DNA from: Corynebacterium sp. NML130628
GTDB lineage: Bacteria > Actinomycetota > Actinomycetes > Mycobacteriales > Mycobacteriaceae
Reading direction: 5' to 3'
DNA length: 64,000 bases
NCBI RefSeq assembly: GCF_001875665.1
Contig: NZ_MLAL01000015.1
Span: 22,953-86,952, forward strand
How positions within the stretch are numbered: position 1 is the first letter of the stretch; each line of letters begins with the position of its first letter. The position numbers were made by a program, and so were the translations under genes. The notes beneath the pieces are model-generated. The model was not told the DNA's origin, made no database searches, and was given only the letters and a program-made list of their open reading frames with translations. Shown here piece after piece: positions 1 through 64,000 of the stretch.

Positions 1-6
1 CTTTTC

Positions 7-1707
7 GTGTCTCGTGGGCCGGAGACAATCTTCGATGCGCTGGAGAAATCCTCGGATGGCGTAGTTGGGGTAAGTGGAACATGGATTTCAAATGAAGCCG
101 TTGGGTATTCAGGGGACGAAGTTCCTCGATATTGGTATTTTCCATACTTTTCGTCACAGCAGTGCAATCCCAAATGGGCTATGTGCAGTAACCGGGTCGA
201 CCCTTCCGTGCATCCCACAGCTCACTATGTCCGAGGCATAGACGGAGTAGAAAACCCGAACTTCTTCCTCGCGCATTTTCGGCCGCTAAATTCCGGTTGG
301 AAGATACCCGGTAGGAGGAAGGTGGAAGAACCAAGGGAATTAAGGGCTTCATCTCTAGATGAGTTACTGTTAATGAGGGGAATTGCAAATGCGTTCCGGG
401 TGCCCGAAGCCGGGAAGGCGATTCGGATGACCATGAAGCGAACCTTATCAGCAGATGGTATCGAGTATGAGATTGATAAGTCTTTAGTGTTGCCTTGGAT
501 TTTCAGTGCATTACGAAAGACTCCTGCGTTTTCTAAGAAGTGGTCAAAGGCATGGTTGTGGCGAGACGAAGTATTCGTGCTGGAATACCCCGCCAGCGGA
601 ACAAACGTTGCATTTGATCTGGCTAAGATCAGGGAGGATCTCTCCTTGAGTGCCGTTGTGCGAGAATCTGGTTATGCGTCTAGTTTTAAAGGCCAGCTTA
701 AGCTTGCCTTTGGAGACGAACTGGGTTTCGAGAAACCATCGAAGCTCGGTTTCGAAGTTTTCTCGGCAAATGTGCAGGAAGACTGGATGCTGCTGTATGA
801 CCGGGCGGTTGCCGTTGTTAACGAAGTTATGGGGATTATGCCCTATGAAATGAATATTTCGGCACTGCGTCAAGTAGCTAAAGGCATTTCGCGGGTTTCC
901 AGTCCACTAAAGGATCTCCGGTCTTCCCCGGAGTTTCGCCAGCTAGCCCAGCGAGTCAAGGAGAGGGCCCACGGTAAAACAGTAATATTTGTACCAAAAG
1001 AGGGGGACTGGTGCGATTCGCTTATCCGTGAGGGAACCGAGCAATTTTTGGAAAATTACGAGATTGACTTTCGAACAGTTGAGTGGCATGAGCTGAGTGG
1101 ATTAATTGATTGTGCTAGTAATCTAGGTATCACCTTCAAAGATTATCTTGTTTTAGATGGCGGGGGCAGATTATTATCGCAGGACTCAACATCTGAAACG
1201 AAGCTACGGGCTGAGGGTCTGGCACAACTTTTTGGTAGAGTCATTGCGCTGCCGCAATTTTTTGATGCACCAATAATCGATTGCCCAGGAACCGATATTG
1301 AGTATTTTTCCAATGAGAAACACCAAAGTGTGCAATACTGTCCTGAAGCAACATTTTGTCACGATTTGGCTTTCTACTTGCAGGTTCCTGCACTGACTCG
1401 CTTAGATTCTGCATTGGGAGAAGGATTCTTCTTCAGCGAAAACGGCGGGCGGCGCCTAGGAGATATTTGCAAGTACTCTTTTGACTTGGCTCCGTATGGA
1501 AATCACATGAGCTCAACCGCTTTGATTTTTGAGATGCTTAATCGGTATTCTGCGATCTATACAGATCGTGTTTATATCGCTATCGCAGCGGCAATGATGG
1601 GCAAGGATGTCTATCTGTTTAGCTGTAGCTCTGATAGAACCGCAGGGATCTATACGGCAACGATTAAGGGTAACTACCCGAAAGTTGAATTCATAAATTC
1701 GAGGTAA
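7..1707 (+). CDS. Polysaccharide pyruvyl transferase-like protein (N-terminal half unassigned)
   Basis: A 566-residue protein. The last ~55 residues (from about 514) read like the C-terminal part of polysaccharide pyruvyl transferases: a short 'TDR' followed by a hydrophobic helix and a G-K-x-V-Y-L-F strand, equivalent to the family's TDRLH...GKPV motif. Before it are a 'LPQFF' segment and a 'CHDLAFYL' segment typical of the same fold. The first ~300 residues match nothing I recognise. Such enzymes add ketal pyruvate to cell-surface sugars. The codons before the GTG at 7 are open to the window edge, so the true start may lie outside. Base composition is more AT-rich than the core genes, as is common for surface-polysaccharide loci. 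It converges on wecC across an IS remnant. The His of TDRLH is replaced (TDRVY), so activity is uncertain. Confidence 0.5.
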   Translation: MSRGPETIFDALEKSSDGVVGVSGTWISNEAVGYSGDEVPRYWYFPYFSSQQCNPKWAMCSNRVDPSVHPTAHYVRGIDGVENPNFFLAHFRPLNSGWKIPGRRKVEEPRELRASSLDELLLMRGIANAFRVPEAGKAIRMTMKRTLSADGIEYEIDKSLVLPWIFSALRKTPAFSKKWSKAWLWRDEVFVLEYPASGTNVAFDLAKIREDLSLSAVVRESGYASSFKGQLKLAFGDELGFEKPSKLGFEVFSANVQEDWMLLYDRAVAVVNEVMGIMPYEMNISALRQVAKGISRVSSPLKDLRSSPEFRQLAQRVKERAHGKTVIFVPKEGDWCDSLIREGTEQFLENYEIDFRTVEWHELSGLIDCASNLGITFKDYLVLDGGGRLLSQDSTSETKLRAEGLAQLFGRVIALPQFFDAPIIDCPGTDIEYFSNEKHQSVQYCPEATFCHDLAFYLQVPALTRLDSALGEGFFFSENGGRRLGDICKYSFDLAPYGNHMSSTALIFEMLNRYSAIYTDRVYIAIAAAMMGKDVYLFSCSSDRTAGIYTATIKGNYPKVEFINSR

Positions 1708-1753
1708 CGGTATGGGTGTGCGCTGTTGAACTAGTGACTGGACCTATTATTTG

Positions 1754-1789
1754 ACCACCCCATGGTGTCTACTTTTCAGGGGTCGGGCC
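1754..1789 (+). repeat. IS end repeat, copy 1
   Basis: This 36-bp sequence has TGGTGTCTACTTTTC at its core. It recurs at 2034-2069 in the same orientation with a few mismatches. It marks the left limit of the IS21-type remnant. Confidence 0.65.
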
Positions 1790-2033
1790 CGTGCTACCCA
1801 AGGCGACTTCGTATCCATCGACTTCGGCGCAGTGGCCAAGGCACGCACTGGGCGTAACAAAGTCCCCCTCCAAGTCTTGTGGGGCCGCTACACCAGCCAA
1901 CCCGTAAGCCCATCCCAGCGGTACTACAGCTACGAGCGTTTCCGGCAGCTTGTTGCCGAATATGTCGACGCCACAGGACTTACCGCAGGCATTACGCATG
2001 CCCCGGCACACACCATGCAAGTCAACTGGGGGC

Positions 2034-2069
2034 ACCACCCGATGGTGTCTACTTTTCGGGAGTCGGGTC
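2034..2069 (+). repeat. IS end repeat, copy 2
   Basis: Second copy of the 36-bp repeat at 1754-1789. It contains the stop codon and last few codons of wecC on the minus strand, so the C-terminal tail of WecC (ending DPTPEK) is encoded by IS DNA. Confidence 0.65.
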
Positions 2070-3383
2070 CTCGGTCCACTGCACCTGAGATAACGCATGC
2101 TGGTTTAAACCAGACCTTTTAACTATGCCCCTGGTATCGATGATCGCAAGAGGATTGTGTTGGGAGAGGTCAAGGTCCTTAAATTCTTTGTGATCGACCA
2201 ATATGACCAATACATGACAGATATTTAAAGCCTTGTCTAAGTCAACTAACTGCACATTATCAAGGGCGCTGAGGCTCGGGGGTAGCTCTCGAAGATTGGG
2301 TTCAGCTACATATAGGAGCACTTTTGGATGTGCTTTCGCGAAACTCTGTGTGATCTGAAGGGCTGGCGATTCACGAATATCATCAATGTCAGGTTTGAAT
2401 GTGATTCCAAAGATCCCAATTTGGGGTAGCGGTACATTGGCTGCGATTTCGGTGAGTGTAGCTTCGATCTTGGATAGCACAAAATCAGGCTTCGAGTCGT
2501 TAACCAATCTACTCGTCTTGATCAAGCGTGCTTGATCAGGGGCCGAGTGAACAATGAACCATGGGTCAACTGCAATGCAGTGACCCCCAACGCCTGGGCC
2601 AGGCTGAAGTACATTCACACGAGGGTGTCTGTTTGCGAGGTTGATCAGCTCCCAAACATCAATATTCAGCTCATCGCAGATCAAAGAAAGCTCGTTTGCA
2701 AACGCTATGTTGACATCTCGGAAAGCGTTTTCCGTGAGTTTTGCCATTTCTGCGGTTCGGGCATCAGTGGTGAGTACATCGTTCCGGCAGAACCGCTCAT
2801 ACAGCTTTTTTGCTCGCTCGGAAGAGGTCTGATTGATTCCTCCCACAATTCGTGCGTTGGTTGTCATCTCCTCCATGATTCTGCCGGGGAGCACCCGCTC
2901 AGGAGCATGTGCAACATAAATACTGTTTGCATGATCGGGAATCAGGGTCAGATCTACGCGTCCAGAAACTAGAAGATCTGCGACCTCTTCGGCCAGTCCG
3001 GGAGGGCTCGTCGACTCAAGAATGACAAGTTCGTCGCCCCGGAGTAGGGGAGCAATCGATTGAGCTGCGTCGAAAACGTAGGCGGGATCGACCGATTTGT
3101 CTGGGGAGAGAGGGGTAGGAACCGAAATGATGTAAACATCTGCAGAGGTCAGCGAAGTTCCAACGGACAGAGACTGATCCTCGACTACTTTCTTGAGTAA
3201 TTTGTCGAACCCTGGCTCCACGAACGGAACTTGGCCCCTCGCGATTGTCGCTACTCGATCCGCGTTGATGTCGTAACCAAAAACCCGCAGTCCCGTAGAC
3301 GCGAAGAACGCTGCTGTAGGAAGCCCGATATAGCCGAGGCCAATCACAGCAATGTCGAAGTGGTCGCGTCGATTAGCGGTCAT
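2049..3383 (-). CDS. wecC: UDP-N-acetyl-D-mannosamine dehydrogenase
   Basis: NAD-dependent four-electron oxidation of UDP-ManNAc to UDP-ManNAcA, a building block of surface polysaccharides. The 444-residue protein shows the Rossmann GLGYIG at 15-20, the 'APERVLPG' segment near 160, a Lys in KLTENAFRD (~215), and the catalytic Cys 269 in GPGVGGHCIAVDPW. This matches the UDP-glucose/UDP-ManNAc dehydrogenase family, of which WecC is the best fit given wecB upstream. The start is supported by GAGGAG four bases before the ATG. It lies 74 bp downstream of wecB on the same strand, probably one operon. The usual family C-terminus is reached near residue 424; the last ~20 residues run into the IS21-type end at 2034-2069, which supplies the stop codon. 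The domain itself looks intact. Confidence 0.9.
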   Translation of the reverse strand: MTANRRDHFDIAVIGLGYIGLPTAAFFASTGLRVFGYDINADRVATIARGQVPFVEPGFDKLLKKVVEDQSLSVGTSLTSADVYIISVPTPLSPDKSVDPAYVFDAAQSIAPLLRGDELVILESTSPPGLAEEVADLLVSGRVDLTLIPDHANSIYVAHAPERVLPGRIMEEMTTNARIVGGINQTSSERAKKLYERFCRNDVLTTDARTAEMAKLTENAFRDVNIAFANELSLICDELNIDVWELINLANRHPRVNVLQPGPGVGGHCIAVDPWFIVHSAPDQARLIKTSRLVNDSKPDFVLSKIEATLTEIAANVPLPQIGIFGITFKPDIDDIRESPALQITQSFAKAHPKVLLYVAEPNLRELPPSLSALDNVQLVDLDKALNICHVLVILVDHKEFKDLDLSQHNPLAIIDTRGIVKRSGLNQHALSQVQWTEDPTPEK

Positions 3384-3457
3384 GGTGCTCCTCAGCGGAA
3401 TTGTGGGGTAATGCCGTTGATAGTCTAGCGCGTTCGACTGCCGACCCCTACAAGAGG

Positions 3458-4615
3458 CTAGAACCTTGGATGAAGCGCCGGGGCCTGAGTTTCGATTGTG
3501 AGATTGAAGAGGTCACCGAGAACCTTCACGGTGCGCTCAGCGGCGTGGCCATCACCGTAAGGATTCACTGCGTTTCTCATGGCAGCATGAGCATCCGGAT
3601 TGTCGAGGAGTTCCGTGGCTTCCGAAATGATGGAGTCCGGGTCTGGGCCAATCATCTTTACAACACCGGCTTCAATGGCCTCTGGGCGCTCTGTTGTGTC
3701 TCGGATCAACAGCGCCGGCAGTCCCAGTGCTGGTGCTTCTTCTTGCACTCCGCCAGAATCGGTGATGATGAGGTCAGACTGTTTCATAAGGTGGATGAAT
3801 TCGTCGTAGGGGAGCGGGCCCGTGGCTACTACGTTTGGGAGGTGCTCGACACTCGGGAGGAGGCATTCCCGAATACGAGGGTTCAAATGCATCGGTACAA
3901 GGAACGCTGTGTCACTGTACCGCTCTGCTAGGGTCCCGAGGGCGACTCCGATTCTTGCGAGGGAATCAAGATTTTCTCGCCTGTGAGAGGTGAAGATGAC
4001 GCGGTGATCGAAGTTGCGCAGCGCATCTTCCACAGAGGTGTTAGTGAAGTGGCTTTCTTTCGCTGCAGTTTCGAGCAGAGCATCAATGACAGTATTGCCG
4101 GTGACGACAATTGCATCTTCCGAAATGCCTTCGGCGATGAGATTGTTTTTTGCGCGGTTTGTTGGAGTGAGATGCAGTGATGCTATCGCCGAAATGATCT
4201 TACGGTTCGCTTCTTCTGGGAATGGGGAGCTCAAGTTGAATGAGCGAAGCCCGGCCTCAATGTGGACGATCTTTGCCTTGCGATTAAAGCCAGCTATCGC
4301 AGCAGATGCTGCCGATGAAGTATCTCCCTGAACGATGAGTGCATCGGGTTCGAACTCTTTCAGAACTTTATCAAGGCGTTTGAGTGCTCGCGACATAATT
4401 CGGTTCAGCGGCTGTTTCCGATGCATCAATCCGAGATCCAGATCCGGCTGAAAGCCGAACAGCTCTGTGACTTGGGGAAGCATTTCGCGGTGCTGCCCGG
4501 TGGACACGACCAGCGTTTCAAATTCGTCGTGAGCGCGCAGTTCCTTAATGACCGGTGCAAGCTTGATTGCCTCCGGGCGCGTGCCGTAGACAACCATGAT
4601 CTTTGCAGGGGTCAT
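3458..4615 (-). CDS. wecB: UDP-N-acetylglucosamine 2-epimerase (non-hydrolysing)
   Basis: Converts UDP-GlcNAc to UDP-ManNAc, the substrate of the WecC encoded next. The 385-residue length is normal for the family. Visible signatures are 'YGTRPEAIKLAPV' near the N-terminus, 'VQGDTSS', 'HIEAGLRS', and the UDP-binding 'DSGGVQEEAP' with 'DTTERPE' in the C-terminal half. A GAGGA stands six bases before the ATG. It is the first gene of the wecB-wecC unit, and its upstream region (4616-4762) is shared with the divergent tRNA gene. Confidence 0.93.
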   Translation of the reverse strand: MTPAKIMVVYGTRPEAIKLAPVIKELRAHDEFETLVVSTGQHREMLPQVTELFGFQPDLDLGLMHRKQPLNRIMSRALKRLDKVLKEFEPDALIVQGDTSSAASAAIAGFNRKAKIVHIEAGLRSFNLSSPFPEEANRKIISAIASLHLTPTNRAKNNLIAEGISEDAIVVTGNTVIDALLETAAKESHFTNTSVEDALRNFDHRVIFTSHRRENLDSLARIGVALGTLAERYSDTAFLVPMHLNPRIRECLLPSVEHLPNVVATGPLPYDEFIHLMKQSDLIITDSGGVQEEAPALGLPALLIRDTTERPEAIEAGVVKMIGPDPDSIISEATELLDNPDAHAAMRNAVNPYGDGHAAERTVKVLGDLFNLTIETQAPALHPRF

Positions 4616-4762
4616 CTGGATTCCTCATCTGGCTCTAGAAACTGCTGAATTTGCTGGTACCTTAACTGTTTGATGGTAGCAACTGTAGGGGCCGTTTCAA
4701 ATTGCCTTGAACATGTTGTAATGTGTTCCCGGAACTGGTGCGTTTGAGCCCTGTTCATGGAA

Positions 4763-4836
4763 GGGGCTATAGCTCAGTCGGTTAGAGCCGCGGACTCATA
4801 ATCCGCTGGTCGCGGGTTCGAGCCCCGCTGGCCCCA
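4763..4836 (+). tRNA. tRNA with CAT anticodon (Met, or Ile2)
   Basis: Cloverleaf: acceptor GGGGCTA pairs with TGGCCCC with G-T pairs, D-loop AGCTCAGTCGGTTAGAG, anticodon loop CTCATAA, T-arm GCGGGTTCGAGCCCCGC. Sequence alone does not separate elongator tRNA-Met from the tRNA-Ile whose CAT is converted by TilS. CCA is not encoded in full. Confidence 0.93.
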
Positions 4837-5180
4837 CAAGGTTTAAATGTAGGGTTACTTTCTGCTTTACTCAGGCAGAGGGGATGCTCTTCCGTCTTGT
4901 CCCTGCTGGCGTCGATTGAGCTATTTTTAGTGGGTGGCTGTTAGGACTACTCCACCGCGTGTCGACGAATCAGCGCCAGTCATAATTGTTGCTTCGACAT
5001 GTCAGCGGGAATGGAAGACTGTTCTAGCTCGTTGATGAAGTTCCACAGTGTTGGCATGACCGAAACGTGGTTCCGGGATCAGGCTCTTGAACTGTTAACT
5101 GCCTTGAGTTAAGCGGTCCAACTTTCGGAGCTAGTTCAAGTCATCCGGTCAGTGGTCTTGGGGTTTGAGCGCGTCATTGT
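4837..5180. other. Intergenic region without a recognisable gene
   Basis: About 340 bp between the tRNA and the membrane coiled-coil gene. I find no convincing ORF, RNA gene or repeat in it; it is more AT-rich than the core DNA. Confidence 0.5.
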
Positions 5181-5732
5181 TCACGGGATGTAAATTCTTC
5201 TTAGCGGAGAAAAGCAGTTCGTTCGGGCAAGAGTCTTTGACACTTCCAATTGCATTTGGTGGGTAGCCACCTTCCCGCCAGTGCGGCGATCGTGTTCCAG
5301 GAGTCTTGCCTTGGCGTCACTAATATCATCTTTGCATTTTTCTACACATTTACGCATTTCATGTTGTGTTATTTCCAAATCTAGTTCCTGTATATACTCT
5401 TTGTAACGATCAAAAAGATTCAAATAATTGTTCGAATCCACCGGTGGTTCATCAACTTCTGTCTTAGCTTTAAGCATTTTTCTGATGCAATCGGATACAG
5501 CCCGGCGTTGACGTGCGTAATCCTCGATTTTTACCTGTCGCAACCGCTCTTCCTCGCGTGTTTTGTTGTCGATTTCACGCCATTCTTCTGCCTTCGCTTG
5601 ATCTTTGTCGCGCCGCTTATCTGCCTTTCGATTGTTATAAAACACACCAAAGAGAGCGAGAACAGAAGGGACGGCAGCGCTCAAAAACGCCACGACGTTT
5701 TGAGGGGTGAACCACGAAATGAATGTGTCCAT
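5181..5732 (-). CDS. Hypothetical small membrane-anchored coiled-coil protein
   Basis: A 183-residue protein. One hydrophobic segment lies at about residues 13-32 (NVVAFLSAAVPSVLALFGVF). It is followed by a highly charged helix rich in K, R, E and D (about 35-75) that should form a coiled coil, and a second charged helical region. No enzymatic motif is visible. Low-GC codon use sets it apart from the core genes. It precedes no obvious operon partner; the TOTE-type helicase lies upstream on the same strand, about 200 bp away. I do not recognise the family. Confidence 0.55.
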   Translation of the reverse strand: MDTFISWFTPQNVVAFLSAAVPSVLALFGVFYNNRKADKRRDKDQAKAEEWREIDNKTREEERLRQVKIEDYARQRRAVSDCIRKMLKAKTEVDEPPVDSNNYLNLFDRYKEYIQELDLEITQHEMRKCVEKCKDDISDAKARLLEHDRRTGGKVATHQMQLEVSKTLARTNCFSPLRRIYIP

Positions 5733-5770
5733 AACCTAAGCATAGGAGCGTTTGGTAACTATTGGGATAC

Positions 5771-5794
5771 CTACGCGGAGCAAGCTCCGCGTAG
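5771..5794. repeat. Near-perfect 24-bp palindrome (11-bp arms)
   Basis: CTACGCGGAGC, two bases (AA), then GCTCCGCGTAG. It lies about 40 bp upstream of the 5181-5732 gene and downstream of the helicase, so it could be a terminator stem for the helicase or an operator for the small gene. No T-tract follows on either strand. Confidence 0.55.
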
Positions 5795-5939
5795 TCGTGC
5801 AGTCCATTGGACTTTTAGCTAGATATAAAATTGGGGCGTCAGCTGCAAACTTGGGCTATGCGTTGGTAGGCGAACCACATACGGATGTGGGTGAAGAATT
5901 CTGTAGCCCGGGAAGGCACCGAGAAGCTGAGGTGCCGGA

Positions 5940-8240
5940 TTACACAAAACCCTGCTTTCCAATGACCGCGCTACGTTTACGGAACGCTGCGGTGAGTGCA
6001 GGGACATGATGGTCGTGGAAGTCGTAAACGGTGGCGGTGCTTTCCGCACCGCGGGTGACGCGCCCGATCTGCTGGATGACGTTGCCTTTGAACGCAACAG
6101 GGGCGGCGAGGACGAGGGCGTCGAGAGCTGGGAGGTCTACCCCTTCGCCTGCGATCTGAGTCATGGCGATGAGGATGAACTGGGGCGTGCTGTCGAGGGC
6201 TTTTCGGGTGGCTTTGCGGTCCCTGGAAGACTGCGCACCGTGGAGCGTAAACACCGGCACGGGGAGGTCGGGATAATTGTGGGTGAGAAGCCCCTCGAGG
6301 GCACTGATGTGCTCGCGACGCTTAACTAGCACGAGGACGTTGCTTCCGTCGGAGGTGGCGCGGGCGATGGTTTCGGCGATGAGCGCGTTCCGGGCGCTAT
6401 CGGCAGCGAGGGCATTGTCGAGGTCAGGCCAGTAGAGGTGGGGCTCGTCGTAGGTGAACTCCGTAGTTTGCACGACGTAATGCTTGGGGCCTGCATGCTC
6501 GAGTTCCATCGTGTGACGGATGGGGCCGCAGATCAGCGGTAGGAGGGCATCGAGTCCGTCGGAGCGATACGGGGTGGCGGTAAGGCCGTTGATGAAGCGG
6601 ACGTTGAGGTCTGCGAGGACGCGGGTGAGGCCGGCGGCGCCGACGCGGTGGCATTCGTCGATGATGATGTAGCCGTAGTCGGTGAGGAAGTCGGTGCGTG
6701 AGTCGGCTCGGCTGATGGATTGGGCGGTTACGATGTCGATGTCTCCCCTGAGTTTCTTGGAGTTGCCGCCGTATTGGCCGATGGTGGGGCCGTCGAGAAA
6801 CTTGGTGAGTGCTTCGCGCCACTGCGTAGCAAGCTCTACATTGGGAACGATGATAGCGGTCGGTACTTGGCGGAGCGCGATCAGCGCGCAGGCCATCACG
6901 GTCTTGCCAGCACCAGGTGGGGCGACAAGTACGCCCGTGGGGTGCTTCCGCATGGCTGTGACGGCTTTGCGTTGTTTGGGGCGCAGCTCGCGGGTGAACT
7001 CGGCCTGCATGGCGCGAGGTTTGGGCGTTTTGCCGCGGCGGGTCACGGTGTAACCGGCGGTTTTCAGGAGAGTGATGGCTTGATCAAGCGTGCCGCGATC
7101 AAGCGTGAGGGTGTTGTCGTGCTCGTCGAAGCGGATGATGAGGCGAGGTGTTTGGAAGGTTGACAGGCGTTGGGCCTGGCGGATGTAGAACTGCGGGTTC
7201 GGGATAGCGCCGAGGTGTCGAAGTGCAGTGGCCGTGGTACCGTCGACGCCTTCGAGTGAGACGTGTACTCGGGAATCGTGTGTGACGAGTACTTTGCCGG
7301 TTCGCTTGAGCGCTTTGAGCTCTGCCTTGGTCGGCAGTTGGGGAAGTTGAGTTTCCGGGTCTGGCTGTAGGCGAGCAGCGATCCTCTTGAGCTGAGACTT
7401 GGACGCTTTGGAAATGGAGGCGAGCGTGGCGAATTGATCCACGGTGGGCTCGAAGGAGGCGTCGACAAAAATGGTGCGTTCCTCGGCGCGATGTTGGTCC
7501 GCGAGTGGGAGCGCGATGAGGTTGCCGAAGCCGCGGCGTTTGCCGGGCAGCGTGTCTTGGGAGGGAAAGAAGCGATCGAAGCTGGTGAAGAATTGCTTCG
7601 GGCTGGCCTTAGCGAGCAAGCCAGTACCTACGGCGCGTGCTAGGACAGCCGGGACGGGCTCGCTGAAGAAGAGCCACACATGAGCGCCGGTGCCGGAACG
7701 GGAGATTTCGATGAGCGGGTCGAGGCCGTACTCGCGGCAGCTATTGGCGTACAGGCGGGCGGCGGTGCGGAAGTCGGCGTCGTCGAAATCGCAGGCGAGG
7801 AGGAAGCAGGTGTCGCCCTTGCATAGTGGGTAGAGTCCAACGTGAAGGTTGTTGTCGCGGCGGAGGTGCTGCTCGAGGACCTGCGGAGTGAGTGGTTTGA
7901 GATTTGGATTGTTGCGGTCGTAACGGCCGTAGGATGCCGGTGACCAGCCCTTCTTCTCGCCGTTCTGCCATGCGGTGGCGTACACGTCCTCGCGGCCACG
8001 GAAGTAGTCGGCGAACAGTCGCAGCTTTGCGTCGGGGGAGGAGGCGTTGGTGACTGTCGTGGAGTCGGGGCGTTCTGGTGTTTCTGATGCTTTCGGTGGC
8101 GTGGCGGGTGTGGGCGGTGTCTTTTGGGGCTTGATTTGAGGCTCCGTGAGGAATGCCTCGAAATCATCGGTGCCAAGGAGCTTCGCGAGCGCGCGCTCCA
8201 GGAGCTGCACGCGGGTCTCGAGGTCGTGCGTGTCTGGCAT
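5940..8240 (-). CDS. TOTE-type primase-helicase (archaeo-eukaryotic primase domain + DEAD/DEAH helicase)
   Basis: A 766-residue two-module protein. The N-terminal part has a short helical leader, then an archaeo-eukaryotic primase-like domain with an acidic motif ACDFDD (Asp 151-154) and 'SGTGAHVWLFF' at about 182-192, as described for TOTE conflict-system primases. The C-terminal part is a superfamily 2 helicase: APPGAGKT (440-447), DECH (528-531), LTATP (553-557) and QQIGRVTRG (~712-720). The start at 8240 is preferred over the upstream ATG at 8324 because GGAG lies six bases before it and the upstream extension is proline-rich and featureless. TOTE systems are thought to act in conflicts with mobile DNA. 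Here no nuclease partner is adjacent, so it stands alone except for the divergent 66-residue gene. Confidence 0.85.
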   Translation of the reverse strand: MPDTHDLETRVQLLERALAKLLGTDDFEAFLTEPQIKPQKTPPTPATPPKASETPERPDSTTVTNASSPDAKLRLFADYFRGREDVYATAWQNGEKKGWSPASYGRYDRNNPNLKPLTPQVLEQHLRRDNNLHVGLYPLCKGDTCFLLACDFDDADFRTAARLYANSCREYGLDPLIEISRSGTGAHVWLFFSEPVPAVLARAVGTGLLAKASPKQFFTSFDRFFPSQDTLPGKRRGFGNLIALPLADQHRAEERTIFVDASFEPTVDQFATLASISKASKSQLKRIAARLQPDPETQLPQLPTKAELKALKRTGKVLVTHDSRVHVSLEGVDGTTATALRHLGAIPNPQFYIRQAQRLSTFQTPRLIIRFDEHDNTLTLDRGTLDQAITLLKTAGYTVTRRGKTPKPRAMQAEFTRELRPKQRKAVTAMRKHPTGVLVAPPGAGKTVMACALIALRQVPTAIIVPNVELATQWREALTKFLDGPTIGQYGGNSKKLRGDIDIVTAQSISRADSRTDFLTDYGYIIIDECHRVGAAGLTRVLADLNVRFINGLTATPYRSDGLDALLPLICGPIRHTMELEHAGPKHYVVQTTEFTYDEPHLYWPDLDNALAADSARNALIAETIARATSDGSNVLVLVKRREHISALEGLLTHNYPDLPVPVFTLHGAQSSRDRKATRKALDSTPQFILIAMTQIAGEGVDLPALDALVLAAPVAFKGNVIQQIGRVTRGAESTATVYDFHDHHVPALTAAFRKRSAVIGKQGFV

Positions 8241-8344
8241 AGGAGACTCCGGTTGTTCAGGGGGATCAATGGGATCAGTGTAACTGGGGTGGGGCGGGTT
8301 GGAAGGCGGTATGCTGATTCGCAACGTGGAAGGAGGCGTTCAAG

Positions 8345-8545
8345 ATGCAGTTGGAGCTACACCGCACGAACGATGCTGAGCTTTTGGAGCGGAAACGCGA
8401 CCTCGTGGCTCGGCTTGGGGAGAGGTTGGGAGGGCACCAGCTCACCCCGGATTGGCTACGATTTCTTGCAGACTCGGGTTCTTTCACGCTGCAGGAGCGC
8501 GCCATTTACGATGAGTTTTGCCGCGTGAAGGTGCTGTTGCAGTAG
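8345..8545 (+). CDS. Hypothetical 66-residue protein
   Basis: A small, charged, probably helical protein. Its ATG follows a strong AGGAGG about ten bases upstream, which supports translation. A middle section 'LTPDWLRFLADSGSFT' and an acidic end are visible; there is no signal peptide or membrane segment. It diverges from the TOTE-type helicase gene over a ~100-bp shared upstream region. I do not recognise the family; a role with the helicase is possible but unproven. Confidence 0.6.
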   Translation: MQLELHRTNDAELLERKRDLVARLGERLGGHQLTPDWLRFLADSGSFTLQERAIYDEFCRVKVLLQ

Positions 8546-8666
8546 GGGTAAGGCGCGCCGGGAAAGTGGCTTTCGCTTATCTATTAGGAAATGAAAGCCA
8601 TTTTCATGCATGAATTGGTGAACAGGCTTCGCCATTGAAACTGCCCACATCACGCAGAGTCCCCAG

Positions 8667-9521
8667 TTAGGCACTGAGCCGACGGTTAAGGCTCTCGGCA
8701 TGCTCTCGTATGTGGTTGCTCGCGATGAGTGTCACGTTGAGGTCATGGCAAAAGGCTTTGAACCGTTCGTAATTCTGTTGCTGGGCAGACGTGGTCGGGT
8801 CTAGGGCAACCGCAGTGATCGAGAGGTGGTCTTTACTGATCTCGATTGGGGAGTCGTTGTACTTGAGCATGCCGCCTTCTTGCCACAGCTTGTCGATCTT
8901 CAACGTCCACGCATCGATGCGGGACCGTGTTGTAGCAGAACTATTTACTTGGAAATTGAAAGCCTGATTCAGTTCCAAGACAGTGTCTTCCCGCACAACG
9001 GCGAGGTTGAGATCGAGCTCGCGCCTGGCAACGGAGACATCGGCATCCGGAACTGTGGCTTTTCCGAGTTCCGGGAACGAGCGGTACACAGTGCGGATTT
9101 CCCTCTTCAACTGGCGGACTCCCGGTTTGACATCGCTTTGCGCTTGGCCGCCAATCAAAGTGTCAAAAAGCAACTGGGTTGCCTCGGAAATGTTTGCTGC
9201 ATCCATGCTTTTGACCTGGTCGACTCGGATTATGTTCATCCAATGGCTACTGACAAAAGTTAAGTAGCCACGAAGTGAATAGCGATCCCCAAGGTAGAGA
9301 GGTTCTGTAGGAGCAGAAAGCTGCTCTAGTTCGTTCTTAAAATTTTGTAGCGCATGTTTGATCGCGTCTCGATTATCAGAATCAGTGAGCGCTCGGTGGG
9401 CATCCTTGAACCGGAACTGCGATTGTCCCGTGTGTGGATCGAGCACGATTACACCCACGCCGATGGTGGTGATCCCCATCGGCTGGGGGACTGCCCGAAC
9501 GGTCCAGTAGTCGAATCGCAT
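8667..9521 (-). CDS. DUF3037-family protein
   Basis: A 284-residue protein. It begins with 'YWTVRAVPQP', then 'GVGVIVLDPHTG' and 'FRFKD', the signature of DUF3037 proteins (a Y-x-x-V-R-x-V-P opening followed by a V-G-V-V-V-F strand). The function of the family is unknown. It begins one base after the stop of the HipA-like kinase gene, so the two are translationally coupled. DUF3037 genes are commonly seen next to HipA-like kinase genes. No signal peptide or membrane segment. Confidence 0.75.
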   Translation of the reverse strand: MRFDYWTVRAVPQPMGITTIGVGVIVLDPHTGQSQFRFKDAHRALTDSDNRDAIKHALQNFKNELEQLSAPTEPLYLGDRYSLRGYLTFVSSHWMNIIRVDQVKSMDAANISEATQLLFDTLIGGQAQSDVKPGVRQLKREIRTVYRSFPELGKATVPDADVSVARRELDLNLAVVREDTVLELNQAFNFQVNSSATTRSRIDAWTLKIDKLWQEGGMLKYNDSPIEISKDHLSITAVALDPTTSAQQQNYERFKAFCHDLNVTLIASNHIREHAESLNRRLSA

Positions 9522-9522
9522 G

Positions 9523-10329
9523 TCAGATTCCTTGCTTGTCTCGGTAGCGCTTTAATATATCGCCGGTAGTGTCTTTTCGCGACAAGGCATAATTTATGAG
9601 CGCGTTCGCTTCGCTTTCGGAAATACCCCACTCGGGTGGTAGAGCATCCCACAACACATCACACAGTGATTTATCGAGCCTATCAAGAGCGTCTATCGCT
9701 TTATTCCAAGACCGTGTCGGAATTTTCTCCCGCAGCATTGGAATACGAGGCACTCCGGTTGGTGAATCAATAGGGGAGAACCCCCAGGGATACGGCGCCG
9801 AGTCGAACCAGAGCCCATGGTCTATTGACCACAATGCGTAGTCATCAGCACTGTCAACGAGTATTTGTAGATCTTCTTGTGCGTTACAGAGTACCCACAT
9901 GGCAATCAGCTTTGGAATCTGGTTCGGATTGGAGTCATCTGTAACGTGAGGAATTACTTCGAAATCCTGCTGCAGGGTCCCGCTATGTAATGTCTCCGAG
10001 CCGAACAATGGGGTTCCGGAGAGCCGATATCGCTGCAGCCCAGCCCCAACCATACTGTTGCGCAGCCCCTCGGGAACATAGATAATGTTCCATGGGCGAA
10101 CTCGCGCACCGAGTCTATCTCCGATGATGCTTGCCGCTACTTCATTGACTACGGCTTCTCTACCGTGATCGCTTTCGAGTCGTTTACACCAATACATCTT
10201 GCCGTCACTGGCACGGCCAAGGAACGGTTTTGTTCCTGTTCCCCAAGCGACCTCCCCGATAATCGCGAGTTCGATTCGCTCACGCTGTCGTCGATGGGCT
10301 TCAAGAGAAACTATGTTTTCGGCCGACAT
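9523..10329 (-). CDS. HipA-like kinase-fold protein
   Basis: A 268-residue protein resembling the HipA-like kinase group (HipA_2). Seen: an N-terminal beta-rich section with 'MYWCKRLESD' (possible ATP-binding Lys) and 'VVNEVAASIIGDRLG' (Glu of the alphaC-like helix), then the central part with 'LWSIDHGLWF', which fits the kinase D-H/D-x-G region in a degenerate form. It is the first gene of a two-gene unit with the DUF3037 gene (1-bp gap). Canonical HipA is the toxin of a toxin-antitoxin pair with HipB; no HipB-like helix-turn-helix gene is present here. The activity and target are unknown. Codon use is AT-richer than the core. Confidence 0.65.
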   Translation of the reverse strand: MSAENIVSLEAHRRQRERIELAIIGEVAWGTGTKPFLGRASDGKMYWCKRLESDHGREAVVNEVAASIIGDRLGARVRPWNIIYVPEGLRNSMVGAGLQRYRLSGTPLFGSETLHSGTLQQDFEVIPHVTDDSNPNQIPKLIAMWVLCNAQEDLQILVDSADDYALWSIDHGLWFDSAPYPWGFSPIDSPTGVPRIPMLREKIPTRSWNKAIDALDRLDKSLCDVLWDALPPEWGISESEANALINYALSRKDTTGDILKRYRDKQGI

Positions 10330-10549
10330 AAGTCACTCCGCTCACTGCAAATTGGTCTTAATCGAATTGTCGTCTTATTGGGCTCCATCCTAATGGTTCA
10401 GAATGCTTGGGCGGAGCGGTTGCGTTCGTCAATTCCAAAGGGAAATCGCCGATAGTAATAGCAAGCCAGACGTATCGAGGTCCTGCTGCTGACTAGCTGG
10501 AAAACGCTGTGGAACCTAATGATTCCTGGGGTTGGGATCTTCTGGCCCA

Positions 10550-11329
10550 CTATTCGCAAGCGATGCCGTCGCCGTCGCGGTCTAACTTCCTGCTGTAGCC
10601 GGGTTGCCCTTCGTAGATTGGTGCTGCACCGGCTGCACGCGCTTCAGAACAGTTGGCGTAGTAAACACGCGCTGGCACTGGGGCAGGCGCAGCTGGAACT
10701 GGCTGCTCGATTACGGGCTCGGGTGCGGGAGCCTGTGCAGGTTCTTCGACTGGGATGTCGGCAAATTTGGCGATGCCTGCCGTGGTCTCCTCGGTCGTAG
10801 TAGTGCTCGGGGAAGCGCTGCTGTGAGTAGAGTTGGTGGTCGTCGACGTACGAGTTGTAGTGGTTGCTGCTGAGGTGGATTCACTCCCGGTAGAAGTAGT
10901 CGTCGGTGCAGCGCTAGTTGGCGTGGGCTCCGTATCAAGGGTGGATTCAGATTCGGGAATGAGGCTGCCACCGGCAATAAACAGCACCAGTGCTGTAAGC
11001 CAAACAACAGGCCATCGGCGGTTTACCGGGGTGAACTGAGGTGCATCGCCCATGCTGTTAAGGACTAACGAGTCGCGCTGGGGATCGAGTAGCTTGCGCA
11101 ACTGCTCGTGATTCGCGGCGGCTTCTTGTGCCTCGTTGTAGTGCTTTTTATCTTGGGCCTCGCACCACATCCACCAGGCACCCGGCATAATGAATGCTGC
11201 CGCGAGCAGGATGCCACCAATTTCGCCCGAAAACAACAGGATGATTCCGACCGCTATCGTGATCCAAGCGAAGACTGTTTTGGTTTTCGAAGAAGACCGT
11301 TGCGATTGCGGCTGGGTGGTGTAACTCAT
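10550..11329 (-). CDS. Membrane protein with C-terminal excalibur domain
   Basis: A 259-residue protein. Two adjacent hydrophobic segments lie at ~19-55 and a third at ~105-123. A long Ser/Thr-rich linker (~125-190) and a Pro/Ala-rich stretch follow, then an excalibur domain (~218-259) with a Cys in YYANCSEARAAG, the GYS.KLDRD core and the calcium-binding DxDxDG followed by ACE at the very end. The layout predicts an anchored protein with the excalibur domain outside the membrane. A second excalibur protein is at 17155-17691. ATG at 11329 is preceded by GAGAGG. The function of excalibur proteins is not established. Confidence 0.8.
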   Translation of the reverse strand: MSYTTQPQSQRSSSKTKTVFAWITIAVGIILLFSGEIGGILLAAAFIMPGAWWMWCEAQDKKHYNEAQEAAANHEQLRKLLDPQRDSLVLNSMGDAPQFTPVNRRWPVVWLTALVLFIAGGSLIPESESTLDTEPTPTSAAPTTTSTGSESTSAATTTTRTSTTTNSTHSSASPSTTTTEETTAGIAKFADIPVEEPAQAPAPEPVIEQPVPAAPAPVPARVYYANCSEARAAGAAPIYEGQPGYSRKLDRDGDGIACE

Positions 11330-11370
11330 GGCTGACCTCTCAATTTAAAGGCACGGGATACCATCAGGGT

Positions 11371-11413
11371 AAGTGAAAGGCCCGAGGGTGCGGAAACCTC
11401 GGGCCTTTCACTT
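11371..11413 (-). terminator. Rho-independent terminator after tRNA-Asn
   Basis: A 17-bp perfect stem (11371-11387 with 11397-11413) around a 9-base loop. It sits directly downstream of the minus-strand tRNA-Asn and upstream of the excalibur gene. Confidence 0.75.
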
Positions 11414-11415
11414 TG

Positions 11416-11488
11416 CTCCTCCAACTGGGCTCGAACCAGTGACCCTTCGATTAACAGTCGAATGCTCTGCCAACTGAGCTATGGAGGA
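11416..11488 (-). tRNA. tRNA-Asn (GTT), copy 1
   Basis: Read on the minus strand: acceptor TCCTCCA/TGGAGGA, discriminator G, anticodon loop CTGTTAA (GTT). A second identical gene lies at 18229-18301 in the same orientation; the identity spans 79 bp (11413-11491). Confidence 0.95.
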
Positions 11489-11623
11489 ATACGCACTAGG
11501 TGCGAAAGACACTCTAGCGCATGACAGGGAACAAGGGAAATCTGCGGTCCGCATAGACTGGGAACTGGCGTAAAGGTGCGTGAGTGGGCGTCGAAAAGTG
11601 GGAAGAAGCTGTAGCGTGGGGCC

Positions 11624-12997
11624 ATGGCTACGACATATCGAGTACAGAATCCGGCGACGAATGAGATCGTCGCAACGTTTGAGCAGACCACCGACCAAGA
11701 GCTGCAGGACACCCTCCAGCGCGCGGACGCTGCATACAAGACATGGAGTGCCCTCAGCTACGAAGAACGCGCCGCGTACCTGCGCAAAGTCGCCCAGCTT
11801 TTCGACGAGCGCCGCGACACCCTCGTGAACATCATCGCCGAAGAGATGGGTAAAGCCATCAACCAAGGCGACGGGGAAGTCAGCGAATGCGTGGAAATCT
11901 GCAACTACTACGCAGACCACGGTGCCGAGTTCGGCGCGGACGAGCCGCTGCCGCACGACGGCGGGGAGGTTGTGATCCGGAAGGTACCGCTCGGCGTGAT
12001 CGTCGGGGTGATGCCGTGGAACTTCCCGTACTACCAAGTCGCGCGCTTCGCGGCGCCGACGCTGATGGCGGGCAACACCATCATCCTGAAGCACGCGTCC
12101 ATCTGCCCGCGCTCCGCCGAAGCGATCCAGGAAATCTTCGACGATGCCGGCGTACCCGAAGGCGTCTTCAACCACCGGCGCATCAGCCACGGCCAGATCG
12201 AAGACCTGCTCGCGGACCCACGCGTGCAAGGCGTATCGCTTACCGGCTCCGAGGGAGCAGGCAAGGTTGTTGCGAAGGCGGCCGGCGCCAACCTGAAGAA
12301 GGCTCTGCTGGAACTCGGTGGTACTGACGCCTACATCGTCCTGGATACTGACGACATTGATCGCGAAGTGCGCACCGCCTTGACAAAGCGCATGAGCAAC
12401 GTCGGTCAGGCGTGCACCTCCAACAAGCGCATCATCGTCATGGACGACATCTACGACGAGTTCGTTTCCAAGATGGTGGACGCTGTATCGGCTCTTCGCC
12501 AGGGCGACCCGCTCACGCCGGAGCGCGGCCACTACTACCCGCTGTCCTCCCGCGACGCCGCCGAAACGCTGCGTGACCAAGTCGCCGCAGCCGTCGACGC
12601 CGGCGCTACCCTCCACTGCGGCGGCGAACTCACCGGGGAAGGCGCCTACTTCACCCCGGCCGTCATCACCGACATCCCGGTCGGTTCCGACTCCTACTAC
12701 GAGGAGTTCTTCGGGCCTGTCGTGGAGATCTACAAGGTGTCCTCCGATGAGGAGGCCGTGGAGCTGGCCAACAACTCCCGCTACGGACTCGGTGGCGCTG
12801 TGTTCTCCACCGATGAGGAGCGCGCGAAGAAGGTGGCGAACCAGGTTGTTACTGGCATGATCCACGTCAACATTCCGCAGGCTCGCGGTGCCGGGCTACC
12901 GTTTGGTGGGGTGAAGAACTCCGGCTTCGGCCGTGAAATGGGTCCGCTCGGGATGGACGAGTTTGTGAACAAGCAGCGCTACTTCGTGGCGAAGTAG
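11624..12997 (+). CDS. gabD: Succinate-semialdehyde dehydrogenase (aldehyde dehydrogenase family)
   Basis: Oxidises an aldehyde, most likely succinate semialdehyde, with NAD(P)+. The 457-residue protein has the family's PWNFP (131-135), the general base Glu 230 in LELGG, and the nucleophile Cys 264 in GQACTSNKR. A C-terminal 'PFGGVKNSGFGRE' is also present. The length and the 'MPWNFPYYQVARF' stretch match the GabD2/SSADH group rather than the longer betaine aldehyde enzymes. Substrate assignment is by family resemblance only. No partner genes for GABA use are nearby; the gene lies alone between tRNA-Asn and the convergent sucrose unit. Confidence 0.82.
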   Translation: MATTYRVQNPATNEIVATFEQTTDQELQDTLQRADAAYKTWSALSYEERAAYLRKVAQLFDERRDTLVNIIAEEMGKAINQGDGEVSECVEICNYYADHGAEFGADEPLPHDGGEVVIRKVPLGVIVGVMPWNFPYYQVARFAAPTLMAGNTIILKHASICPRSAEAIQEIFDDAGVPEGVFNHRRISHGQIEDLLADPRVQGVSLTGSEGAGKVVAKAAGANLKKALLELGGTDAYIVLDTDDIDREVRTALTKRMSNVGQACTSNKRIIVMDDIYDEFVSKMVDAVSALRQGDPLTPERGHYYPLSSRDAAETLRDQVAAAVDAGATLHCGGELTGEGAYFTPAVITDIPVGSDSYYEEFFGPVVEIYKVSSDEEAVELANNSRYGLGGAVFSTDEERAKKVANQVVTGMIHVNIPQARGAGLPFGGVKNSGFGREMGPLGMDEFVNKQRYFVAK

Positions 12998-13036
12998 CGC
13001 TGTGGTTCGGGGGCTTTCGGGGGTCGGAGCAGTCAC

Positions 13037-13091
13037 CGAAAGCTGACTCGGGATTTTGTGAACAGAATTGCGTCTGCTGTGGGCGGGGCTA
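13037..13091 (-). repeat. 55-bp duplicated 3' module, copy 1
   Basis: Almost identical (53/55 by eye) to 17103-17157. Each copy begins with the TAG stop codon of a minus-strand gene (the GH32 gene here) and carries AACAGA-N6-TCTGTT-like arms just after it. It looks like a shared 3' end or terminator module. Confidence 0.7.
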
Positions 13092-14516
13092 ACTCCGCTT
13101 CAGCGGGCGCACCTCGACGTTGACACCGACAGGGCCCGCCACGGACTCGATCTCCACGGTGCGAGGCCCCTCACCGAGGAAGTCGAGGGAGGAGAGCGTC
13201 TCCGTAGCGTCCGCGGTGAACAGCTCGATAGAGCCGCGGTCGAGGTAGATGTCCAGGGCGTCGCCCGGGGTCCAGGGCATGGACCGGTAGCCACTTCCGG
13301 CGCCGTTGCCTCGCGCGAGCACCAGGTGGATACGCTCGGCGAGGGTGTCGAACACGATGTGGGCGGAGGGGGCGTCGTCACGAATGAGGTGGAGGACCAC
13401 TTGCTCGCAGGTGTTTGTCTGCAGCGGCACAGGCTGCTCCAGGTCGGGGGTGACGCGCAGCCATGCCTCTTCAACTGGGGGAAGGGTTGTTGTTTCGCCT
13501 GCTTGGAGGGTGGCGTCGTGCGTCTCGGCGGGGCCGAAGAGCTCAGCGATTTCCGGGGCGGGCGTGCAGTGGAGCGTGAGGGCGTCGCTAAGAGAAAGCT
13601 CCCGTGGGAGGCTGAGTTGACCGGACCAACCGTCCTCGCGAGAGGCGAGCGGGTGAGCGAACTCGCCCATCCAGCCGAACGCCAGACGGCGGTTATTGGG
13701 GGCGGCGAAAGACTGGGTGGCGTAGAAGTGGTGGCCCCAGTCGAGAAGCCGGAAGTCGGTTTCGGGCACGAACTGCGCGCCAGGCTCCCACGACCCCACG
13801 ACGTAGCCAACATTGTGGCCATTGCGCAGGGCATACCCGGAGCGGATTGGTGTGCGCACCATCGGGCCGTAGATGAGCACCCACTTGCCGTCAAGGAAGA
13901 AGAAATCAGGGCACTCGACCATGAAGACGTTCGAGTCCGGGTCGACAAAGAGGGAGCCGGCCTCGGACCAGTTGTAGAGGTCCTCGGAAGTGTACAGCAG
14001 CACGTGGCCGCGACCGTCTACTTCTGCGCCGATGGTCATGTACCAGTGGCCGTCGTGGGAGAACACCTTCGGATCGCGTGCATCCGCGTTGACTGGCGGG
14101 ACCACGGCGCCGTGCTTTTCAAAGTGGACGCCGTCGGTAGAGGTGGCCAACATCTGGGTCTGGAACTTGTCGTCCTTGTCATCGACACCGTTGACCCAAC
14201 GGTTGCCCGTATAGAACGCATACAGCGTGCCATCGCGGACCACGGCGGAGCCGGACCAGATGCCGTCGGCGTCGTCAGACCCGGGCTCACCCGGAGCTAA
14301 CGCGATAGGCTCTTTGCGCCACTCGAGCAGGTCCGCGGAGGAGGCGTGGCCCCAGTGCATCGGGCCCCACGCCGGGCTGTACGGGTGATGCTGGAAGAAA
14401 GCGTGGAACCGGCCGTCGAAAAAGCAGAGGCCATTTGGGTCGTTGATCCAGCCGCCAGGGGCTGCGACGTGGAACGAGGGGTACCAGCGGTCGTTGGTGT
14501 GGCGGAGGGCTTGCAT
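13089..14516 (-). CDS. scrB: Glycoside hydrolase family 32 (sucrose-6-phosphate hydrolase / invertase)
   Basis: A 475-residue cytoplasmic beta-fructosidase with no signal peptide. GH32 signatures are visible: the nucleophile Asp in GGWINDPNG near residue 24, 'DARDPKVF' (transition-state Asp), and 'VECPDFF' (acid/base Glu). A beta-sandwich C-terminal domain follows. It is the last gene of the sucrose unit, 28 bp after the CscB-like permease. Because that permease is a proton symporter that imports free sugar, the enzyme may hydrolyse sucrose rather than sucrose 6-phosphate; cscA would then be the better name. AAAGG lies seven bases before the ATG. The 3' end contains the duplicated 55-bp module. 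Confidence 0.88.
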   Translation of the reverse strand: MQALRHTNDRWYPSFHVAAPGGWINDPNGLCFFDGRFHAFFQHHPYSPAWGPMHWGHASSADLLEWRKEPIALAPGEPGSDDADGIWSGSAVVRDGTLYAFYTGNRWVNGVDDKDDKFQTQMLATSTDGVHFEKHGAVVPPVNADARDPKVFSHDGHWYMTIGAEVDGRGHVLLYTSEDLYNWSEAGSLFVDPDSNVFMVECPDFFFLDGKWVLIYGPMVRTPIRSGYALRNGHNVGYVVGSWEPGAQFVPETDFRLLDWGHHFYATQSFAAPNNRRLAFGWMGEFAHPLASREDGWSGQLSLPRELSLSDALTLHCTPAPEIAELFGPAETHDATLQAGETTTLPPVEEAWLRVTPDLEQPVPLQTNTCEQVVLHLIRDDAPSAHIVFDTLAERIHLVLARGNGAGSGYRSMPWTPGDALDIYLDRGSIELFTADATETLSSLDFLGEGPRTVEIESVAGPVGVNVEVRPLKRS

Positions 14517-14544
14517 GATGAAACCTTTCTAGAAACGTTGCGGG

Positions 14545-15813
14545 CTAGCGAGTTGGGATTTCTTCGGGGTTGACCACGGCTTCATCGTCCCGCTTAAGAG
14601 CGAAGACCGCAATGAGGCCTGCGACGAAGACCACGCCTGAGATGACGAAGAACGTTGGCTGGTAGCCAATCTGGTCGCGGAGGGAGCCCAGCGGGGCGGA
14701 CAAGATCACATTGCCGAGCTGCGAAGACAGCTGGAATGCCACCAGGTACAGGGTCGCGGAAAGCGCCTTATTGAAGTGAATAGCGAAGTACTTGAAAATA
14801 GCCAGGATGCACAGCGGAACCTCAAACGCGTGCAGCATCTTCGCGATACTGATCAACACCGGGCCAGCAAACGCGGCGCACAGGAAAATACGGACGAACA
14901 TCACGCCGATACCCAACAGTAGCGTATTGCGGGCTCCCACCTTGCGCATCAACAGTGGAATCAGACCCATCATGATCGCCTCAAGGAAGACCTGCACCGA
15001 GTTCAACGTGCCGTACGCACGCTGGCCGACCTCCGGAGAACTAAACAAAGACGTGTAGAAATCTGGGAACATCTGCTGGTCAAACACGGAGTAGAACGTC
15101 CAGGACAGCAACACAATGACGATGACCTTCCACACGTGGTTGTCCTTGAGCAGGCCGACCATCTCGGAAACAGGCGGGGTCTTCGCCGTGACCTCCTCAA
15201 TCGAGGCTTCCTGTGCAGTACCCTTCGGGTGCCAGAACAACTGCGTGCACAGCAGCAGGGCACCGAGTGCGGAGCCGATCCAGAAGTTCAACATCGGGTT
15301 GATCGTAAAGAAGATGCCAGCGAGCAGCGCGACGATTGCGTACGCGAACGAACCCCACATGCGGGCCTGCCCATACTCAAAGCCGGTGCGGTTCGCCATC
15401 CTCTCCACGAACGCTTCCAGCAGCCCGGCACCGGCTACGAACCCTGCCGAGAGCACCACGCCACCTAGGATCGCGCCGACGATGAAGTGGTCCTGAAGCA
15501 GCGGCTGGTAAATGAACTGCGTGAATGGCCCAATAAGGGTTGCGCTCGCGCCGATGAAAATAGTCAGCGGGCGCTTCAGATCCAGCTTGTCCTGAAGCAC
15601 GCCGTACACCAGCATTAGCACCATCGTGATAGCGCCCTGGATGGCATACACGGTACCTACCTGCGCGCCGTTGAGCTGCAGGCCACCGGCCTCAGACGTG
15701 AGCCAGATTTGGTAGAAGGACCACCAGATTCCCCACGCTGCGAAGAACAAGAAAATCGTGGCGGAACCGAAGCGGTACGCGGGGTTTGAAAACTGCGATC
15801 GAAGCATATCCAT
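14545..15813 (-). CDS. cscB: Sucrose/oligosaccharide:H+ symporter (LacY/CscB family)
   Basis: A 422-residue MFS permease with about twelve hydrophobic segments. The N-terminal 'FFAAWGIWWSFYQIWL' and 'GLQLNGAQVGTVYAIQG' are characteristic of the LacY/CscB oligosaccharide symporter family. ATG at 15813 was chosen over the upstream start at 15861: AAAGGA precedes it and the family length (~415) fits. It is flanked by the LacI regulator upstream and the GH32 enzyme downstream, so sucrose or a related fructoside is the likely substrate. Two LacI-type operators lie in its promoter region. Confidence 0.87.
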   Translation of the reverse strand: MDMLRSQFSNPAYRFGSATIFLFFAAWGIWWSFYQIWLTSEAGGLQLNGAQVGTVYAIQGAITMVLMLVYGVLQDKLDLKRPLTIFIGASATLIGPFTQFIYQPLLQDHFIVGAILGGVVLSAGFVAGAGLLEAFVERMANRTGFEYGQARMWGSFAYAIVALLAGIFFTINPMLNFWIGSALGALLLCTQLFWHPKGTAQEASIEEVTAKTPPVSEMVGLLKDNHVWKVIVIVLLSWTFYSVFDQQMFPDFYTSLFSSPEVGQRAYGTLNSVQVFLEAIMMGLIPLLMRKVGARNTLLLGIGVMFVRIFLCAAFAGPVLISIAKMLHAFEVPLCILAIFKYFAIHFNKALSATLYLVAFQLSSQLGNVILSAPLGSLRDQIGYQPTFFVISGVVFVAGLIAVFALKRDDEAVVNPEEIPTR

Positions 15814-15928
15814 CGCCGAATGTCCTTTCGTGTGAGGCCCGGGGGTCGCCGGGCACGACAATGGCTTCGCAGGGATATGTGCAGGTGCGCGTGGTGTGCT
15901 GTTCGTTCTCGGCCCTTGCAGCGACCCT

Positions 15929-15944
15929 GCTTAAACCTTTAAGC
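15929..15944. promoter_or_regulatory. Candidate LacI-family operator O1
   Basis: GCTTAAA-CC-TTTAAGC, perfect 7-bp arms, ~115 bp before the permease start. The TTAAAC core resembles operators of ScrR/LacI-family sugar repressors. Confidence 0.55.
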
Positions 15945-15983
15945 GCATAGTACGTCGGGGGTATGTAAAAGGTGGGGAAGTTA

Positions 15984-15997
15984 CTAAAACGATTTAG
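15984..15997. promoter_or_regulatory. Candidate LacI-family operator O2
   Basis: CTAAAACGATTTAG, an imperfect palindrome with the central CG typical of LacI-family sites. It overlaps the stop codon of the regulator gene and is centred 54 bp from O1. Confidence 0.45.
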
Positions 15998-17025
15998 CGA
16001 GCTTGGGAAACGCTCCCACGCTCAACCACTTTCAGGGGGAGCAATGTGGGATTCTCAGCCGCAGGCTGCTCACCGGACAGAAGCTCAACCAGCATCCGCG
16101 CCGCCCGCGCACCCATTTCCTGGTACGGCAGACGGAACGTCGTCAGCCCCGGCCTCACCAACGACGCCAAATCCTCATCATCAAACGACAACACCGAAAT
16201 TGTCGACGCTACCTCGAGGCCCGCATCCTGCATCGCCTGATACACGCCCAACGCCAAACGATCGTTCGCAGCGAGGACCGCGGTGGGGTAGTTCGCTGGA
16301 TCGTCATCAAGAATCTCCGACATCCGCGCATACCCCGCCGCCGGCTCCCATACCGACGCGTGGCCCTCCGCTTGCAGCCGGATTCCGTGGTGAGCCAGGG
16401 CTGCGTCGATACCGCGCATACGCTCGCTGATACTGAACGAAGGCGTCTCGGATTGCGGGAACCGGCCAATCAACGCAATCGAACGATGCCCCCGCGCCAC
16501 CAAATACTCAATCGCGTCCCTGCCCGCGGAATAATCATCCGGCAAAATTGCGGGATGATCACCGGCCTGACCGTTGCAAATAACGAGAGGCAAATTCGTC
16601 TTCGGCAGATCCAGCACGCGCGACGCCATCAGCCCGACCACGACGCCATCAACGTTCCGCGACTCCAACGTCCGCAACGCCGGAGCAAACCGATCCGCAC
16701 GGTGGCCAGTCTCCGCCATCATGACCGCGTGGCCAAGCCGCTCGGCCTCGTCCACGATTCCCGTAATCATGGGGGAGGCGAAACGGGTAGTAGTGACCTC
16801 GTCGGAGAGAAAACCGATTGTGTGCGTGCGCCCAGTCTTCAGCGCCCGCGCCAACGTGTTTGGGCGGTAACCTAGCTCGCGGGCAGCTTCCCGGACCTTC
16901 TGCGCCGTCTCCTCCGGGATGCGCGAGCCGGGCTTGCCGTTGAGCGCGAGGCTCACAGTGGCGGTAGAGACGCCGACATGCTTAGCGATATCCGAGAGCG
17001 TGACACGATGCGAACTTCTGGACAT
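15994..17025 (-). CDS. LacI-family transcriptional regulator of the sucrose unit
   Basis: A 343-residue repressor. The N-terminal helix-turn-helix is clear: 'TLSDIAKHVGVSTATVSLAL' with the hinge 'RPNTLARALKTGRT'. A periplasmic-binding-protein-like sugar domain follows, with 'RGHRSIALIG' and 'AANDRLALGVYQAM'. It stands immediately upstream of cscB on the same strand and is probably the sucrose repressor; the two palindromes between them (15929-15944, 15984-15997) are likely targets. The effector is inferred from the neighbours only. Confidence 0.87.
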   Translation of the reverse strand: MSRSSHRVTLSDIAKHVGVSTATVSLALNGKPGSRIPEETAQKVREAARELGYRPNTLARALKTGRTHTIGFLSDEVTTTRFASPMITGIVDEAERLGHAVMMAETGHRADRFAPALRTLESRNVDGVVVGLMASRVLDLPKTNLPLVICNGQAGDHPAILPDDYSAGRDAIEYLVARGHRSIALIGRFPQSETPSFSISERMRGIDAALAHHGIRLQAEGHASVWEPAAGYARMSEILDDDPANYPTAVLAANDRLALGVYQAMQDAGLEVASTISVLSFDDEDLASLVRPGLTTFRLPYQEMGARAARMLVELLSGEQPAAENPTLLPLKVVERGSVSQAR

Positions 17026-17102
17026 TTGAGGAAGTATAGCCGGGGTGGGGTGGTCTTGGTTGGGATGGGCGTGATGAGATGCGGTGGGATGGAAGGTGGC
17101 GT

Positions 17103-17157
17103 CGAAAGCTGACTCGGGATTTTGTGAACAGAATTGCGTCTGTTGTGGGCGGGACTA
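17103..17157 (-). repeat. 55-bp duplicated 3' module, copy 2
   Basis: Second copy of the module at 13037-13091. It contains the TAG stop of the excalibur gene and perfect AACAGA/TCTGTT arms around ATTGCG. Confidence 0.7.
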
Positions 17158-17691
17158 TTCGCAGGCGACGCCGTCACCGTCACGGTCGAGCTTTGATCGG
17201 TAGCCGGGCTCGTGGCTGTAGATCGGGGTGACGCCGGCGCGGCGAGCTTCCGCGCAGGACTTGTAGTGGCCATTAGCGGGCAGTTTGCCGCTGCGCGAAG
17301 GAGCGGGTGCCTGTTTCGGAGCCGGGGCCGGGGCAGGCTTTGGAGCCGGCTTCGGTGCCGGTGCGGGTTTCGGCGCTGGTTTTGGAGCAGGAGCTGGCTT
17401 CGGGGCAGGCTTCTTCGCTGGAGGTCCAGGGATAATGCCTGGCAGTGGATTCGGGATGATGCGCTGCTGGACCGCCCAGAACGTAGCACCAGCGCCGATG
17501 CCCAGAACCGCGAGAATGCTTGTGACTGCGATGGCTGCGATGGCGCCGTCGGAAAGCCCCTCTGAGGGGGTCTCCGGCTTGGAGGCCGTGGTGGTTGCCG
17601 GGGCGGGGCTTTCGGGAGCGGCGTGCGCTGGTGCTGCGACACCGAGCGTGAGCGAGCAGGCGAGGGCTGCTGCAATAGTTGTTTTTCTCAT
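17155..17691 (-). CDS. Exported excalibur-domain protein with PAPKP repeats
   Basis: A 178-residue protein. Signal peptide at ~1-24 (cleavage after AHA), a hydrophobic segment at ~48-70, a low-complexity Pro/Ala/Lys region with repeated PAPKP units (~92-130), then an excalibur domain ending DRDGDGVACE. Charged Pro-Lys repeats suggest a rod crossing the cell wall. The hydrophobic segment followed by I-I-P-N resembles the one in the 18418-19035 protein. Last codon lies in the duplicated 55-bp module. Confidence 0.8.
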   Translation of the reverse strand: MRKTTIAAALACSLTLGVAAPAHAAPESPAPATTTASKPETPSEGLSDGAIAAIAVTSILAVLGIGAGATFWAVQQRIIPNPLPGIIPGPPAKKPAPKPAPAPKPAPKPAPAPKPAPKPAPAPAPKQAPAPSRSGKLPANGHYKSCAEARRAGVTPIYSHEPGYRSKLDRDGDGVACE

Positions 17692-17790
17692 ATGTAAAGC
17701 ATGTCATAAACATTGGAAAATCCTGAATTAGTATGTTGCGATAGCGTAGTTGACAATCCTTAATCCGTCGCCCTGGAGGAATAAAGCCTG

Positions 17791-17973
17791 ATGTTTAGCT
17801 TCTTTCAACGCAAGCGCATGCTTCCGTATGAGAATGATGTGCGCACTGTTTTCCAGGACACCGATGATGGGAAAACACGTCTGGCACGCCTTGCGCTGCT
17901 GACGAGTGCCAAGGGCGAAGTGGATCCTCTGGTAATAGAGATTCTCGGTCCAGCGGAAAACGAGGGCTCATAA
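17791..17973 (+). CDS. Hypothetical 60-residue protein
   Basis: A small soluble protein with 'LPYENDVRTVF' and 'TRLARLALLTSAKG', no signal peptide. GGAGGA lies ten bases before the ATG, a little far but good. A stem-loop (17961-17990) overlaps its 3' end. I do not recognise a family. Confidence 0.5.
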   Translation: MFSFFQRKRMLPYENDVRTVFQDTDDGKTRLARLALLTSAKGEVDPLVIEILGPAENEGS

Positions 17974-17990
17974 CTTACAAGGAGCCCTCG
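17961..17990 (+). terminator. Stem-loop at the end of the 60-residue gene
   Basis: CGAGGGCTC pairs perfectly with GAGCCCTCG around a 12-base loop. No U-tract follows, so termination is uncertain. Confidence 0.4.
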
Positions 17991-17999
17991 GGTGTTCCG

Positions 18000-18133
18000 G
18001 TCGACCTCATTGCGTCGACCAACCCAGGTCAGCGCGATGTGGATGGTTTGGGGCTATTTTGCTGATTTTGCGCTGACCTGCGTTGGTCAACCGGAGCAGG
18101 TCGACGGGAAGATGTCGACGGGAGTAGGTCGAC
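18000..18133. repeat. GTCGAC array around a 21-bp inverted repeat
   Basis: Five GTCGAC sites start at 18000, 18014, 18100, 18114 and 18128, i.e. 14-bp steps on each side. Between them are two 21-bp arms (18015-18035 and 18070-18090, two mismatches) that could form a long cruciform. No gene overlaps it convincingly. Confidence 0.6.
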
Positions 18134-18194
18134 CCGAGCTGGGCGTGTGCCCGGCCCGAAAGCCCCGAGCCCCGAAACCATTACCTTGAAACGC

Positions 18195-18219
18195 AAAAAA
18201 CCGAGGCAATCGCCTCGGG
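18195..18219 (-). terminator. Terminator of tRNA-Asn copy 2
   Basis: On the minus strand CCGAGGC-GATT-GCCTCGG is followed by six T residues, right after the tRNA-Asn gene. Confidence 0.75.
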
Positions 18220-18228
18220 TTGTAGTTG

Positions 18229-18301
18229 CTCCTCCAACTGGGCTCGAACCAGTGACCCTTCGATTAACAGTCGAATGCTCTGCCAACTGAGCTATGGAGG
18301 A
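18229..18301 (-). tRNA. tRNA-Asn (GTT), copy 2
   Basis: Identical to the gene at 11416-11488, same strand, with the same acceptor stem, GTT anticodon and discriminator G. Confidence 0.95.
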
Positions 18302-18417
18302 ATATGTGCTTTAAAGCAACGAGCAATACTTTAACCCGGATATTGGAATTTGAAAAATCGCCAGTTCAGGGCATGTTTCGTGGACATGGAAGGTGGGTGG
18401 TATGTAGGGTGGTCGCT

Positions 18418-19035
18418 ATGAAACACTCACTGCTTGCACTCACTGTAGCTTCGGCTGTGTCCGTGACGGCCGCCCAGGCACCTGTCGCGTGGGCGGAGGA
18501 GACACATCAGGCGGCACCGGACAAGTCGAACAGCTCCGGCAGCTCAGACGGCGAGGAGCTGAGCCCGGCCGCGATTGCGGGCATCACGCTCGGTGTGCTG
18601 GCCGCGGTTGGTGCGGGGGCTGCGTTCGCGGCGTCCCAGGGTCTGATCCCGAATGTGGATCCGGCGATGTTTGTTGGGTTGACTGGGTTGTCGTCGACGG
18701 TGCCGGGGTTGGCGGCGTTGGGGTCCGGAGGGGCGTCGAAAAATAGGTGCTCGCCGCAGGCCTTTGACGCGGCGATGCCCGGCTGGCCAGGCGTGACTGG
18801 GACGGGCGTGCTGTACTGCGAGGGCCGGTGGGCTGTGGCGGGGCAGAAACAGTCGGATTGGATTGTGCCGTTTGAGCGCAAGGGGGACCGTTGGGTGGCG
18901 CTGAAGCCGGACGGGACGACGCAGCGCGGGATGATAACGGCCTGCTACAACGGCAACGCTCTGCGGGGTCGCGGTGCGCCACAGTCGTTCCTGGACAAAA
19001 TTACGATTTGTGCCCCCGATGAAATTGGGCGTTAG
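18418..19035 (+). CDS. Exported or membrane-anchored hypothetical protein
   Basis: A 205-residue protein. Start at 18418 (MKHSLL) gives a clean signal peptide ending near AWAEE; the longer reading frame from 18304 adds an unlikely leader that starts in the tRNA upstream region. After a Ser/Gly/Asp-rich stretch comes a hydrophobic segment ('AAIAGITLGVLAAVGAGAAF') followed by LIPN, like the excalibur protein at 17155. The C-terminal ~95 residues form a small domain with several Cys (RCSPQAF, LYCEG, TACYNG, TICAP), perhaps two disulfides, and a W-x-V-A-G core. Family not recognised; exported location is likely. Confidence 0.7.
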   Translation: MKHSLLALTVASAVSVTAAQAPVAWAEETHQAAPDKSNSSGSSDGEELSPAAIAGITLGVLAAVGAGAAFAASQGLIPNVDPAMFVGLTGLSSTVPGLAALGSGGASKNRCSPQAFDAAMPGWPGVTGTGVLYCEGRWAVAGQKQSDWIVPFERKGDRWVALKPDGTTQRGMITACYNGNALRGRGAPQSFLDKITICAPDEIGR

Positions 19036-19057
19036 GGTCTCGCTGTAGTCTTGGAGC

Positions 19058-19696
19058 GTGGAAAAAAGAGGAATTCGAGTAGGGGCGCTGGTGCTTACTG
19101 CGCTGGTAGTGGCGCTGATCACCGCGTTTGCGGTGTTGAAGTTTGTGGTTCCGAACGGCTTGCAGATTGGCCGGGAGGAGATCAGTGAGGCGTCGATAGG
19201 GGCGTCGTTTAGGCAGGTGGGGGAGCTCTCCGTTGAAGAGTATGCGTACTCGAACGTGGGCAACTACGACAACAAGGGGCTTGAGCTTGCGGGCGTGAAG
19301 GTGCCGCTGACCGGGCGCAACTTCCTGCTGAGCTACAGCGGGACCGTCAAGGCGGGTATTGCGGACGTTGAGGCGATTGGCGTCAACATTGACGACGCCG
19401 CCCAGACCATCACGGTGCGTGTCCCGGAGGTGAGCGTGACCTCCTCCGAGATCGACGACACGAGCGTGCAGGTGTATAAGCAGTCAATGAACCCGCTCAA
19501 CCAGGTCAAGGTGGAGGACGTCACTGGTTTCCTCGCCGAGGAGAAGACGCGTGCAGCGGACCGCGCGGTCAAGGAGGGGCTGCTCGAGCGTGCGCATACG
19601 CGCGTGGATGAACTCATGACGTCGCACGCGGAGGCGCTTAAGCAGGGCACTGCGATGCAGGACTACGAAGTGCGCGTCGAGTGGGTGCGCGACTAG
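19058..19696 (+). CDS. DUF4230-family membrane-anchored protein
   Basis: A 212-residue protein. One N-terminal transmembrane helix (~8-30) is followed by an extracytoplasmic DUF4230-like domain: 'EISEASIGASFRQVGEL', a beta-rich section with 'YSGTVKAGI' and 'ITVRVPEVSV', then a long charged helix. The GTG start is 22 bp after the preceding gene's stop. The role of DUF4230 is unknown. Confidence 0.75.
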   Translation: MEKRGIRVGALVLTALVVALITAFAVLKFVVPNGLQIGREEISEASIGASFRQVGELSVEEYAYSNVGNYDNKGLELAGVKVPLTGRNFLLSYSGTVKAGIADVEAIGVNIDDAAQTITVRVPEVSVTSSEIDDTSVQVYKQSMNPLNQVKVEDVTGFLAEEKTRAADRAVKEGLLERAHTRVDELMTSHAEALKQGTAMQDYEVRVEWVRD

Positions 19697-19709
19697 CTAT
19701 CATGTGGGC

Positions 19710-20507
19710 ATGATTCTGGAAGAGCACCTTGCATCCTGGCCGGTGAAGCATTGCGCGGCGGCGCTCGTCGGCAAGTATGGGGAAACGTTTGGGGACCAGC
19801 ACCGCGTGTTCGAGCTGGCGAGCGTGACCAAGCTACTCGCCGCGTACGGGGTGCTGCTGGCGGTGGAGGAAGGTGCCTTCGAGCTAGACACCCCGTGCGG
19901 GCCGGAGGGCTCCACGGTGCGTCACCTGCTGGCGCACGCTAGCGGCGTTGGTTTCGACAGCAGGCGTCTACAGAAGCCGGTCGGGGAGCGGCGCATTTAC
20001 TCCTCGGCGGGCTACGAGATCCTCGCGGACTTTGTGGAGGAAACCACCGGCATCGCGTTTTCTGAGTACCTGCACGAGGGCGTCTTTGAGCCATTGGGGA
20101 TGGACACCGCCGTGCTGGAGGGCTCCGCGGGCCACGGGGCGCGCGCGAGCGTCGCGGACCTGAGCAAGTTCGCCGCCGAACTGCTCCAGCCCACGCTGCT
20201 GCACCCGGACACCGTCGCGGAGGCGTTCCGCAACCAGTTCGAGGACCTACGCGGGGTCGTGCCGGGCTACGGGATGCAAAAGCCATGCCCGTGGGGCCTT
20301 GGGTTTGAAATCAAGGGGGAGAAGTCCCCCCATTGGACGGGGGACACCATGCCGGCCGACACGGTAGGCCACTTCGGAATGGCGGGAACCTATCTGTGGG
20401 TTGCGCAGGGCCAAGCCATGGTCGCACTTACCGACGAGCAGTTCGGGGAGTGGGCGAAGCCGTTGTGGCAGGAAACGAACACTGCCATCTGGAGCGCTCT
20501 GACTTAG
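19710..20507 (+). CDS. Serine hydrolase, beta-lactamase/penicillin-binding protein fold
   Basis: A 265-residue protein with the SxxK nucleophile motif ASVTK (Ser ~38), the second motif Y-S-S at 'RIYSSAGYE' (Tyr-x-Ser/Asn) and a 'HLLAHASGV' segment, all typical of class C beta-lactamase-like esterases. A clear KTG is replaced by 'HFGMAGTYLWV'. There is no signal peptide, so it is probably a cytoplasmic esterase or peptidase rather than an antibiotic-degrading enzyme. It lies 10-15 bp after the DUF4230 gene, before the MFS gene. GTG at 19704 is an alternative start. Confidence 0.75.
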   Translation: MILEEHLASWPVKHCAAALVGKYGETFGDQHRVFELASVTKLLAAYGVLLAVEEGAFELDTPCGPEGSTVRHLLAHASGVGFDSRRLQKPVGERRIYSSAGYEILADFVEETTGIAFSEYLHEGVFEPLGMDTAVLEGSAGHGARASVADLSKFAAELLQPTLLHPDTVAEAFRNQFEDLRGVVPGYGMQKPCPWGLGFEIKGEKSPHWTGDTMPADTVGHFGMAGTYLWVAQGQAMVALTDEQFGEWAKPLWQETNTAIWSALT

Positions 20508-20517
20508 ACTCAGGGGC

Positions 20518-21975
20518 ATGCACGATACACACACGCCACCCCCGGAAGCGGGCCACCGCCTGCCAACGAGCCAGGTTTGGCCCCTCATGCTCGCCCTGCT
20601 CACCGCCGTTTTCGCGTTCCAGCTCAACGCCTCCATGCTGGCGCCAGCCCTAGCGACGATGGAACGCGAACTCGACGCCACCACCTCCCAGATCGGGCTG
20701 ACGCAGACCGCGTTCTTTACCGCGGCGGCCCTGTTTTCCCTGTTTATGCCGCGGTGGGGAGATTTGATTGGGCGTCGAAAAGTGTTGGTGGGCATGATGG
20801 TGGTCACCGCGATTGGTTCGGTGGTTGCCGCGCTGGCGGCGAACGTCACCATGCTGTTTATCGGGCGTGTTATTCAGGGTGTGTCGGGGCCGACGGTGGC
20901 GCTGACGTCTGTGATGCTGCGGCAAGAGGTGCGCGAAGAGAAGCAGTTCGCACTACTGATCGGTATCTTGACCTCGGTGAACGGCGGCATCGCGGGTATC
21001 GACGCCATCATGGGCGGCTGGCTCACAGCAGCCTTCGGCTTCCGCTCCCTGTTCTGGGTGATCGGCGCCTTCGCGGTCGTGGCGGTGTTCGCCGTGCACT
21101 TCGGCGTGCGTGAGACGAAGTCCGACGCCGGCTATGCCATGGACTGGAAGGGCGTGGTCCCGCTCGTCGTCGCGGTCGGCGCGATCTTGACCGCGCTGAA
21201 CGAAGCAGGGGCGCTGGCCGCTGCGAACTGGTTCATGGTCATCGTCTTGCTCGCGGTCGGCGCGGCAGCGCTGGTAGTGTTCTGGCGCATCGAGTCCTCC
21301 ACGGAACACCCGCTGGTCGCCCCGCACCTACTCAAGCAGCGCCGCACGTGGGCACTCTTGACGACGACCACCCTGACCATGACCGGCATCTTCGCCGTCA
21401 TGAACGGTTTGGTCCCGAACCTCGCCCAGGACGAAACGTTCGGCCCGGGGATGTCAGCGGGCGTGGTGTCTTGGTGGACGCTGACCCCATACGCGCTGGC
21501 TGGCCTGGTATTCGGCCCGATCGCCGGGTTCTGCGCGGGGCGAGTGGGCTACAAGCTGATGCTGCAGATCGGCATCGCAGGCGCCTTCCTGTCGGTGGTC
21601 TTCGGTATCTATGTGGTGGGCAACCCTACGAAGGGGCTGCTGCTGGCGCTGTCGATCGCAGCCGGTATCACCTACGCGGGTATCGCAAACATCATGCTGG
21701 GTTCGCTGCAGGTGGTGCTGGCGCCGAAGACGAATCAGGGGTACCTGCCTGGTCTGAACGCGGGCGCGTTTAACCTGGGTGCGGGTATTTCCTTCACCGT
21801 GATTTTCGCGGTGGTGACCACGTTCGCCGACCAAAACGGCGGCTACCGCGCCGGCATGATCGCGGGTGCGGTGCTGCTCATCGGCGCGTTTTGTACATCC
21901 TTCCTCATTCCGCGCCCAGAGGCGCTTCCTGACACGATCGCCGCCGAAGACGCGGCACGAAAGAAGGTGCAGTAA
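20518..21975 (+). CDS. MFS transporter (DHA2-like, drug or nucleoside)
   Basis: A 485-residue MFS protein with about 14 hydrophobic segments and an early 'DLIGRRKVLVG' cytoplasmic loop, the MFS signature between helices 2 and 3. The N-terminal 'MLALLTAVFAFQLNASMLAPALATME' region fits DHA2-type exporters. Its stop codon abuts the start of the nucleoside hydrolase gene (21976), so both are probably co-transcribed; nucleoside import or base export is possible. Substrate not known. Confidence 0.8.
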   Translation: MHDTHTPPPEAGHRLPTSQVWPLMLALLTAVFAFQLNASMLAPALATMERELDATTSQIGLTQTAFFTAAALFSLFMPRWGDLIGRRKVLVGMMVVTAIGSVVAALAANVTMLFIGRVIQGVSGPTVALTSVMLRQEVREEKQFALLIGILTSVNGGIAGIDAIMGGWLTAAFGFRSLFWVIGAFAVVAVFAVHFGVRETKSDAGYAMDWKGVVPLVVAVGAILTALNEAGALAAANWFMVIVLLAVGAAALVVFWRIESSTEHPLVAPHLLKQRRTWALLTTTTLTMTGIFAVMNGLVPNLAQDETFGPGMSAGVVSWWTLTPYALAGLVFGPIAGFCAGRVGYKLMLQIGIAGAFLSVVFGIYVVGNPTKGLLLALSIAAGITYAGIANIMLGSLQVVLAPKTNQGYLPGLNAGAFNLGAGISFTVIFAVVTTFADQNGGYRAGMIAGAVLLIGAFCTSFLIPRPEALPDTIAAEDAARKKVQ

Positions 21976-22917
21976 ATGACAACCAAGATCATCCTCGACT
22001 GCGACCCAGGCCACGACGACGCCGTCGCCATCCTGCTCGCGGCTGGAAACCCAAACATTGGACTCCTCGGCGTGACGACCGTCGGTGGCAACCACACGCT
22101 AGAGAAGGTCACCCGTAACGCAGCGCAGGTGCTGACCGTCGCGAAGCTGACGGACGTGCCCCTCTGCGCAGGTGCGACCCGCCCGATCCTGCGCGAGGTG
22201 GAAACCGCCGAGGGCATCCACGGCGACACCGGCATGGAGATTCACGGCTTCGAGCTGCCCGAGCCGGAAGTTGCGGTGCAGGACACGCACGGCGTGCAGT
22301 TCATCATCGACACGATCATGAACGAGCCCGCCGGGACCGTCACCCTGGTGCCGACCGGCCCGCTGACCAACATTGCGCTTGCGGCCCGGCTCGAGCCGCG
22401 CATTGTGGAGCGCGTCAAGGAAGTCGTGCTGATGGGCGGGGCCTACGGCGCCGGGAACTGGACCGCCAGCGCCGAGTTCAACATCATCGTCGACCCTGAA
22501 GCCGCCCACATCGTCTTCAATGAGCAATGGCCCGTCGTCATGGTTGGCCTTGACCTGACGCACCAGGCGTTGGCAACCAAGGACGTCGAGGAACAGTTCG
22601 TGGAGCTGGGCACGAACGTCGGCGACTTTGTGGTCGGGCTCTTCGGTGCGTTCCGCAAGAACTACCAGGACGCCCAAGGCTTCGACGATCCGCCAGTCCA
22701 CGACCCGTGCTGCGTTGCTTACCTGATCGACCCAACCGTGGTGGAGACGGTCAAAGTGCCTGTGGACGTCGAGACGCAAGGGCTGCTCACTACCGGGCGC
22801 ACCGTGGCGGACTTCCGCAGCCCCGCGCCCGCTGACTGCCACACCTCCGTGGCCACGAAGCTCGACGCCGACCGCTTCTGGGCCATGGTGCTCGACGCAG
22901 TAAAGGCGCTCGGGTAG
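21976..22917 (+). CDS. Nucleoside hydrolase (inosine-uridine preferring family)
   Basis: Hydrolyses the N-glycosidic bond of ribonucleosides in salvage. The 313-residue protein has the calcium-binding Asp cluster DCDPGHDDA (residues 8-15), 'VTTVGGNHTLEKVTRNA', 'VLMGGAYGAGN', and the late 'HDPCCVAYLI' Asp. This is the standard IunH/RihA layout and length. It abuts the MFS gene upstream (0 bp), which suggests a functional link with nucleoside or base transport. Confidence 0.9.
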   Translation: MTTKIILDCDPGHDDAVAILLAAGNPNIGLLGVTTVGGNHTLEKVTRNAAQVLTVAKLTDVPLCAGATRPILREVETAEGIHGDTGMEIHGFELPEPEVAVQDTHGVQFIIDTIMNEPAGTVTLVPTGPLTNIALAARLEPRIVERVKEVVLMGGAYGAGNWTASAEFNIIVDPEAAHIVFNEQWPVVMVGLDLTHQALATKDVEEQFVELGTNVGDFVVGLFGAFRKNYQDAQGFDDPPVHDPCCVAYLIDPTVVETVKVPVDVETQGLLTTGRTVADFRSPAPADCHTSVATKLDADRFWAMVLDAVKALG

Positions 22918-22970
22918 TACTGCTGACCCTCAAGTAGAGCTTCAATAAACAGGGGGATCAACCAGTCATT

Positions 22971-23030
22971 GAGGGTTGCCCGGTGTGGCTCGTGTCATGC
23001 AAAGTGAAACACGAGCACCCGGGAAACCTC
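22971..23030. other. Large imperfect hairpin between nucleoside hydrolase and the next gene
   Basis: Arms ~22971-22995 and ~23008-23030 pair with a few bulges around a loop near CATGCAAAGTGA. It could terminate the MFS/nucleoside hydrolase transcript or form the leader of the next gene. It matches no riboswitch I know. Confidence 0.4.
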
Positions 23031-23163
23031 GAGTGCCTCAAGAGGTCGTTGGGGAAGACGAACCTCGTCTCGCACGAAGATGCGCCCGCCTAGTCAGCGG
23101 ACGCGGAACCGACTAGTCACCGGACGCGTGCGCCGCACTGTCACACACAGAAGGGTCCCCACA

Positions 23164-23487
23164 ATGACAACAACACTCGTTGCCCCGCGTACGTGGCGCT
23201 CTGTCTGCGCCGCGCCTACGACCTCCGTTATGAGCATCCAGGACATGCCCGCCGCAGTGCGCATGCACGTCGAAGAACTCCTGCTCATGCTCCCGGACGC
23301 GCCAGTCAACCAGGAAGCACTCTGGGACGACGCCTGGTTCACCCGTTGGCGCTGCGACAGTTCCGGCACCTACCAGTGCCGCGAAGTCTTTCGCGCAACC
23401 CCGGACGTCACCCGTAGCTTCGCCGAGGCGCTCACCCAGCTGGCCACCGAGTACGGCTTCAGCGCCAGCGTCGAAGCGGCAGGATAA
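23164..23487 (+). CDS. Hypothetical 107-residue protein
   Basis: Start at 23164 is preferred over 23080 because AGAAGG precedes it and the extra 28 codons are Arg/Thr-rich noise. The protein is soluble and has a hydrophobic central helix ('AVRMHVEELLLMLPDAP'), a 'WFTRWRCDSSGTYQCREVF' segment with two Cys, and a final helix. No family recognised. It converges with the HAD phosphatase. Confidence 0.55.
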   Translation: MTTTLVAPRTWRSVCAAPTTSVMSIQDMPAAVRMHVEELLLMLPDAPVNQEALWDDAWFTRWRCDSSGTYQCREVFRATPDVTRSFAEALTQLATEYGFSASVEAAG

Positions 23488-23499
23488 AGCAGGGTAGGG

Positions 23500-24294
23500 C
23501 TAGCTGTAGGCGCCGTCGCCGAATGGATCGGTAATGACGTCCACAAGCTGGGCGACGGAATCGATCACCTTTGTTGGCCTGTACGGGTAGCGGGTGATCT
23601 CGGCGTCGTCCGAAATTCCGGTGCGGACCAGCAGCGTCCGCATGCCAGCCTCCAGGCCGGACTTCACGTCCGTATCCATCCGGTCACCAATCATCACCGT
23701 GTGCTCCGAGTGCGCGCCGATATTGTTCAGCGCCGAGCGCATCATCACCGGATTCGGTTTGCCCACGTAGTACGGTTCCATCCCAGTCACCGACGTAATC
23801 ATCGCCGCCACCGCGCCCGTCGCTGGCAGAATTCCATTCGGGCCCGGGCCCGTCAGATCCGGGTTTGTGCCGATGAACCGCGCGCCCTTGAGAATCAGGT
23901 TGCAGGCCGTCGTGATCGCCTCAAACGAATAGGTGCGCGTCTCGCCCAACACCACAAAGTCGGGGTCCTGGTCGGTCAAGATCCACCCGGCCTCGTGCAG
24001 CGCCGTGGTCATCCCGGCCTCACCAATCACGTACGCTGAGCCCTCGCCGACCTGCTGCGACAGGAACGTTGCCGTCGCAGTCGCGGACGTCCAAATCCGT
24101 TCCGGCTCAATCTGCAATCCCATCCGGACCAGCTTCGCTGACAGGTCCCGCGGGGTTTGCATCGAGTTGTTCGTCAGCACCATAAACGGAATCGATTCCT
24201 CGTGCAGGCGCTGAATGAAGGCGTCTGCGCCGGAAATCATCTGCCCTTCCTTGTGCAGCACGCCGTCCATGTCGGTGAGATAGGAAATAGTCAC
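23500..24294 (-). CDS. HAD-superfamily phosphatase, NagD-like
   Basis: A 264-residue protein. The HAD nucleophile motif DMDGVL (Asp 8, Asp 10) opens it; 'FMVLTNNS' is motif II (Thr/Asn); 'YYVGKPNP' is motif III (Lys); 'VMIGDRMDTDV' is motif IV. The cap type and length match NagD/4-nitrophenylphosphatase-like enzymes. GTG at 24294 is chosen because GGAG stands ahead of it; the longer frame to 24423 is not credible since it would cover the ACP gene. It follows the ACP-like gene with no spacer (24296). Confidence 0.85.
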   Translation of the reverse strand: MTISYLTDMDGVLHKEGQMISGADAFIQRLHEESIPFMVLTNNSMQTPRDLSAKLVRMGLQIEPERIWTSATATATFLSQQVGEGSAYVIGEAGMTTALHEAGWILTDQDPDFVVLGETRTYSFEAITTACNLILKGARFIGTNPDLTGPGPNGILPATGAVAAMITSVTGMEPYYVGKPNPVMMRSALNNIGAHSEHTVMIGDRMDTDVKSGLEAGMRTLLVRTGISDDAEITRYPYRPTKVIDSVAQLVDVITDPFGDGAYS

Positions 24295-24295
24295 G

Positions 24296-24619
24296 CTACG
24301 CTCCTTTGTAGTCTTCGTGCCCTTCAATGTAGGCGCACAGCTCACCCAGCGTCGAGTGCTGCCGGTAGGTGTCCTCGTCAATCGGTACGCCCAGCTCTTG
24401 CTCGATGCGTACCGCAAGCTCAATACGATCTAACGACGCCACCCCGGCCCCATCCAGTGTCGTCTCCCGATCCAGGCCCTCAGTGTCCTCACCGGTCACA
24501 CGTTCAACGAGATGCGTGAGCTGAGCGAACGTGGAGGCATCCTCGGTGTTCGCGGTGGGGTCGGAGGGGGCGTCGTCAAGCTTGAGGGCGCTTAAATCTA
24601 AGCGTTGTGAGAGTTCCAT
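24296..24619 (-). CDS. Acyl carrier protein-like protein (AcpM-like)
   Basis: A 107-residue protein with a ~25-residue N-terminal extension, then a phosphopantetheine-binding domain. The motif reads G-V-A-S-L-D-R-I-E-L, so the Ser for 4'-phosphopantetheine is present (~66) but the usual Asp before it is Ala. 'VRIEQELGV' and an acidic C-terminus are as in ACPs. In M. tuberculosis acpM lies near aceE, and here it is 2 kb upstream of aceE. It directly precedes the NagD-like gene and is divergent from the alpha/beta hydrolase across only 22 bp. A meromycolate role is unlikely in corynebacteria, which lack the FAS-II route; the true acyl chain is unknown. Confidence 0.78.
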   Translation of the reverse strand: MELSQRLDLSALKLDDAPSDPTANTEDASTFAQLTHLVERVTGEDTEGLDRETTLDGAGVASLDRIELAVRIEQELGVPIDEDTYRQHSTLGELCAYIEGHEDYKGA

Positions 24620-24641
24620 ACCCACATAATAAGGTGGAAGC

Positions 24642-25643
24642 ATGTTGCAAACAGTTGCCTACCTCCGATCGCTGACGCCGAAAGCGCGCCGGCAGCTCGT
24701 GGAAACCCGCGAACTGCTGCACACCGGCGACGGCGAATACGGGCTCAAACCCGACCGCGAGGGCGTCCTCGAAGTCGACGCCGGGGGAGAGAACATCAAC
24801 ATCCACTGGTACGAGCTCGGCCCCGACGACCCAGATGCCGTCACCGTCGTCTACGTCCACGGCTTCAACATCGCCGCCGAAGAATTCTTCCTGCAAACTG
24901 AAGACATCGCAGGCCACGGGGTGCGCCAACTGCTACTTGACCTGCGCGGGCACGGGCAGACCGGCAAAGTCGACCCCGAACTTTTAACTATCGACGCCGC
25001 CGCCGACGACGTCGCCGCCGTCATGCGCGAACGCAACGTGCGCGGACCCGCTATCGTGGTCGGGCACTCGCTCGGCGGGCCGATTTCCCTGTCGATGATG
25101 CGACGCTACCACCACGAGTTCAACCTGGCAGGCTCGGTGCAGATCTCCAGCGCGGTCGAACCGTTTACCGTGCAAGGCCTGCCGCAGATCCTCGCCGGAC
25201 CGATCGGGCGCTTCATCGAAGGTGTCGTCGCCGTGACTCCGCACTTCGCGGAAGGTGTGCGCCAAGTCCTCACCGACATGCTCACCCCGATTCTCGCGCT
25301 CGGGTTTTACTTCCGCCCCATGAGCTACCAGCTCGTGCAATTCCACGCAGCAATGATCCGCGAAACACCGCTGGAAACTTACGCCGGCTACTTCGAGGAC
25401 CTGCTGCACCACTCGGAACTCGACGCCGGCGAAGTGCTTGCCACCATCCCCGGCTACATCCTCGTCGGCGACCACGACGCCGTTACCCCCGTCTCCCAAA
25501 GCGCGAAACTCCACGAGATCTGGCCGCGCGCCTACATGCAGGTGCTGCCCGAAAGTGGGCACATGCCGCCTATCGACGCCCCCGGCGCCGTCAGCACCGC
25601 CATCAACCGACTCATCCAACGCATTACCGAAGACGTGAAATAA
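24642..25643 (+). CDS. Alpha/beta hydrolase
   Basis: A 333-residue enzyme. The oxyanion strand is 'VVYVHGFNIAAEEF', the nucleophile elbow G-H-S-L-G-G lies near residue 142, and the late 'GDHDAVTPVSQ' Asp and 'PESGHMPPIDAP' His complete the triad. There is no signal peptide. It is divergent from the ACP gene and followed by a cell-surface protein gene three bases later. Substrate unknown; the gene context with an ACP could suggest an acyl ester or thioester. Confidence 0.8.
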   Translation: MLQTVAYLRSLTPKARRQLVETRELLHTGDGEYGLKPDREGVLEVDAGGENINIHWYELGPDDPDAVTVVYVHGFNIAAEEFFLQTEDIAGHGVRQLLLDLRGHGQTGKVDPELLTIDAAADDVAAVMRERNVRGPAIVVGHSLGGPISLSMMRRYHHEFNLAGSVQISSAVEPFTVQGLPQILAGPIGRFIEGVVAVTPHFAEGVRQVLTDMLTPILALGFYFRPMSYQLVQFHAAMIRETPLETYAGYFEDLLHHSELDAGEVLATIPGYILVGDHDAVTPVSQSAKLHEIWPRAYMQVLPESGHMPPIDAPGAVSTAINRLIQRITEDVK

Positions 25644-25646
25644 CCC

Positions 25647-26558
25647 GTGCATTACACACTGCTTGCCGCCGGCGTTGCCGCCACCTACGCCATCGCCGCC
25701 GCACCACACGCAACCGCTGCGCCTACAGACGCCGAGAAATACCAGCCCAGCTTCCAAACCGAAGCGCGCTACCTGCCGCTGGTCGAAGGCCAGCTCTACA
25801 CCGAAATGACACGCTTCGCACCAACCGGGGCCCCAGCCGGGACGACCTTCCGCGTCATGGGGCAAGAAGAAGAGGAAGGCGAGCCAGTCGTCGCCAGCAT
25901 CGACGATACAGACCACAGCACGCTAATGGCCCGGCTCCGGTTCCTCAACTGCGACCAGGTCGAAGCCGGGCAGCTGTACGGCAAACACTGCCGCACCGTC
26001 CAGCGTGGTGAAAACACACGCGACGTCTACATCGAGGTGACCTACCCGGACGGCTCCTCGGAAGACATCCGCACCAAGGTTTCGCTCATTGCCGACCAAC
26101 GCCTCATCTACGAGCCCGTCTACAAACCAGTCGAGGTCACCCACGGCGCATCGTTCACCGCGACCCCGTTTAACCTTCGTGAACGCGTCGAACTCCCAAC
26201 CGACGCGAAGTTCGAGCTCATCGACCCACCTACCGGCTGGGGCCTCACCATCGACCCCGTCACCGGCACCGTCACTGGCACCGCCACCGACGCCGCCCAA
26301 GCAGCCGAAGCCGTTACCGTCCGCGCCACCTTTAAAGACGGCACCTCCCGCACCGCTGGCCTCCAACTCAGGCACGATGGACCCAACCCGCCAGCGCCGA
26401 CGCAACCACAAACACCCCCAGCGGACTCGAACGGCTCCTCGGGTTCGAGGGCGCTCATCATCACGCTAGGGGTGCTGTCAACGCTCGCGGTGGTCGGGGC
26501 GATGTTCGCAGCGTTTGCGGCGAACTTTCCGGCGCTCGCCCCGTACCTCCCGCGCTAG
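25647..26558 (+). CDS. Secreted or membrane-anchored surface protein with Ig-like repeats
   Basis: A 303-residue protein. A signal peptide (~1-24, cleaved after ATA), a domain with 'EVTYPDGSSEDIRTKV' typical of the YPDG/Rib-type repeat of actinobacterial surface proteins, then 'GWGLTIDPVTGTVTGTATDAA' in a second Ig-like module. A Pro/Gln linker and a C-terminal hydrophobic helix (~270-292) without LPxTG follow. GTG start, three bases after the hydrolase stop. Likely displayed on the cell surface. Confidence 0.72.
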   Translation: MHYTLLAAGVAATYAIAAAPHATAAPTDAEKYQPSFQTEARYLPLVEGQLYTEMTRFAPTGAPAGTTFRVMGQEEEEGEPVVASIDDTDHSTLMARLRFLNCDQVEAGQLYGKHCRTVQRGENTRDVYIEVTYPDGSSEDIRTKVSLIADQRLIYEPVYKPVEVTHGASFTATPFNLRERVELPTDAKFELIDPPTGWGLTIDPVTGTVTGTATDAAQAAEAVTVRATFKDGTSRTAGLQLRHDGPNPPAPTQPQTPPADSNGSSGSRALIITLGVLSTLAVVGAMFAAFAANFPALAPYLPR

Positions 26559-26561
26559 CCC

Positions 26562-29288
26562 TTAGGCTTCGGTTGGGTCGTCAATCTTCAGGTCCTTCGC
26601 GGCCTGCGCGGCAACATCCATCTCGATCTTGCCGTCGTTCGCAAGACCCATCAGCGCTGCAACCACCATCGACTCCGCGTCAATGTTGAAGTAGCGGCGC
26701 GCCGACTCACGCGTATCCGAGAAGCCGAACCCATCGGCGCCGAGCACCAGGTACTGGCCAGGCACGTACGGGCGGATCTGCTCCTGCAGGTCCGTGGCGA
26801 AGTCGGACGTCGCAATGTATGGGCCTTCCGTCTGCTTGAGCTGATGGGTCACGAACGCCTCGCCGACGTCCTCACCCGGGTGTAGCAGCTGCTCCTTGGC
26901 CACACGCGCACCGTCGCGAGCACACTCCACCCAGGACGTCACCGAGTACACAGAAGCACCCACGTTGTAGTCCTCTTGCAGGATCTTCTGCGCGCGAAGC
27001 GCCTGCTGCATACCAATACCGGAGGCCAGCAGCGACACGTTGTGCTCGTGCTTCTCGCCTTCGTCGAATAGGTAGATGCCCTTGTGCAGGCCCTCAACGT
27101 CGAGGTTTTCCGGGCGTGTCGGCTGGTGCGTCGGCTCGTTGTACACCGTGATGTAGTACATTACGTCCTCGCCGTGGCCGTCGCCGTACATGCGCTCAAT
27201 GCCCTTGGAAATCAGGTACGGCATCTCGTACGCAAAGGCAGGATCGTAGGTGACCACTGCCGGATTTGTCGACGCCAAAATCGGCGAATGACCATCCATA
27301 TGCTGCAAGCCTTCACCAAACAGGGTGGTGCGTCCCGCTGTCGCACCGATGATGAAGCCGCGCGTCATCTGGTCGCCAGCAGCCCAGAAGTTATCGCCCG
27401 TGCGCTGGAAACCGAACATCGAGTAGAAGATGTACATCGGGATCATCGGCTCGCCGTGCGTCGCATAGGACGTACCGGCCGCGATGAAGGACGCCGAGGA
27501 ACCGTCCTCGTTGATGCCCTCGTGCAGGAGCTGACCGTCCGTGGCCTCGCGGTAGGACAGCTGCAAGTCGTAGTCCACCGGGACATAGTTCTGGCCATGC
27601 GGGTTGTAAATCTTCAAGGTAGGGAACCAGGAGTCCAAACCGAACGTGCGCGCCTCATCCGGAATGATCGGCACAATTCGCTTCCCGATCTCCTTATCAC
27701 GCATCAACGCCTTAAACGTGCGCACCAGCGCCATCGTCGTGGCGACTTCCTGCTTGCCCGAATCCTTGAACATAGCCTTGTAGGCCTTCTCAAAGTCCTG
27801 CTGCTGTTCCAACGGCGTGAACTTCACACGCCGCTCCGGCAAGAACCCGCCGAGCTCCTCGCGGCGCTCCTTCAGGTACTTGATCTCCGGTGCGTCCTCG
27901 CCCGGGTGGTAGTACGGCGGCAGGTACGGATCCTTCTCCAGCTCCTCGTCACTAATTGGCACTTCCTGCTTATCGCGGAAACGCTTCAGATCCTCCAGCG
28001 TGAGGTTCTTCATCTGGTGCGTCGCGTTGCGCCCCTCAAAGTTGTGCCCCAGGCCGTAACCCTTAATCGTGTGCGCCAAAATGACCGTCGGCTTGCCCTT
28101 GGTCTCCAACGCGCGCTTGTAAGCAGCGTAGATCTTGCGGTAGTCGTGGCCACCGCGGCGCAGCGCCCACAGCTCCTCATCCGACATGTCCTCGACAAGC
28201 TTCATTGTCCGCTCGTCGCGGCCGAAGAAGTGCTCACGCACGAACGCACCGTCATTAGCCTTAAACGTCTGGTAATCACCATCCGCGGTGGTGTTCATGA
28301 CGTGGACCAGCGCGCCGTCCTTATCCTTCTCCAGCAGCTCATCCCACTCGCGGCCCCAGATCACCTTGATCACATTCCAACCCGCGCCAATGAAGAACGC
28401 CTCAAGTTCCTGAATGATCTGGCCATTGCCGCGGACGGGGCCGTCGAGACGCTGCAAGTTGCAGTTGACCACAAAGGTCAAGTTATCCAGTCCGTAGAGC
28501 GCCGCCATATGCAGCAAGCCACGCGACTCCGGCTCGTCCATCTCACCGTCGCCGAGGAACGCCCACACGTGCTGCTGATCCGTGTCCTTAATGCCACGAT
28601 CTTGCAAGTACTTGTTAAAACGCGCCTGGTAAATCGCGTTCATTGGCCCCAAACCCATCGAGACCGTAGGGAACTCCCAGAACTTCTTCATACCGTGCGG
28701 GTGCGGGTACGAAGGCAGACCACCCTGCGGGCGCGAATGCTCCTGACGGAAACCATCCAGATCATCCTCAGTCAGACGACCCTCCAGGAACGCACGCGCG
28801 TACATACCAGGGGAGGCATGACCCTGGTAGAAAATCTGGTCGCCGCCCTGCTCGGCGTCCTTGCCGTGGAAGAAGTGGTTAAACCCAACCTCATACAACG
28901 CGGCCGCCGACGCATACGACGAAATGTGGCCACCAACCTTCACACCCGGACGCTGCGCCCGGTGAACCATGATCGCCGCGTTCCAACGCATCCAACGGCG
29001 GTAGCGCTTCTCAATCTGTTCATCACCTGGGAACTCCGGCTCCATCTTCGTCGGAATCGTGTTCACGAAATCCGTCGACGACAACGCCGGCAAATCCACC
29101 CGCTTCGCCGACGCCCGCTCCAACAGACGCAGCATCAAAAATCGAGCACGCTCCGGCGTGGACTGGTCCAGAATCCCATCAAATGAATCAATCCATTCTT
29201 GGGTCTCTTCCGGGTCCGTATCGTGCAGATACGAAGCGACACCCTCGCGAATCAACGGGATGTTGGAGTCATTATTGTGTTCAGCCAA
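26562..29288 (-). CDS. aceE: Pyruvate dehydrogenase E1 component
   Basis: Thiamin-diphosphate-dependent decarboxylase of the pyruvate dehydrogenase complex. The 908-residue protein is the homodimeric E1 of actinobacteria. The ThDP motif is visible as '[10 protein letters not shown]' in the N-terminal half, followed by '[15 protein letters not shown]'. '[13 protein letters not shown]' and '[25 protein letters not shown]' support E1 identity. The start is TTG (29286-29288), seven bases after AGGAGG; no better ATG exists. It is divergent from the DUF3052 gene, as in other mycolata. Confidence 0.97.
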
Positions 29289-29510
29289 GGAACGTCCTCC
29301 TCACGTTTCGGGCCTGCAACCAGTGACAGCACAGGCGGGAATGAAAACCTGCACAACAGGATACGTGGTTTCAACCGATTGCGTCGGGCGTCACAAAACT
29401 CGAGGGCACCCGAAAGTTGGCGTATTTTGTCCGGTAATGTGTAACCCGCAGATGTAAACTAAACGGCATATTTGCATACAACACTCATCTCATTGGGAGG
29501 AATAAGAACG

Positions 29511-29921
29511 TTGGGCGCCAACGGTGTCGATACATACGCTGACCAACTAGGGGTCAAACAAGGCGAAATCGTCCAAGAAATCGGCTGGGACGACGACGCC
29601 GACGCAACCATCTCCGAAGCGATCGAAGAACGCATCGGCGACCAACTCCTCGACGAAGACGCACAAGACCTCTGCGACATGATCCTCCTGTGGTACCGCG
29701 AAGACGACGGCGACCTTGTCGACGTCCTCGTCGACTGCTCCCGCAACCTCGACGACAACGCCCGCATCTGGCTCATGACCCCAGGCGCCTCCAAACCAGG
29801 CGGCGTACAACCCGGCGTCATCTCTGAATCCGCCCAACTCGCCGGCCTGGTCCAAACAACCGCCGACCGGCTCGGCGAATGGCAAGGCTCCTGCCTCCGC
29901 TCCGCGGGCATACCAAAATAG
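29511..29921 (+). CDS. DUF3052-family protein
   Basis: A 136-residue acidic protein conserved in mycolata next to aceE (Rv2239c in M. tuberculosis). Core 'YADQLGVKQGEIVQEIGWDDDAD' is recognisable, with 'RIWLMTPGASKPGGVQPG' near the C-terminus. TTG at 29511 is chosen because GGGAGGA lies eight bases upstream; the ATG at 29472 would need to be read through a ribosome-binding site. Function unknown. Confidence 0.82.
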   Translation: MGANGVDTYADQLGVKQGEIVQEIGWDDDADATISEAIEERIGDQLLDEDAQDLCDMILLWYREDDGDLVDVLVDCSRNLDDNARIWLMTPGASKPGGVQPGVISESAQLAGLVQTTADRLGEWQGSCLRSAGIPK

Positions 29922-29997
29922 CCAAAATAGGTTTTGAACTGCCCCTTCGGCAGTGATTTTGTCTTCGGTGGAAGCTTTGTTAAAGTTTCTACCCAGC

Positions 29998-30073
29998 GCG
30001 CCGTTAGCTCAGCTGGAAGAGCAACTGGTTTACACCCAGTAGGTCGGCGGTTCGAGCCCGTCATGGCGCACCA
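29998..30073 (+). tRNA. tRNA-Val (TAC)
   Basis: Acceptor GCGCCGT pairs with ATGGCGC, anticodon stem ACTGG/CCAGT, anticodon loop TTTACAC (TAC). CCA is encoded at 30071-30073. Confidence 0.95.
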
Positions 30074-30082
30074 GGTCAGAGG

Positions 30083-30117
30083 CCCTTCCCGAGGAATCGG
30101 GGAGGGTCTTTCTCGAT
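30083..30117 (+). terminator. Terminator after tRNA-Val
   Basis: CCCTTCCCGA-GGAA-TCGGGGAGGG (10 bp with one G-T pair) followed by TCTTTCTC. Confidence 0.6.
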
Positions 30118-30160
30118 GCGCTAAGGCACTCTCATTTTCGGGCTTTCCGTTCGAAAACCA

Positions 30161-30726
30161 GGAATATGGTGCGCTCGCTCGGCACCGGAGAGACAAACGA
30201 CGCAACCTTTAACGCCTAGCCCTTTCACTACCCGCGCATTTGAATGACTAGACAGAATTGGGTTGCGTCTTTTGTCACTGGAGTCCGCCGGGGCGGCACC
30301 AAATTCCTTTACACAAGCCCATTGACCTGGGCAAACGCTTATGCTACCTTCCAAAATCAAGGAATATGGTGCGCAGGGAAGGGGCGCTTGCACCACATTC
30401 CTAGTTTTTTAGGAAGCAGCGTCGACGAAATCCCAGGTCACTGCTTACACCATGTTGAGCTTTATGGAATCGTTCCCCGGAGATTGTTGATTGCGGGAGT
30501 CTTTTTCGTGGACAGACGTCGCGACCTGCGAGGATACGGCCACTGGTCGACCGGAATGGGTGTGGAACGCAAAGTAGTTCCCGGGCGTGGGAACTTTTTC
30601 GGTGGTCGAGGGGTGGGGGGAGAGCACAGGGGCAAACGGCGGATCAGCGCACCAAATTCCGGAATTTCCCCTCGGGTGGGGTGCATTTTCCCAGTTCGCG
30701 AACGTTCCGCTAAGGAATGTGGTGCA
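30161..30726. repeat. Six copies of GGAATnTGGTGC in alternating orientation
   Basis: In a 670-bp stretch with no gene (30074-30743), the motif appears at 30161-30172 (+), 30296-30307 (-), 30361-30372 (+), 30390-30401 (-), 30649-30660 (-) and 30714-30725 (+). Copies differ only at the variable base. The pairs at 30361/30390 and 30649/30714 form inverted repeats. I have not seen this motif elsewhere in the window. Confidence 0.75.
30322..30411 (+). ncRNA. Candidate small RNA with promoter-like boxes and a terminator hairpin
   Basis: TTGACC (30322-30327), 17 bases, TACCTT (30345-30350), then a hairpin whose 13-bp stem is built from two motif copies (30360-30372 and 30390-30402; one mismatch) followed by AGTTTTTT. 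This predicts a ~55-nt RNA that is little more than a terminator. It could equally be an attenuator or a terminator for an unseen transcript. Confidence 0.35.
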
Positions 30727-30743
30727 CAGCGCCCACCGAACCC

Positions 30744-31337
30744 CTACAGCTCCGCCTCGATGGCGGTGAAGACGGCCTGCATGCTGGCCTGCGGTGTGCC
30801 TGGAACCACGTCGGCGAGGATGACGCCGACGCCTTGTGGGGCCTGGAAGGTGACGGCTTCGGCGTCGAGGGGCATGAGGGCGCCGATGATGGCCAGCTCG
30901 GCATCGGCCACACCTAGGCGGCTAGCAGCATCAGCAGAACCAGCAGGAATGTCGATGTCGGTGACGTCCCATTCGCCGACGCGCAGGCGCAGGGAGCCGG
31001 TTTCGATGTTGTCGGGGTCGGGGAAGACGGCGACTTCGCGCAGTTCGGCGCGCAAGGCTTTGGCGGCGAGGGCGATGTAGTCGAGGAGGTGGACGAATGT
31101 GTTGTCGGTTTGGGGGACGCTGTGGACGACGGAGTCGATGAGCGGGGCGTTGTGGGGGCCGCGCAGGCCGAGCAGGGTGGTCATTGGGGCTGCGCGGAAC
31201 GCGTCGAGGTCGTCGAGGATGGCGTCTTCGATGTCGGCGGGTTCGGCGGCGGCGTCGAGGTGGATGTTGGCGTCACCGAGGAGGGTGAGGCAGCGGGCGA
31301 GGTGTTTGACGTCGCGTTGGGTGAGCTGGTGGGGCAT
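30744..31337 (-). CDS. Hypothetical conserved protein
   Basis: A 197-residue soluble protein starting 'MPHQLTQRDVKHLARCL'. It is acidic, with 'DVKHLARCLTLLGDANIH' and a C-terminal 'ADVVPGTPQASMQAVFTAIE'. The ATG overlaps the stop of the SURF1 gene by one base, so it is translationally coupled to SURF1. I do not recognise the family; a longer frame to 31994 is a shadow of SURF1. Confidence 0.7.
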   Translation of the reverse strand: MPHQLTQRDVKHLARCLTLLGDANIHLDAAAEPADIEDAILDDLDAFRAAPMTTLLGLRGPHNAPLIDSVVHSVPQTDNTFVHLLDYIALAAKALRAELREVAVFPDPDNIETGSLRLRVGEWDVTDIDIPAGSADAASRLGVADAELAIIGALMPLDAEAVTFQAPQGVGVILADVVPGTPQASMQAVFTAIEAEL

Positions 31338-32254
31338 TAGCGTTCTTCTTCCTTTTCGTATGATTTGGCCCAGGGGTTGCGGCGTTGGGTGCCGTAGCGG
31401 GATCGCTCCTGAACAGGGGCGGGAGCAACAGGCTCGGCAGGTTCGGAGGGGGCGTCGATTAGTTCGGCTTGTTCCTCTTTGAAGCGGCGGCGTTCGCGGG
31501 TTTCGGCCCAGATGAAGTAGATGAGGCCTGCGGGCGCCATGATGCCGAAGGCGATCCACTGTAGCCCGTAGGAGAGGTGGTTGCCGGTCTCTAGCATGGG
31601 CAGGGGGATGGCGGTGAGGACGCCGGGGGAGTCGCTGAGGAGTTGGACGTAGGGGCTGGCCATGGTGGTGCCTGTGAGTTCGCCGACTTGGCCGGGGCTG
31701 ATGGAGTAGACCATTGTGTAGCCCTGGTCGTTGAGCGGTGCGGAGGGGTGTACGCCTTCGTCGACGCGCATCATGCCGGAGATGGTTTGCTCGCCGACGG
31801 GTGGGGCGTCGATGTCGGGGACTTGGGTGGAGCCGATGGCGGGGACCCATCCGCGGTTGACCAGTACAGTTTGTCCGTTGTCGAGTTGGAATGGGGTGAG
31901 GACTTGGAAGGAGGGGGTGCGGTCGATGGGGCGCAGTCGCAGTAGCACATCGCTGTCTTGGGCGTAGGTGCCGGTTGCGGTGACACGGGTCCATTCAGCG
32001 CTGGGGGCAAGGGCACCCTGCTTGTCGACGACCTCTCCGATCGGCACCGGGTCATGCTCGAAGGCGGTCTTGATGTGGTCGTTGCGCTCGACGAGTGCTT
32101 CGTTTTTGTTGAGCTGCCAGGGCGCCAGCAGGGTGAATGCGAAGTAGGAGAACAGCACGATCAGGATGGCGACGATGACCCAGCCTGGGGTCAGAAACGT
32201 TTTCCACCATGGTTGTGCACCTGTTTCAGGCTGCATTGTTGCTCCCGCTTTCAC
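31337..32254 (-). CDS. SURF1-family protein (cytochrome oxidase assembly)
   Basis: A 305-residue membrane protein. SURF1 layout: N-terminal transmembrane helix (~31-52), a beta-rich external loop with 'PSFQVLTPFQLDNGQTVLVNRGWVP', and a C-terminal transmembrane helix (~225-246). 'VNRGWVP' is the family signature. SURF1 helps assemble haem-copper oxidase. It starts about 20 bp downstream of the LMW-PTP gene, as in M. tuberculosis (Rv2234-Rv2235). A ~50-residue charged C-terminal tail is unique to this branch. Confidence 0.9.
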   Translation of the reverse strand: MKAGATMQPETGAQPWWKTFLTPGWVIVAILIVLFSYFAFTLLAPWQLNKNEALVERNDHIKTAFEHDPVPIGEVVDKQGALAPSAEWTRVTATGTYAQDSDVLLRLRPIDRTPSFQVLTPFQLDNGQTVLVNRGWVPAIGSTQVPDIDAPPVGEQTISGMMRVDEGVHPSAPLNDQGYTMVYSISPGQVGELTGTTMASPYVQLLSDSPGVLTAIPLPMLETGNHLSYGLQWIAFGIMAPAGLIYFIWAETRERRRFKEEQAELIDAPSEPAEPVAPAPVQERSRYGTQRRNPWAKSYEKEEER

Positions 32255-32274
32255 AGATCCCGTACTTACTCCGG

Positions 32275-32739
32275 CTAGTCTAGCTGCGCTTTGACCCAGC
32301 TGATAATACCTGGGGCGGCGGCCTCGATTTGTTCGCGTGTGGTTTGGAAGCCGTCCGTGCCGCCGTAGTAGGGGTCTTCAACGCCGGCGCCTGCGGGTGC
32401 GGCAGGGTCGAAGGAGCGCAGGAGGCGTATGCGGGATTCGGGCACGCCGCGGGCGATGAGTTCGGAGACATGGTTGGTGTCCAGTGCCACGATGAGGTCG
32501 GCGTCGATTTGGTTGGCGCCGAATTGTTGGGCGCGGTGGTGGGAGCCGGCGTAGCCGTGTTCAGCGAGTTCGGCGACGGCGCGCGGGTCGGCTGGGCCGC
32601 CGACGTGCCACCCGCCGATGCCGGAGGAGGTGACGCGGACGTTGCTGGTGAGGCCGGCGTCGGCAAGTTTGGCGGCGATGATGACTTCCGCCATGGGCGA
32701 GCGGCAGATGTTGCCGGTGCACACGAAATCAATATGCAT
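32275..32739 (-). CDS. Low-molecular-weight protein tyrosine phosphatase
   Basis: A 154-residue phosphatase. The P-loop CTGNICRS begins at Cys 7, with Arg 13 and the C-terminal general-acid Asp in 'EDPYYGG'. It resembles PtpA of M. tuberculosis. It overlaps the upstream HAD gene by 11 bases (32729-32739), the same arrangement as PtkA-PtpA, suggesting coupled expression. Confidence 0.92.
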   Translation of the reverse strand: MHIDFVCTGNICRSPMAEVIIAAKLADAGLTSNVRVTSSGIGGWHVGGPADPRAVAELAEHGYAGSHHRAQQFGANQIDADLIVALDTNHVSELIARGVPESRIRLLRSFDPAAPAGAGVEDPYYGGTDGFQTTREQIEAAAPGIISWVKAQLD

Positions 32740-33376
32740 AGAGGATCTCCTTGAGCTCTGTTGCGGTTTGTGCGGTGTGGGTGGCCTGCGCCCATTCTGT
32801 GGCGCCGCCGTAGCCCCAGGTCACGGCGACGGATGGGATGTCGAAGTGGGTGGCGCCCGTGAAGTCGTGGGTGCGGTCGCCGACCATGATGGGACGTTTC
32901 GGCGCGAACGTGTCGTGGACGTACTCTAACACCGCGATTTTGGTGCTGCGGCCGCGCTCGTGGTCGGCGGCGCCGAGGAAGTCCAGGTGCGGCCAAACGC
33001 CCGCGCGTTTCAGCGCGAGTTCGGCGAAGGTTTCGCTTTTGGACGTCGCCGTGCCCACCCGGAACCCATCCCGGTCGAGTTCGGCGATCAGTTCGGACAT
33101 GCCGTCGAAGACAGTGAACTGCTGCCAGCCGTCGGTGCTCATGTAGTCGGAGTAGACCTGCATCGCGGCGTCGACTTGTGCGGGCGTGCACCCGGCCTTC
33201 GTGTAGGACTCCCGCATGGGTGGCCCTGGTATTTTGGCGATGAACGCTTCGTCGGGCGGGGTGACGTCGATGGCGGCGAGCCCCCGCAGGAAGCCTTCGC
33301 GGATTCCTGGGAAGGAGTCGAGGATGGTGCCGTCGACGTCAAAGAGCACGGTTGGGCGGTTTGTTTGGAGTGTCAC
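32729..33376 (-). CDS. HAD-family hydrolase (phosphoglycolate phosphatase-like; PtkA-like position)
   Basis: A 215-residue HAD protein. Motif I is FDVDGTILDS (nucleophile Asp in 'LFDVDGT'); motif II 'GTATSKSE'; motif III Lys in 'RGRSTKIAVL'; motif IV 'MVGDRTHDFTGA'. The GTG at 33376 was chosen; ATG at 33388 is an alternative, and the longer frame to 33883 lies over the Nif3 gene. Its position directly before the LMW-PTP gene matches PtkA (Rv2232), a HAD-fold protein reported as a tyrosine kinase of PtpA, but the sequence alone cannot distinguish kinase from phosphatase. Confidence 0.78.
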   Translation of the reverse strand: MTLQTNRPTVLFDVDGTILDSFPGIREGFLRGLAAIDVTPPDEAFIAKIPGPPMRESYTKAGCTPAQVDAAMQVYSDYMSTDGWQQFTVFDGMSELIAELDRDGFRVGTATSKSETFAELALKRAGVWPHLDFLGAADHERGRSTKIAVLEYVHDTFAPKRPIMVGDRTHDFTGATHFDIPSVAVTWGYGGATEWAQATHTAQTATELKEILYAY

Positions 33377-33411
33377 GCCCACCAGCATTCCAGGTTTGTA
33401 GGCTAGTTGCC

Positions 33412-34257
33412 ATGACGACGAAGACTGTAGGAGATATTGTCGCGGCACTCGAGGCCGCCTACCCACCCGAACTCGCCGAAAGCTGGGACCAGGTTGGCCT
33501 GATTTGCGGCGACCCGGACGAGCCCGTGCGCAAGGTGGCGTTCGCCCTGGACTGCACGATGAGCGTGGTGGAGCGCGCCCTGGAGGAAGGCGCAGACATG
33601 CTGGTGGTTCACCACCCGTTGCTGCTGCGCGGGGTGCACTCGGTTGCTGCGAACACGCCGAAGGGCAAGGTCGTGCACACGCTGATCCGCGGCGGCTGCG
33701 CGTTGTTCGCGGCGCATACGAACGCGGACTCGGCACGCCCGGGTGTGAATGACAAGTTGGCGGAGTTGGTCGGGATTCGGCCCGGGAGGCCGATTCGCCC
33801 GGTGGGGGATGTGGACGTCGATACGCCGGGGGCGCTCGAGCAAGCCACCGGTCTTGGGCGAGTGGGTACCTTGCCTGAGCCAATGACCCTGCGTGAATTT
33901 ACCCAGCGTGTCGCTGACGCCCTGCCTGAAACCGTGTGGGGCGTGCGCGCTGCCGGCGACCCCGAGCAGGTAGTGCGTACCGTCGCCGTCTCCTCCGGCT
34001 CGGGCGACAGTTTCCTTGCTGATGCCGCAGCCCTCGGCGTCGACGTCTATGTCACTTCCGACCTGCGCCACCACCCAGTCGACGAGCACCTGCGTGCAGG
34101 CGGACCCGCCGTGATCGATACGGCGCACTGGGCCAGTGAATTTCCGTGGACGCAGCAGGCAGAGGGTATCGTGAACCCGCTAGGCGTAGAAACGTGCATC
34201 ATCCCCGTGCGCACGGACCCATGGACCGTTTCCGCCCACCCGAATCAAGCCAAGTAA
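33412..34257 (+). CDS. Nif3-like dinuclear metal centre protein
   Basis: A 281-residue protein of the NIF3/YbgI/YqfO family. Metal-binding signatures: 'VVHHPLLLRG' (His pair), 'AAHTNAD' (His, Asp) and a C-terminal 'DTAHWASE' (His, Glu). The insertion domain of the longer (~370) members is missing, so this is the short form. Function is not settled. Followed 17 bp later by the zinc-ribbon gene and then the RNase HI fusion, as in M. tuberculosis (Rv2230c-Rv2228c). Confidence 0.87.
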   Translation: MTTKTVGDIVAALEAAYPPELAESWDQVGLICGDPDEPVRKVAFALDCTMSVVERALEEGADMLVVHHPLLLRGVHSVAANTPKGKVVHTLIRGGCALFAAHTNADSARPGVNDKLAELVGIRPGRPIRPVGDVDVDTPGALEQATGLGRVGTLPEPMTLREFTQRVADALPETVWGVRAAGDPEQVVRTVAVSSGSGDSFLADAAALGVDVYVTSDLRHHPVDEHLRAGGPAVIDTAHWASEFPWTQQAEGIVNPLGVETCIIPVRTDPWTVSAHPNQAK

Positions 34258-34274
34258 AGGAGCAGTGCTTCCCC

Positions 34275-34958
34275 GTGAAACTTGCCGTAGAACTCCAGCA
34301 AGTACTACTGAATCTTGCCAAGGCTGACCGCCAGGCCGCCCACCCCGACGCCGTGCGCGAAGAAGAAAAGGAGCTGAAGCGCCTCACCGACGAGCTTGAG
34401 CGCATGCGCGGTGCGGCGTCTGCGGCGCAGCTCGCAGTCGACGACATGGAGCTGGAGATCCTGCGCATCCAGGAGGACGAGCGCAAGCTCAAGCGCCGCG
34501 ACCTGGACAACAAGCGCATGCTCGGCGCCGAGACAGACGAGGAGCGCCGCAAGGACCTGCAGCACGACCGCTACGCCACGAAGTCCCGCATCGCGGACCT
34601 GCACTACGAGCTCAAGGAAGCCCACAACGAGATCGCGGCGCTGCGCAACAACCGCGACAACCACGGTGCGCGCCTGGATGGGCTCGAGCGCCAGGTCGAG
34701 GCCGCACAGCGCGCCGTCGACGCGTTGCCAGCACGCGAGCGCGTGGACACCGAGGCGCTGCGCAGCCAGCTGCCCGCAGACGTCCTCGAGGCCTACGACG
34801 AAATCGGGGCCGCCGCGTTTAACGGTCGCACCTGCAACGGCTGCTTCATCGCGCTGCCCGCCACCGAGCGCAACCAAGTCAACGCCACCCCGGCCGACGA
34901 GGTCCCGATGTGCCCGAACTGCGGCACACTGCTGGTCCGCACCCAAGTGCAGGAGTAA
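34275..34958 (+). CDS. C4-type zinc-ribbon protein with long coiled coil
   Basis: A 227-residue protein: a long helical coiled coil (~15-165) rich in E, R, K and L, followed by a zinc ribbon with CxxC pairs (TCNGCF near 193 and 'MCPNCG' near 217). This matches the CdsZ/Rv2229c family. GTG at 34275 has AAAGGAG about 12 bases upstream, a rather long distance. The role is probably nucleic-acid or ribosome related, by analogy only. Confidence 0.83.
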   Translation: MKLAVELQQVLLNLAKADRQAAHPDAVREEEKELKRLTDELERMRGAASAAQLAVDDMELEILRIQEDERKLKRRDLDNKRMLGAETDEERRKDLQHDRYATKSRIADLHYELKEAHNEIAALRNNRDNHGARLDGLERQVEAAQRAVDALPARERVDTEALRSQLPADVLEAYDEIGAAAFNGRTCNGCFIALPATERNQVNATPADEVPMCPNCGTLLVRTQVQE

Positions 34959-34962
34959 GCGC

Positions 34963-36126
34963 ATGAAGGTAGCCATGTTTTGCGACGGCGGCTCCCGTGG
35001 CAACCCCGGCGTCGCCGGAAGCGGTGCAGTCGTCTACGGCCCGGACGGGGAGACCCTGGCGGAAGTGGTCTACGCGGTGGGCAAGAAGTCCACGAACAAC
35101 GTGGCCGAGTACCACGGGCTCATCGAGGGGCTGAGGGCCGCCATCGACGCAGGCGCCGACGAAGTCGCCGTGTCCATGGACTCCAAACTCGTGGTTGAGC
35201 AGATGAACGGGCGCTGGAAGATCAAGCACCCCGACATGCAGCAGCTCGCGCTGCAGGCGAAGCAGCTGGCGCGCACGTGTAAGAAGGTCACCTACACGTG
35301 GGTGCCGCGCGCCAAGAACAAGAAAGCTGACGAGCTGTCCAACGTGGCTATGGATGCCGCCGCGAAAGGCAAAAAGGGCCTCGTTGCACACGAGGCGCCT
35401 GCGCAAGCACCGAAGCAGGCCGCCGAGCAAGTAGCCCCGGCAGCGCCCAAAGAGGCGCAGCCCCACGAGACCGCCAGCCCCGGCCACTGGTCCGGCACCG
35501 ACGCTCCGCGCACCCGCTTCGTCTTGTTGCGCCACGGTCAAACCGAGCACTCCGCCCGCCGCGTCTACAGCGGGCAGGCCAACCCGTCACTGACCGAAAT
35601 CGGGCAGGAGCAGGCGCGCCGGGCCGCGGCCGCGCTCGCCGAGATGGGGCACATCGACGTGATCGTGGCCTCCCCGCAGGCCCGCGCCCAGCAAACCGCG
35701 CAGGCCTGCGCGGAAGCACTTGGGATTGCGCGCGAAGATATTGTCACCGAGGATGGCTTCCGCGAGGTGGACTTCGGCGACTTCGAGGCGCTCAGCAGGC
35801 AGGATGCGCAGCAGCGCTACCCTGAGGAGTTCGAGGCCTGGCAGGCCTCCGCCGCCACCGCGCCGCCGAACGGCGAGTCGCTGGCGTCGCTGCACCGCCG
35901 CGTCACCTGCGCCCGGCTGCGCGTCCAGGAACGCTACGAGGGCAAGACCATCTTGCTGGTGGCGCACACCACACCGATCAAGTCGATGATCCGCCAGGGG
36001 CTGAACGTGAGCGCCGAGGTGTTCAAGCACCTGTTCTTGGACTTGGCGTCGATTTCCGTGGTGGAGTTCTACGGGGAGATGGGTGTGGTGCGCTGCGTCA
36101 ACGACGTTTCCCACCACCGAAAATAA
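34963..36126 (+). CDS. Bifunctional RNase HI / histidine-type acid phosphatase
   Basis: A 387-residue fusion like Rv2228c of M. tuberculosis. Residues ~1-140 form RNase HI (FCDGGSRGNPG with catalytic Asp; 'NNVAEYHGLI' Glu; 'VSMDSKLVV' Asp; 'RAKNKKADELSN' Asp). An Ala/Pro/Gln linker follows. Residues ~185-387 are a histidine phosphatase (LLRHGQTEH, His/Arg; 'GFREVDFGDFE'; 'LLVAHTTPIK' His), related to CobC alpha-ribazole phosphatase. AGGAG overlaps the stop of the zinc-ribbon gene four bases upstream. Activity of both halves appears intact. Confidence 0.93.
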   Translation: MKVAMFCDGGSRGNPGVAGSGAVVYGPDGETLAEVVYAVGKKSTNNVAEYHGLIEGLRAAIDAGADEVAVSMDSKLVVEQMNGRWKIKHPDMQQLALQAKQLARTCKKVTYTWVPRAKNKKADELSNVAMDAAAKGKKGLVAHEAPAQAPKQAAEQVAPAAPKEAQPHETASPGHWSGTDAPRTRFVLLRHGQTEHSARRVYSGQANPSLTEIGQEQARRAAAALAEMGHIDVIVASPQARAQQTAQACAEALGIAREDIVTEDGFREVDFGDFEALSRQDAQQRYPEEFEAWQASAATAPPNGESLASLHRRVTCARLRVQERYEGKTILLVAHTTPIKSMIRQGLNVSAEVFKHLFLDLASISVVEFYGEMGVVRCVNDVSHHRK

Positions 36127-36161
36127 AGCACACCGCCCGCCGTGTTGTAGAGTGGCACAGT

Positions 36162-36584
<423 letters not shown>

Positions 36585-36585
36585 C

Positions 36586-37779
36586 TTACACTTCGATCCT
36601 GCCAACCTCACCCGTGGTGACCGGGATGACCAGCAGGTGTTCCTCCATCCGGGAGGTAAAGTTTTCGGCTTTCGACGCCGGCACCAGCGCCAGCACCGAC
36701 TGGGAAACCCCAGGTGCGGCTGGTCGTGCGACGCTCGCTCCGCACTCGCATGCAAGCTGCCCTAGCAGCGCCGGGGTGGCTAGGGCCTCGTCAGCGGCGT
36801 CGCCAGCATGCGGACTCAGTGCGCCGACAAGCGCATCGATCTGCTGCGAACGCAGGGCTTGTGCGGCGGCCAGCGCGCGTGCCGTTTCGTCCTCGCAGCG
36901 CTGCAGTACCTCGCGGGCGCGCTGCGGATCCGGCGCGGAGCTATCGCCAACGGTGTGGCGGGCCTCCACCCATTGGACGACGCGCGCGGTCGCATCCGGG
37001 AGCTGGCGCAGGGAGGCCACGCCGAAGTTCGTGGCAGCGGCCTCGATGAACTCCTGGCGTCGGCGCATCGAATCCGCGTACGCGTCCGGCTGTGGTGCCG
37101 GATCCTTGGCGACCACGAACATCCGCAGTCCGAGGCGCTCCGGGTGGGTGACCTGCGTGACCGATCCGTCCGCCTGCTCTACCAGGTTCAGCGTGGCACC
37201 GTGCCCGCGAAGCGCTGCGGTGTAGCGCGCCTTCAGCGGGCTGGACGTGGCGTAGGCTGTCGCGGACTGGGCACAGACGTCCGCGAGCTTCGTGCGCAGC
37301 GGAGGGGCGTCGACATCGTCGTGGGCGCCAGCGCACGCCAGCGTGATCGCGGCTTCCGCGGCGGCAATTTCGCCGAGGCCAACACCGTGGGGCACGTGGG
37401 AGACTACGGAAATGTTCATCCCCGTGGTCTCGCGGGAGAGGACCTGGCGGTGGATGAGCATGTGGATCAGCCCCGTAATCCGGTGTGCGAGCTGTGCCTC
37501 CTCCGTGCCCCCGGTGGGCGCGTTGAGCGCCGCGAGGGTGCTGGTTGCGGCGAGGACCTGGCCGTCGGCACGCATGAACTGGAGTGAAATTACATCGTCC
37601 GACCTGCGGTTTACCGCGGCGCACACCCGCTGTTGGGCAAGCCCGATGATGCTCGCCCCACCATAATTATCGACGCCATCACCAGCCACCACCACCGTCG
37701 CAGGCGCGGAAGCGACGTGGTCGGGGGCGCAGCCAGCATGGTGGGCATGCGCGGCACGCATCTCCTGTTGGACATTCAT
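36586..37779 (-). CDS. Galactokinase-like GHMP protein, probably catalytically degenerate
   Basis: A 397-residue protein of galactokinase length and fold, starting at MNVQQEM (37779). The galactokinase signature APGRVNLIGEHTDYNGG appears as 'APATVVVAGDGVDNYGG', so the Arg, Glu and His of the sugar site are missing. The GHMP loop reads 'PHGVGLGEIAAAE' instead of P-x-G-x-G-L-S-S-S. The region that should carry the catalytic Asp (M-D-Q) reads 'SSPLKARYTAAL'. A paralogue without kinase activity is likely. It converges on rnpB. Confidence 0.75.
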   Translation of the reverse strand: MNVQQEMRAAHAHHAGCAPDHVASAPATVVVAGDGVDNYGGASIIGLAQQRVCAAVNRRSDDVISLQFMRADGQVLAATSTLAALNAPTGGTEEAQLAHRITGLIHMLIHRQVLSRETTGMNISVVSHVPHGVGLGEIAAAEAAITLACAGAHDDVDAPPLRTKLADVCAQSATAYATSSPLKARYTAALRGHGATLNLVEQADGSVTQVTHPERLGLRMFVVAKDPAPQPDAYADSMRRRQEFIEAAATNFGVASLRQLPDATARVVQWVEARHTVGDSSAPDPQRAREVLQRCEDETARALAAAQALRSQQIDALVGALSPHAGDAADEALATPALLGQLACECGASVARPAAPGVSQSVLALVPASKAENFTSRMEEHLLVIPVTTGEVGRIEV

Positions 37780-37816
37780 AGGGCACAACCATACCCGTGG
37801 CGCTAAGGTGGGCGCC

Positions 37817-38020
37817 ATGAGTGGAAACTTCTATTACAACCCAACCACCGGCGAAATCACCGAGGGCAAAGTGCAGTCCTGGGAAAACCGCATGGGCCCA
37901 TACCAGACACGCGAGGAAGCCGAGGATGCCCTGCGCATCGCGGCAGCGCGTAACCAGCAAGCGGACGCCGACGAAGCCGCCGAGGATAACTGGGGTACCC
38001 CGCCTGCCTGGGAAAAGTAG
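37817..38020 (+). CDS. Small conserved protein (67 residues), SPOR-like
   Basis: The text 'FYYNPTTGEITEGK' and 'GPYQTREEAEDALRIA' fits a small actinobacterial protein related to SPOR-like repeats: an aromatic opening followed by a 'GPY.T.EEA...L' segment. Start at 37817 (MSGN) follows AGGTGG; the GTG at 37808 is less likely. Divergent from the GalK-like gene over ~37 bp. Confidence 0.7.
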   Translation: MSGNFYYNPTTGEITEGKVQSWENRMGPYQTREEAEDALRIAAARNQQADADEAAEDNWGTPPAWEK

Positions 38021-38032
38021 CCCCTCCTTCGG

Positions 38033-39592
38033 TTACAGAACTTTCTGCGCGGCCTTCTTTACCTCGCGCACCGCACCGAAGTAGCCGCGCAGCGCCTTTT
38101 CGCCGTCGCGGAGTTCGCGCTGGAAGCACATGCCGTATGCGAAGACATCCTCGTCGCGCCGACGCGCCATGTCCGCGAGCACGAGTAGTTCTTCGCGCGA
38201 GGTGGCGCAGTCCTCGAAGTCGCCAAGCATGGACTGTAGGCGCTTGCAAGCCTTGACGAGCCGCTTGAACTTTGGGTCGCCAGTGGCGGCTGCGGCGTAG
38301 CGTAACCGTTTGGCGGCCTTGCGCACGTCGTGCACGTATGCCTCGCGCTTGGTGCGAGGCAGGGACGTGTCGTGGTAGCGGTCGTCGACCTTGGCGTGGC
38401 GCTTCTTCAGCTTCTTATACGCCTTGCGCACGTGGCGGGCAAGGATCTCGTCGATCTTGGCGCTGCCTTCGATGCCCTCGCGCACGCGTGGCGGGTTCGC
38501 GATGAGCTCATCGATGGCGTCGAGAAGCTCAAGGTAGGCGTCACTATTGCACAGTTCCACCGCGTCTCGGTGCGCGAGCGTGTACGCGCGCTGCATGTCC
38601 TCGCGCAGGTGCGTGGCGGCGGCCTCGTCGATGCAGTCGGAGTCGTCGGTGTCGAGCAGCTGCAGCCACCGGGCGTGGACCACCTCGGCGTCGCGCGCTA
38701 CCCCGAGCACGCCCGCGACGTGCTTGAGTTCCTTCTCGATGTTCGAAAACGCATCGCCCTCGACGAGCCCGTCGAAGGTGCGCAGGATGGAGCGCAGCTT
38801 CCGGATTGCCACGCGCTGCTGGTGCACCGAATCTGGTTCGTCGGCGCGCACGGCGCGGTCGCCGTGGACGATGGCGTCGCGAAGCTCGCGCACGGAAGCA
38901 AGCAGTAAGCGCAGTGGGGAATCCGCAGGCAGGTGCGCCTCGCGAAGATGTGGCGGCAGGGGAGCCTTCCCCAAGGAGTCGCCGAGCGCGGACGTCAGCT
39001 TCGACGGCGAAGCAGACGGGCGAGCGCCAGAGGCAAGCAGGTAGCGCTCCGCCTGGCGCAGCAGCGACGCACCGGCGTCGGTGCCCGCAACCTGCTCCGT
39101 GAGCTCGAGTTCCCACTCGCGCCAGGACGTGCTCGAACCTCCCGGCAGCAGCGAGCGGGCGGAGACGTGGTCGTCGCAAAACTCGGCGACGGGCCGGCCG
39201 TCCGCATCGGCGAGGATCGTCTCCACACGGTGGTTGTTCACCTGGGCGATCGGCTGCAGGGGGTGGTGGCGCACGATAGCTCGGACGGCGTCGACAAGCT
39301 CCTGCGGGACCGTGTGCGGATCCCCGAGCGGGCAACGCAACTCCGTGCGGCCCTGACCTGCCGGAATCTTCATGTGCCAGCCGTCATCGGAGCCACCCGT
39401 GCGGCGGCGCAACGTGATCTTCTCGCGCGTCAGGCGCAGGTCAGCCGTGTCGTAGTAGATTGCCGAGAGCTGCTGGTGGCTCGTACTCGCAAGCGCGCAT
39501 ACCCCCGGAAGCTGGCGCAGATCGGGGACGGCGGTGGAATCGTCGACAGCTAACTTGATCTCAATTTCAACGAACTGATGTGGTGCGGCCAC
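38033..39592 (-). CDS. CYTH and CHAD domain protein
   Basis: A 519-residue protein. The N-terminal CYTH (triphosphatase tunnel) domain has 'EIEIKLAVDD' (ExExK) near residue 9 and 'LRRRTGGSDDGWHMKIP'. The C-terminal CHAD domain (~225-519) is helical with conserved His ('DSVHQQRVAIRKLRSILRTF', 'YVHDVRKAAKRLRYAA'), implicated in polyphosphate binding. This fits an inorganic triphosphatase or polyphosphate-linked protein. Divergent from glnA2; 13 bp from the convergent small gene. Confidence 0.9.
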   Translation of the reverse strand: MAAPHQFVEIEIKLAVDDSTAVPDLRQLPGVCALASTSHQQLSAIYYDTADLRLTREKITLRRRTGGSDDGWHMKIPAGQGRTELRCPLGDPHTVPQELVDAVRAIVRHHPLQPIAQVNNHRVETILADADGRPVAEFCDDHVSARSLLPGGSSTSWREWELELTEQVAGTDAGASLLRQAERYLLASGARPSASPSKLTSALGDSLGKAPLPPHLREAHLPADSPLRLLLASVRELRDAIVHGDRAVRADEPDSVHQQRVAIRKLRSILRTFDGLVEGDAFSNIEKELKHVAGVLGVARDAEVVHARWLQLLDTDDSDCIDEAAATHLREDMQRAYTLAHRDAVELCNSDAYLELLDAIDELIANPPRVREGIEGSAKIDEILARHVRKAYKKLKKRHAKVDDRYHDTSLPRTKREAYVHDVRKAAKRLRYAAAATGDPKFKRLVKACKRLQSMLGDFEDCATSREELLVLADMARRRDEDVFAYGMCFQRELRDGEKALRGYFGAVREVKKAAQKVL

Positions 39593-39698
39593 GGGAAAGC
39601 CCTACTTTCAACACGACGTATGTGCGGTTACCGCAAAGTCTAACGCGTCCGCCCGCTTTCACGACGCCACAAGCGCAGGCGCAGTAGGGTACAACACT

Positions 39699-41033
39699 AT
39701 GGACACGCAACAGGAAAACGTACTTCGCATGGTTGAACAGCGAGACATCGCGTTCATCCGCCTGTGGTTTACCGACATTTTCGGATCCCTGAAAACCGTC
39801 ATGATGAGCCCCGCCGAACTCGAAGCAGCCTTCGACGAAGGCGTAGGTTTCGACGGCTCCTCCATCGAGGGCTTCTCCCGCATCTCCGAGTCCGACACCT
39901 TGTTGCGTCCGGACCCCTCCTCTTTCCAGCCGCTGCCGTTCGACGAAGGCACCGGCCTGCAGACCGCCCGCATGTTCTGCGACATCACCATGCCGGACGG
40001 GGATCCGCTCTACGCGGACCCGCGCCAGGTGCTTCGCCGCCAGATGACGCACGCGCGCGAGCTCGGGTTCGAGTTCAACGCCAGCCCCGAAATCGAGTAC
40101 TACGTGCTCAAACAGAACACGCTGGGGGAGGACCCGGTACCCGCGGACAAAGGCGGCTACTTCGATCAGGCGAAACGCAACGAGGCACCGAAGCTGCGCC
40201 GCCAGGCGATCGCCGCGCTCGAATACATGGGCATCGTCACTGAGTTTTCCCACCACGAGGCCAGCGCCGGACAGCAGGAGATCGACCTGCGGCACACCGA
40301 CGCGCTGACCATGGCAGACAACGTGGTCACGTTCCGCTACATCGTGAAGACCGTTGCGGAAGCCAACGGCGTGCACGCCACGTTCATGCCGAAGCCGTTC
40401 GCAGACATGGACGGCTCCGCCATGCACACCCACTTCTCACTGTGGGAGGGGGAGACCAACGCCTTTCACGACCCGGACGACGAGATTTCGCTGTCGAAGA
40501 CCGGCCGACAGTTCATCGCGGGCATCATCGAGCACGCCAACGAGATCTCCGCGGTGACCAACCAGTGGGTCAACTCGTATAAGCGCCTCCAATTCGGCTC
40601 CGAGGCGCCGACAGCGGCGACGTGGGGAGTATCGAACCGCTCCGCGATGGTGCGCGTGCCCACCTACCGCCTGCACAAGGCGGACTCGCGCCGCATCGAG
40701 GTCCGTTCGCTGGATTCCGCCTGCAACCCCTACCTGGCGTACGCGGCGGTGCTTGCGGCGGGGCTGCGCGGCATCGAGGGCGAGTACGAGCTTGACGAGC
40801 CAACTCGCGACGACGTGTTCGCGCTCACCCGCCGTGAGCGCCGCGCGATGGGGTACCGCGACCTGCCGAACTCACTCGACCAGGCGCTGCGTCACCTGGA
40901 ACGCTCCGAGTTCATGGCGGAGGTGCTCGGGGAGCAGGTCTACGAGTTCTTCCTGCGCTCGAAGTGGGACGAGTACCACGCCTACACCTCCCAAATCACC
41001 CCGTGGGAACTCGAGCACGGCATCGACCTTTAA
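39699..41033 (+). CDS. glnA2: Glutamine synthetase type I, GlnA2
   Basis: ATP-dependent amidation of glutamate. The 444-residue length fits GSI-alpha (GlnA2) rather than GlnA1 (~475). Visible: 'DIFGSLKTV', 'FDGSSIEGFS' (51-60), the metal-binding 'SPEIEYYVL', 'GSAMHTHFSLW', 'NRSAMVRVP', and 'RIEVRSLDSACNPYLA'. The adenylylation loop with its Tyr (KNLYDLP) of GlnA1 is replaced by 'RERRAMGYRDLPNSLDQAL', so it is probably not a GlnE target despite being next to it. 16 bp upstream of glnE, same operon. Confidence 0.93.
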   Translation: MDTQQENVLRMVEQRDIAFIRLWFTDIFGSLKTVMMSPAELEAAFDEGVGFDGSSIEGFSRISESDTLLRPDPSSFQPLPFDEGTGLQTARMFCDITMPDGDPLYADPRQVLRRQMTHARELGFEFNASPEIEYYVLKQNTLGEDPVPADKGGYFDQAKRNEAPKLRRQAIAALEYMGIVTEFSHHEASAGQQEIDLRHTDALTMADNVVTFRYIVKTVAEANGVHATFMPKPFADMDGSAMHTHFSLWEGETNAFHDPDDEISLSKTGRQFIAGIIEHANEISAVTNQWVNSYKRLQFGSEAPTAATWGVSNRSAMVRVPTYRLHKADSRRIEVRSLDSACNPYLAYAAVLAAGLRGIEGEYELDEPTRDDVFALTRRERRAMGYRDLPNSLDQALRHLERSEFMAEVLGEQVYEFFLRSKWDEYHAYTSQITPWELEHGIDL

Positions 41034-41049
41034 GCCTCTAAGGAGCTCC

Positions 41050-44000
41050 ATGTCTGCAGCAGCATCCCTGCCGAATCCGGCGAAGCTCGGATTGACCAGC
41101 CCGCGCGCCGCCGAGGACCTGGCCACGCTCGGCATCACCGACGCGAAGGTGCTCGCAGCGCTTGGCGACGCCGGTGATCCCGACCTCGCGCTCAACACGC
41201 TCTACCGCCTCTTTAGCGCGCTTGACGACGCCACATCCTGGGAAGACGTGCACGCCTACCTGGCGCGCGATGCCCAGTTCCGTGCGCGTCTGTTCGCGCT
41301 GCTCGGCGGGTCGACCGCGTTGTCCGACCACCTGGTGGCGCACCCGCAGCGCTGGCGCACCTTGCTCGAGCCGCTGCCCGGCAGCGAGGAGCTCTTCCGT
41401 ACGATGCTCGCCGCCGTCGACGCCGTGCCGGTCGCGCTCGAGGGTGACACCGCACGCGAGGACCTCACCACCCCCGGCACCTACCGCGCGGGGCAGGAGT
41501 GGTCACGCCACTCCAGCGCCACCGCACCGCTTCGCGAGCACTACCTCACCCTCATGATGCGCATCGCCGCCTCCGACCTCGCAGGTGAGGTGGGCTACCG
41601 CGACGTCACAGAGTACGTCACCACGCTCGCCGACGCCGCCCTGACCGCTGCGCTGGCCGTCGCCATCCGCGAAACCTACGGCGACGACGAACCCGACGCC
41701 CAATTGGCAATCATGGCGATGGGCAAATGCGGCGCCCGCGAACTGAACTACATCTCCGACGTCGACGTCATCTTCGTCGCCGACCCCGCCACCGCCGCGG
41801 CCACCAAGACCGCCAGCATCGTGATGCAGCTGGGCACCGCCTGCTTCTTCAAGGTCGACGCCAGCCTCCGCCCCGAGGGCAAGTCCGGCGCGCTTGTGCG
41901 CACCGTCGACAGCCACCTGACTTACTACAAACGCTGGGCGCAGACCTGGGAGTTCCAGGCGCTGCTCAAGGCCCGCACGATGACCGGCAACGCCGAGGTG
42001 GGGCAGCGCTATATTGCGGCGTTGCGCCCGCTAGTCTGGGAGGCGTCGCAACGCACAAGCTTCGTCGAGGACGTCCAAGCGATGCGCAGGCGCGTACTCG
42101 AGCACGTGCCAAAAGACCTGCGTGAGCGCGAGCTCAAGCTTGGCAGCGGCGGGCTTCGCGACGTCGAATTTGCCGTCCAACTGCTACAACTCGTGCACGG
42201 GCGCATCGACCCAAGTATTCGGGTGAAGAACACCGTCGATGCGCTCCAGGTGCTCACCGACAGCGGGTACATCGGCCGCGAGGACGGCGCCAAACTTATC
42301 GACGCCTACGAGTTCCTCCGCCTGCTTGAGCACCGACTACAACTCACCCGGTTCAAGCGCACCCATCAGCTGCCCAAACCGGACGATGTGAAGGCGCTGC
42401 GGTGGCTCGCCCGCACCGCGGGCTTCCGCACAGGCCCGCGCGCAACCGCAACGGAAGCGCTGCGCACTCGCTTAAAACAGGTCCGATTCACCGTAGCTAA
42501 TCTCCACGAACGCATCTTTTACCGCCCGCTGCTCAGCGCGGTGGTGAACTTGAGCTACGGCGAAGCAACTTTGAGCGCCGACGCCGTCAAAGCCCAGCTG
42601 GCCGCACTCGGCTACCGCCACCCGGCCCGTGCCCACGACCACCTCACCGCACTGGTGAAAGGCACTTCGCGCAGAGCGAAGCTACAGGCCATCCTGCTGC
42701 CGACGCTCATGCATTGGCTGGGTGGCACCGCGGACCCGGACGCGGGGCTTTTGAACTACCGCAAGCTTTCGGAGGCCGCGGAGGACAAGAGCTGGTTTTT
42801 GCGGATGCTGCGCGACGAAGGCGTGGTCAGCCAGCGACTCATGCAGATTCTGGGGACCAGCCCGTACGCCTCCGAGCTGATCATCGCGGCCCCTGAGGTG
42901 GTCAAACTCTTCGGCGACGGCTCCGCGGGGCCGCGCCTCATCGAGGCGGCGCCCGACCAAGTGGAGAAGGCGATCGTCGCAGCCGCCGCGCGCTACGAGG
43001 ACCCGGACCGCGCGGTAGCGGTAGCGCGTTCGCTGCGCCGGGCGGAGCTTGCCCGCATCGCCGCCGCCGACCTCCTCGGCTTCATGGAGGTGCGCCAGGT
43101 TTGCGAGGAGCTCACCTACGTGTGGGACGCCGTCCTGCGCGCAGCGCTCGCCGCCGAGATGCGCGCCCAGCACGAGGACCCCGACCGCCCAGCGCCGGCG
43201 CGCATCGCGGTGATCGGGATGGGCAGGCTCGGCGGGGCGGAGCTCGGCTACGGCTCGGACGCAGACGTAATGGTGGTGGTCGCAGCTAGCGAGGGCTACG
43301 ACGACCACGAGGCGACCGTGTGGGCCGCCAAAGTCATCGAAGCGATGCGCGCGCGCCTGGCCAAACCGAGCGCCGACCCGCCACTCGAGGTGGACCTCGG
43401 ACTGCGCCCCGAGGGCCGCTCCGGCGCGGTGGTGCGCACAGTGGAGTCCTACGAGCGTTACTACACCGAGTGGGGCGAGGTGTGGGAGCGCCAGGCGCTG
43501 CTGCGCGCTATCACCATCGCCGGCGACCGGGACCTCGGCGCGGACTTCCTGCGCGTCATCGACCCGGTGCGCTACCCACCGGAGGGCGCGAGCCAACGCG
43601 ACATCAGGGAAGTACGCCGCATCAAGGCGCGCGTGGACAACGAGCGCCTGCCACGCGGGGCGGACCGCGCCACACACACCAAGCTGGGCCGCGGGGCGCT
43701 CGCCGACGTCGAGTGGACCGTCCAGCTGCTCACGATGATGCACGCGCACACCCACCCGGCCTTGCACACCACCTCCACGCTGGAGGCCCTCGACTACCTC
43801 GCCGACCCCGACGACGACCTACCGCAGGTCATCGCGCCACAGCAGGCCCGCCAGCTGCGCGAGGCATGGCTGATGGCCACCAGGGCCCGCAACGCCATCG
43901 TGCTCGTCACCGGCAAGCGCACCGACCAGCTGCCCGCGCCGGGCACGCAGCTCGGCCCCGTCGCTGGTTCCGCGGGCTACAGCCCGGAGCACCAACAGCA

Positions 44001-44094
44001 GTTCCTGGAGGACTATCGGCGCACCACCCGCCGCGCATACCACGTGGTTGAGGAGGTGTTTTGGGGAGAGGCCCCCTCGCACGAGTTCGAATAA
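41050..44094 (+). CDS. glnE: Glutamine synthetase adenylyltransferase/deadenylase
   Basis: Bifunctional enzyme that adenylylates and deadenylylates glutamine synthetase in response to nitrogen. 1014 residues; the start at 41050 follows AAGGAG (the longer frame to 40753 overlaps glnA2 out of frame). Two nucleotidyltransferase domains show the motif G-M-G-x-x-G-x-x-E-L followed by S-D-x-D-x: one at ~222-240 (MGKCGARELNYISDVDV) and a second near 722-745 (MGRLGGAELGYGSDADV), with the helical linker between. Ends four bases before the next gene. Confidence 0.95.
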   Translation: MSAAASLPNPAKLGLTSPRAAEDLATLGITDAKVLAALGDAGDPDLALNTLYRLFSALDDATSWEDVHAYLARDAQFRARLFALLGGSTALSDHLVAHPQRWRTLLEPLPGSEELFRTMLAAVDAVPVALEGDTAREDLTTPGTYRAGQEWSRHSSATAPLREHYLTLMMRIAASDLAGEVGYRDVTEYVTTLADAALTAALAVAIRETYGDDEPDAQLAIMAMGKCGARELNYISDVDVIFVADPATAAATKTASIVMQLGTACFFKVDASLRPEGKSGALVRTVDSHLTYYKRWAQTWEFQALLKARTMTGNAEVGQRYIAALRPLVWEASQRTSFVEDVQAMRRRVLEHVPKDLRERELKLGSGGLRDVEFAVQLLQLVHGRIDPSIRVKNTVDALQVLTDSGYIGREDGAKLIDAYEFLRLLEHRLQLTRFKRTHQLPKPDDVKALRWLARTAGFRTGPRATATEALRTRLKQVRFTVANLHERIFYRPLLSAVVNLSYGEATLSADAVKAQLAALGYRHPARAHDHLTALVKGTSRRAKLQAILLPTLMHWLGGTADPDAGLLNYRKLSEAAEDKSWFLRMLRDEGVVSQRLMQILGTSPYASELIIAAPEVVKLFGDGSAGPRLIEAAPDQVEKAIVAAAARYEDPDRAVAVARSLRRAELARIAAADLLGFMEVRQVCEELTYVWDAVLRAALAAEMRAQHEDPDRPAPARIAVIGMGRLGGAELGYGSDADVMVVVAASEGYDDHEATVWAAKVIEAMRARLAKPSADPPLEVDLGLRPEGRSGAVVRTVESYERYYTEWGEVWERQALLRAITIAGDRDLGADFLRVIDPVRYPPEGASQRDIREVRRIKARVDNERLPRGADRATHTKLGRGALADVEWTVQLLTMMHAHTHPALHTTSTLEALDYLADPDDDLPQVIAPQQARQLREAWLMATRARNAIVLVTGKRTDQLPAPGTQLGPVAGSAGYSPEHQQQFLEDYRRTTRRAYHVVEEVFWGEAPSHEFE

Positions 44095-44097
44095 CTT

Positions 44098-44415
44098 ATG
44101 CTGGTGCCCATGGCTGTACAGATTGCAATTGACCTTGAACACGCAACGTTCGCGGACCTCGTCGCACTTGTCGACGCCGCCCGCGTCGCCGGCGTTACCT
44201 CCGACACCGAACTCGAGCTGGCAGATTCCACGCTGAGCATCGCTGTTGAACCAGGCAGCGCGGACGCCGACCCGCGGCTCGTGCCCGAGCGCTCCCACGA
44301 GGAACACACGACGGTCTCTTCGCCGGGCTCCTCGGCGCTGCCGCAGCTTGGCGACGCCGCCATCCGCTCCGTCGTGGACATCCTGACCGGGCGCCAGGAA
44401 CCGCCGCGGCGTTAG
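44098..44415 (+). CDS. Small conserved hypothetical protein downstream of glnE
   Basis: A 105-residue acidic protein with 'VQIAIDLEHATFADLVALVDAARVAGV' and a Ser/Gly-rich linker, then 'GDAAIRSVVDILTG'. A start at 44110 is also possible. It lies three bases after glnE. Family not recognised. Confidence 0.65.
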   Translation: MLVPMAVQIAIDLEHATFADLVALVDAARVAGVTSDTELELADSTLSIAVEPGSADADPRLVPERSHEEHTTVSSPGSSALPQLGDAAIRSVVDILTGRQEPPRR

Positions 44416-44423
44416 CGATTTTC

Positions 44424-45752
44424 TTAGTTCGCAGTCCGCGGTGGCGCCTGCTCGACGATCTTGAGCCTGCGCATCTGTGGCTGCGCCTTCGCCCGCGCCA
44501 CCAGCAGCCCCACCATCAGCAGGGCGGCTAGCACGTACATGGCAATCCAGGCGTGCTGGAAATCCTCCCACGTGTACTGCACCGAATCCGCCGAGTGGTC
44601 CAGCAAAATGCCCACCGCCTGCGCCGAGACCATGGCGGAGGTAAACCCGCCCATGTTCGCCAGGCCGGTCCCGGTTGCCACCATGGCGGGCGGCACGTGT
44701 TCGCGCACGTTATCGAAACCGAAGTTGGACGCGGGCACCACCGTGCCCATCACGATCACCACGCTCAGGATCGCGCCGTAGCCGCGCGGAGTGGACGTCG
44801 AAAAGAACCACAAAAACATCAGTGGCGTCAGTGAGCACAGCATGATGGCCGCCACGTCGCGGCGCACCCCCATGCGGGCAGAGACCGCCCCGAGCACGGG
44901 CGCAGCCACGACCATGCACACGGTGAGCACGATGAGCACCGTGCCGGCCTCTTGCTCGTTCAGGCCCATGCCGAGCGTCATCATTGGCACGCCCCACAGC
45001 AGCGTGAAGGTGACCATCGGGAAGATGGAAAACCCGTGGATGAAGAACGCCTCCCAGCACACGAGGGAGCGCACCACCGTCGAAAGCGTGGTGCGAAGCG
45101 GCACCTTTGCACCCTTAGCCGCAGCTTCCTCACCAGGCGTCGTGGGGGCGTCCGCCACCGCCACCAGCGCGGCGAGTGCCACCAACACCCCGAGCGCACC
45201 CAGCGAAACGAACGCGACCTGCCAGCCCCTCGCGTGCAGCAGCGCCAAAAACGGCACCGCGGACAGGAACTGACCCATCTGCCCAATCGCCGTGGAAAGC
45301 TGCGTAAACAGCGGCGTTTGGCGGGGCGGGAACCAGCTCGGCAGGATACGCATCACCGCCAAGAACGCCGTGGCGTCGCCCGCGCCGATCAAAACGCGCG
45401 CCGCAAGCGCGACAGGGTAGGAGGACGTAAACCCAAGCAGGATCTGGCCCACCGCCATCACCAACGCACCGACGATCAACATGAAGCGAGGCCCCTGCCT
45501 ATCAATCAGCACCCCAGTCGGGATCTGCGCCAGCGAGTAGACACCAACCTGCACGGCGGTGAACACGGCGATGCGCGAGGCGTCGATACCAAAGCGATCG
45601 ATCGCCTCGACACCCGCGACACCGAACGACGTGCGACCCAAGATGGCGACCACGTACACCGCGACCGCACCGAACCACACAAACAGGGCGCGCCGGGTCA
45701 CGCGCTGCTGCGGATCGTTGGACTGGGAAATAGGGGAGTTGGAACCGGGCAT
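44424..45752 (-). CDS. MFS transporter
   Basis: A 442-residue MFS protein with about twelve hydrophobic segments. The start at MPGSNSPIS (45752) is chosen; upstream codons are not plausible. 'GVLIDRQGPRFMLIVGAL' is the MFS loop 2-3 (D-R-x-G-x-R), and 'LIGAGDATAFLAVMRILPSWFP' lies in helix 4-5. It converges on the glnE unit and is divergent from thrC (71 bp). Substrate unknown; the sequence resembles anion/cation symporter-type MFS proteins. Confidence 0.8.
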   Translation of the reverse strand: MPGSNSPISQSNDPQQRVTRRALFVWFGAVAVYVVAILGRTSFGVAGVEAIDRFGIDASRIAVFTAVQVGVYSLAQIPTGVLIDRQGPRFMLIVGALVMAVGQILLGFTSSYPVALAARVLIGAGDATAFLAVMRILPSWFPPRQTPLFTQLSTAIGQMGQFLSAVPFLALLHARGWQVAFVSLGALGVLVALAALVAVADAPTTPGEEAAAKGAKVPLRTTLSTVVRSLVCWEAFFIHGFSIFPMVTFTLLWGVPMMTLGMGLNEQEAGTVLIVLTVCMVVAAPVLGAVSARMGVRRDVAAIMLCSLTPLMFLWFFSTSTPRGYGAILSVVIVMGTVVPASNFGFDNVREHVPPAMVATGTGLANMGGFTSAMVSAQAVGILLDHSADSVQYTWEDFQHAWIAMYVLAALLMVGLLVARAKAQPQMRRLKIVEQAPPRTAN

Positions 45753-45823
45753 GCGGTACAAGGTACTCCTCCGCCTGGGCAATCTGGCATGCGGGTCGGA
45801 TGCGTCACGTAGACTGTGCAACC

Positions 45824-47269
45824 GTGGATTACATTTCAACGCGCGATACCGCAGGCACAACCTACAAGTTCACCGACATTTTGCTCACGGGCCTAAGCCC
45901 GGACGGCGGCTTGTTCCTCCCCGTCGAGTACCCGCAGCTGACCCCTGAGCAGCTCGATAGTTGGCGCACGCTGCTCGCCGGGCGCGGGTACGCGGCACTC
46001 GCCGCCGAAGTGCTCAAGCTTTTTATGGACGACATCCCGCACGCCGACATCGAAGCGATCACGGCCCGCGCCTACCGCACCCCAGTATTTAACGACGCCG
46101 CCATCGTCCCCGTGACCAAACTCGAGGACGACCTGTGGCTGGCACACCTCTCTGAGGGGCCAACCGCGGCGTTTAAGGATATGGCGATGCAGCTGCTCGG
46201 CGAGCTCTTCGAGTACGAGCTTGGCCGCCGCGGCCGTCACCTGAACATCCTGGGAGCCACCAGTGGCGACACCGGCTCGTCCGCCGAGTACGCGATGCGT
46301 GGCCGCGAAAACATCCGCGTGTTTATGCTCACTCCGGCAGGCCGGATGACGCCGTTCCAGCAGGCCCAGATGTTTGGCCTGGACGACCCGAACATTTTTA
46401 ATATTGCCCTCGATGGCGTCTTCGATGACTGCCAGGACGTCGTCAAGGCCGTCCACGGCGACGCCGACTTCAAGGCGAAGTACGCCATCGGTGCCGTCAA
46501 CTCGATCAACTGGGCGCGCCTGCTTGCTCAGACGGTCTACTACATCTCCACCTACCTGCGCGTGACCGAAAACAACTCACAGAAGGTGAGCTTCTCGGTG
46601 CCGACGGGCAACTTCGGCGACGTGTGCGCCGGCTACATCACCAAGCGGATGGGCCTACCCGTTGACCGCCTGATCGTGGCAACCAACGAGAACGACGTCC
46701 TCGACGAGTTCTTCCGCACCGGCCAGTACCGCCCGCGCAGCGCGGCCGAGACCCAGGCGACGTCCTCGCCATCCATGGATATCTCGAAGGCGTCGAACTT
46801 CGAGCGCATGATGTTCGACGCCGTCGGGCGCGACGCCGCACTGACCAACGAGCTTTTCGGTACCAAGGCCAACGATGGCGGCTTCGCCGCTGAGGATTTC
46901 GGTGGCGCAGACGTCCTGGAGCGTATCCGCGACGCGTTCGGGTTCTGCTCCTCTTCGTCCACCCACGCCGACCGCGTGGCAACCATCCGTGAGGTCCACG
47001 AACGATCTGGCGTACTGATCGATCCACACACCGCCGACGGTGTCCACGCCGCGCGCGCCGTCAGTGGCGACGTCGATGCCCCAGTCGTCGTGCTTGAGAC
47101 CGCACTGCCGGTGAAGTTCGCCGAGACCATCGTCGAGGCCACCGGGACCCAGCCGGAGGTGCCCGAGCGTTTCCGTGGCATCATGGACCAACCACGGCAC
47201 GTCACCGAATTGCCGAATGACGCCGAAGCCGTGAAGGCCTTTATCCAAGACTCCATCGAAGGGAAGTAG
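45824..47269 (+). CDS. thrC: Threonine synthase
   Basis: PLP-dependent conversion of O-phosphohomoserine to threonine. 481 residues, GTG start at 45824. The PLP Lys 118 lies in 'PTAAFKDMAMQLLGE', and 'ATSGDTGSSAEYAMRGR' is the phosphate-binding loop. The end 'FIQDSIEGK' is typical of corynebacterial ThrC. Followed after three bases by a 47-residue gene. Confidence 0.95.
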   Translation: MDYISTRDTAGTTYKFTDILLTGLSPDGGLFLPVEYPQLTPEQLDSWRTLLAGRGYAALAAEVLKLFMDDIPHADIEAITARAYRTPVFNDAAIVPVTKLEDDLWLAHLSEGPTAAFKDMAMQLLGELFEYELGRRGRHLNILGATSGDTGSSAEYAMRGRENIRVFMLTPAGRMTPFQQAQMFGLDDPNIFNIALDGVFDDCQDVVKAVHGDADFKAKYAIGAVNSINWARLLAQTVYYISTYLRVTENNSQKVSFSVPTGNFGDVCAGYITKRMGLPVDRLIVATNENDVLDEFFRTGQYRPRSAAETQATSSPSMDISKASNFERMMFDAVGRDAALTNELFGTKANDGGFAAEDFGGADVLERIRDAFGFCSSSSTHADRVATIREVHERSGVLIDPHTADGVHAARAVSGDVDAPVVVLETALPVKFAETIVEATGTQPEVPERFRGIMDQPRHVTELPNDAEAVKAFIQDSIEGK

Positions 47270-47272
47270 CAC

Positions 47273-47416
47273 ATGGCACAGGAACAGTTCGCAGGCCCGG
47301 AGTACTTCACCGAGTTTGACCCTGAGAAGTTCATCCGTGACATGAAGATCCAAAAGGAAGAGGCCGCCAAGGGCGACCCTGCCTTCGCCGACGATGAAGC
47401 GGGCGATGAGCAGTAG
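47273..47416 (+). CDS. Small 47-residue acidic protein
   Basis: ATG at 47273 is preceded by GAAGGGAAG overlapping the thrC stop. The translation (MAQEQFAGPEYFTEFDPEKF opening, acidic C-terminus ending DEAGDEQ) has no signal or membrane segment. It overlaps the start of the protease gene by 11 bases (47406-47416), so thrC, this gene and the protease may be translationally coupled. It is too short to be called by most gene finders. Confidence 0.5.
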   Translation: MAQEQFAGPEYFTEFDPEKFIRDMKIQKEEAAKGDPAFADDEAGDEQ

Positions 47417-48431
47417 CGGCGACCTCGCCAAGAAATACCAGCCCGAAGACGGGCAACAGTGGACGTTCCCGGAGCCGGTCGCCCCGCTAGGGCAGCCGGC
47501 GCCTCGACGCGGACTGGGTGGTGGCGCCTGGTTCACCATCGTCGTCGCCGCGCTGTGCTTGGTCGGGATGGTGGTGTGGCTGGGCCTGCACACCTCTGAA
47601 ATAGACACGCGCACGGCCGAGGAGCGCCAAGCCCAGGAAGCCGTCCAGCGCCCCGGAGAGCAGTCGCCTGCCGCGGAGACGGGCAACCGGATCCTCGTGC
47701 CCGCGTTCGCACCGTGGGCGCCGGGTTCGCTGATTCAGTCCACAGACCACTACCCGGAGCCGGGGGAGCGCTTCACCGCGCAGTCGTGCACTGTAGCGTT
47801 TACTTTTTCGGGTGCCGACGGCCGCTCCTACGCCGTCACCGCCGGGCACTGCGGGCGCGAAGGCCACCTCGTGTGGCCGAAGGGGGCGTCGGACACCAAC
47901 GACTACTCGCACGAGGTCGGCAGGTTTATCTACTCCGGGCTCTACACCCCGGACGTGGAGGACCCGCAGGCCGAACGCATCGACATCGGCATCATCGAGA
48001 TCTACGACACGGACCGCGCCGTGCCACTCGTCGGCGACCCGATCCCAACGGGCATCGGCGCCGACATCGGCCCCGTTGATCGCGTTTGCAAGACCGGCGG
48101 AACCACCGGCTACACCTGTGGCCACTTCGAGGCCGCGAGCCGCGTCCAGATCGTGACCGCCCACGACGACGAAGAGCAACGTGAGTCCCGCGGCGACATC
48201 GCGGGTGTGTGCGCCTCCTCCGGCGACTCCGGCGGCCCCGTCTTCGCCGACGTGAACGGGCGGGCCACCATCATCGGCGTGGTTTCCGGGACGGAAGCCG
48301 ACCGTTCAGGGGAGGAGTGCTGGGAAGGCATGGAGGACCCGATCATGATGTCCTACTCCAACGTCGACCAGATCTTGCAAGTCATCGAGCGCGTCGTGCC
48401 GGACGCCCAGTGGGTCGAACAGCAGTGGTGA
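47406..48431 (+). CDS. Membrane-anchored trypsin-like serine protease
   Basis: A 341-residue protein. A transmembrane helix at ~44-62 ('WFTIVVAALCLVGMVVWLGL') and an external peptidase S1-type domain. Catalytic His 148 in 'VTAGHCG', Asp in 'RIDIGIIEIYD', and Ser 275 in 'SGDSGGPVF'. Cys pairs in 'TAQSCTVAF'/'AGHCG' suggest disulfides. Start at MSSSGD (47406) is favoured by coupling with the small upstream gene. Confidence 0.85.
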   Translation: MSSSGDLAKKYQPEDGQQWTFPEPVAPLGQPAPRRGLGGGAWFTIVVAALCLVGMVVWLGLHTSEIDTRTAEERQAQEAVQRPGEQSPAAETGNRILVPAFAPWAPGSLIQSTDHYPEPGERFTAQSCTVAFTFSGADGRSYAVTAGHCGREGHLVWPKGASDTNDYSHEVGRFIYSGLYTPDVEDPQAERIDIGIIEIYDTDRAVPLVGDPIPTGIGADIGPVDRVCKTGGTTGYTCGHFEAASRVQIVTAHDDEEQRESRGDIAGVCASSGDSGGPVFADVNGRATIIGVVSGTEADRSGEECWEGMEDPIMMSYSNVDQILQVIERVVPDAQWVEQQW

Positions 48432-48432
48432 G

Positions 48433-49161
48433 CTACTGCGTATCGGGCGTCGTGTTCGTCTGTAGGTCGTGCTTGCCCTTGTTATCAATCTCGAGCGTGG
48501 TCACTTCGCCCGCCCCGTATGCCTGGTAAATCACCTCGACGAAGCCGTCGGGCAGGCCGACCTCCTCCCACATTGCGACCAGGCTGTCGCGATCAGCCTC
48601 GTCGGCCACGTTCATCCACGTTACCTTGACTTTCTGCCCGAACGGGTAGTGCAGGAACCCGACGAAGTCGGCGTCGTACCCCACCGCGAGGCGCGTGAGC
48701 TGCGCAATCGATTCTGGTGCGGGCGCATCGTGGCAGTAGTCCCACAAACTCACATTGAGGTTGCTGCCCGTGCGAAGCTCAACGCCGGGGATGCAGTTCT
48801 GCTGCAGCAAACGCGACAGGTGGCCCGAGAACGAGTCCACATCCTGCACTGCGGTATCCGTGATATCGCCGCGTACCGCCGCGCCACGATGTGCCTCGCG
48901 CACCTGCGCGTTCGCGATCAGGTAGGGCCGGATGCTCGCCTCTATCGACGCAACATCGGCCTGCGGTGCTTCCGGCAAAAACACCAGCTCGCGCTGCAGC
49001 CGCGTTTCCTGCGGGGCGTTGTGGTGGTAGGCGTACAGCGCAACTGCCAGCGACGCCAACACCACCACAAGTGCGCCGTAGACCACCACAAACACTGCTG
49101 TCGGCACTCGACGAAGCAAAGCGGCAGACTGGGAGGAGTCATCATTGGCGGTGTGCAACAT
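48433..49161 (-). CDS. Hypothetical membrane-anchored protein
   Basis: A 242-residue protein with one N-terminal transmembrane helix (~22-45, 'AVFVVVYGALVVVLASLAVAL') and an external domain with two Cys ('QQNCIPG', 'LWDYCHDA'). No motif that I recognise. Start at MLHTAND (49161) is divergent from the Nudix gene; the longer frame over Nudix is rejected. It converges on the protease gene with one base between them. Confidence 0.65.
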   Translation of the reverse strand: MLHTANDDSSQSAALLRRVPTAVFVVVYGALVVVLASLAVALYAYHHNAPQETRLQRELVFLPEAPQADVASIEASIRPYLIANAQVREAHRGAAVRGDITDTAVQDVDSFSGHLSRLLQQNCIPGVELRTGSNLNVSLWDYCHDAPAPESIAQLTRLAVGYDADFVGFLHYPFGQKVKVTWMNVADEADRDSLVAMWEEVGLPDGFVEVIYQAYGAGEVTTLEIDNKGKHDLQTNTTPDTQ

Positions 49162-49194
49162 GCCGTAAATAGTAACCGAAGTACACTTGAACCC

Positions 49195-49722
49195 ATGCCT
49201 ATACCCGAGTTCATCGTGCAGACCAGAACAAAGATCGGAACCGACCCAATGTGGGTTCCCTCCGTATGCGCCGTCGTGCTGCGGGATTCCACCGCAGATA
49301 CCCCGTGGGCAGTCCCCGAAGTGCTCCTCGTCCGCCGCGCGGACAACGAGGAGTGGACCCCGGTCACCGGCATCGCCGACCCTGGCGAGGACGCCCACGA
49401 CGCCGCCGTGCGCGAGGTGCTCGAAGAGACGGGCATCAAGGCAACCCCGGCAGCGATCCTCGGCGTCGGCGCCATCGGCCCCGTCACCCATGGCAATGGG
49501 GACGTCGCAAGCTACATGTCGACGCAGATCCGGCTCGAAGCCGTCGACCCTGCCCAGGAGCCCGTCGTCGGTGACGACGAATCCATCGACGTCGGCTGGT
49601 TCCCGCTGTCCCGCATGCCGGTCACGGACGCGAAGTGGCGCCTCGTCATCGGCGACGCCGCCGCTCAGCGCAAACGACCCGAGGGTTTCCAGCCGCGCAT
49701 GGGCTTTAGCAAGCGAAACTAA
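49195..49722 (+). CDS. Nudix hydrolase
   Basis: A 175-residue Nudix protein. The Nudix box reads G(x5)E(x7)REVLEETGI ('GIADPGEDAHDAAV' followed by REVLEETGI), complete. The substrate is a nucleoside diphosphate linked to another group, unspecified. It overlaps the GH25 gene start by one base (TAATG). Confidence 0.9.
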   Translation: MPIPEFIVQTRTKIGTDPMWVPSVCAVVLRDSTADTPWAVPEVLLVRRADNEEWTPVTGIADPGEDAHDAAVREVLEETGIKATPAAILGVGAIGPVTHGNGDVASYMSTQIRLEAVDPAQEPVVGDDESIDVGWFPLSRMPVTDAKWRLVIGDAAAQRKRPEGFQPRMGFSKRN

Positions 49723-50309
49723 TGCGGTTCGGCGTCGACGTATCCGAGCACCAGGCAGGCTTTGACTTCACTGCCTGCCCGCTCGACTTTGCCATCATCC
49801 GCACCACCGATGGCACCTACCAGGACCACGCGTTCCACACCCTGTTTGTCGACGCCCACTCCGCTCAACTCAACGTATCCACCTACCACTTCCTGCGCAG
49901 CCCGTCAGAGGGAACCACCGTGGCCGAGCAGATGGAAGCCAGCGTCGAGGTACTCCAGCGTGCCCCCGGCGCCATGCAGTGCCCGATGTGGCTCGACGTG
50001 GAAAGCCCCGCTGGGCTCACGCTTTCCGACGTCCGCTGCGCCTGCGACACCTTCCAGAGATTTGGGGTGCGCGTTGCTGGCATCTACACGAACGCCTGGT
50101 ACTGGCGCCGATACATGCGCCTGGCCCGCCCCTCCCAGTTCGGCGCCCTCTGGCTTGCCGACTGGGGCCCCAACGAGCCAGCCTTCCCCGGTGCCGACGC
50201 CTGGCCATCCCCACTCGGCATGGGTACCCCCGAGGTGTGGCAATACACCTCCCGCGGATCCATCGGGGGATTTACGGTGGACCTCAACGCATGGAGGGAA
50301 GCCTCATGA
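49722..50309 (+). CDS. Glycoside hydrolase family 25 (lysozyme-like)
   Basis: A 195-residue GH25 domain, opening 'GVDVSEHQAGFDF' (Asp 6) and 'WLDVESP' (catalytic Asp-x-Glu ~92-94). 'GIYTNAWYW' and 'LWLADWG' are family landmarks. No signal peptide is seen, so it is cytoplasmic or exported by another route; a phage-lysin origin is possible. It overlaps Nudix (1 base) and the cutinase gene (ATGA). Confidence 0.87.
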   Translation: MRFGVDVSEHQAGFDFTACPLDFAIIRTTDGTYQDHAFHTLFVDAHSAQLNVSTYHFLRSPSEGTTVAEQMEASVEVLQRAPGAMQCPMWLDVESPAGLTLSDVRCACDTFQRFGVRVAGIYTNAWYWRRYMRLARPSQFGALWLADWGPNEPAFPGADAWPSPLGMGTPEVWQYTSRGSIGGFTVDLNAWREAS

Positions 50310-51514
50310 GGGTTGTTCGCGCCATGTTGGCAGCTGCGCTGTGTGCTGCGTGCGTTGTGGCGCCTCCTGCCAACGCGCAGTTGTTGGGGAAAGGCAGCGA
50401 GGAACCTCTGCCGACGGCCCCACTCGAGGCCTTCGAGCGCAACATCGCGGCCCCGCCCTCGCGCTGTACCGATTACGAGATTGTCATTGCCGCCGGCACG
50501 GGAGACTCCAACCAGGGCGATGACCCGCTGCGCGTGCGCGGACTGCGCCCCGGCTCGACCCTAATCGCTGACGTCGAAGCAGCTGGCGGGAACGTGTCAG
50601 CCTGGCAGGTGCCGTATACGGCGTCGGTCGGCGTGCTCGGGACGCTAGGGGAGACCAGGACGAACATGGCGCTGCCGTACGGGGCGTCCTTAGACACAGG
50701 CAAACGGGCGGTGCGCGCGCACCTCGCCGCACTCCACGACGCATGCCCGGACACGAAGGTGCTGTTCCTCGGGTTTTCGCAAGGGGCGGGCCTGCTCGGG
50801 GACCTTGTGGCTGAGGAGCCCGACCCGCGCCTCGTCGCCGCCTATTTGATCGCCGATCCCGGGCGCAGCCGCACCACCTACCGCACAGCGACGACCACCA
50901 CCGGCGTGCGTGGCGTCCGTGGCGAAAACGGGGAGATCCTCATCCCGCTTGACGGCGTACAGCTTGCCAGCGACGTCTCCGGCCTCACGGGGCCACGCGG
51001 AGCATCGTTCCACGACACTGAGGCTGAGGTACTCACGTTTTGTCATAGCAACGACCTGGCCTGCGCCACGCAGCACGACGGGTTGGCGCAGCGCGTCGGC
51101 GTGCGCCTCGCCCAGCCCGCCGCGGCCCCGCTGCACAGGCTCGCCGGGCGTGGGTTCAAGGACTTTGGGCACAACCCCGTGGCGACGTTGCTTGCGCTGG
51201 CGTGGGAGCTGGCTGCCGTGTCAAATGTGGTGCGAGATTACCAGGGGGAGACGGCTCCGTTTTCAGGGGAGGACATCACGGGGTTAGGGGTGCTGCTTCA
51301 CGTGGCTGCGCGGGAATTGCTGCCGATGGCCGCCGGGCTAGGCACGCCTCAGGTCCCGATGCCACTGATTGACCTCATCCCGCACGTGATGAACATGATG
51401 GCCCACCACCTGTCCTACTTCGAAGGCGGCGACCACCCCGCGTGGACCATCGGCGGCGAATCAGTGGAAGCATGGATCGCCCGCGACATGGTCACCCGCA
51501 TCCAGGTGAGCTAA
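50306..51514 (+). CDS. Cutinase-like serine esterase (exported)
   Basis: A 402-residue protein. Signal peptide ~1-24 (cleavage after ANA), then a cutinase-like domain: 'YEIVIAAGTGDSN', the nucleophile Ser 158 in GFSQG, and the later 'FCHSNDLACATQ' with Cys and Asp. Cutinase-like proteins of mycolata act on lipids in the cell envelope. A C-terminal extension of ~150 residues is helical. ATG overlaps the GH25 stop (ATGA). Four bases overlap with the convergent deacetylase gene. Confidence 0.85.
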   Translation: MRVVRAMLAAALCAACVVAPPANAQLLGKGSEEPLPTAPLEAFERNIAAPPSRCTDYEIVIAAGTGDSNQGDDPLRVRGLRPGSTLIADVEAAGGNVSAWQVPYTASVGVLGTLGETRTNMALPYGASLDTGKRAVRAHLAALHDACPDTKVLFLGFSQGAGLLGDLVAEEPDPRLVAAYLIADPGRSRTTYRTATTTTGVRGVRGENGEILIPLDGVQLASDVSGLTGPRGASFHDTEAEVLTFCHSNDLACATQHDGLAQRVGVRLAQPAAAPLHRLAGRGFKDFGHNPVATLLALAWELAAVSNVVRDYQGETAPFSGEDITGLGVLLHVAARELLPMAAGLGTPQVPMPLIDLIPHVMNMMAHHLSYFEGGDHPAWTIGGESVEAWIARDMVTRIQVS

Positions 51515-52356
51515 CTGTTCTTGGTGGTGTAGGTTCTGCCGGGCGCAGGTTGCGGCACCATCTGATCCAGGCTCGCCGGCCGCAGCCCTTTTGCCCGCAG
51601 GCCGTCGATCACACACTCCACGGCTTGGGCCGTCGTCGGGTGGATATCGTGCATCAACACGATCGACCCGGCCCGCGCCTGGTCAACCGCAGTCTTGCAT
51701 GTCCGCGCCGGGTCACGATGCTTCCAATCCAACGTATCGACGTCCCACAGCACCACCGACTGCCCCTGCCCGCGCGCCGCGTCGGACACGGTCGCGTTGA
51801 GCGCCCCATACGGCGGGCGGATAAACCGCGGGGCAATACCGGTGGCGTCAGCAATCGCGCGGGAGCCTTCCTCAACTTCACGACGCACCTCCGGCTGCGA
51901 AAGCCTCGTCAAGTCGCGGTGCGTGGCGGTGTGGCTGCCCACCGTGTGACCCGCAGCCCGCATGCGCTGCACAGCGCCCGGGTTCGCGCGCACCTTCGGC
52001 GCCAACACGAAAAACGACGCCGTGGCGCGCTTGCGAGCCAGGATATCCAGCACCTGATTCGTGGAGGCCGCCGGACCATCATCAAAGGTCAGCGCTACGC
52101 AGTTCGAGCAGTCCGCAGGTTGTTCCTGGGCAGGCGTCGGTGAGCTGGGCGCAGGGGCCGGAGCAAGCTGCTGTGCCAACGGGTGGTTGCGAGCCTGCGG
52201 AGGCAGCGCCCGGTAGAGAGCCGCGCGGACTTCCTCACCAGCCTGGGAACTAGACTGGGAAAACGCCTGCGAACTGCCCGCGAGCGGGTTCGCGACCGCG
52301 TGCGGCGCAGTACACAGCACCGCCGCAGCAACGAGCGTGGACACTACTTTGCGCAT
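51511..52356 (-). CDS. Exported polysaccharide deacetylase (NodB domain)
   Basis: A 281-residue protein with a signal peptide (~1-22), a Pro/Ala linker, then a NodB domain: TFDDGP (90-95, catalytic Asp and metal Asp), 'SHTATHRD' (metal His 142 and 146), 'RPPYGALN' (Arg) and 'WDVDTLDW'. Likely trims acetyl groups from cell-wall peptidoglycan. Ends 4 bp into the convergent cutinase-like gene. Confidence 0.92.
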   Translation of the reverse strand: MRKVVSTLVAAAVLCTAPHAVANPLAGSSQAFSQSSSQAGEEVRAALYRALPPQARNHPLAQQLAPAPAPSSPTPAQEQPADCSNCVALTFDDGPAASTNQVLDILARKRATASFFVLAPKVRANPGAVQRMRAAGHTVGSHTATHRDLTRLSQPEVRREVEEGSRAIADATGIAPRFIRPPYGALNATVSDAARGQGQSVVLWDVDTLDWKHRDPARTCKTAVDQARAGSIVLMHDIHPTTAQAVECVIDGLRAKGLRPASLDQMVPQPAPGRTYTTKNS

Positions 52357-52388
52357 TGCTACACCACCATCCAGAGTCAGTACCCGTG

Positions 52389-53573
52389 TCAGAGTACCCG
52401 GTCTTCGGATTGCGTGAAATTGTGCCGCAGGTACTCGGCTGCGGGCACTACTTTGAACTCTTCCAATTGTTGGCCATGTTCGCCACGGTAGACCACCCAG
52501 CGCTGTGCCGGATCGATGTCCAACTGGCTCCCCACCGTGGCGACGTTTTTACCGTGGCGTGAACGGAACGTCATGGAGGACTTTATTTTCACAGCGCGCG
52601 GCCCGTGCGTCATATCGAGGAGATCTACTTCAATCTTGCTGTCATCACGATAGAAGTACAGCTCGGGAGTTACCCCTTGGTGGTGGTAGCACTTGGCGGT
52701 TTCTGCCACGAGAAGGTTCTCCATTACAGCGCCCAACGCCGGAGACCTCACCAAGTCTGCTTTTGTGCGGAGGCCCAGGAGGTGGCAAAGCAGGCCGGTG
52801 TCGTAGAAGTACAACTTCGGGGTTTTCGTGAGCGTTTTGCGGGAATTGGTGTGAAATGGGCGCAACGCGAACACGATAAAGCTGGATTCCAGGATGCTTA
52901 CCCAGTTCTTCATGGTTGCAAACGCGACACCGAGTTCACGAGCCAAGCCGGTGTAGTTGATGAGGTTTCCTGCGTTCAGCGCTAACAGGTTCATCATTTT
53001 TTGGAAGGCTTCCGCGTTCTGAACATTGAGTAGCTGCGTGACGTCCCGTTCGACGTATGTGCGGAGATAGTTCTGGTAGTAGATTTCTGGTGGCATATCT
53101 ATTTGATACAGGCGTGGGTAGCCACCACGAATCATGAATTCTTCAGCGCTTATGTCTGGTCGTGCGGCGAGTGCTTCCCGGAAAGATAGCGGTAGCAGGT
53201 GAGTGATGCCCACTCTTCCAGCTAGGCTTTGTGAGATCTTCTCCATTAAAAGGAAGTTCTGCGAACCGGAGAGCACGTATTGTCCAGGTGTGCCTCGTTC
53301 GTCCGAAATAACCTGCAGGGACGAGAATAGCTCGGGCGCATATTGAGCCTCGTCGATGATGAGGGCAGAGCCACGATCACGGATAAAACCCGTGGGGTCC
53401 TCGGTGGCTAACGCGCGTAGCGTTGGGTCTTCGAGATTGAGGTATGTAAATTCCGGAAACTGCTCGCGGACCAGCGTCGATTTTCCGCTTTGTCGGGGTC
53501 CGGTCACGCTGACAATAGGAAACCACGATGCCAGTTGCCCAAGATGCTGGCCCAATTCCCTTGGAATGAACAC
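52389..53573 (-). CDS. DUF4143-type P-loop ATPase
   Basis: A 394-residue protein: Walker A GPRQSGKS (25-32), Walker B 'LIIDEAQYAPEL', then an AAA_14/DUF4143 helical part and a C-terminal PD-(D/E)XK-like section ('SKIEVDLLDM', 'AVKIKSS'). Such stand-alone ATPases are widespread and of unknown role. GTG start at 53573 with a weak GGTGAA site. Tandem repeats in the promoter (53578-53619) are likely its operator. Confidence 0.85.
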   Translation of the reverse strand: MFIPRELGQHLGQLASWFPIVSVTGPRQSGKSTLVREQFPEFTYLNLEDPTLRALATEDPTGFIRDRGSALIIDEAQYAPELFSSLQVISDERGTPGQYVLSGSQNFLLMEKISQSLAGRVGITHLLPLSFREALAARPDISAEEFMIRGGYPRLYQIDMPPEIYYQNYLRTYVERDVTQLLNVQNAEAFQKMMNLLALNAGNLINYTGLARELGVAFATMKNWVSILESSFIVFALRPFHTNSRKTLTKTPKLYFYDTGLLCHLLGLRTKADLVRSPALGAVMENLLVAETAKCYHHQGVTPELYFYRDDSKIEVDLLDMTHGPRAVKIKSSMTFRSRHGKNVATVGSQLDIDPAQRWVVYRGEHGQQLEEFKVVPAAEYLRHNFTQSEDRVL

Positions 53574-53577
53574 TATT

Positions 53578-53619
53578 TCACCAAATCCCTAAAGTGTGAC
53601 TTACCAAATCCCTAAAGTC
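53578..53619 (-). promoter_or_regulatory. Tandem direct repeat upstream of the DUF4143 gene
   Basis: On the minus strand ACTTTAGGGATTTGGT occurs twice, ~23-24 bp apart (two helical turns), ending a few bases before the GTG start. The copies are flanked by GTGACTT/AAGTCAC-like bases. Typical of an operator for autoregulation. Confidence 0.6.
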
Positions 53620-53660
53620 ACGCCTGTTGATGCAGGTTGATCGGGGTCAATGCGGTCGGC

Positions 53661-56600
53661 TTAACCCAGTGAACGCGTGCGTATCACAACTCCTTGCTTG
53701 CGAGGGAAGAGCAGCTCCAGGCGCGCAATCGGTGCGTCGAGTTTCCCGGCCAAGAGCTCGGCGTACAGCTGAAGCTGATTGAAGTACTCGGACACCGTTT
53801 GGGCGTCGGTGCTGACATCCGTTTTGTAGTCAGCAATGACCCAGCTATCCCCGTCGCGGTAGAGCAGGTCAACGACGCCGTCGATAATCGGGCCGCCACT
53901 ACTGAGTCGGCCGAATACTGGCAGCTCCCTGTAATGCTGGGAAGAAAAGGCGCGCGTGACGGTCTTGCACTGCAACAGTTGCTCCGCCATTGAGGCCAGC
54001 GTCGCCTGGAACTGTGCGGGCGCACCACAATCCCGGCTAAGCGTGGCCGCATAATCGGCCGCGGCACCGGCAGCGACGAGGCCATCGAGCGTCGCATGTT
54101 CCATCATCGCGTGCAGAGCGGTGCCCACTGCGGCGCCATGCTCAGCGCGAGCCTCCCCAGCAACCACCAACGCCGGGTCGAGTGAAGCGGTCTCCCGTGT
54201 GAAGCCAAGCCTTGCGATGTCCGCATCTCGAGCATGAGCCACAGCAGTGCTAGCAACACGGCGTGGGCGAGCCGACTGCCACGCGATCTCCGATGCGTGA
54301 AGATCTGGCAACTCCTCAACGCTAAGCTCTGTGGGCTGCGTGACGGAAGCGGTGAAGTCATAGTCGTATGCTGGGATGTCCTCCGCAGCAATCGCTTCGG
54401 GGATTGCGCCCTCGGCGATCGTGTTCTCGATGGCCGTATTGAAGGCCTTAGACGCCACGCTGTTCGGGTTATCAGTTCGCTTACACACCACTAAGTGGTC
54501 ACGCGCACGCGTCGCGGCGACGTAGAAGAGGCGGGCGCGTTCGGCGGCGTCGGCAAGCTTTTCGTGCTCGAGGATCTCCCGTGAACGCGGGGAGGCGAGC
54601 CGGAACTCGCTGTACTCCAACACATGGTCCGCAGGGTGTGGGCGGCTGACCTGGGGGTTGTTGTTCCGGCCGCCGTACATCCCGGCTAAAATGACCATCG
54701 GAAACTCCCGACCCTTGGACGCGTGCAGCGTCAGAATGCGCACCCCACCCGCAGTCGTGCTCTCCGGGTCGGTGATCTGATGGCGCTCATTAGCCAACGA
54801 ATCTGTCCACGCGGTGTATTCGCGCAGGGTACCGTGGGTCGCTTCGGTAAACGCGCGCGCATTGTGTTTCACAAACTCGAGGCGGCGCAGCGCCTCCAAC
54901 GGGAACGAGCTTTGCGCAGCCGCCAGCTCCACCATGTGCAGCTGGTCGCACGCCCACGACACCAGCGCGCCGACGGACATCTCACGGGAAGCCTCGTGCA
55001 GCTTCAAAATGAGGTTCAGTGCATCCGGAATGCGTCCAGACAAGTCGTGCAGCCGGGGCCCATAAATGTTCAAACTGTTCCCCGCAGCGGCCCATTGCGC
55101 AAGCTCAAGGTCAGAAATGCCGAGCAGGCTCGTGCGTAGCGCAGCGCCCACGGAGAGTGACTCCGCCGGGTCTGCCGCGGCGTGCAGCACGACGTGAAGC
55201 TCCTCAATTTCAGGCGCCAGGTACGTTAGCGCAGCGCCTTCCGGGACGTAGGGCACGTCGTGCGCATCAAGGAACGCCATTAACGACGCCGCCTGACGGT
55301 GTGTGCGCACCAGAATCGCAATATCGTGCGGCTCCAGCCCAACCAGCGTTTCATGCGAAGTGCCGTCGTCACGTACAACCTTGTCGCGGCGCTGCCAGTC
55401 CTCTGCGAGCGCTTGCCGAATAATGCTCAGGATGAGGCGGCATTCCGCTTCCTCCTTGGACAGGTTGTCCTCCTTGATGGCTTCGTAATGCGCGACGATC
55501 GTGCGGCTGTTGAAGTTCGCCAGCTCGGGGGCATCATCCAGCCCAGGCCGTGTGTCCAGTGCGGTAAAGGCAACTTCTCGAGGCACAAGGTTCGGGTTTG
55601 GTTTCTTGCTTGTGGCCATGGCATTCGGGAAATAGCGTTCGAAGACCTGGTTGGACCAGTCCAGGACTTTCGATGTGGAGCGGAAGTTCGTCGTCAGCTC
55701 GACAACCTCGCAGTCCTGCGTGTCACGGGCAGTAAGGTACGTGTCGAGATCCGCGTGGCGGAACCTGTAGATCGACTGCTTCGGGTCGCCCACCGTGAAC
55801 AAGGCTCCGGGAGTGAGCTCCCCTGTAGCAGGGTCGGTGGCAATCGCGCGCACGATGCGCAACTGGGCAGGATCGGTGTCCTGGAACTCGTCCACAAGCA
55901 GGTGTGTAAACCGCGTGTGCACGTCCTCCCGGACATGCGGGTGGTGCTTCAATAGCTGGTCCGCCAGGTACACCAGGTCACCGAACTGGAGCTCACCGGT
56001 GCGGTGGCGTCGACGTGCGTTATCCAACACAATCAAGGCTAATGACGCGCGAAGCACCGCTTTGGGACGCGCCGCTTGCCTTTCCACGTTCTCGTTCCAG
56101 GAGTTCCAGACACGCTCACACGCCGACTTGATCTCCTTCACAACCGCTCCGCCCCAGTTCGCCTTTCGGCCGCCGTTGCCCTTGCGGAATTTGCCCACCT
56201 TGGTGAAATCACCCGCGGCGATTCGCAGTTGCAGCTCCGTAATTTGCTCGCTCAAGGTCAAAGCAAACGCGTCTTCAGGGTCCGAGCACTCGTTGAGGGT
56301 GCGCCTGAGCTCATCCACGATTCGTGTGGCTGCGTCCTCATCGAACACGAACGCCTCCGGCAGGGTAGCTGCGATCGTCGGGCCCAGCTCGCCCCAGTTG
56401 TCGTCCATGTATTGGGCCAGCTGCTGCAGCGACGACATCGAACCGTTCTCACCTGCGAAATGCTCAAGGGCCTCGCGGAAGTCGGCGTCGAGAATCTTGC
56501 CGTCGCTCAGCTCAGCGATCGGGAAGACCCCTTCGAGCGCACTCGAAAACGCTTCGTTTACTCGACGCCGAAGCATGTCGGATTGACGCTCGGCGGCGAA

Positions 56601-56990
56601 GTTATCCTGTACCGTGATTTCTGGCGGGATGCCGGCCTCTAGCGGGTAGAGACGCAGCAAGCGTTGGCAGAAGCTGTGCAGGGTCTCAATGACTGCGCTG
56701 GGCAGCTCAAGCAGAGCGCGATCCGCCACTGGGTTGCCCGCGTTCTTTGCCAGCTCACGAGCGAGACGCTCCGAAAGCTCCGCCGCAGCTTTCTTCGTAA
56801 ACGTGATCGCCGCGATCTGGGTGACCGGGACCTCGCGTTCCAGAATGAGCGTGAGCAGGCGCTGGACGAGTGAGTACGTCTTACCAGCTCCGGCGCCGGC
56901 CTCCACGAATAAGGTGGAGTCAACATCCGTGCGGATCCGCTCACGGTTTTCAAAATCTGGCAACAAAGTCATGTTAGTTTTCACCTTCAT
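53661..56990 (-). CDS. AddA-like UvrD-family helicase-nuclease
   Basis: A 1109-residue protein of the AddA/RecB type. Superfamily 1 motifs: Walker A EAGAGAGKTYS (31-38), 'LLVDEFQDTDPAQ' (Walker B), 'VGDPKQSIYRFRHADL', 'LTTNFRST', 'TLHASKGREFPMV' and 'LFYVAATRARDHLVV'. A C-terminal PD-(D/E)XK nuclease has 'GTALHAMMEH' (His), 'DGVVDLLYRDGDSWVIADYKT' (Asp, Lys). ATG at 56990 lies 16 bases inside the preceding AddB-like gene. Works with the partner encoded upstream in DNA end processing or defence. Confidence 0.9.
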   Translation of the reverse strand: MKVKTNMTLLPDFENRERIRTDVDSTLFVEAGAGAGKTYSLVQRLLTLILEREVPVTQIAAITFTKKAAAELSERLARELAKNAGNPVADRALLELPSAVIETLHSFCQRLLRLYPLEAGIPPEITVQDNFAAERQSDMLRRRVNEAFSSALEGVFPIAELSDGKILDADFREALEHFAGENGSMSSLQQLAQYMDDNWGELGPTIAATLPEAFVFDEDAATRIVDELRRTLNECSDPEDAFALTLSEQITELQLRIAAGDFTKVGKFRKGNGGRKANWGGAVVKEIKSACERVWNSWNENVERQAARPKAVLRASLALIVLDNARRRHRTGELQFGDLVYLADQLLKHHPHVREDVHTRFTHLLVDEFQDTDPAQLRIVRAIATDPATGELTPGALFTVGDPKQSIYRFRHADLDTYLTARDTQDCEVVELTTNFRSTSKVLDWSNQVFERYFPNAMATSKKPNPNLVPREVAFTALDTRPGLDDAPELANFNSRTIVAHYEAIKEDNLSKEEAECRLILSIIRQALAEDWQRRDKVVRDDGTSHETLVGLEPHDIAILVRTHRQAASLMAFLDAHDVPYVPEGAALTYLAPEIEELHVVLHAAADPAESLSVGAALRTSLLGISDLELAQWAAAGNSLNIYGPRLHDLSGRIPDALNLILKLHEASREMSVGALVSWACDQLHMVELAAAQSSFPLEALRRLEFVKHNARAFTEATHGTLREYTAWTDSLANERHQITDPESTTAGGVRILTLHASKGREFPMVILAGMYGGRNNNPQVSRPHPADHVLEYSEFRLASPRSREILEHEKLADAAERARLFYVAATRARDHLVVCKRTDNPNSVASKAFNTAIENTIAEGAIPEAIAAEDIPAYDYDFTASVTQPTELSVEELPDLHASEIAWQSARPRRVASTAVAHARDADIARLGFTRETASLDPALVVAGEARAEHGAAVGTALHAMMEHATLDGLVAAGAAADYAATLSRDCGAPAQFQATLASMAEQLLQCKTVTRAFSSQHYRELPVFGRLSSGGPIIDGVVDLLYRDGDSWVIADYKTDVSTDAQTVSEYFNQLQLYAELLAGKLDAPIARLELLFPRKQGVVIRTRSLG

Positions 56991-59745
56991 TTTCGTGCGC
57001 AGGTGTCAGGCTTTGGTAAAGCTCAAAGAGGTAGTCGCTGATTGTGTCGGCCTGGCGGGCGTAATTATTCGCACCCAAGCGCAGGATCGGGGTGGGGAGG
57101 AAGCGTTCACTGTCAACCTGCCGAGGGAAGAAGACTCCCTGGGCCATCAATTCCAGGGTGCTGCCCAGCACGTACACGAAATCGTCGTAGCGTTCCTGGT
57201 CAAAAACGGCAACGTAGTGCTCCTCATTGGGATTGTCGGCAAACACGAAGTGGAAATCCACGTCCACGCTCGAAGAAATTGTGACCACGTCCTCGCCGAC
57301 ACCCATCTTGTCCAACCACGCTGTGAGCGCACCGTTGGAAATGGCTTGCCACATGGCCAGCCCGTAGAAGTCCGGTTGGACAGTAAACGAGGAAACGTTA
57401 TCCCAAGCGAGCACGTCCTTCTTCGCGATCCGGTTCCTGCCAGTCTTGTAATCCACCACGCGCAGACGCCGGGTCTCCGGGTGGAAATCGACGCGGTCAA
57501 TGAATCCCTTCAGCGATACCTGGCCGAAGGAGGTGTCGAAAAATACCTCGATGTCTGAACCCCGACCGAATGCAAGCTCGACACCAACAGGCATCCAGCC
57601 TGCTTCCGCCTGCTGACGCTCCGCCTCGAACCAGTCAGCCAGGGCCTTGATCAAGCGCAGCTCGAAGGCATGCCGAGAAAACGCGCTTACCTCGCTGAGC
57701 AGAGGCGCACTTAAATGCGCGGCGGTAATCGAATCGAGCACTTCGCGAGCCGCATCCCAATCCAACTCCGCATAACTAGCAGGTCGAGCGGCCACATCGA
57801 GCCAGACCTGGCGCGTCCATTCCTCCACGATGGAGTGGAAGATCGTGCCCTTATCACGAGAATTCAGGTCCTCAGTGGGATCCGTCTCAAGTTCGCGCAT
57901 ACCAGCCACGTACTGAATGAAGAAAAGGTACGGGGACTCCACATAGAGGTTCAACGCCGACGCAGAGAACTCATGGTCCGCAATCCAGTCGCTCAGGCCC
58001 TCAACGAAGCCGTTGAACTCGTTGTGCGGGTTTCCCTCACTGCGAGCCTTCGCCACTGTCATCGTCTGCTGCGTCGACGCCGGCCATGCTCCCCGCAGGG
58101 CGTGGGTGAAGTTGGTGGTTCGCCTGCTTGCTAACGGGAAGTCATTCGCTTCACAGCCATCAATTGGGGTGTTGTCTGCTGGGATCCACTGGCTGGGCTC
58201 CCCGCCAAATTCGCCACCACTGAGCTGCTCGGCGTGGATAAACCGCACCTCATTTGCCGTACGCAGAGCGACCTCGAGGATTTCATACTGACGGCTGGTC
58301 TCGCGCTCCACGCTAGTACCGAGCTGCCCGAGCGACACACCAGCAGGCTCCGGCACACCGTGCGGCATAAATATCGACGACGCGTTGCATACCAACAGCA
58401 CGTCCAGATCCCCACCGACCAGACCAGACAACGCACCGACGCGCAAACCGGCCGGAAACGCATCATCGGTACCAAGCGGAGTCGCCTCCGCAGCTTCCCG
58501 CAGCGCCTCCTGTGCTGCGAGCACACTGAAGTCGATCCCCAACTGGTCAAACCGCGCCAAGTCCGTAAATAGGGCCTCCGGCACCGGCCCCTGCACATGC
58601 TTCTTAGCCAGCTGGAGCGCCTGCGTCGCCCACTCGCTCCAAGAATCAGACGAGCGAAGCACCACCAAGTCGTCGTGGAGTGCAACAACCCAAGCTGCCT
58701 CCACCCGGGCGGGCACTGTGCTGCCATTGACCACGTGATCCACGCTGAACTCTTGCCAACGAGGCCAGGAACGCGGGCCGTTCCGGTGACGACTGAGCGA
58801 GTCGAACCCGAAGATTGTCGGCCGCTTTCCAGCCGCATCCTGCCAGCCAATCCGCCCGCGCAGAAGGATCTCCGCCAGCTGCGCACGCGGCATCGTGTCG
58901 ACTTCGAGCGACACCAGCCCGACCACCGTGGCGACCTCCGGGGCGTCAAGTAGACACTCGGTGGTGCCACCGACCAGCGGGAGGTCCTGTGCAGCATCGG
59001 CTAACACCGGGTAGAACGCCTGATTCATCAGCGCAACCCCGACGCGGTCCAGCGCATCCTCCTGCGGGGCAGACGACTCGACGATGCTCTCCCGGACCTT
59101 GCTGAGCACAGCCAACGCCTGGACGTGCTCATCCGCAACGTCCATCGTGGTGACTTGGGCAGAGCCTTCCGGACGCAAAGGCTCCGGCAGCCGCTCGAGC
59201 AGACGATCCTCGGCAGCCGTCAGCCCCACGACATCCCACACAATCGTGCGCTCCGGGATGCGTGCCTGCTCCCAAGCCTCATAGGGAAGTGTCCTGACCG
59301 GCGCGCCCTTACCCGATGCCCTGAGCCTGTCCGTTATCCGCTCCGCAATCGCAGCGATCTCCTTCGGCAGTGTCCTGGTACCAGTGAGTCCCCATCGCTC
59401 CCGCGGGGACTGCAGCAGCTGCCATACCGCCTTCCGTACACCCGTTCGTGTCGCCGGTTCTCCAGCGAGCCCACGTGCGCGGATCTCGGAATCCTCCGGG
59501 AGTTCCTGCAACGCGTGGACCACCAAAGCGGCGACCTCAGCAGCGTCCACCAATCCGGGAAACTGAGACTCCACAAACATCTGCAACGACAGTACTTTCA
59601 CGCCCACAGCCACGCCGGACTGCGACAACGCATCCATCACAGCATCACGTGCACCTGGCATGCACAACACTGTCACGGGGTTTTCAAGCGGATTGCCGTT
59701 CTGTGCTTGGTGGACGGCGCGGATGAGCGGATTCATACGGGACAT
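56974..59745 (-). CDS. AddB-like PD-(D/E)XK nuclease subunit
   Basis: A 923-residue partner of the helicase. No Walker A is seen in the N-terminal part, so the helicase fold is inactive as in AddB. Near 616-700 is the nuclease region: 'ALNLYVESPYLFFIQYVAG' (the AddB Fe-S Cys is replaced by Ser), 'GTIFHSIVEEW' (His), then 'RLRVVDYKTGRN' (Asp, Lys) near 790. Cys of an Fe-S cluster are absent. Start at MSRMNP (59745) is preferred to 59799. Overlaps the AddA-like gene by 17 bases. Confidence 0.78.
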   Translation of the reverse strand: MSRMNPLIRAVHQAQNGNPLENPVTVLCMPGARDAVMDALSQSGVAVGVKVLSLQMFVESQFPGLVDAAEVAALVVHALQELPEDSEIRARGLAGEPATRTGVRKAVWQLLQSPRERWGLTGTRTLPKEIAAIAERITDRLRASGKGAPVRTLPYEAWEQARIPERTIVWDVVGLTAAEDRLLERLPEPLRPEGSAQVTTMDVADEHVQALAVLSKVRESIVESSAPQEDALDRVGVALMNQAFYPVLADAAQDLPLVGGTTECLLDAPEVATVVGLVSLEVDTMPRAQLAEILLRGRIGWQDAAGKRPTIFGFDSLSRHRNGPRSWPRWQEFSVDHVVNGSTVPARVEAAWVVALHDDLVVLRSSDSWSEWATQALQLAKKHVQGPVPEALFTDLARFDQLGIDFSVLAAQEALREAAEATPLGTDDAFPAGLRVGALSGLVGGDLDVLLVCNASSIFMPHGVPEPAGVSLGQLGTSVERETSRQYEILEVALRTANEVRFIHAEQLSGGEFGGEPSQWIPADNTPIDGCEANDFPLASRRTTNFTHALRGAWPASTQQTMTVAKARSEGNPHNEFNGFVEGLSDWIADHEFSASALNLYVESPYLFFIQYVAGMRELETDPTEDLNSRDKGTIFHSIVEEWTRQVWLDVAARPASYAELDWDAAREVLDSITAAHLSAPLLSEVSAFSRHAFELRLIKALADWFEAERQQAEAGWMPVGVELAFGRGSDIEVFFDTSFGQVSLKGFIDRVDFHPETRRLRVVDYKTGRNRIAKKDVLAWDNVSSFTVQPDFYGLAMWQAISNGALTAWLDKMGVGEDVVTISSSVDVDFHFVFADNPNEEHYVAVFDQERYDDFVYVLGSTLELMAQGVFFPRQVDSERFLPTPILRLGANNYARQADTISDYLFELYQSLTPAHENEGEN

Positions 59746-59820
59746 GGTTCGTACTCTATATGGCGGTCCCGACATTGCGAGGGGAAATAGGCGCGCCACG
59801 TTCCGATCGCTGTTTTTCTG

Positions 59821-60976
59821 TCACTCTTCAAACTCAGGCAGACGAAGAATATCTGCGACCACATGGGTGCGAAGGTACTCGCGCAGATAGGGGAGAGCGA
59901 AGTCTGCAGTGCCGCGGTCATAAGTGATTAGGTCGGCCTCGCTAAGGCGGCGTCGATAGTTGTAAGCTTGTTGTTCGCTCACCTCGAGACGGTTGGCGAC
60001 GTCGCTGATTTTCGAGGCGCCATCATCAAGCGACATTGCGGCAAGGAACCTGCGATCCTCCGCAGAGAGATCGTTGAGCGCTGGTTCGTGAACAAGTTGC
60101 CCAAAGTTTCTTCCTGGCGCGAGTGATCGCCTTTTCCGTAGCGTCCATGCGAATTGTGTCAGAGGATTCGAAGCGCCAAGCGAAGTTGCCAATCAACTGG
60201 ATCATGAACGGATAGCCTCCAGTCGCTTGTACAGCGGTCGCGAGGGCGTCCTCCTCCCACGAGCGGTCAGCCTGCTGAACGGGAACTATGAGGCCCTCAC
60301 GGACCTCTGTACCTCTGAGCCGACCGAGATCTACGCGATTTGCACGTCTCAGGAACGTGATCGGATTGCGCCCTTCGTCACTAGCAAGGAGAGGTCTCAC
60401 CGAACTTGGAATACCTGCCAATACTACGGCGATTTCTCTGTTTTCCCGGACGAGGTGTTGGATAGCCGTCGCGAACTCCACAATTTCATCATGGTGTACG
60501 AAATGGAGCTCATCGACCGTAATCAAGACACCACTGGCAGAGCGGTTAAATCTTTTGTGGTTTGCGAGTGTGTCAAGAACCTCCGTGAGTAGAGCGCGGA
60601 GTGGGCGTGGGTTGTGGGCAGGCCGCTCAGACTCGTGCTTGAGACGCAAAGCACTTGGGCCAACTTGAAACGAGATCCGGGTTGCCCTATCGCTGTCTAG
60701 AAAATCTGTGAGTTGGCCTCTCAACTTATCGACGAAGCCCTCAGTCGCCGTTTCGGAAAACGTTAGCCACCCAGCGTCTTTTGCGGTGTCTTCCAACTCG
60801 TTGAGTAGGGCTGTTTTGCCAATACCTCGTGCGCCAACGAGGAGTGAGATGCGTTCGTGTGCACCTGGTCCCTCCTCAAGCCCGAGTCTGAAATCATCAA
60901 TTATTTCGTCGCGGCCGACTAAAAGTGGTGGGCTAGTCCCAAGCGAAGCACGGAAAGGGTTTTGCGCGGTGGTCAT
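59821..60976 (-). pseudogene. AAA/ORC-like ATPase with winged helix, frameshifted
   Basis: Two frames together make a ~385-residue protein. N-terminal part (60976 to ~60108): Walker A GARGIGKT (48-55), Walker B-like 'VLITVDELHF', sensor-like 'AVVLAGIPSS'. C-terminal part (to 59821): helix-turn-helix 'DVANRLEVSEQQAYNYRRRL'. The frame changes near 60107-60109 (an extra A in the sense AAGAAAC): removing it joins ARK to NFGQLVHE in one frame. It may be a true decay, a sequencing error or programmed shift. Homologous ATPases act in mobile elements. It lies upstream of the AddAB-like pair. Confidence 0.72.
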
Positions 60977-60997
60977 AGTTACACATTAGCGCTCTTA

Positions 60998-61035
60998 TGT
61001 GGAGTTGTGTGGTGTGTGTGGAGTTGTGTGGTTTG
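60998..61035 (-). repeat. 19-bp tandem repeat (two copies) before the AAA ATPase gene
   Basis: TGTGGAGTTGTGTGGTGTG occurs twice head to tail (60998-61016 and 61017-61035, one mismatch), 20-60 bp upstream of the AAA ATPase start on the minus strand. It is a candidate operator. Confidence 0.5.
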
Positions 61036-61427
61036 TGCGGATCTGTGTATAACTGGCGGCGGTTGTATGTCAACGTCACGGCGGCTGGAACTTGTATCTG
61101 GGAGGGGAGCTGAGCAACACTTTCCGGTACCATCCCCTAACTGACGGGCTGGTTCTGGGCGGAGAACCAAAGGAAGTCCACGCTGATGTACCCGCACGAT
61201 ATTCGCCCGCTGATATCAAACCCACCACAGGAGGATTGAGCACGCTACAACACCAACCGGACGGTGCTTTCTGCGCATGAAACATCTTATAAAACTCTTG
61301 AATCGGTGAGGACCATTGGTTATCATTACGGCACAGCTGGCGATAAGTCCTCCAGGGGAGGACTTCTTACCCCGATAGGTGAGATAGCCAGCTCCTTTAT
61401 GTTTCATGGTCGACCCAAGGTCGCCCC

Positions 61428-61595
61428 ATGGAAGAAGCCGAGCTCTCAAGCGTCGGTTTTATGCACGGCTCAAACCATGTGCATGTCTTACCCTATAAGT
61501 GCCGCTGCACAGCCCAAAGGCCATACTCAGCTACTTGCAGTCCCCACGCTGAGGGCGCAGTCCACACGCATAGCGTAGTAGTGCGCTGTATCTAG
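61428..61595 (+). CDS. Possible 55-residue Cys/His-rich protein
   Basis: ATG at 61428 with AAGG ~7 bases upstream. Peptide features: 'MHGSNHVHVLPYKCRC', 'SATCSPHAEG', 'VHTHSVVVRC'. The Cys/His pattern could bind zinc, but the frame may be chance. No homology recognised. Confidence 0.22.
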   Translation: MEEAELSSVGFMHGSNHVHVLPYKCRCTAQRPYSATCSPHAEGAVHTHSVVVRCI

Positions 61596-61690
61596 CTATA
61601 CACTTCTTCTACTGCTTGTCGTGCAGCATCTCCTCCCCTTCGCCGACTCTGATTCCGGCCATCTTAGCTTTTGACGTCGCGTGAGAAGCC

Positions 61691-61885
61691 GAGAGCGATG
61701 TGCGGGCCAAGGACACGGTGGATACTGCGCAACGGCAGATGCAGGACTTGTTGAAAACGCTGCTTGCCCGTGTGGCGAAGCTCGAAGAGGGCCAGGAGGC
61801 ACTGGAAGTGAAGTACAACTTCAGTTTGGCTGCTTTTGCGGCAGGTGCGTCAGCGCTATCCCGTGCTGTGTATCGATGTGCATGA
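61691..61885 (+). pseudogene. Coiled-coil/TM gene remnant, holin-accessory-like
   Basis: The + frame 'DTAQRQMQDLLKTLLARVAKLEEG' is a clear heptad coiled coil, followed by hydrophobic 'NFSLAAFAAGASALS'. This layout resembles small phage XhlA-like proteins. A stop codon interrupts the frame just upstream (61682-61684), and no good start signal is visible, so it looks like a relic. Confidence 0.4.
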
Positions 61886-62246
61886 GTCCGTGGAAGCTGA
61901 CCTGTAACCCGGGCTGCCAGTGTGGTGAGAAGTCTTAAGGCTCCGTCGGACGCATCAACACTAGGTGTGGCTGGCGGGGTCTTTTTTGCTGTAGCCAGTG
62001 GACGTTTCGGGCTTCCTCTCACGGGGAGCCCGGGCGTGCTGGGTGCCAGGTTTTCACTTCTTCGGTGTCCCATAGTAGAGCTGATTTGCCCCATGTGGCG
62101 ACAGGGCCGGGCGTGTGCTGGTTCGTGTAATAGTTCGCCCAGGTGCGGGAGTGTTCCTATATAGTTTGTCAACTCTATGGGTGAGGTTGTTGGGGGTGTA
62201 AGGCTTCTGCTTCGCCTTGTGGATGTTGTTTTTGGGCATCTTAAGG

Positions 62247-62275
62247 AGCCGATTGTGCTTTCTGCTCAATCGGCT
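62247..62275. other. Stem-loop with 9-bp perfect arms
   Basis: AGCCGATTG and CAATCGGCT around an 11-base loop, upstream of the microcin-like unit. A weak terminator candidate for whatever was on its left. Confidence 0.45.
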
Positions 62276-62539
62276 TAGATGGGGGCTGTTGGGTCTAGGC
62301 TGTTGCGGCCTCCTGGACCGGGGGGATGTCTCGATAGAGCACGCCACTGCACATCATGGCGAAGCGGGCGCTTCGACGGTGGACACGGAAAGAGGCGCCC
62401 GCGACGCCCAAGATACGAACGCGTCTATTCGAATCAGAATGACCGCGTCTCATCCATTGCGTAGGGTTGGAGGCTTGATCCCAGTACGTCCCTCCGCCAG
62501 CATCGGCGAATAGTGATCCTCCTCACATTTTGAGACATG

Positions 62540-62568
62540 TTGAAAGAAGGGTCACCGAAGTGTAGTAG
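62540..62568 (+). promoter_or_regulatory. Candidate promoter of the microcin C-like operon
   Basis: TTGAAA (62540-62545), 17 bases, TAGTAG (62563-62568). The -10 match is modest. The resulting leader to the 7-codon gene would be ~40 nt. Confidence 0.3.
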
Positions 62569-62613
62569 TCTTTTGCGCTGTACCAATAAACGACAACCCG
62601 AAAGAAGGACGCC

Positions 62614-62637
62614 ATGCTGGGACGTGTTTTTAACTAG
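62614..62637 (+). CDS. mccA: MccA-like heptapeptide precursor (MLGRVFN)
   Basis: A seven-codon gene, ATG through TAG, encoding MLGRVFN. Microcin C7 of E. coli is made from MRTGNAN, also seven residues with C-terminal Asn; the Asn is the residue that MccB converts and links to AMP. Here the C-terminal Asn, formyl-Met start and an internal Arg are present. AAGGA (62605-62609) lies four bases before the ATG. A 13-bp hairpin follows 12 bases after the stop, and an MccB homologue is next. The peptide was assigned because of these neighbours; by itself a 7-codon ORF would be meaningless. Confidence 0.82.
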   Translation: MLGRVFN

Positions 62638-62649
62638 GGCATTTTAATT

Positions 62650-62681
62650 CCCCTTCCCAGAAGATGTTTTCTGGGGAGGGG
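62650..62681 (+). terminator. Attenuator hairpin between mccA and mccB
   Basis: CCCCTTCCCAGAA (62650-62662) pairs with TTCTGGGGAGGGG (62669-62681), 13 bp with one G-U pair, loop GATGTT. No clear U-tract follows. In E. coli a hairpin here gives abundant short mccA RNA and lets part of transcription continue to mccB. Confidence 0.75.
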
Positions 62682-62699
62682 CTTCTCGTAAAGGTATTT

Positions 62700-63755
62700 A
62701 TGTACACCGTACTTCCGACCGGAAAAATAGCAGAAACCGAAACTTCCATCATTATTGGTCTCGGTAGTCGACAGCTAGTCGTCTCAAAAGACAAGCGTGA
62801 GTACTACAAAGAAATTCTAGAAGCTGTCCAATTTGGGCTTAGCGACGCTGACGCCAACTTGATAAAGGAAAAAGATTTTAACTTTAGAGACGCGTTTGAT
62901 GCCTTAGAGCAAGGAGGTGTTATCTCCTCAAAGCGGTTAACGACTTCAAAAGCAGATGGGATTCGATACAAATCATCTTTATATTTGAGTTGTTTCGCTA
63001 ACGATGTTGAAAGCGTTTCGGACAGGATGGAAAAAACGACGATCTTCGTAATAGGATGTGGCGGGATCGGTAATCATGTTGCCTACAGCTTAAGCTCGTT
63101 CAATATCAAGAAGATGATCTTGATTGACGGAGATATAATCGACGAGACTAATCTGAATAGACAATTTTTGTTCGGTGTTGAAGATATCGGTAAACCGAAG
63201 GTCGACGTACTAGCTAAAAAGATTCACTCGCTCCGTCCTGATCTGGACATACAAACTTATAACGACTTTGTTAAAAGCGGTATCCTGACAAAAATTCTTG
63301 ATGAGACTAGCGGTCCTGCAGTAGCGGTGCTATCCGGAGACAGCGAGGATCTATTGCTCAATATCTGTCCGATACTCATCGAGAATAGAGTTCCGTTTTT
63401 AAACGTCGGATATTTGAACGACATCTCCGTGATTGGCCCATTCTGGACAGACACTGAAGATGCCTGTCCTTTCTGTTTCAACGGTCTGGGAGTACAAGAG
63501 GATTTAAGCAGCGAGGACAGCTTATCGAATTACTGTTCTGGCTATCAGGCTCCGTCTTGCATGGTTAACAATTCCTTTGCTGGGGCAATGGCAGTCTCCG
63601 ATATTATTAATTTCTGGTCTGGCGACAAGTCACACATCAAATCGGTAAACAAACGAGTTGGCTTCGCGAACTCTACTTTTGAAATATTGAATGTCCCTTT
63701 GCGAGTTGATAGCCATTGCCCCGTCTGTTCTTCGATAAATCAACATGGCAAATAA
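62700..63755 (+). CDS. mccB: MccB-like peptide adenylyltransferase (E1/ThiF superfamily)
   Basis: A 351-residue protein, almost the length of E. coli MccB (350). The start at 62700 follows TAAAGG; the in-frame ATG at 62664 lies in the hairpin loop and is rejected. N-terminal ~110 residues form the peptide-binding part. The E1-type core has GCGGIG (119-124), 'DGDIIDETNLNRQFLFG' (from 143, nucleotide-binding), and an Asp at 214 in LSGDS, the position of the magnesium ligand of MccB. A structural zinc site is formed by CPFC (256-259) and CPVC (340-343). Expected reaction: adenylylates the C-terminal Asn of the MLGRVFN peptide through a succinimide to give a peptidyl-AMP phosphoramidate. AT-rich codons contrast with the host core. 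Confidence 0.88.
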   Translation: MYTVLPTGKIAETETSIIIGLGSRQLVVSKDKREYYKEILEAVQFGLSDADANLIKEKDFNFRDAFDALEQGGVISSKRLTTSKADGIRYKSSLYLSCFANDVESVSDRMEKTTIFVIGCGGIGNHVAYSLSSFNIKKMILIDGDIIDETNLNRQFLFGVEDIGKPKVDVLAKKIHSLRPDLDIQTYNDFVKSGILTKILDETSGPAVAVLSGDSEDLLLNICPILIENRVPFLNVGYLNDISVIGPFWTDTEDACPFCFNGLGVQEDLSSEDSLSNYCSGYQAPSCMVNNSFAGAMAVSDIINFWSGDKSHIKSVNKRVGFANSTFEILNVPLRVDSHCPVCSSINQHGK

Positions 63756-63903
63756 ACACTCAAAGAATTGGTTGCTCAAAGATGCGGCAACCCCTTATTT
63801 TGCAGCTCAACTTTTAACAACCGTAGGGCTTTCGATGCCCCATGCGATACTTACGCCACTTTTGTTGGAAAAGTGGGGTTGCCCGCAAATCGTGGACACG
63901 TAG
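63745..63903 (+). pseudogene. MFS exporter gene, truncated by IS insertion (MccC-like)
   Basis: Starts by ATG at 63745, overlapping mccB by 11 bases. About 49 codons are authentic: charged opening, then a hydrophobic 'YFAAQLLTTVGLSMPHAILT' helix and 'PLLLEKWG', the first helix and loop of an MFS transporter. The frame then enters IS DNA and stops at 63901. In microcin C clusters an MFS exporter (MccC) exports the compound and gives self-protection. The rest of the gene may lie beyond the IS, outside the window. Confidence 0.75.
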
Positions 63904-64000
63904 TGGGGCTACCTAGTGTTTAGGCAGCTATTTCTTTTCTACTGGTGGTTAGACCAATGTGGTTTTCGAAGTCGACGGGGCTGACCATTCCTAGTGCAGA
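63892..64000 (-). mobile_element. IS3-family element, right end and 3' transposase part
   Basis: From about 63892 (TGGACACG...) the DNA belongs to an IS. The transposase 3' end (63920-64000) is on the minus strand. The element continues beyond the window. The exact junction needs the other end. Confidence 0.75.
63920..64000 (-). CDS. IS3-family transposase OrfB, C-terminal fragment
   Basis: The minus-strand frame gives S-A-L-G-M-V-S-P-V-D-F-E-N-H followed by a short tail and TAA at 63920-63922. The 'SALGM.SP..FE' ending is the well-known C-terminus of IS3-family transposases. Only 26 residues are in the window. Confidence 0.85.
   Translation of the reverse strand, partial: SALGMVSPVDFENHIGLTTSRKEIAA

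Follow-up and report, generated by a model that had tools for sequence, protein, structure and literature searches.

In Escherichia coli, MccB links AMP to the Asn of the microcin C precursor through an N-P bond and MccC exports the product (described in PMC6495379 and PMC9239234). Inside target cells, which take it up and trim it, aspartyl-tRNA synthetase is then blocked, according to the same two sources. The trimmed form is reported not to be exported by MccC (PMC7157772), and export is described as one part of immunity (PMC10233263, PMC6795089). In other bacteria HIT proteins are reported to act on product without the aminopropyl group (PMC7157772). The precursor gene mccA has been defined as a short frame, no more than 300 bases from mccB, that begins with Met, ends with Asn and has a strong ribosome-binding site, and in E. 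coli a terminator lies between mccA and mccB; the N-terminal part of MccB is a peptide-binding RRE (all described in PMC6495379). The long-precursor clusters of Yersinia and Nocardia are described as having a precursor of at least 11 residues and an MccB with a carboxymethyltransferase domain (PMC12250964, PMC9239234), which the cytidylating MccB enzymes of these two genera carry after the ThiF part (PMC9239234).

As judged from titles and the beginnings of abstracts, we met no corynebacterial heptapeptide mcc operon in the open-access literature; the host table of PMC6495379 could list one. Microcins are absent from the RiPP classes that a survey lists for 148 respiratory Corynebacterium strains plus 13 reference genomes, and its text never uses the word (PMC12188740); nor does a paper on skin corynebacteria (PMC10683109).

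Here we analyse a window of 64,000 nucleotides from Corynebacterium sp. NML130628. It very probably carries a minimal mccA-mccB-mccC operon of the microcin C type, whose MccB is predicted to couple the Asn of the heptapeptide MLGRVFN to a nucleotide, probably AMP, and whose mccC is, in this assembly, cut by an insertion element. The initial annotation had read the locus as a microcin C7-type operon, a reading that is supported by the sequence and predicted fold of MccB, by the MccB tree, by the Asn-ending heptapeptide and by the same layout in a second genome of the genus (G063) and in Helicobacter pylori. The features are listed in Table 1.

Table 1. Features of the mcc locus (positions in the window)
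Feature	Position	Strand	Basis
AAGGA, likely Shine-Dalgarno site of mccA	62605..62609	+	read in sequence, scored by script
mccA, MLGRVFN and stop (7 codons)	62614..62637	+	reading and frame scan
mccA-mccB intergenic stem-loop of 14 pairs without T-run	62650..62681	+	folding against shuffles
mccB, 351-residue MccB-like nucleotidyltransferase	62700..63755	+	sequence, alignment, predicted fold, tree
mccC 5' stub, 43 MFS exporter codons, overlaps mccB, broken	63745..63873	+	frame and homology
end of IS3-type insertion element, reaching the contig end	63874..64000		shared sequence and plasmid annotation

The mccA minigene and its surroundings

The seven-codon gene reads ATG CTG GGA CGT GTT TTT AAC TAG, with the AAGGA 4 bases upstream of its ATG; the ribosome-binding match comprises 5 bases and is not long. 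From the start of mccA to that of mccB the distance is 86 bases. MLGRVFN has the Met start, the Asn end, the ribosome-binding site and the proximity to mccB (within 300 bases) described for MccA. Three Asn-ending seven-codon ATG frames occur in the 64 kb, both strands considered, and by the rule of our script MLGRVFN alone has a Shine-Dalgarno match, on which ground a chance minigene was rejected for the window. The heptapeptide and its C-terminal Asn are present as first noted, and the peptide differs, as also claimed, from the MRTGNAN of E. coli.

The hairpin that follows mccA is strong, as had been proposed, with a folding energy of -24.9 kcal/mol and a z score of -3.0; 2 of 200 shuffled sequences fold as well. 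A classic terminator is unsupported because the T-run is absent and a terminator scan of 62400-63000 did not pick up the hairpin. Known RNA families gave no match up to E 0.1 in 61200-64000. Ten mcc loci were folded (L013 and L018 were left out), and in seven of them no more than 7 of 200 shuffles fold as well as the stem-loop just after mccA; the three that fail this level are L015, L019 and L097. The hairpin of G063 depended on how the region was cut, being not significant with one cut (31/200 shuffles as low) and borderline with the other (7/200). The strongest stem-loop of the ten was that of L017, a Borreliella turdi locus (z -7.2).

The G+C content is 43% at 62580-63873 compared with 61% at window positions 1-59000, in agreement with the AT-rich insert originally described. 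Upstream of mccA, positions 62147-62364 match an IS110-type transposase gene at its 3' end. They are likely to be an element remnant, since similar sequence (77-86%) is found at many places in the genus. Positions 61652-62149, which may perhaps be a prophage remnant, show 85% identity to a stretch on another contig of a relative, G161, next to an amidase gene. The segment 59849-61263 is missing from the equivalent site in G161 and contains a frame for a 316-residue AAA-type ATPase on the minus strand (60026-60976).

MccB

Pfam finds a single domain in MccB, ThiF, at residues 107-341. An in-frame ATG is also present at 62664, but relatives align from 62700. Both CPxC motifs described as zinc motifs were recovered (residues 256-259 and 340-343), and an alignment of 24 sequences shows no change at any of their four Cys. 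Further invariant sites in that alignment are D143, D145, NLNRQ (151-155), D214, N235 and GYLN (237-240). The comparison with MccB families suggested by the initial annotation is led, among solved relatives, by E. coli MccB (E 4.8e-30, 27% identity); ubiquitin E1 comes next (E 2.4e-14). An AlphaFold2 model (pLDDT 86.4, pTM 0.84) gave the same leading relative: among the 50 matches listed, E. coli MccB occupies ranks 1-24, PaaA ranks 25-26 and ThiF rank 27, and the matches listed after PaaA are ThiF and E1 enzymes. The model aligns to E. coli MccB over 345-356 columns, the N-terminal part included, so that the ThiF part stands behind the peptide-binding RRE part typical of MccB. The protein is thus, as proposed, a 351-residue E1-like enzyme of the MccB kind by sequence and by predicted fold.

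Clustering of the homologues only with ThiF/MoeB proteins had been named as the result that would speak against this assignment, and the opposite was seen. In a tree of 30 rows, a branch with support 91/97 separates the 27 that we labelled MccB, including those of E. coli and H. pylori, from MoeB, MoeZ and a PaaA-like row, the last being a Pantoea ThiF-family protein that we picked and not a proven PaaA. This tree omits a short Cetobacterium ThiF row, which an earlier tree placed among the MccB rows, so that MccB was then not one-sided. The window's MccB, P0001, P0002, P0003 and the G063 protein form a clade with support 100/99; beside it (88/92) stand P0008, P0053 (source name Luteococcus) and P0061/P0062 (source name Bifidobacterium). 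Long branches lead to E. coli MccB, to the PaaA-like row and to MoeB and MoeZ, and they join one another, which leaves the deep order of the tree unsure.

The interrupted exporter gene

The MFS exporter gene said to overlap mccB does start within it, but the open frame 63745-63903 holds just 43 exporter codons and its bases from 63874 on belong to the insertion element. The window ends where its contig (C3) ends, and the element sequence from 63874 also closes contigs C8 and C24 of the assembly. The only matching plasmid record, from C. tuberculostearicum, is 96.8% identical to the element and is annotated at the match with an IS3 family transposase and a 3'-5' exonuclease. Outside the window, contig C1 opens with the opposite end of an element, followed by the remainder of mccC. 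Four bases are repeated at both sides of the break in mccC and are not common to C8 and C24; from these bases and the two mccC pieces we infer that C3 adjoins C1. An intact relative of 421 residues, P0132, is 95% identical to the stub (41/43) and 96% identical to the C1 piece (349/363). The exporter gene is thus present and overlaps mccB, and it is interrupted here but intact in G063, G161 and P0132. Because it is broken in this genome, secretion by the strain is, on the sequence, doubtful.

The next large gene on C1 past mccC encodes glutamine synthetase on the opposite strand. Of the genes that were to be sought beyond the element, mccE and mccF are therefore not directly downstream of mccC, and neither is mccD.

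A relative with the opposite loss

In G161 the equivalent site lies between a PD-(D/E)XK nuclease gene and glutamine synthetase, and its flanks are 91% (4,529 bases) and 94% (5,888 bases) identical to the window's genome. A nuclease relative at 45% identity bears the name C. epidermidicanis. The mccC of G161 is intact, with 421 codons, and its product is 97% identical to P0132. Counterparts of window positions 61264-61433 and 63686-63873 adjoin in G161, where mccA is absent and a remnant corresponding approximately to the last 20 codons of mccB, with 8 extra bases, is left. Matches to mccB up to E 1 in the whole G161 genome were only this remnant and one MoeZ-like match. The persisting remnant points to synthesis genes that G161 has lost, rather than to a pump that arrived first. 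Judged from these sequences, the mcc operon decays in opposite ways in the two relatives, since the window's genome has mccA and mccB with a broken mccC and G161 has mccC without mccA and most of mccB.

Distribution

MccB was found in 2 of 242 genomes of the genus (E 1e-20) and MccC-like genes in 8 of 242 (E 1e-60), leaving six genomes with the pump only, G161 among them. In samples of the order and the phylum the window's own genome alone was found (1/397 at E 1e-25 and 1/396 at E 1e-40). The pumps of the other five pump-only genomes (G134, G007, G166, G133 and G098) match at 38-56%, one of them along only half of its sequence, and may be exporters of a general kind. In the stretches of about 11 kb around them there is no mccB match to E 1, apart from one in G007 (E 0.014 over 29 residues) that lies away from the pump. 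Among the 120 of 214 protein matches that were listed, many are Corynebacterium MFS proteins 45-48% identical to the G063 exporter. Where they are named, the MccC-like MFS proteins P0133-P0249 come mostly from C. pseudodiphtheriticum and C. propinquum, among the matches listed. In G134 and G133 the lone pump sits between two like membrane protein genes.

Minigenes were sought at 12 loci, namely the window, G063, L013-L020 (8 of 80 mccB loci, the other 72, at E 9e-25 or weaker, being left out), and two plasmids, one from E. coli and one from H. pylori. At 11 of the 12, an ATG frame of seven codons that ends in Asn and has a Shine-Dalgarno match lies upstream of mccB; the chance control applies to the window and not to the other 11 loci, and for L013-L020 distances run to the mccB match rather than to a proven start. 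The exception is L013, which has an eight-codon GTG frame instead. Besides MLGRVFN the heptapeptides are MFGGLSN (G063), MIGPIQN, MAGPLRN, MLLSVRN, MLGKNFN, MYGILRN, MRLIIRN, MRTGNAN, MKLSYRN and a doubtful METEIGN (L018), which lies 357 bases ahead of a partial match. Four of the loci have additional Asn-ending frames. MLGKNFN, upstream of the mccB-like gene of Borreliella turdi (L017 5614-5637), is close to MLGRVFN.

Alternative explanations

The Pfam label ThiF might suggest that mccB encodes an ordinary ThiF/MoeB enzyme activating a sulfur carrier and that the heptapeptide frame is there by chance. This is extremely improbable. None of the 25 listed NCBIfam models reaches its cut-off with MccB, the ThiF/MoeB cut-off thus included, and the genome possesses a separate MoeZ-like protein that groups in the tree with MoeB and not with MccB. 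Chance would also have to account for the ribosome-binding match of one Asn-ending frame in three, and for G063, which repeats the layout with another peptide. A housekeeping enzyme was therefore rejected on the NCBIfam cut-offs, the ranking of predicted folds and the tree. It is likewise unlikely that MccB adds another nucleotide, such as CMP, to the Asn or carries out other RiPP chemistry of the ThiF type. Cytidylating MccB enzymes are described in the family (PMC9239234), and the fold is described as common to PaaA and other ThiF-like RiPP enzymes (PMC12250964). However, MccB of the window stops at residue 351 with ThiF as its only domain, where the MccB of Nocardia and Yersinia has the carboxymethyltransferase domain, its peptide has 7 residues against 21 in the Nocardia precursor, and the PaaA-like row falls outside the MccB rows.

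That the operon is a dead relic, its mccA and mccB open yet unexpressed and the strain without product, is a serious possibility to which we give somewhat less than an even chance. The interruption of mccC fits a relic, as do the prior loss of mccA and most of mccB from G161 and the flank with its remains of an IS110-type element and of a second region. A scan of 62400-63000 that found no sigma-70-like promoter fits it too, though such a scan says little. Against a relic, mccA and mccB are intact, and P0001, an MccB 95% identical to that of the window, is open in other samples.

Proposed function and significance

Under our preferred reading as a microcin C-type operon, the C-terminal Asn of MLGRVFN would be nucleotidylated by MccB, probably with AMP. 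On the E. coli model, other bacteria would then take up the exported product as a peptide, their peptidases would trim it, and the trimmed form would block aspartyl-tRNA synthetase. The window's strain probably secretes little or no product. If the genes were on, a strain that has mccA and mccB but lacks the pump should poison itself; mccA and mccB are therefore probably hardly expressed, or general enzymes, HIT hydrolases for instance, let the strain tolerate the product. The genome has three HIT proteins and one match to S66 peptidases, all of which may be plain housekeeping proteins, and no S51 peptidase was found in it.

We offer only tentatively the wider picture of an operon torn in opposite ways in closely related, probably human-associated corynebacteria, in which the sister genome would be a non-producer that kept its pump and is immune to the antibiotic of its neighbours, and the five further lone pumps would serve immunity in the same arms race. 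The locus extends microcin C operons of the heptapeptide type to Corynebacterium. MLGRVFN and MFGGLSN are new precursors, and synthetic versions of both can be assayed at once with the cognate enzymes. The relatives amount to a natural experiment in which the pump was lost in one genome and the synthesis genes in another, and they therefore allow a direct look at what MccC does in export and self-protection.

Comparison with known mcc systems

The gene order, initially compared with E. coli mccABC, is common to G063 and to the annotated mccABC of H. pylori. The operon of G063 (MFGGLSN), in the same genus, also runs mccA-mccB-mccC, with an MccB 45% identical to that of the window, an MccC 52% identical to the C1 piece and a G+C content of 45% against 59% around it. 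It differs in its intact exporter and in its chromosomal site, between pieces of a glycosyltransferase gene. These pieces are alike on both flanks (L009 7593-8144 and 10803-11219), a hint at how the operon was inserted.

The three-gene operon of H. pylori plasmid HPP12 (MKLSYRN) is annotated as MccA, MccB and MccC; its MccB is 36% identical to the window's and its MccC 35% identical to P0132. It is plasmid-borne, has an intact exporter and encodes another peptide. With the mccABCDE operon and mccF of E. coli (MRTGNAN) the locus shares an Asn-ending heptapeptide, the MccB fold, an MFS exporter overlapping mccB and a stem-loop after mccA, whereas its MccB is only 27% identical, its heptapeptide is another one, and the window's genome has a broken exporter and lacks mccD, mccE and mccF directly behind mccC.

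Actinobacterial clusters with mccA, mccB and mccC are described for Nocardia vaccinii and Mycobacteroides abscessus in PMC9239234. In contrast to the present locus these have a 21-residue precursor (N. vaccinii), a bifunctional cytidylating MccB and the extra genes mccD, mccE1, mccG and mccX, according to the same source. Long-precursor mcc clusters of Nocardia and M. abscessus are thus already known (PMC9239234), and what appears to be new here is a putative heptapeptide operon in Corynebacterium.
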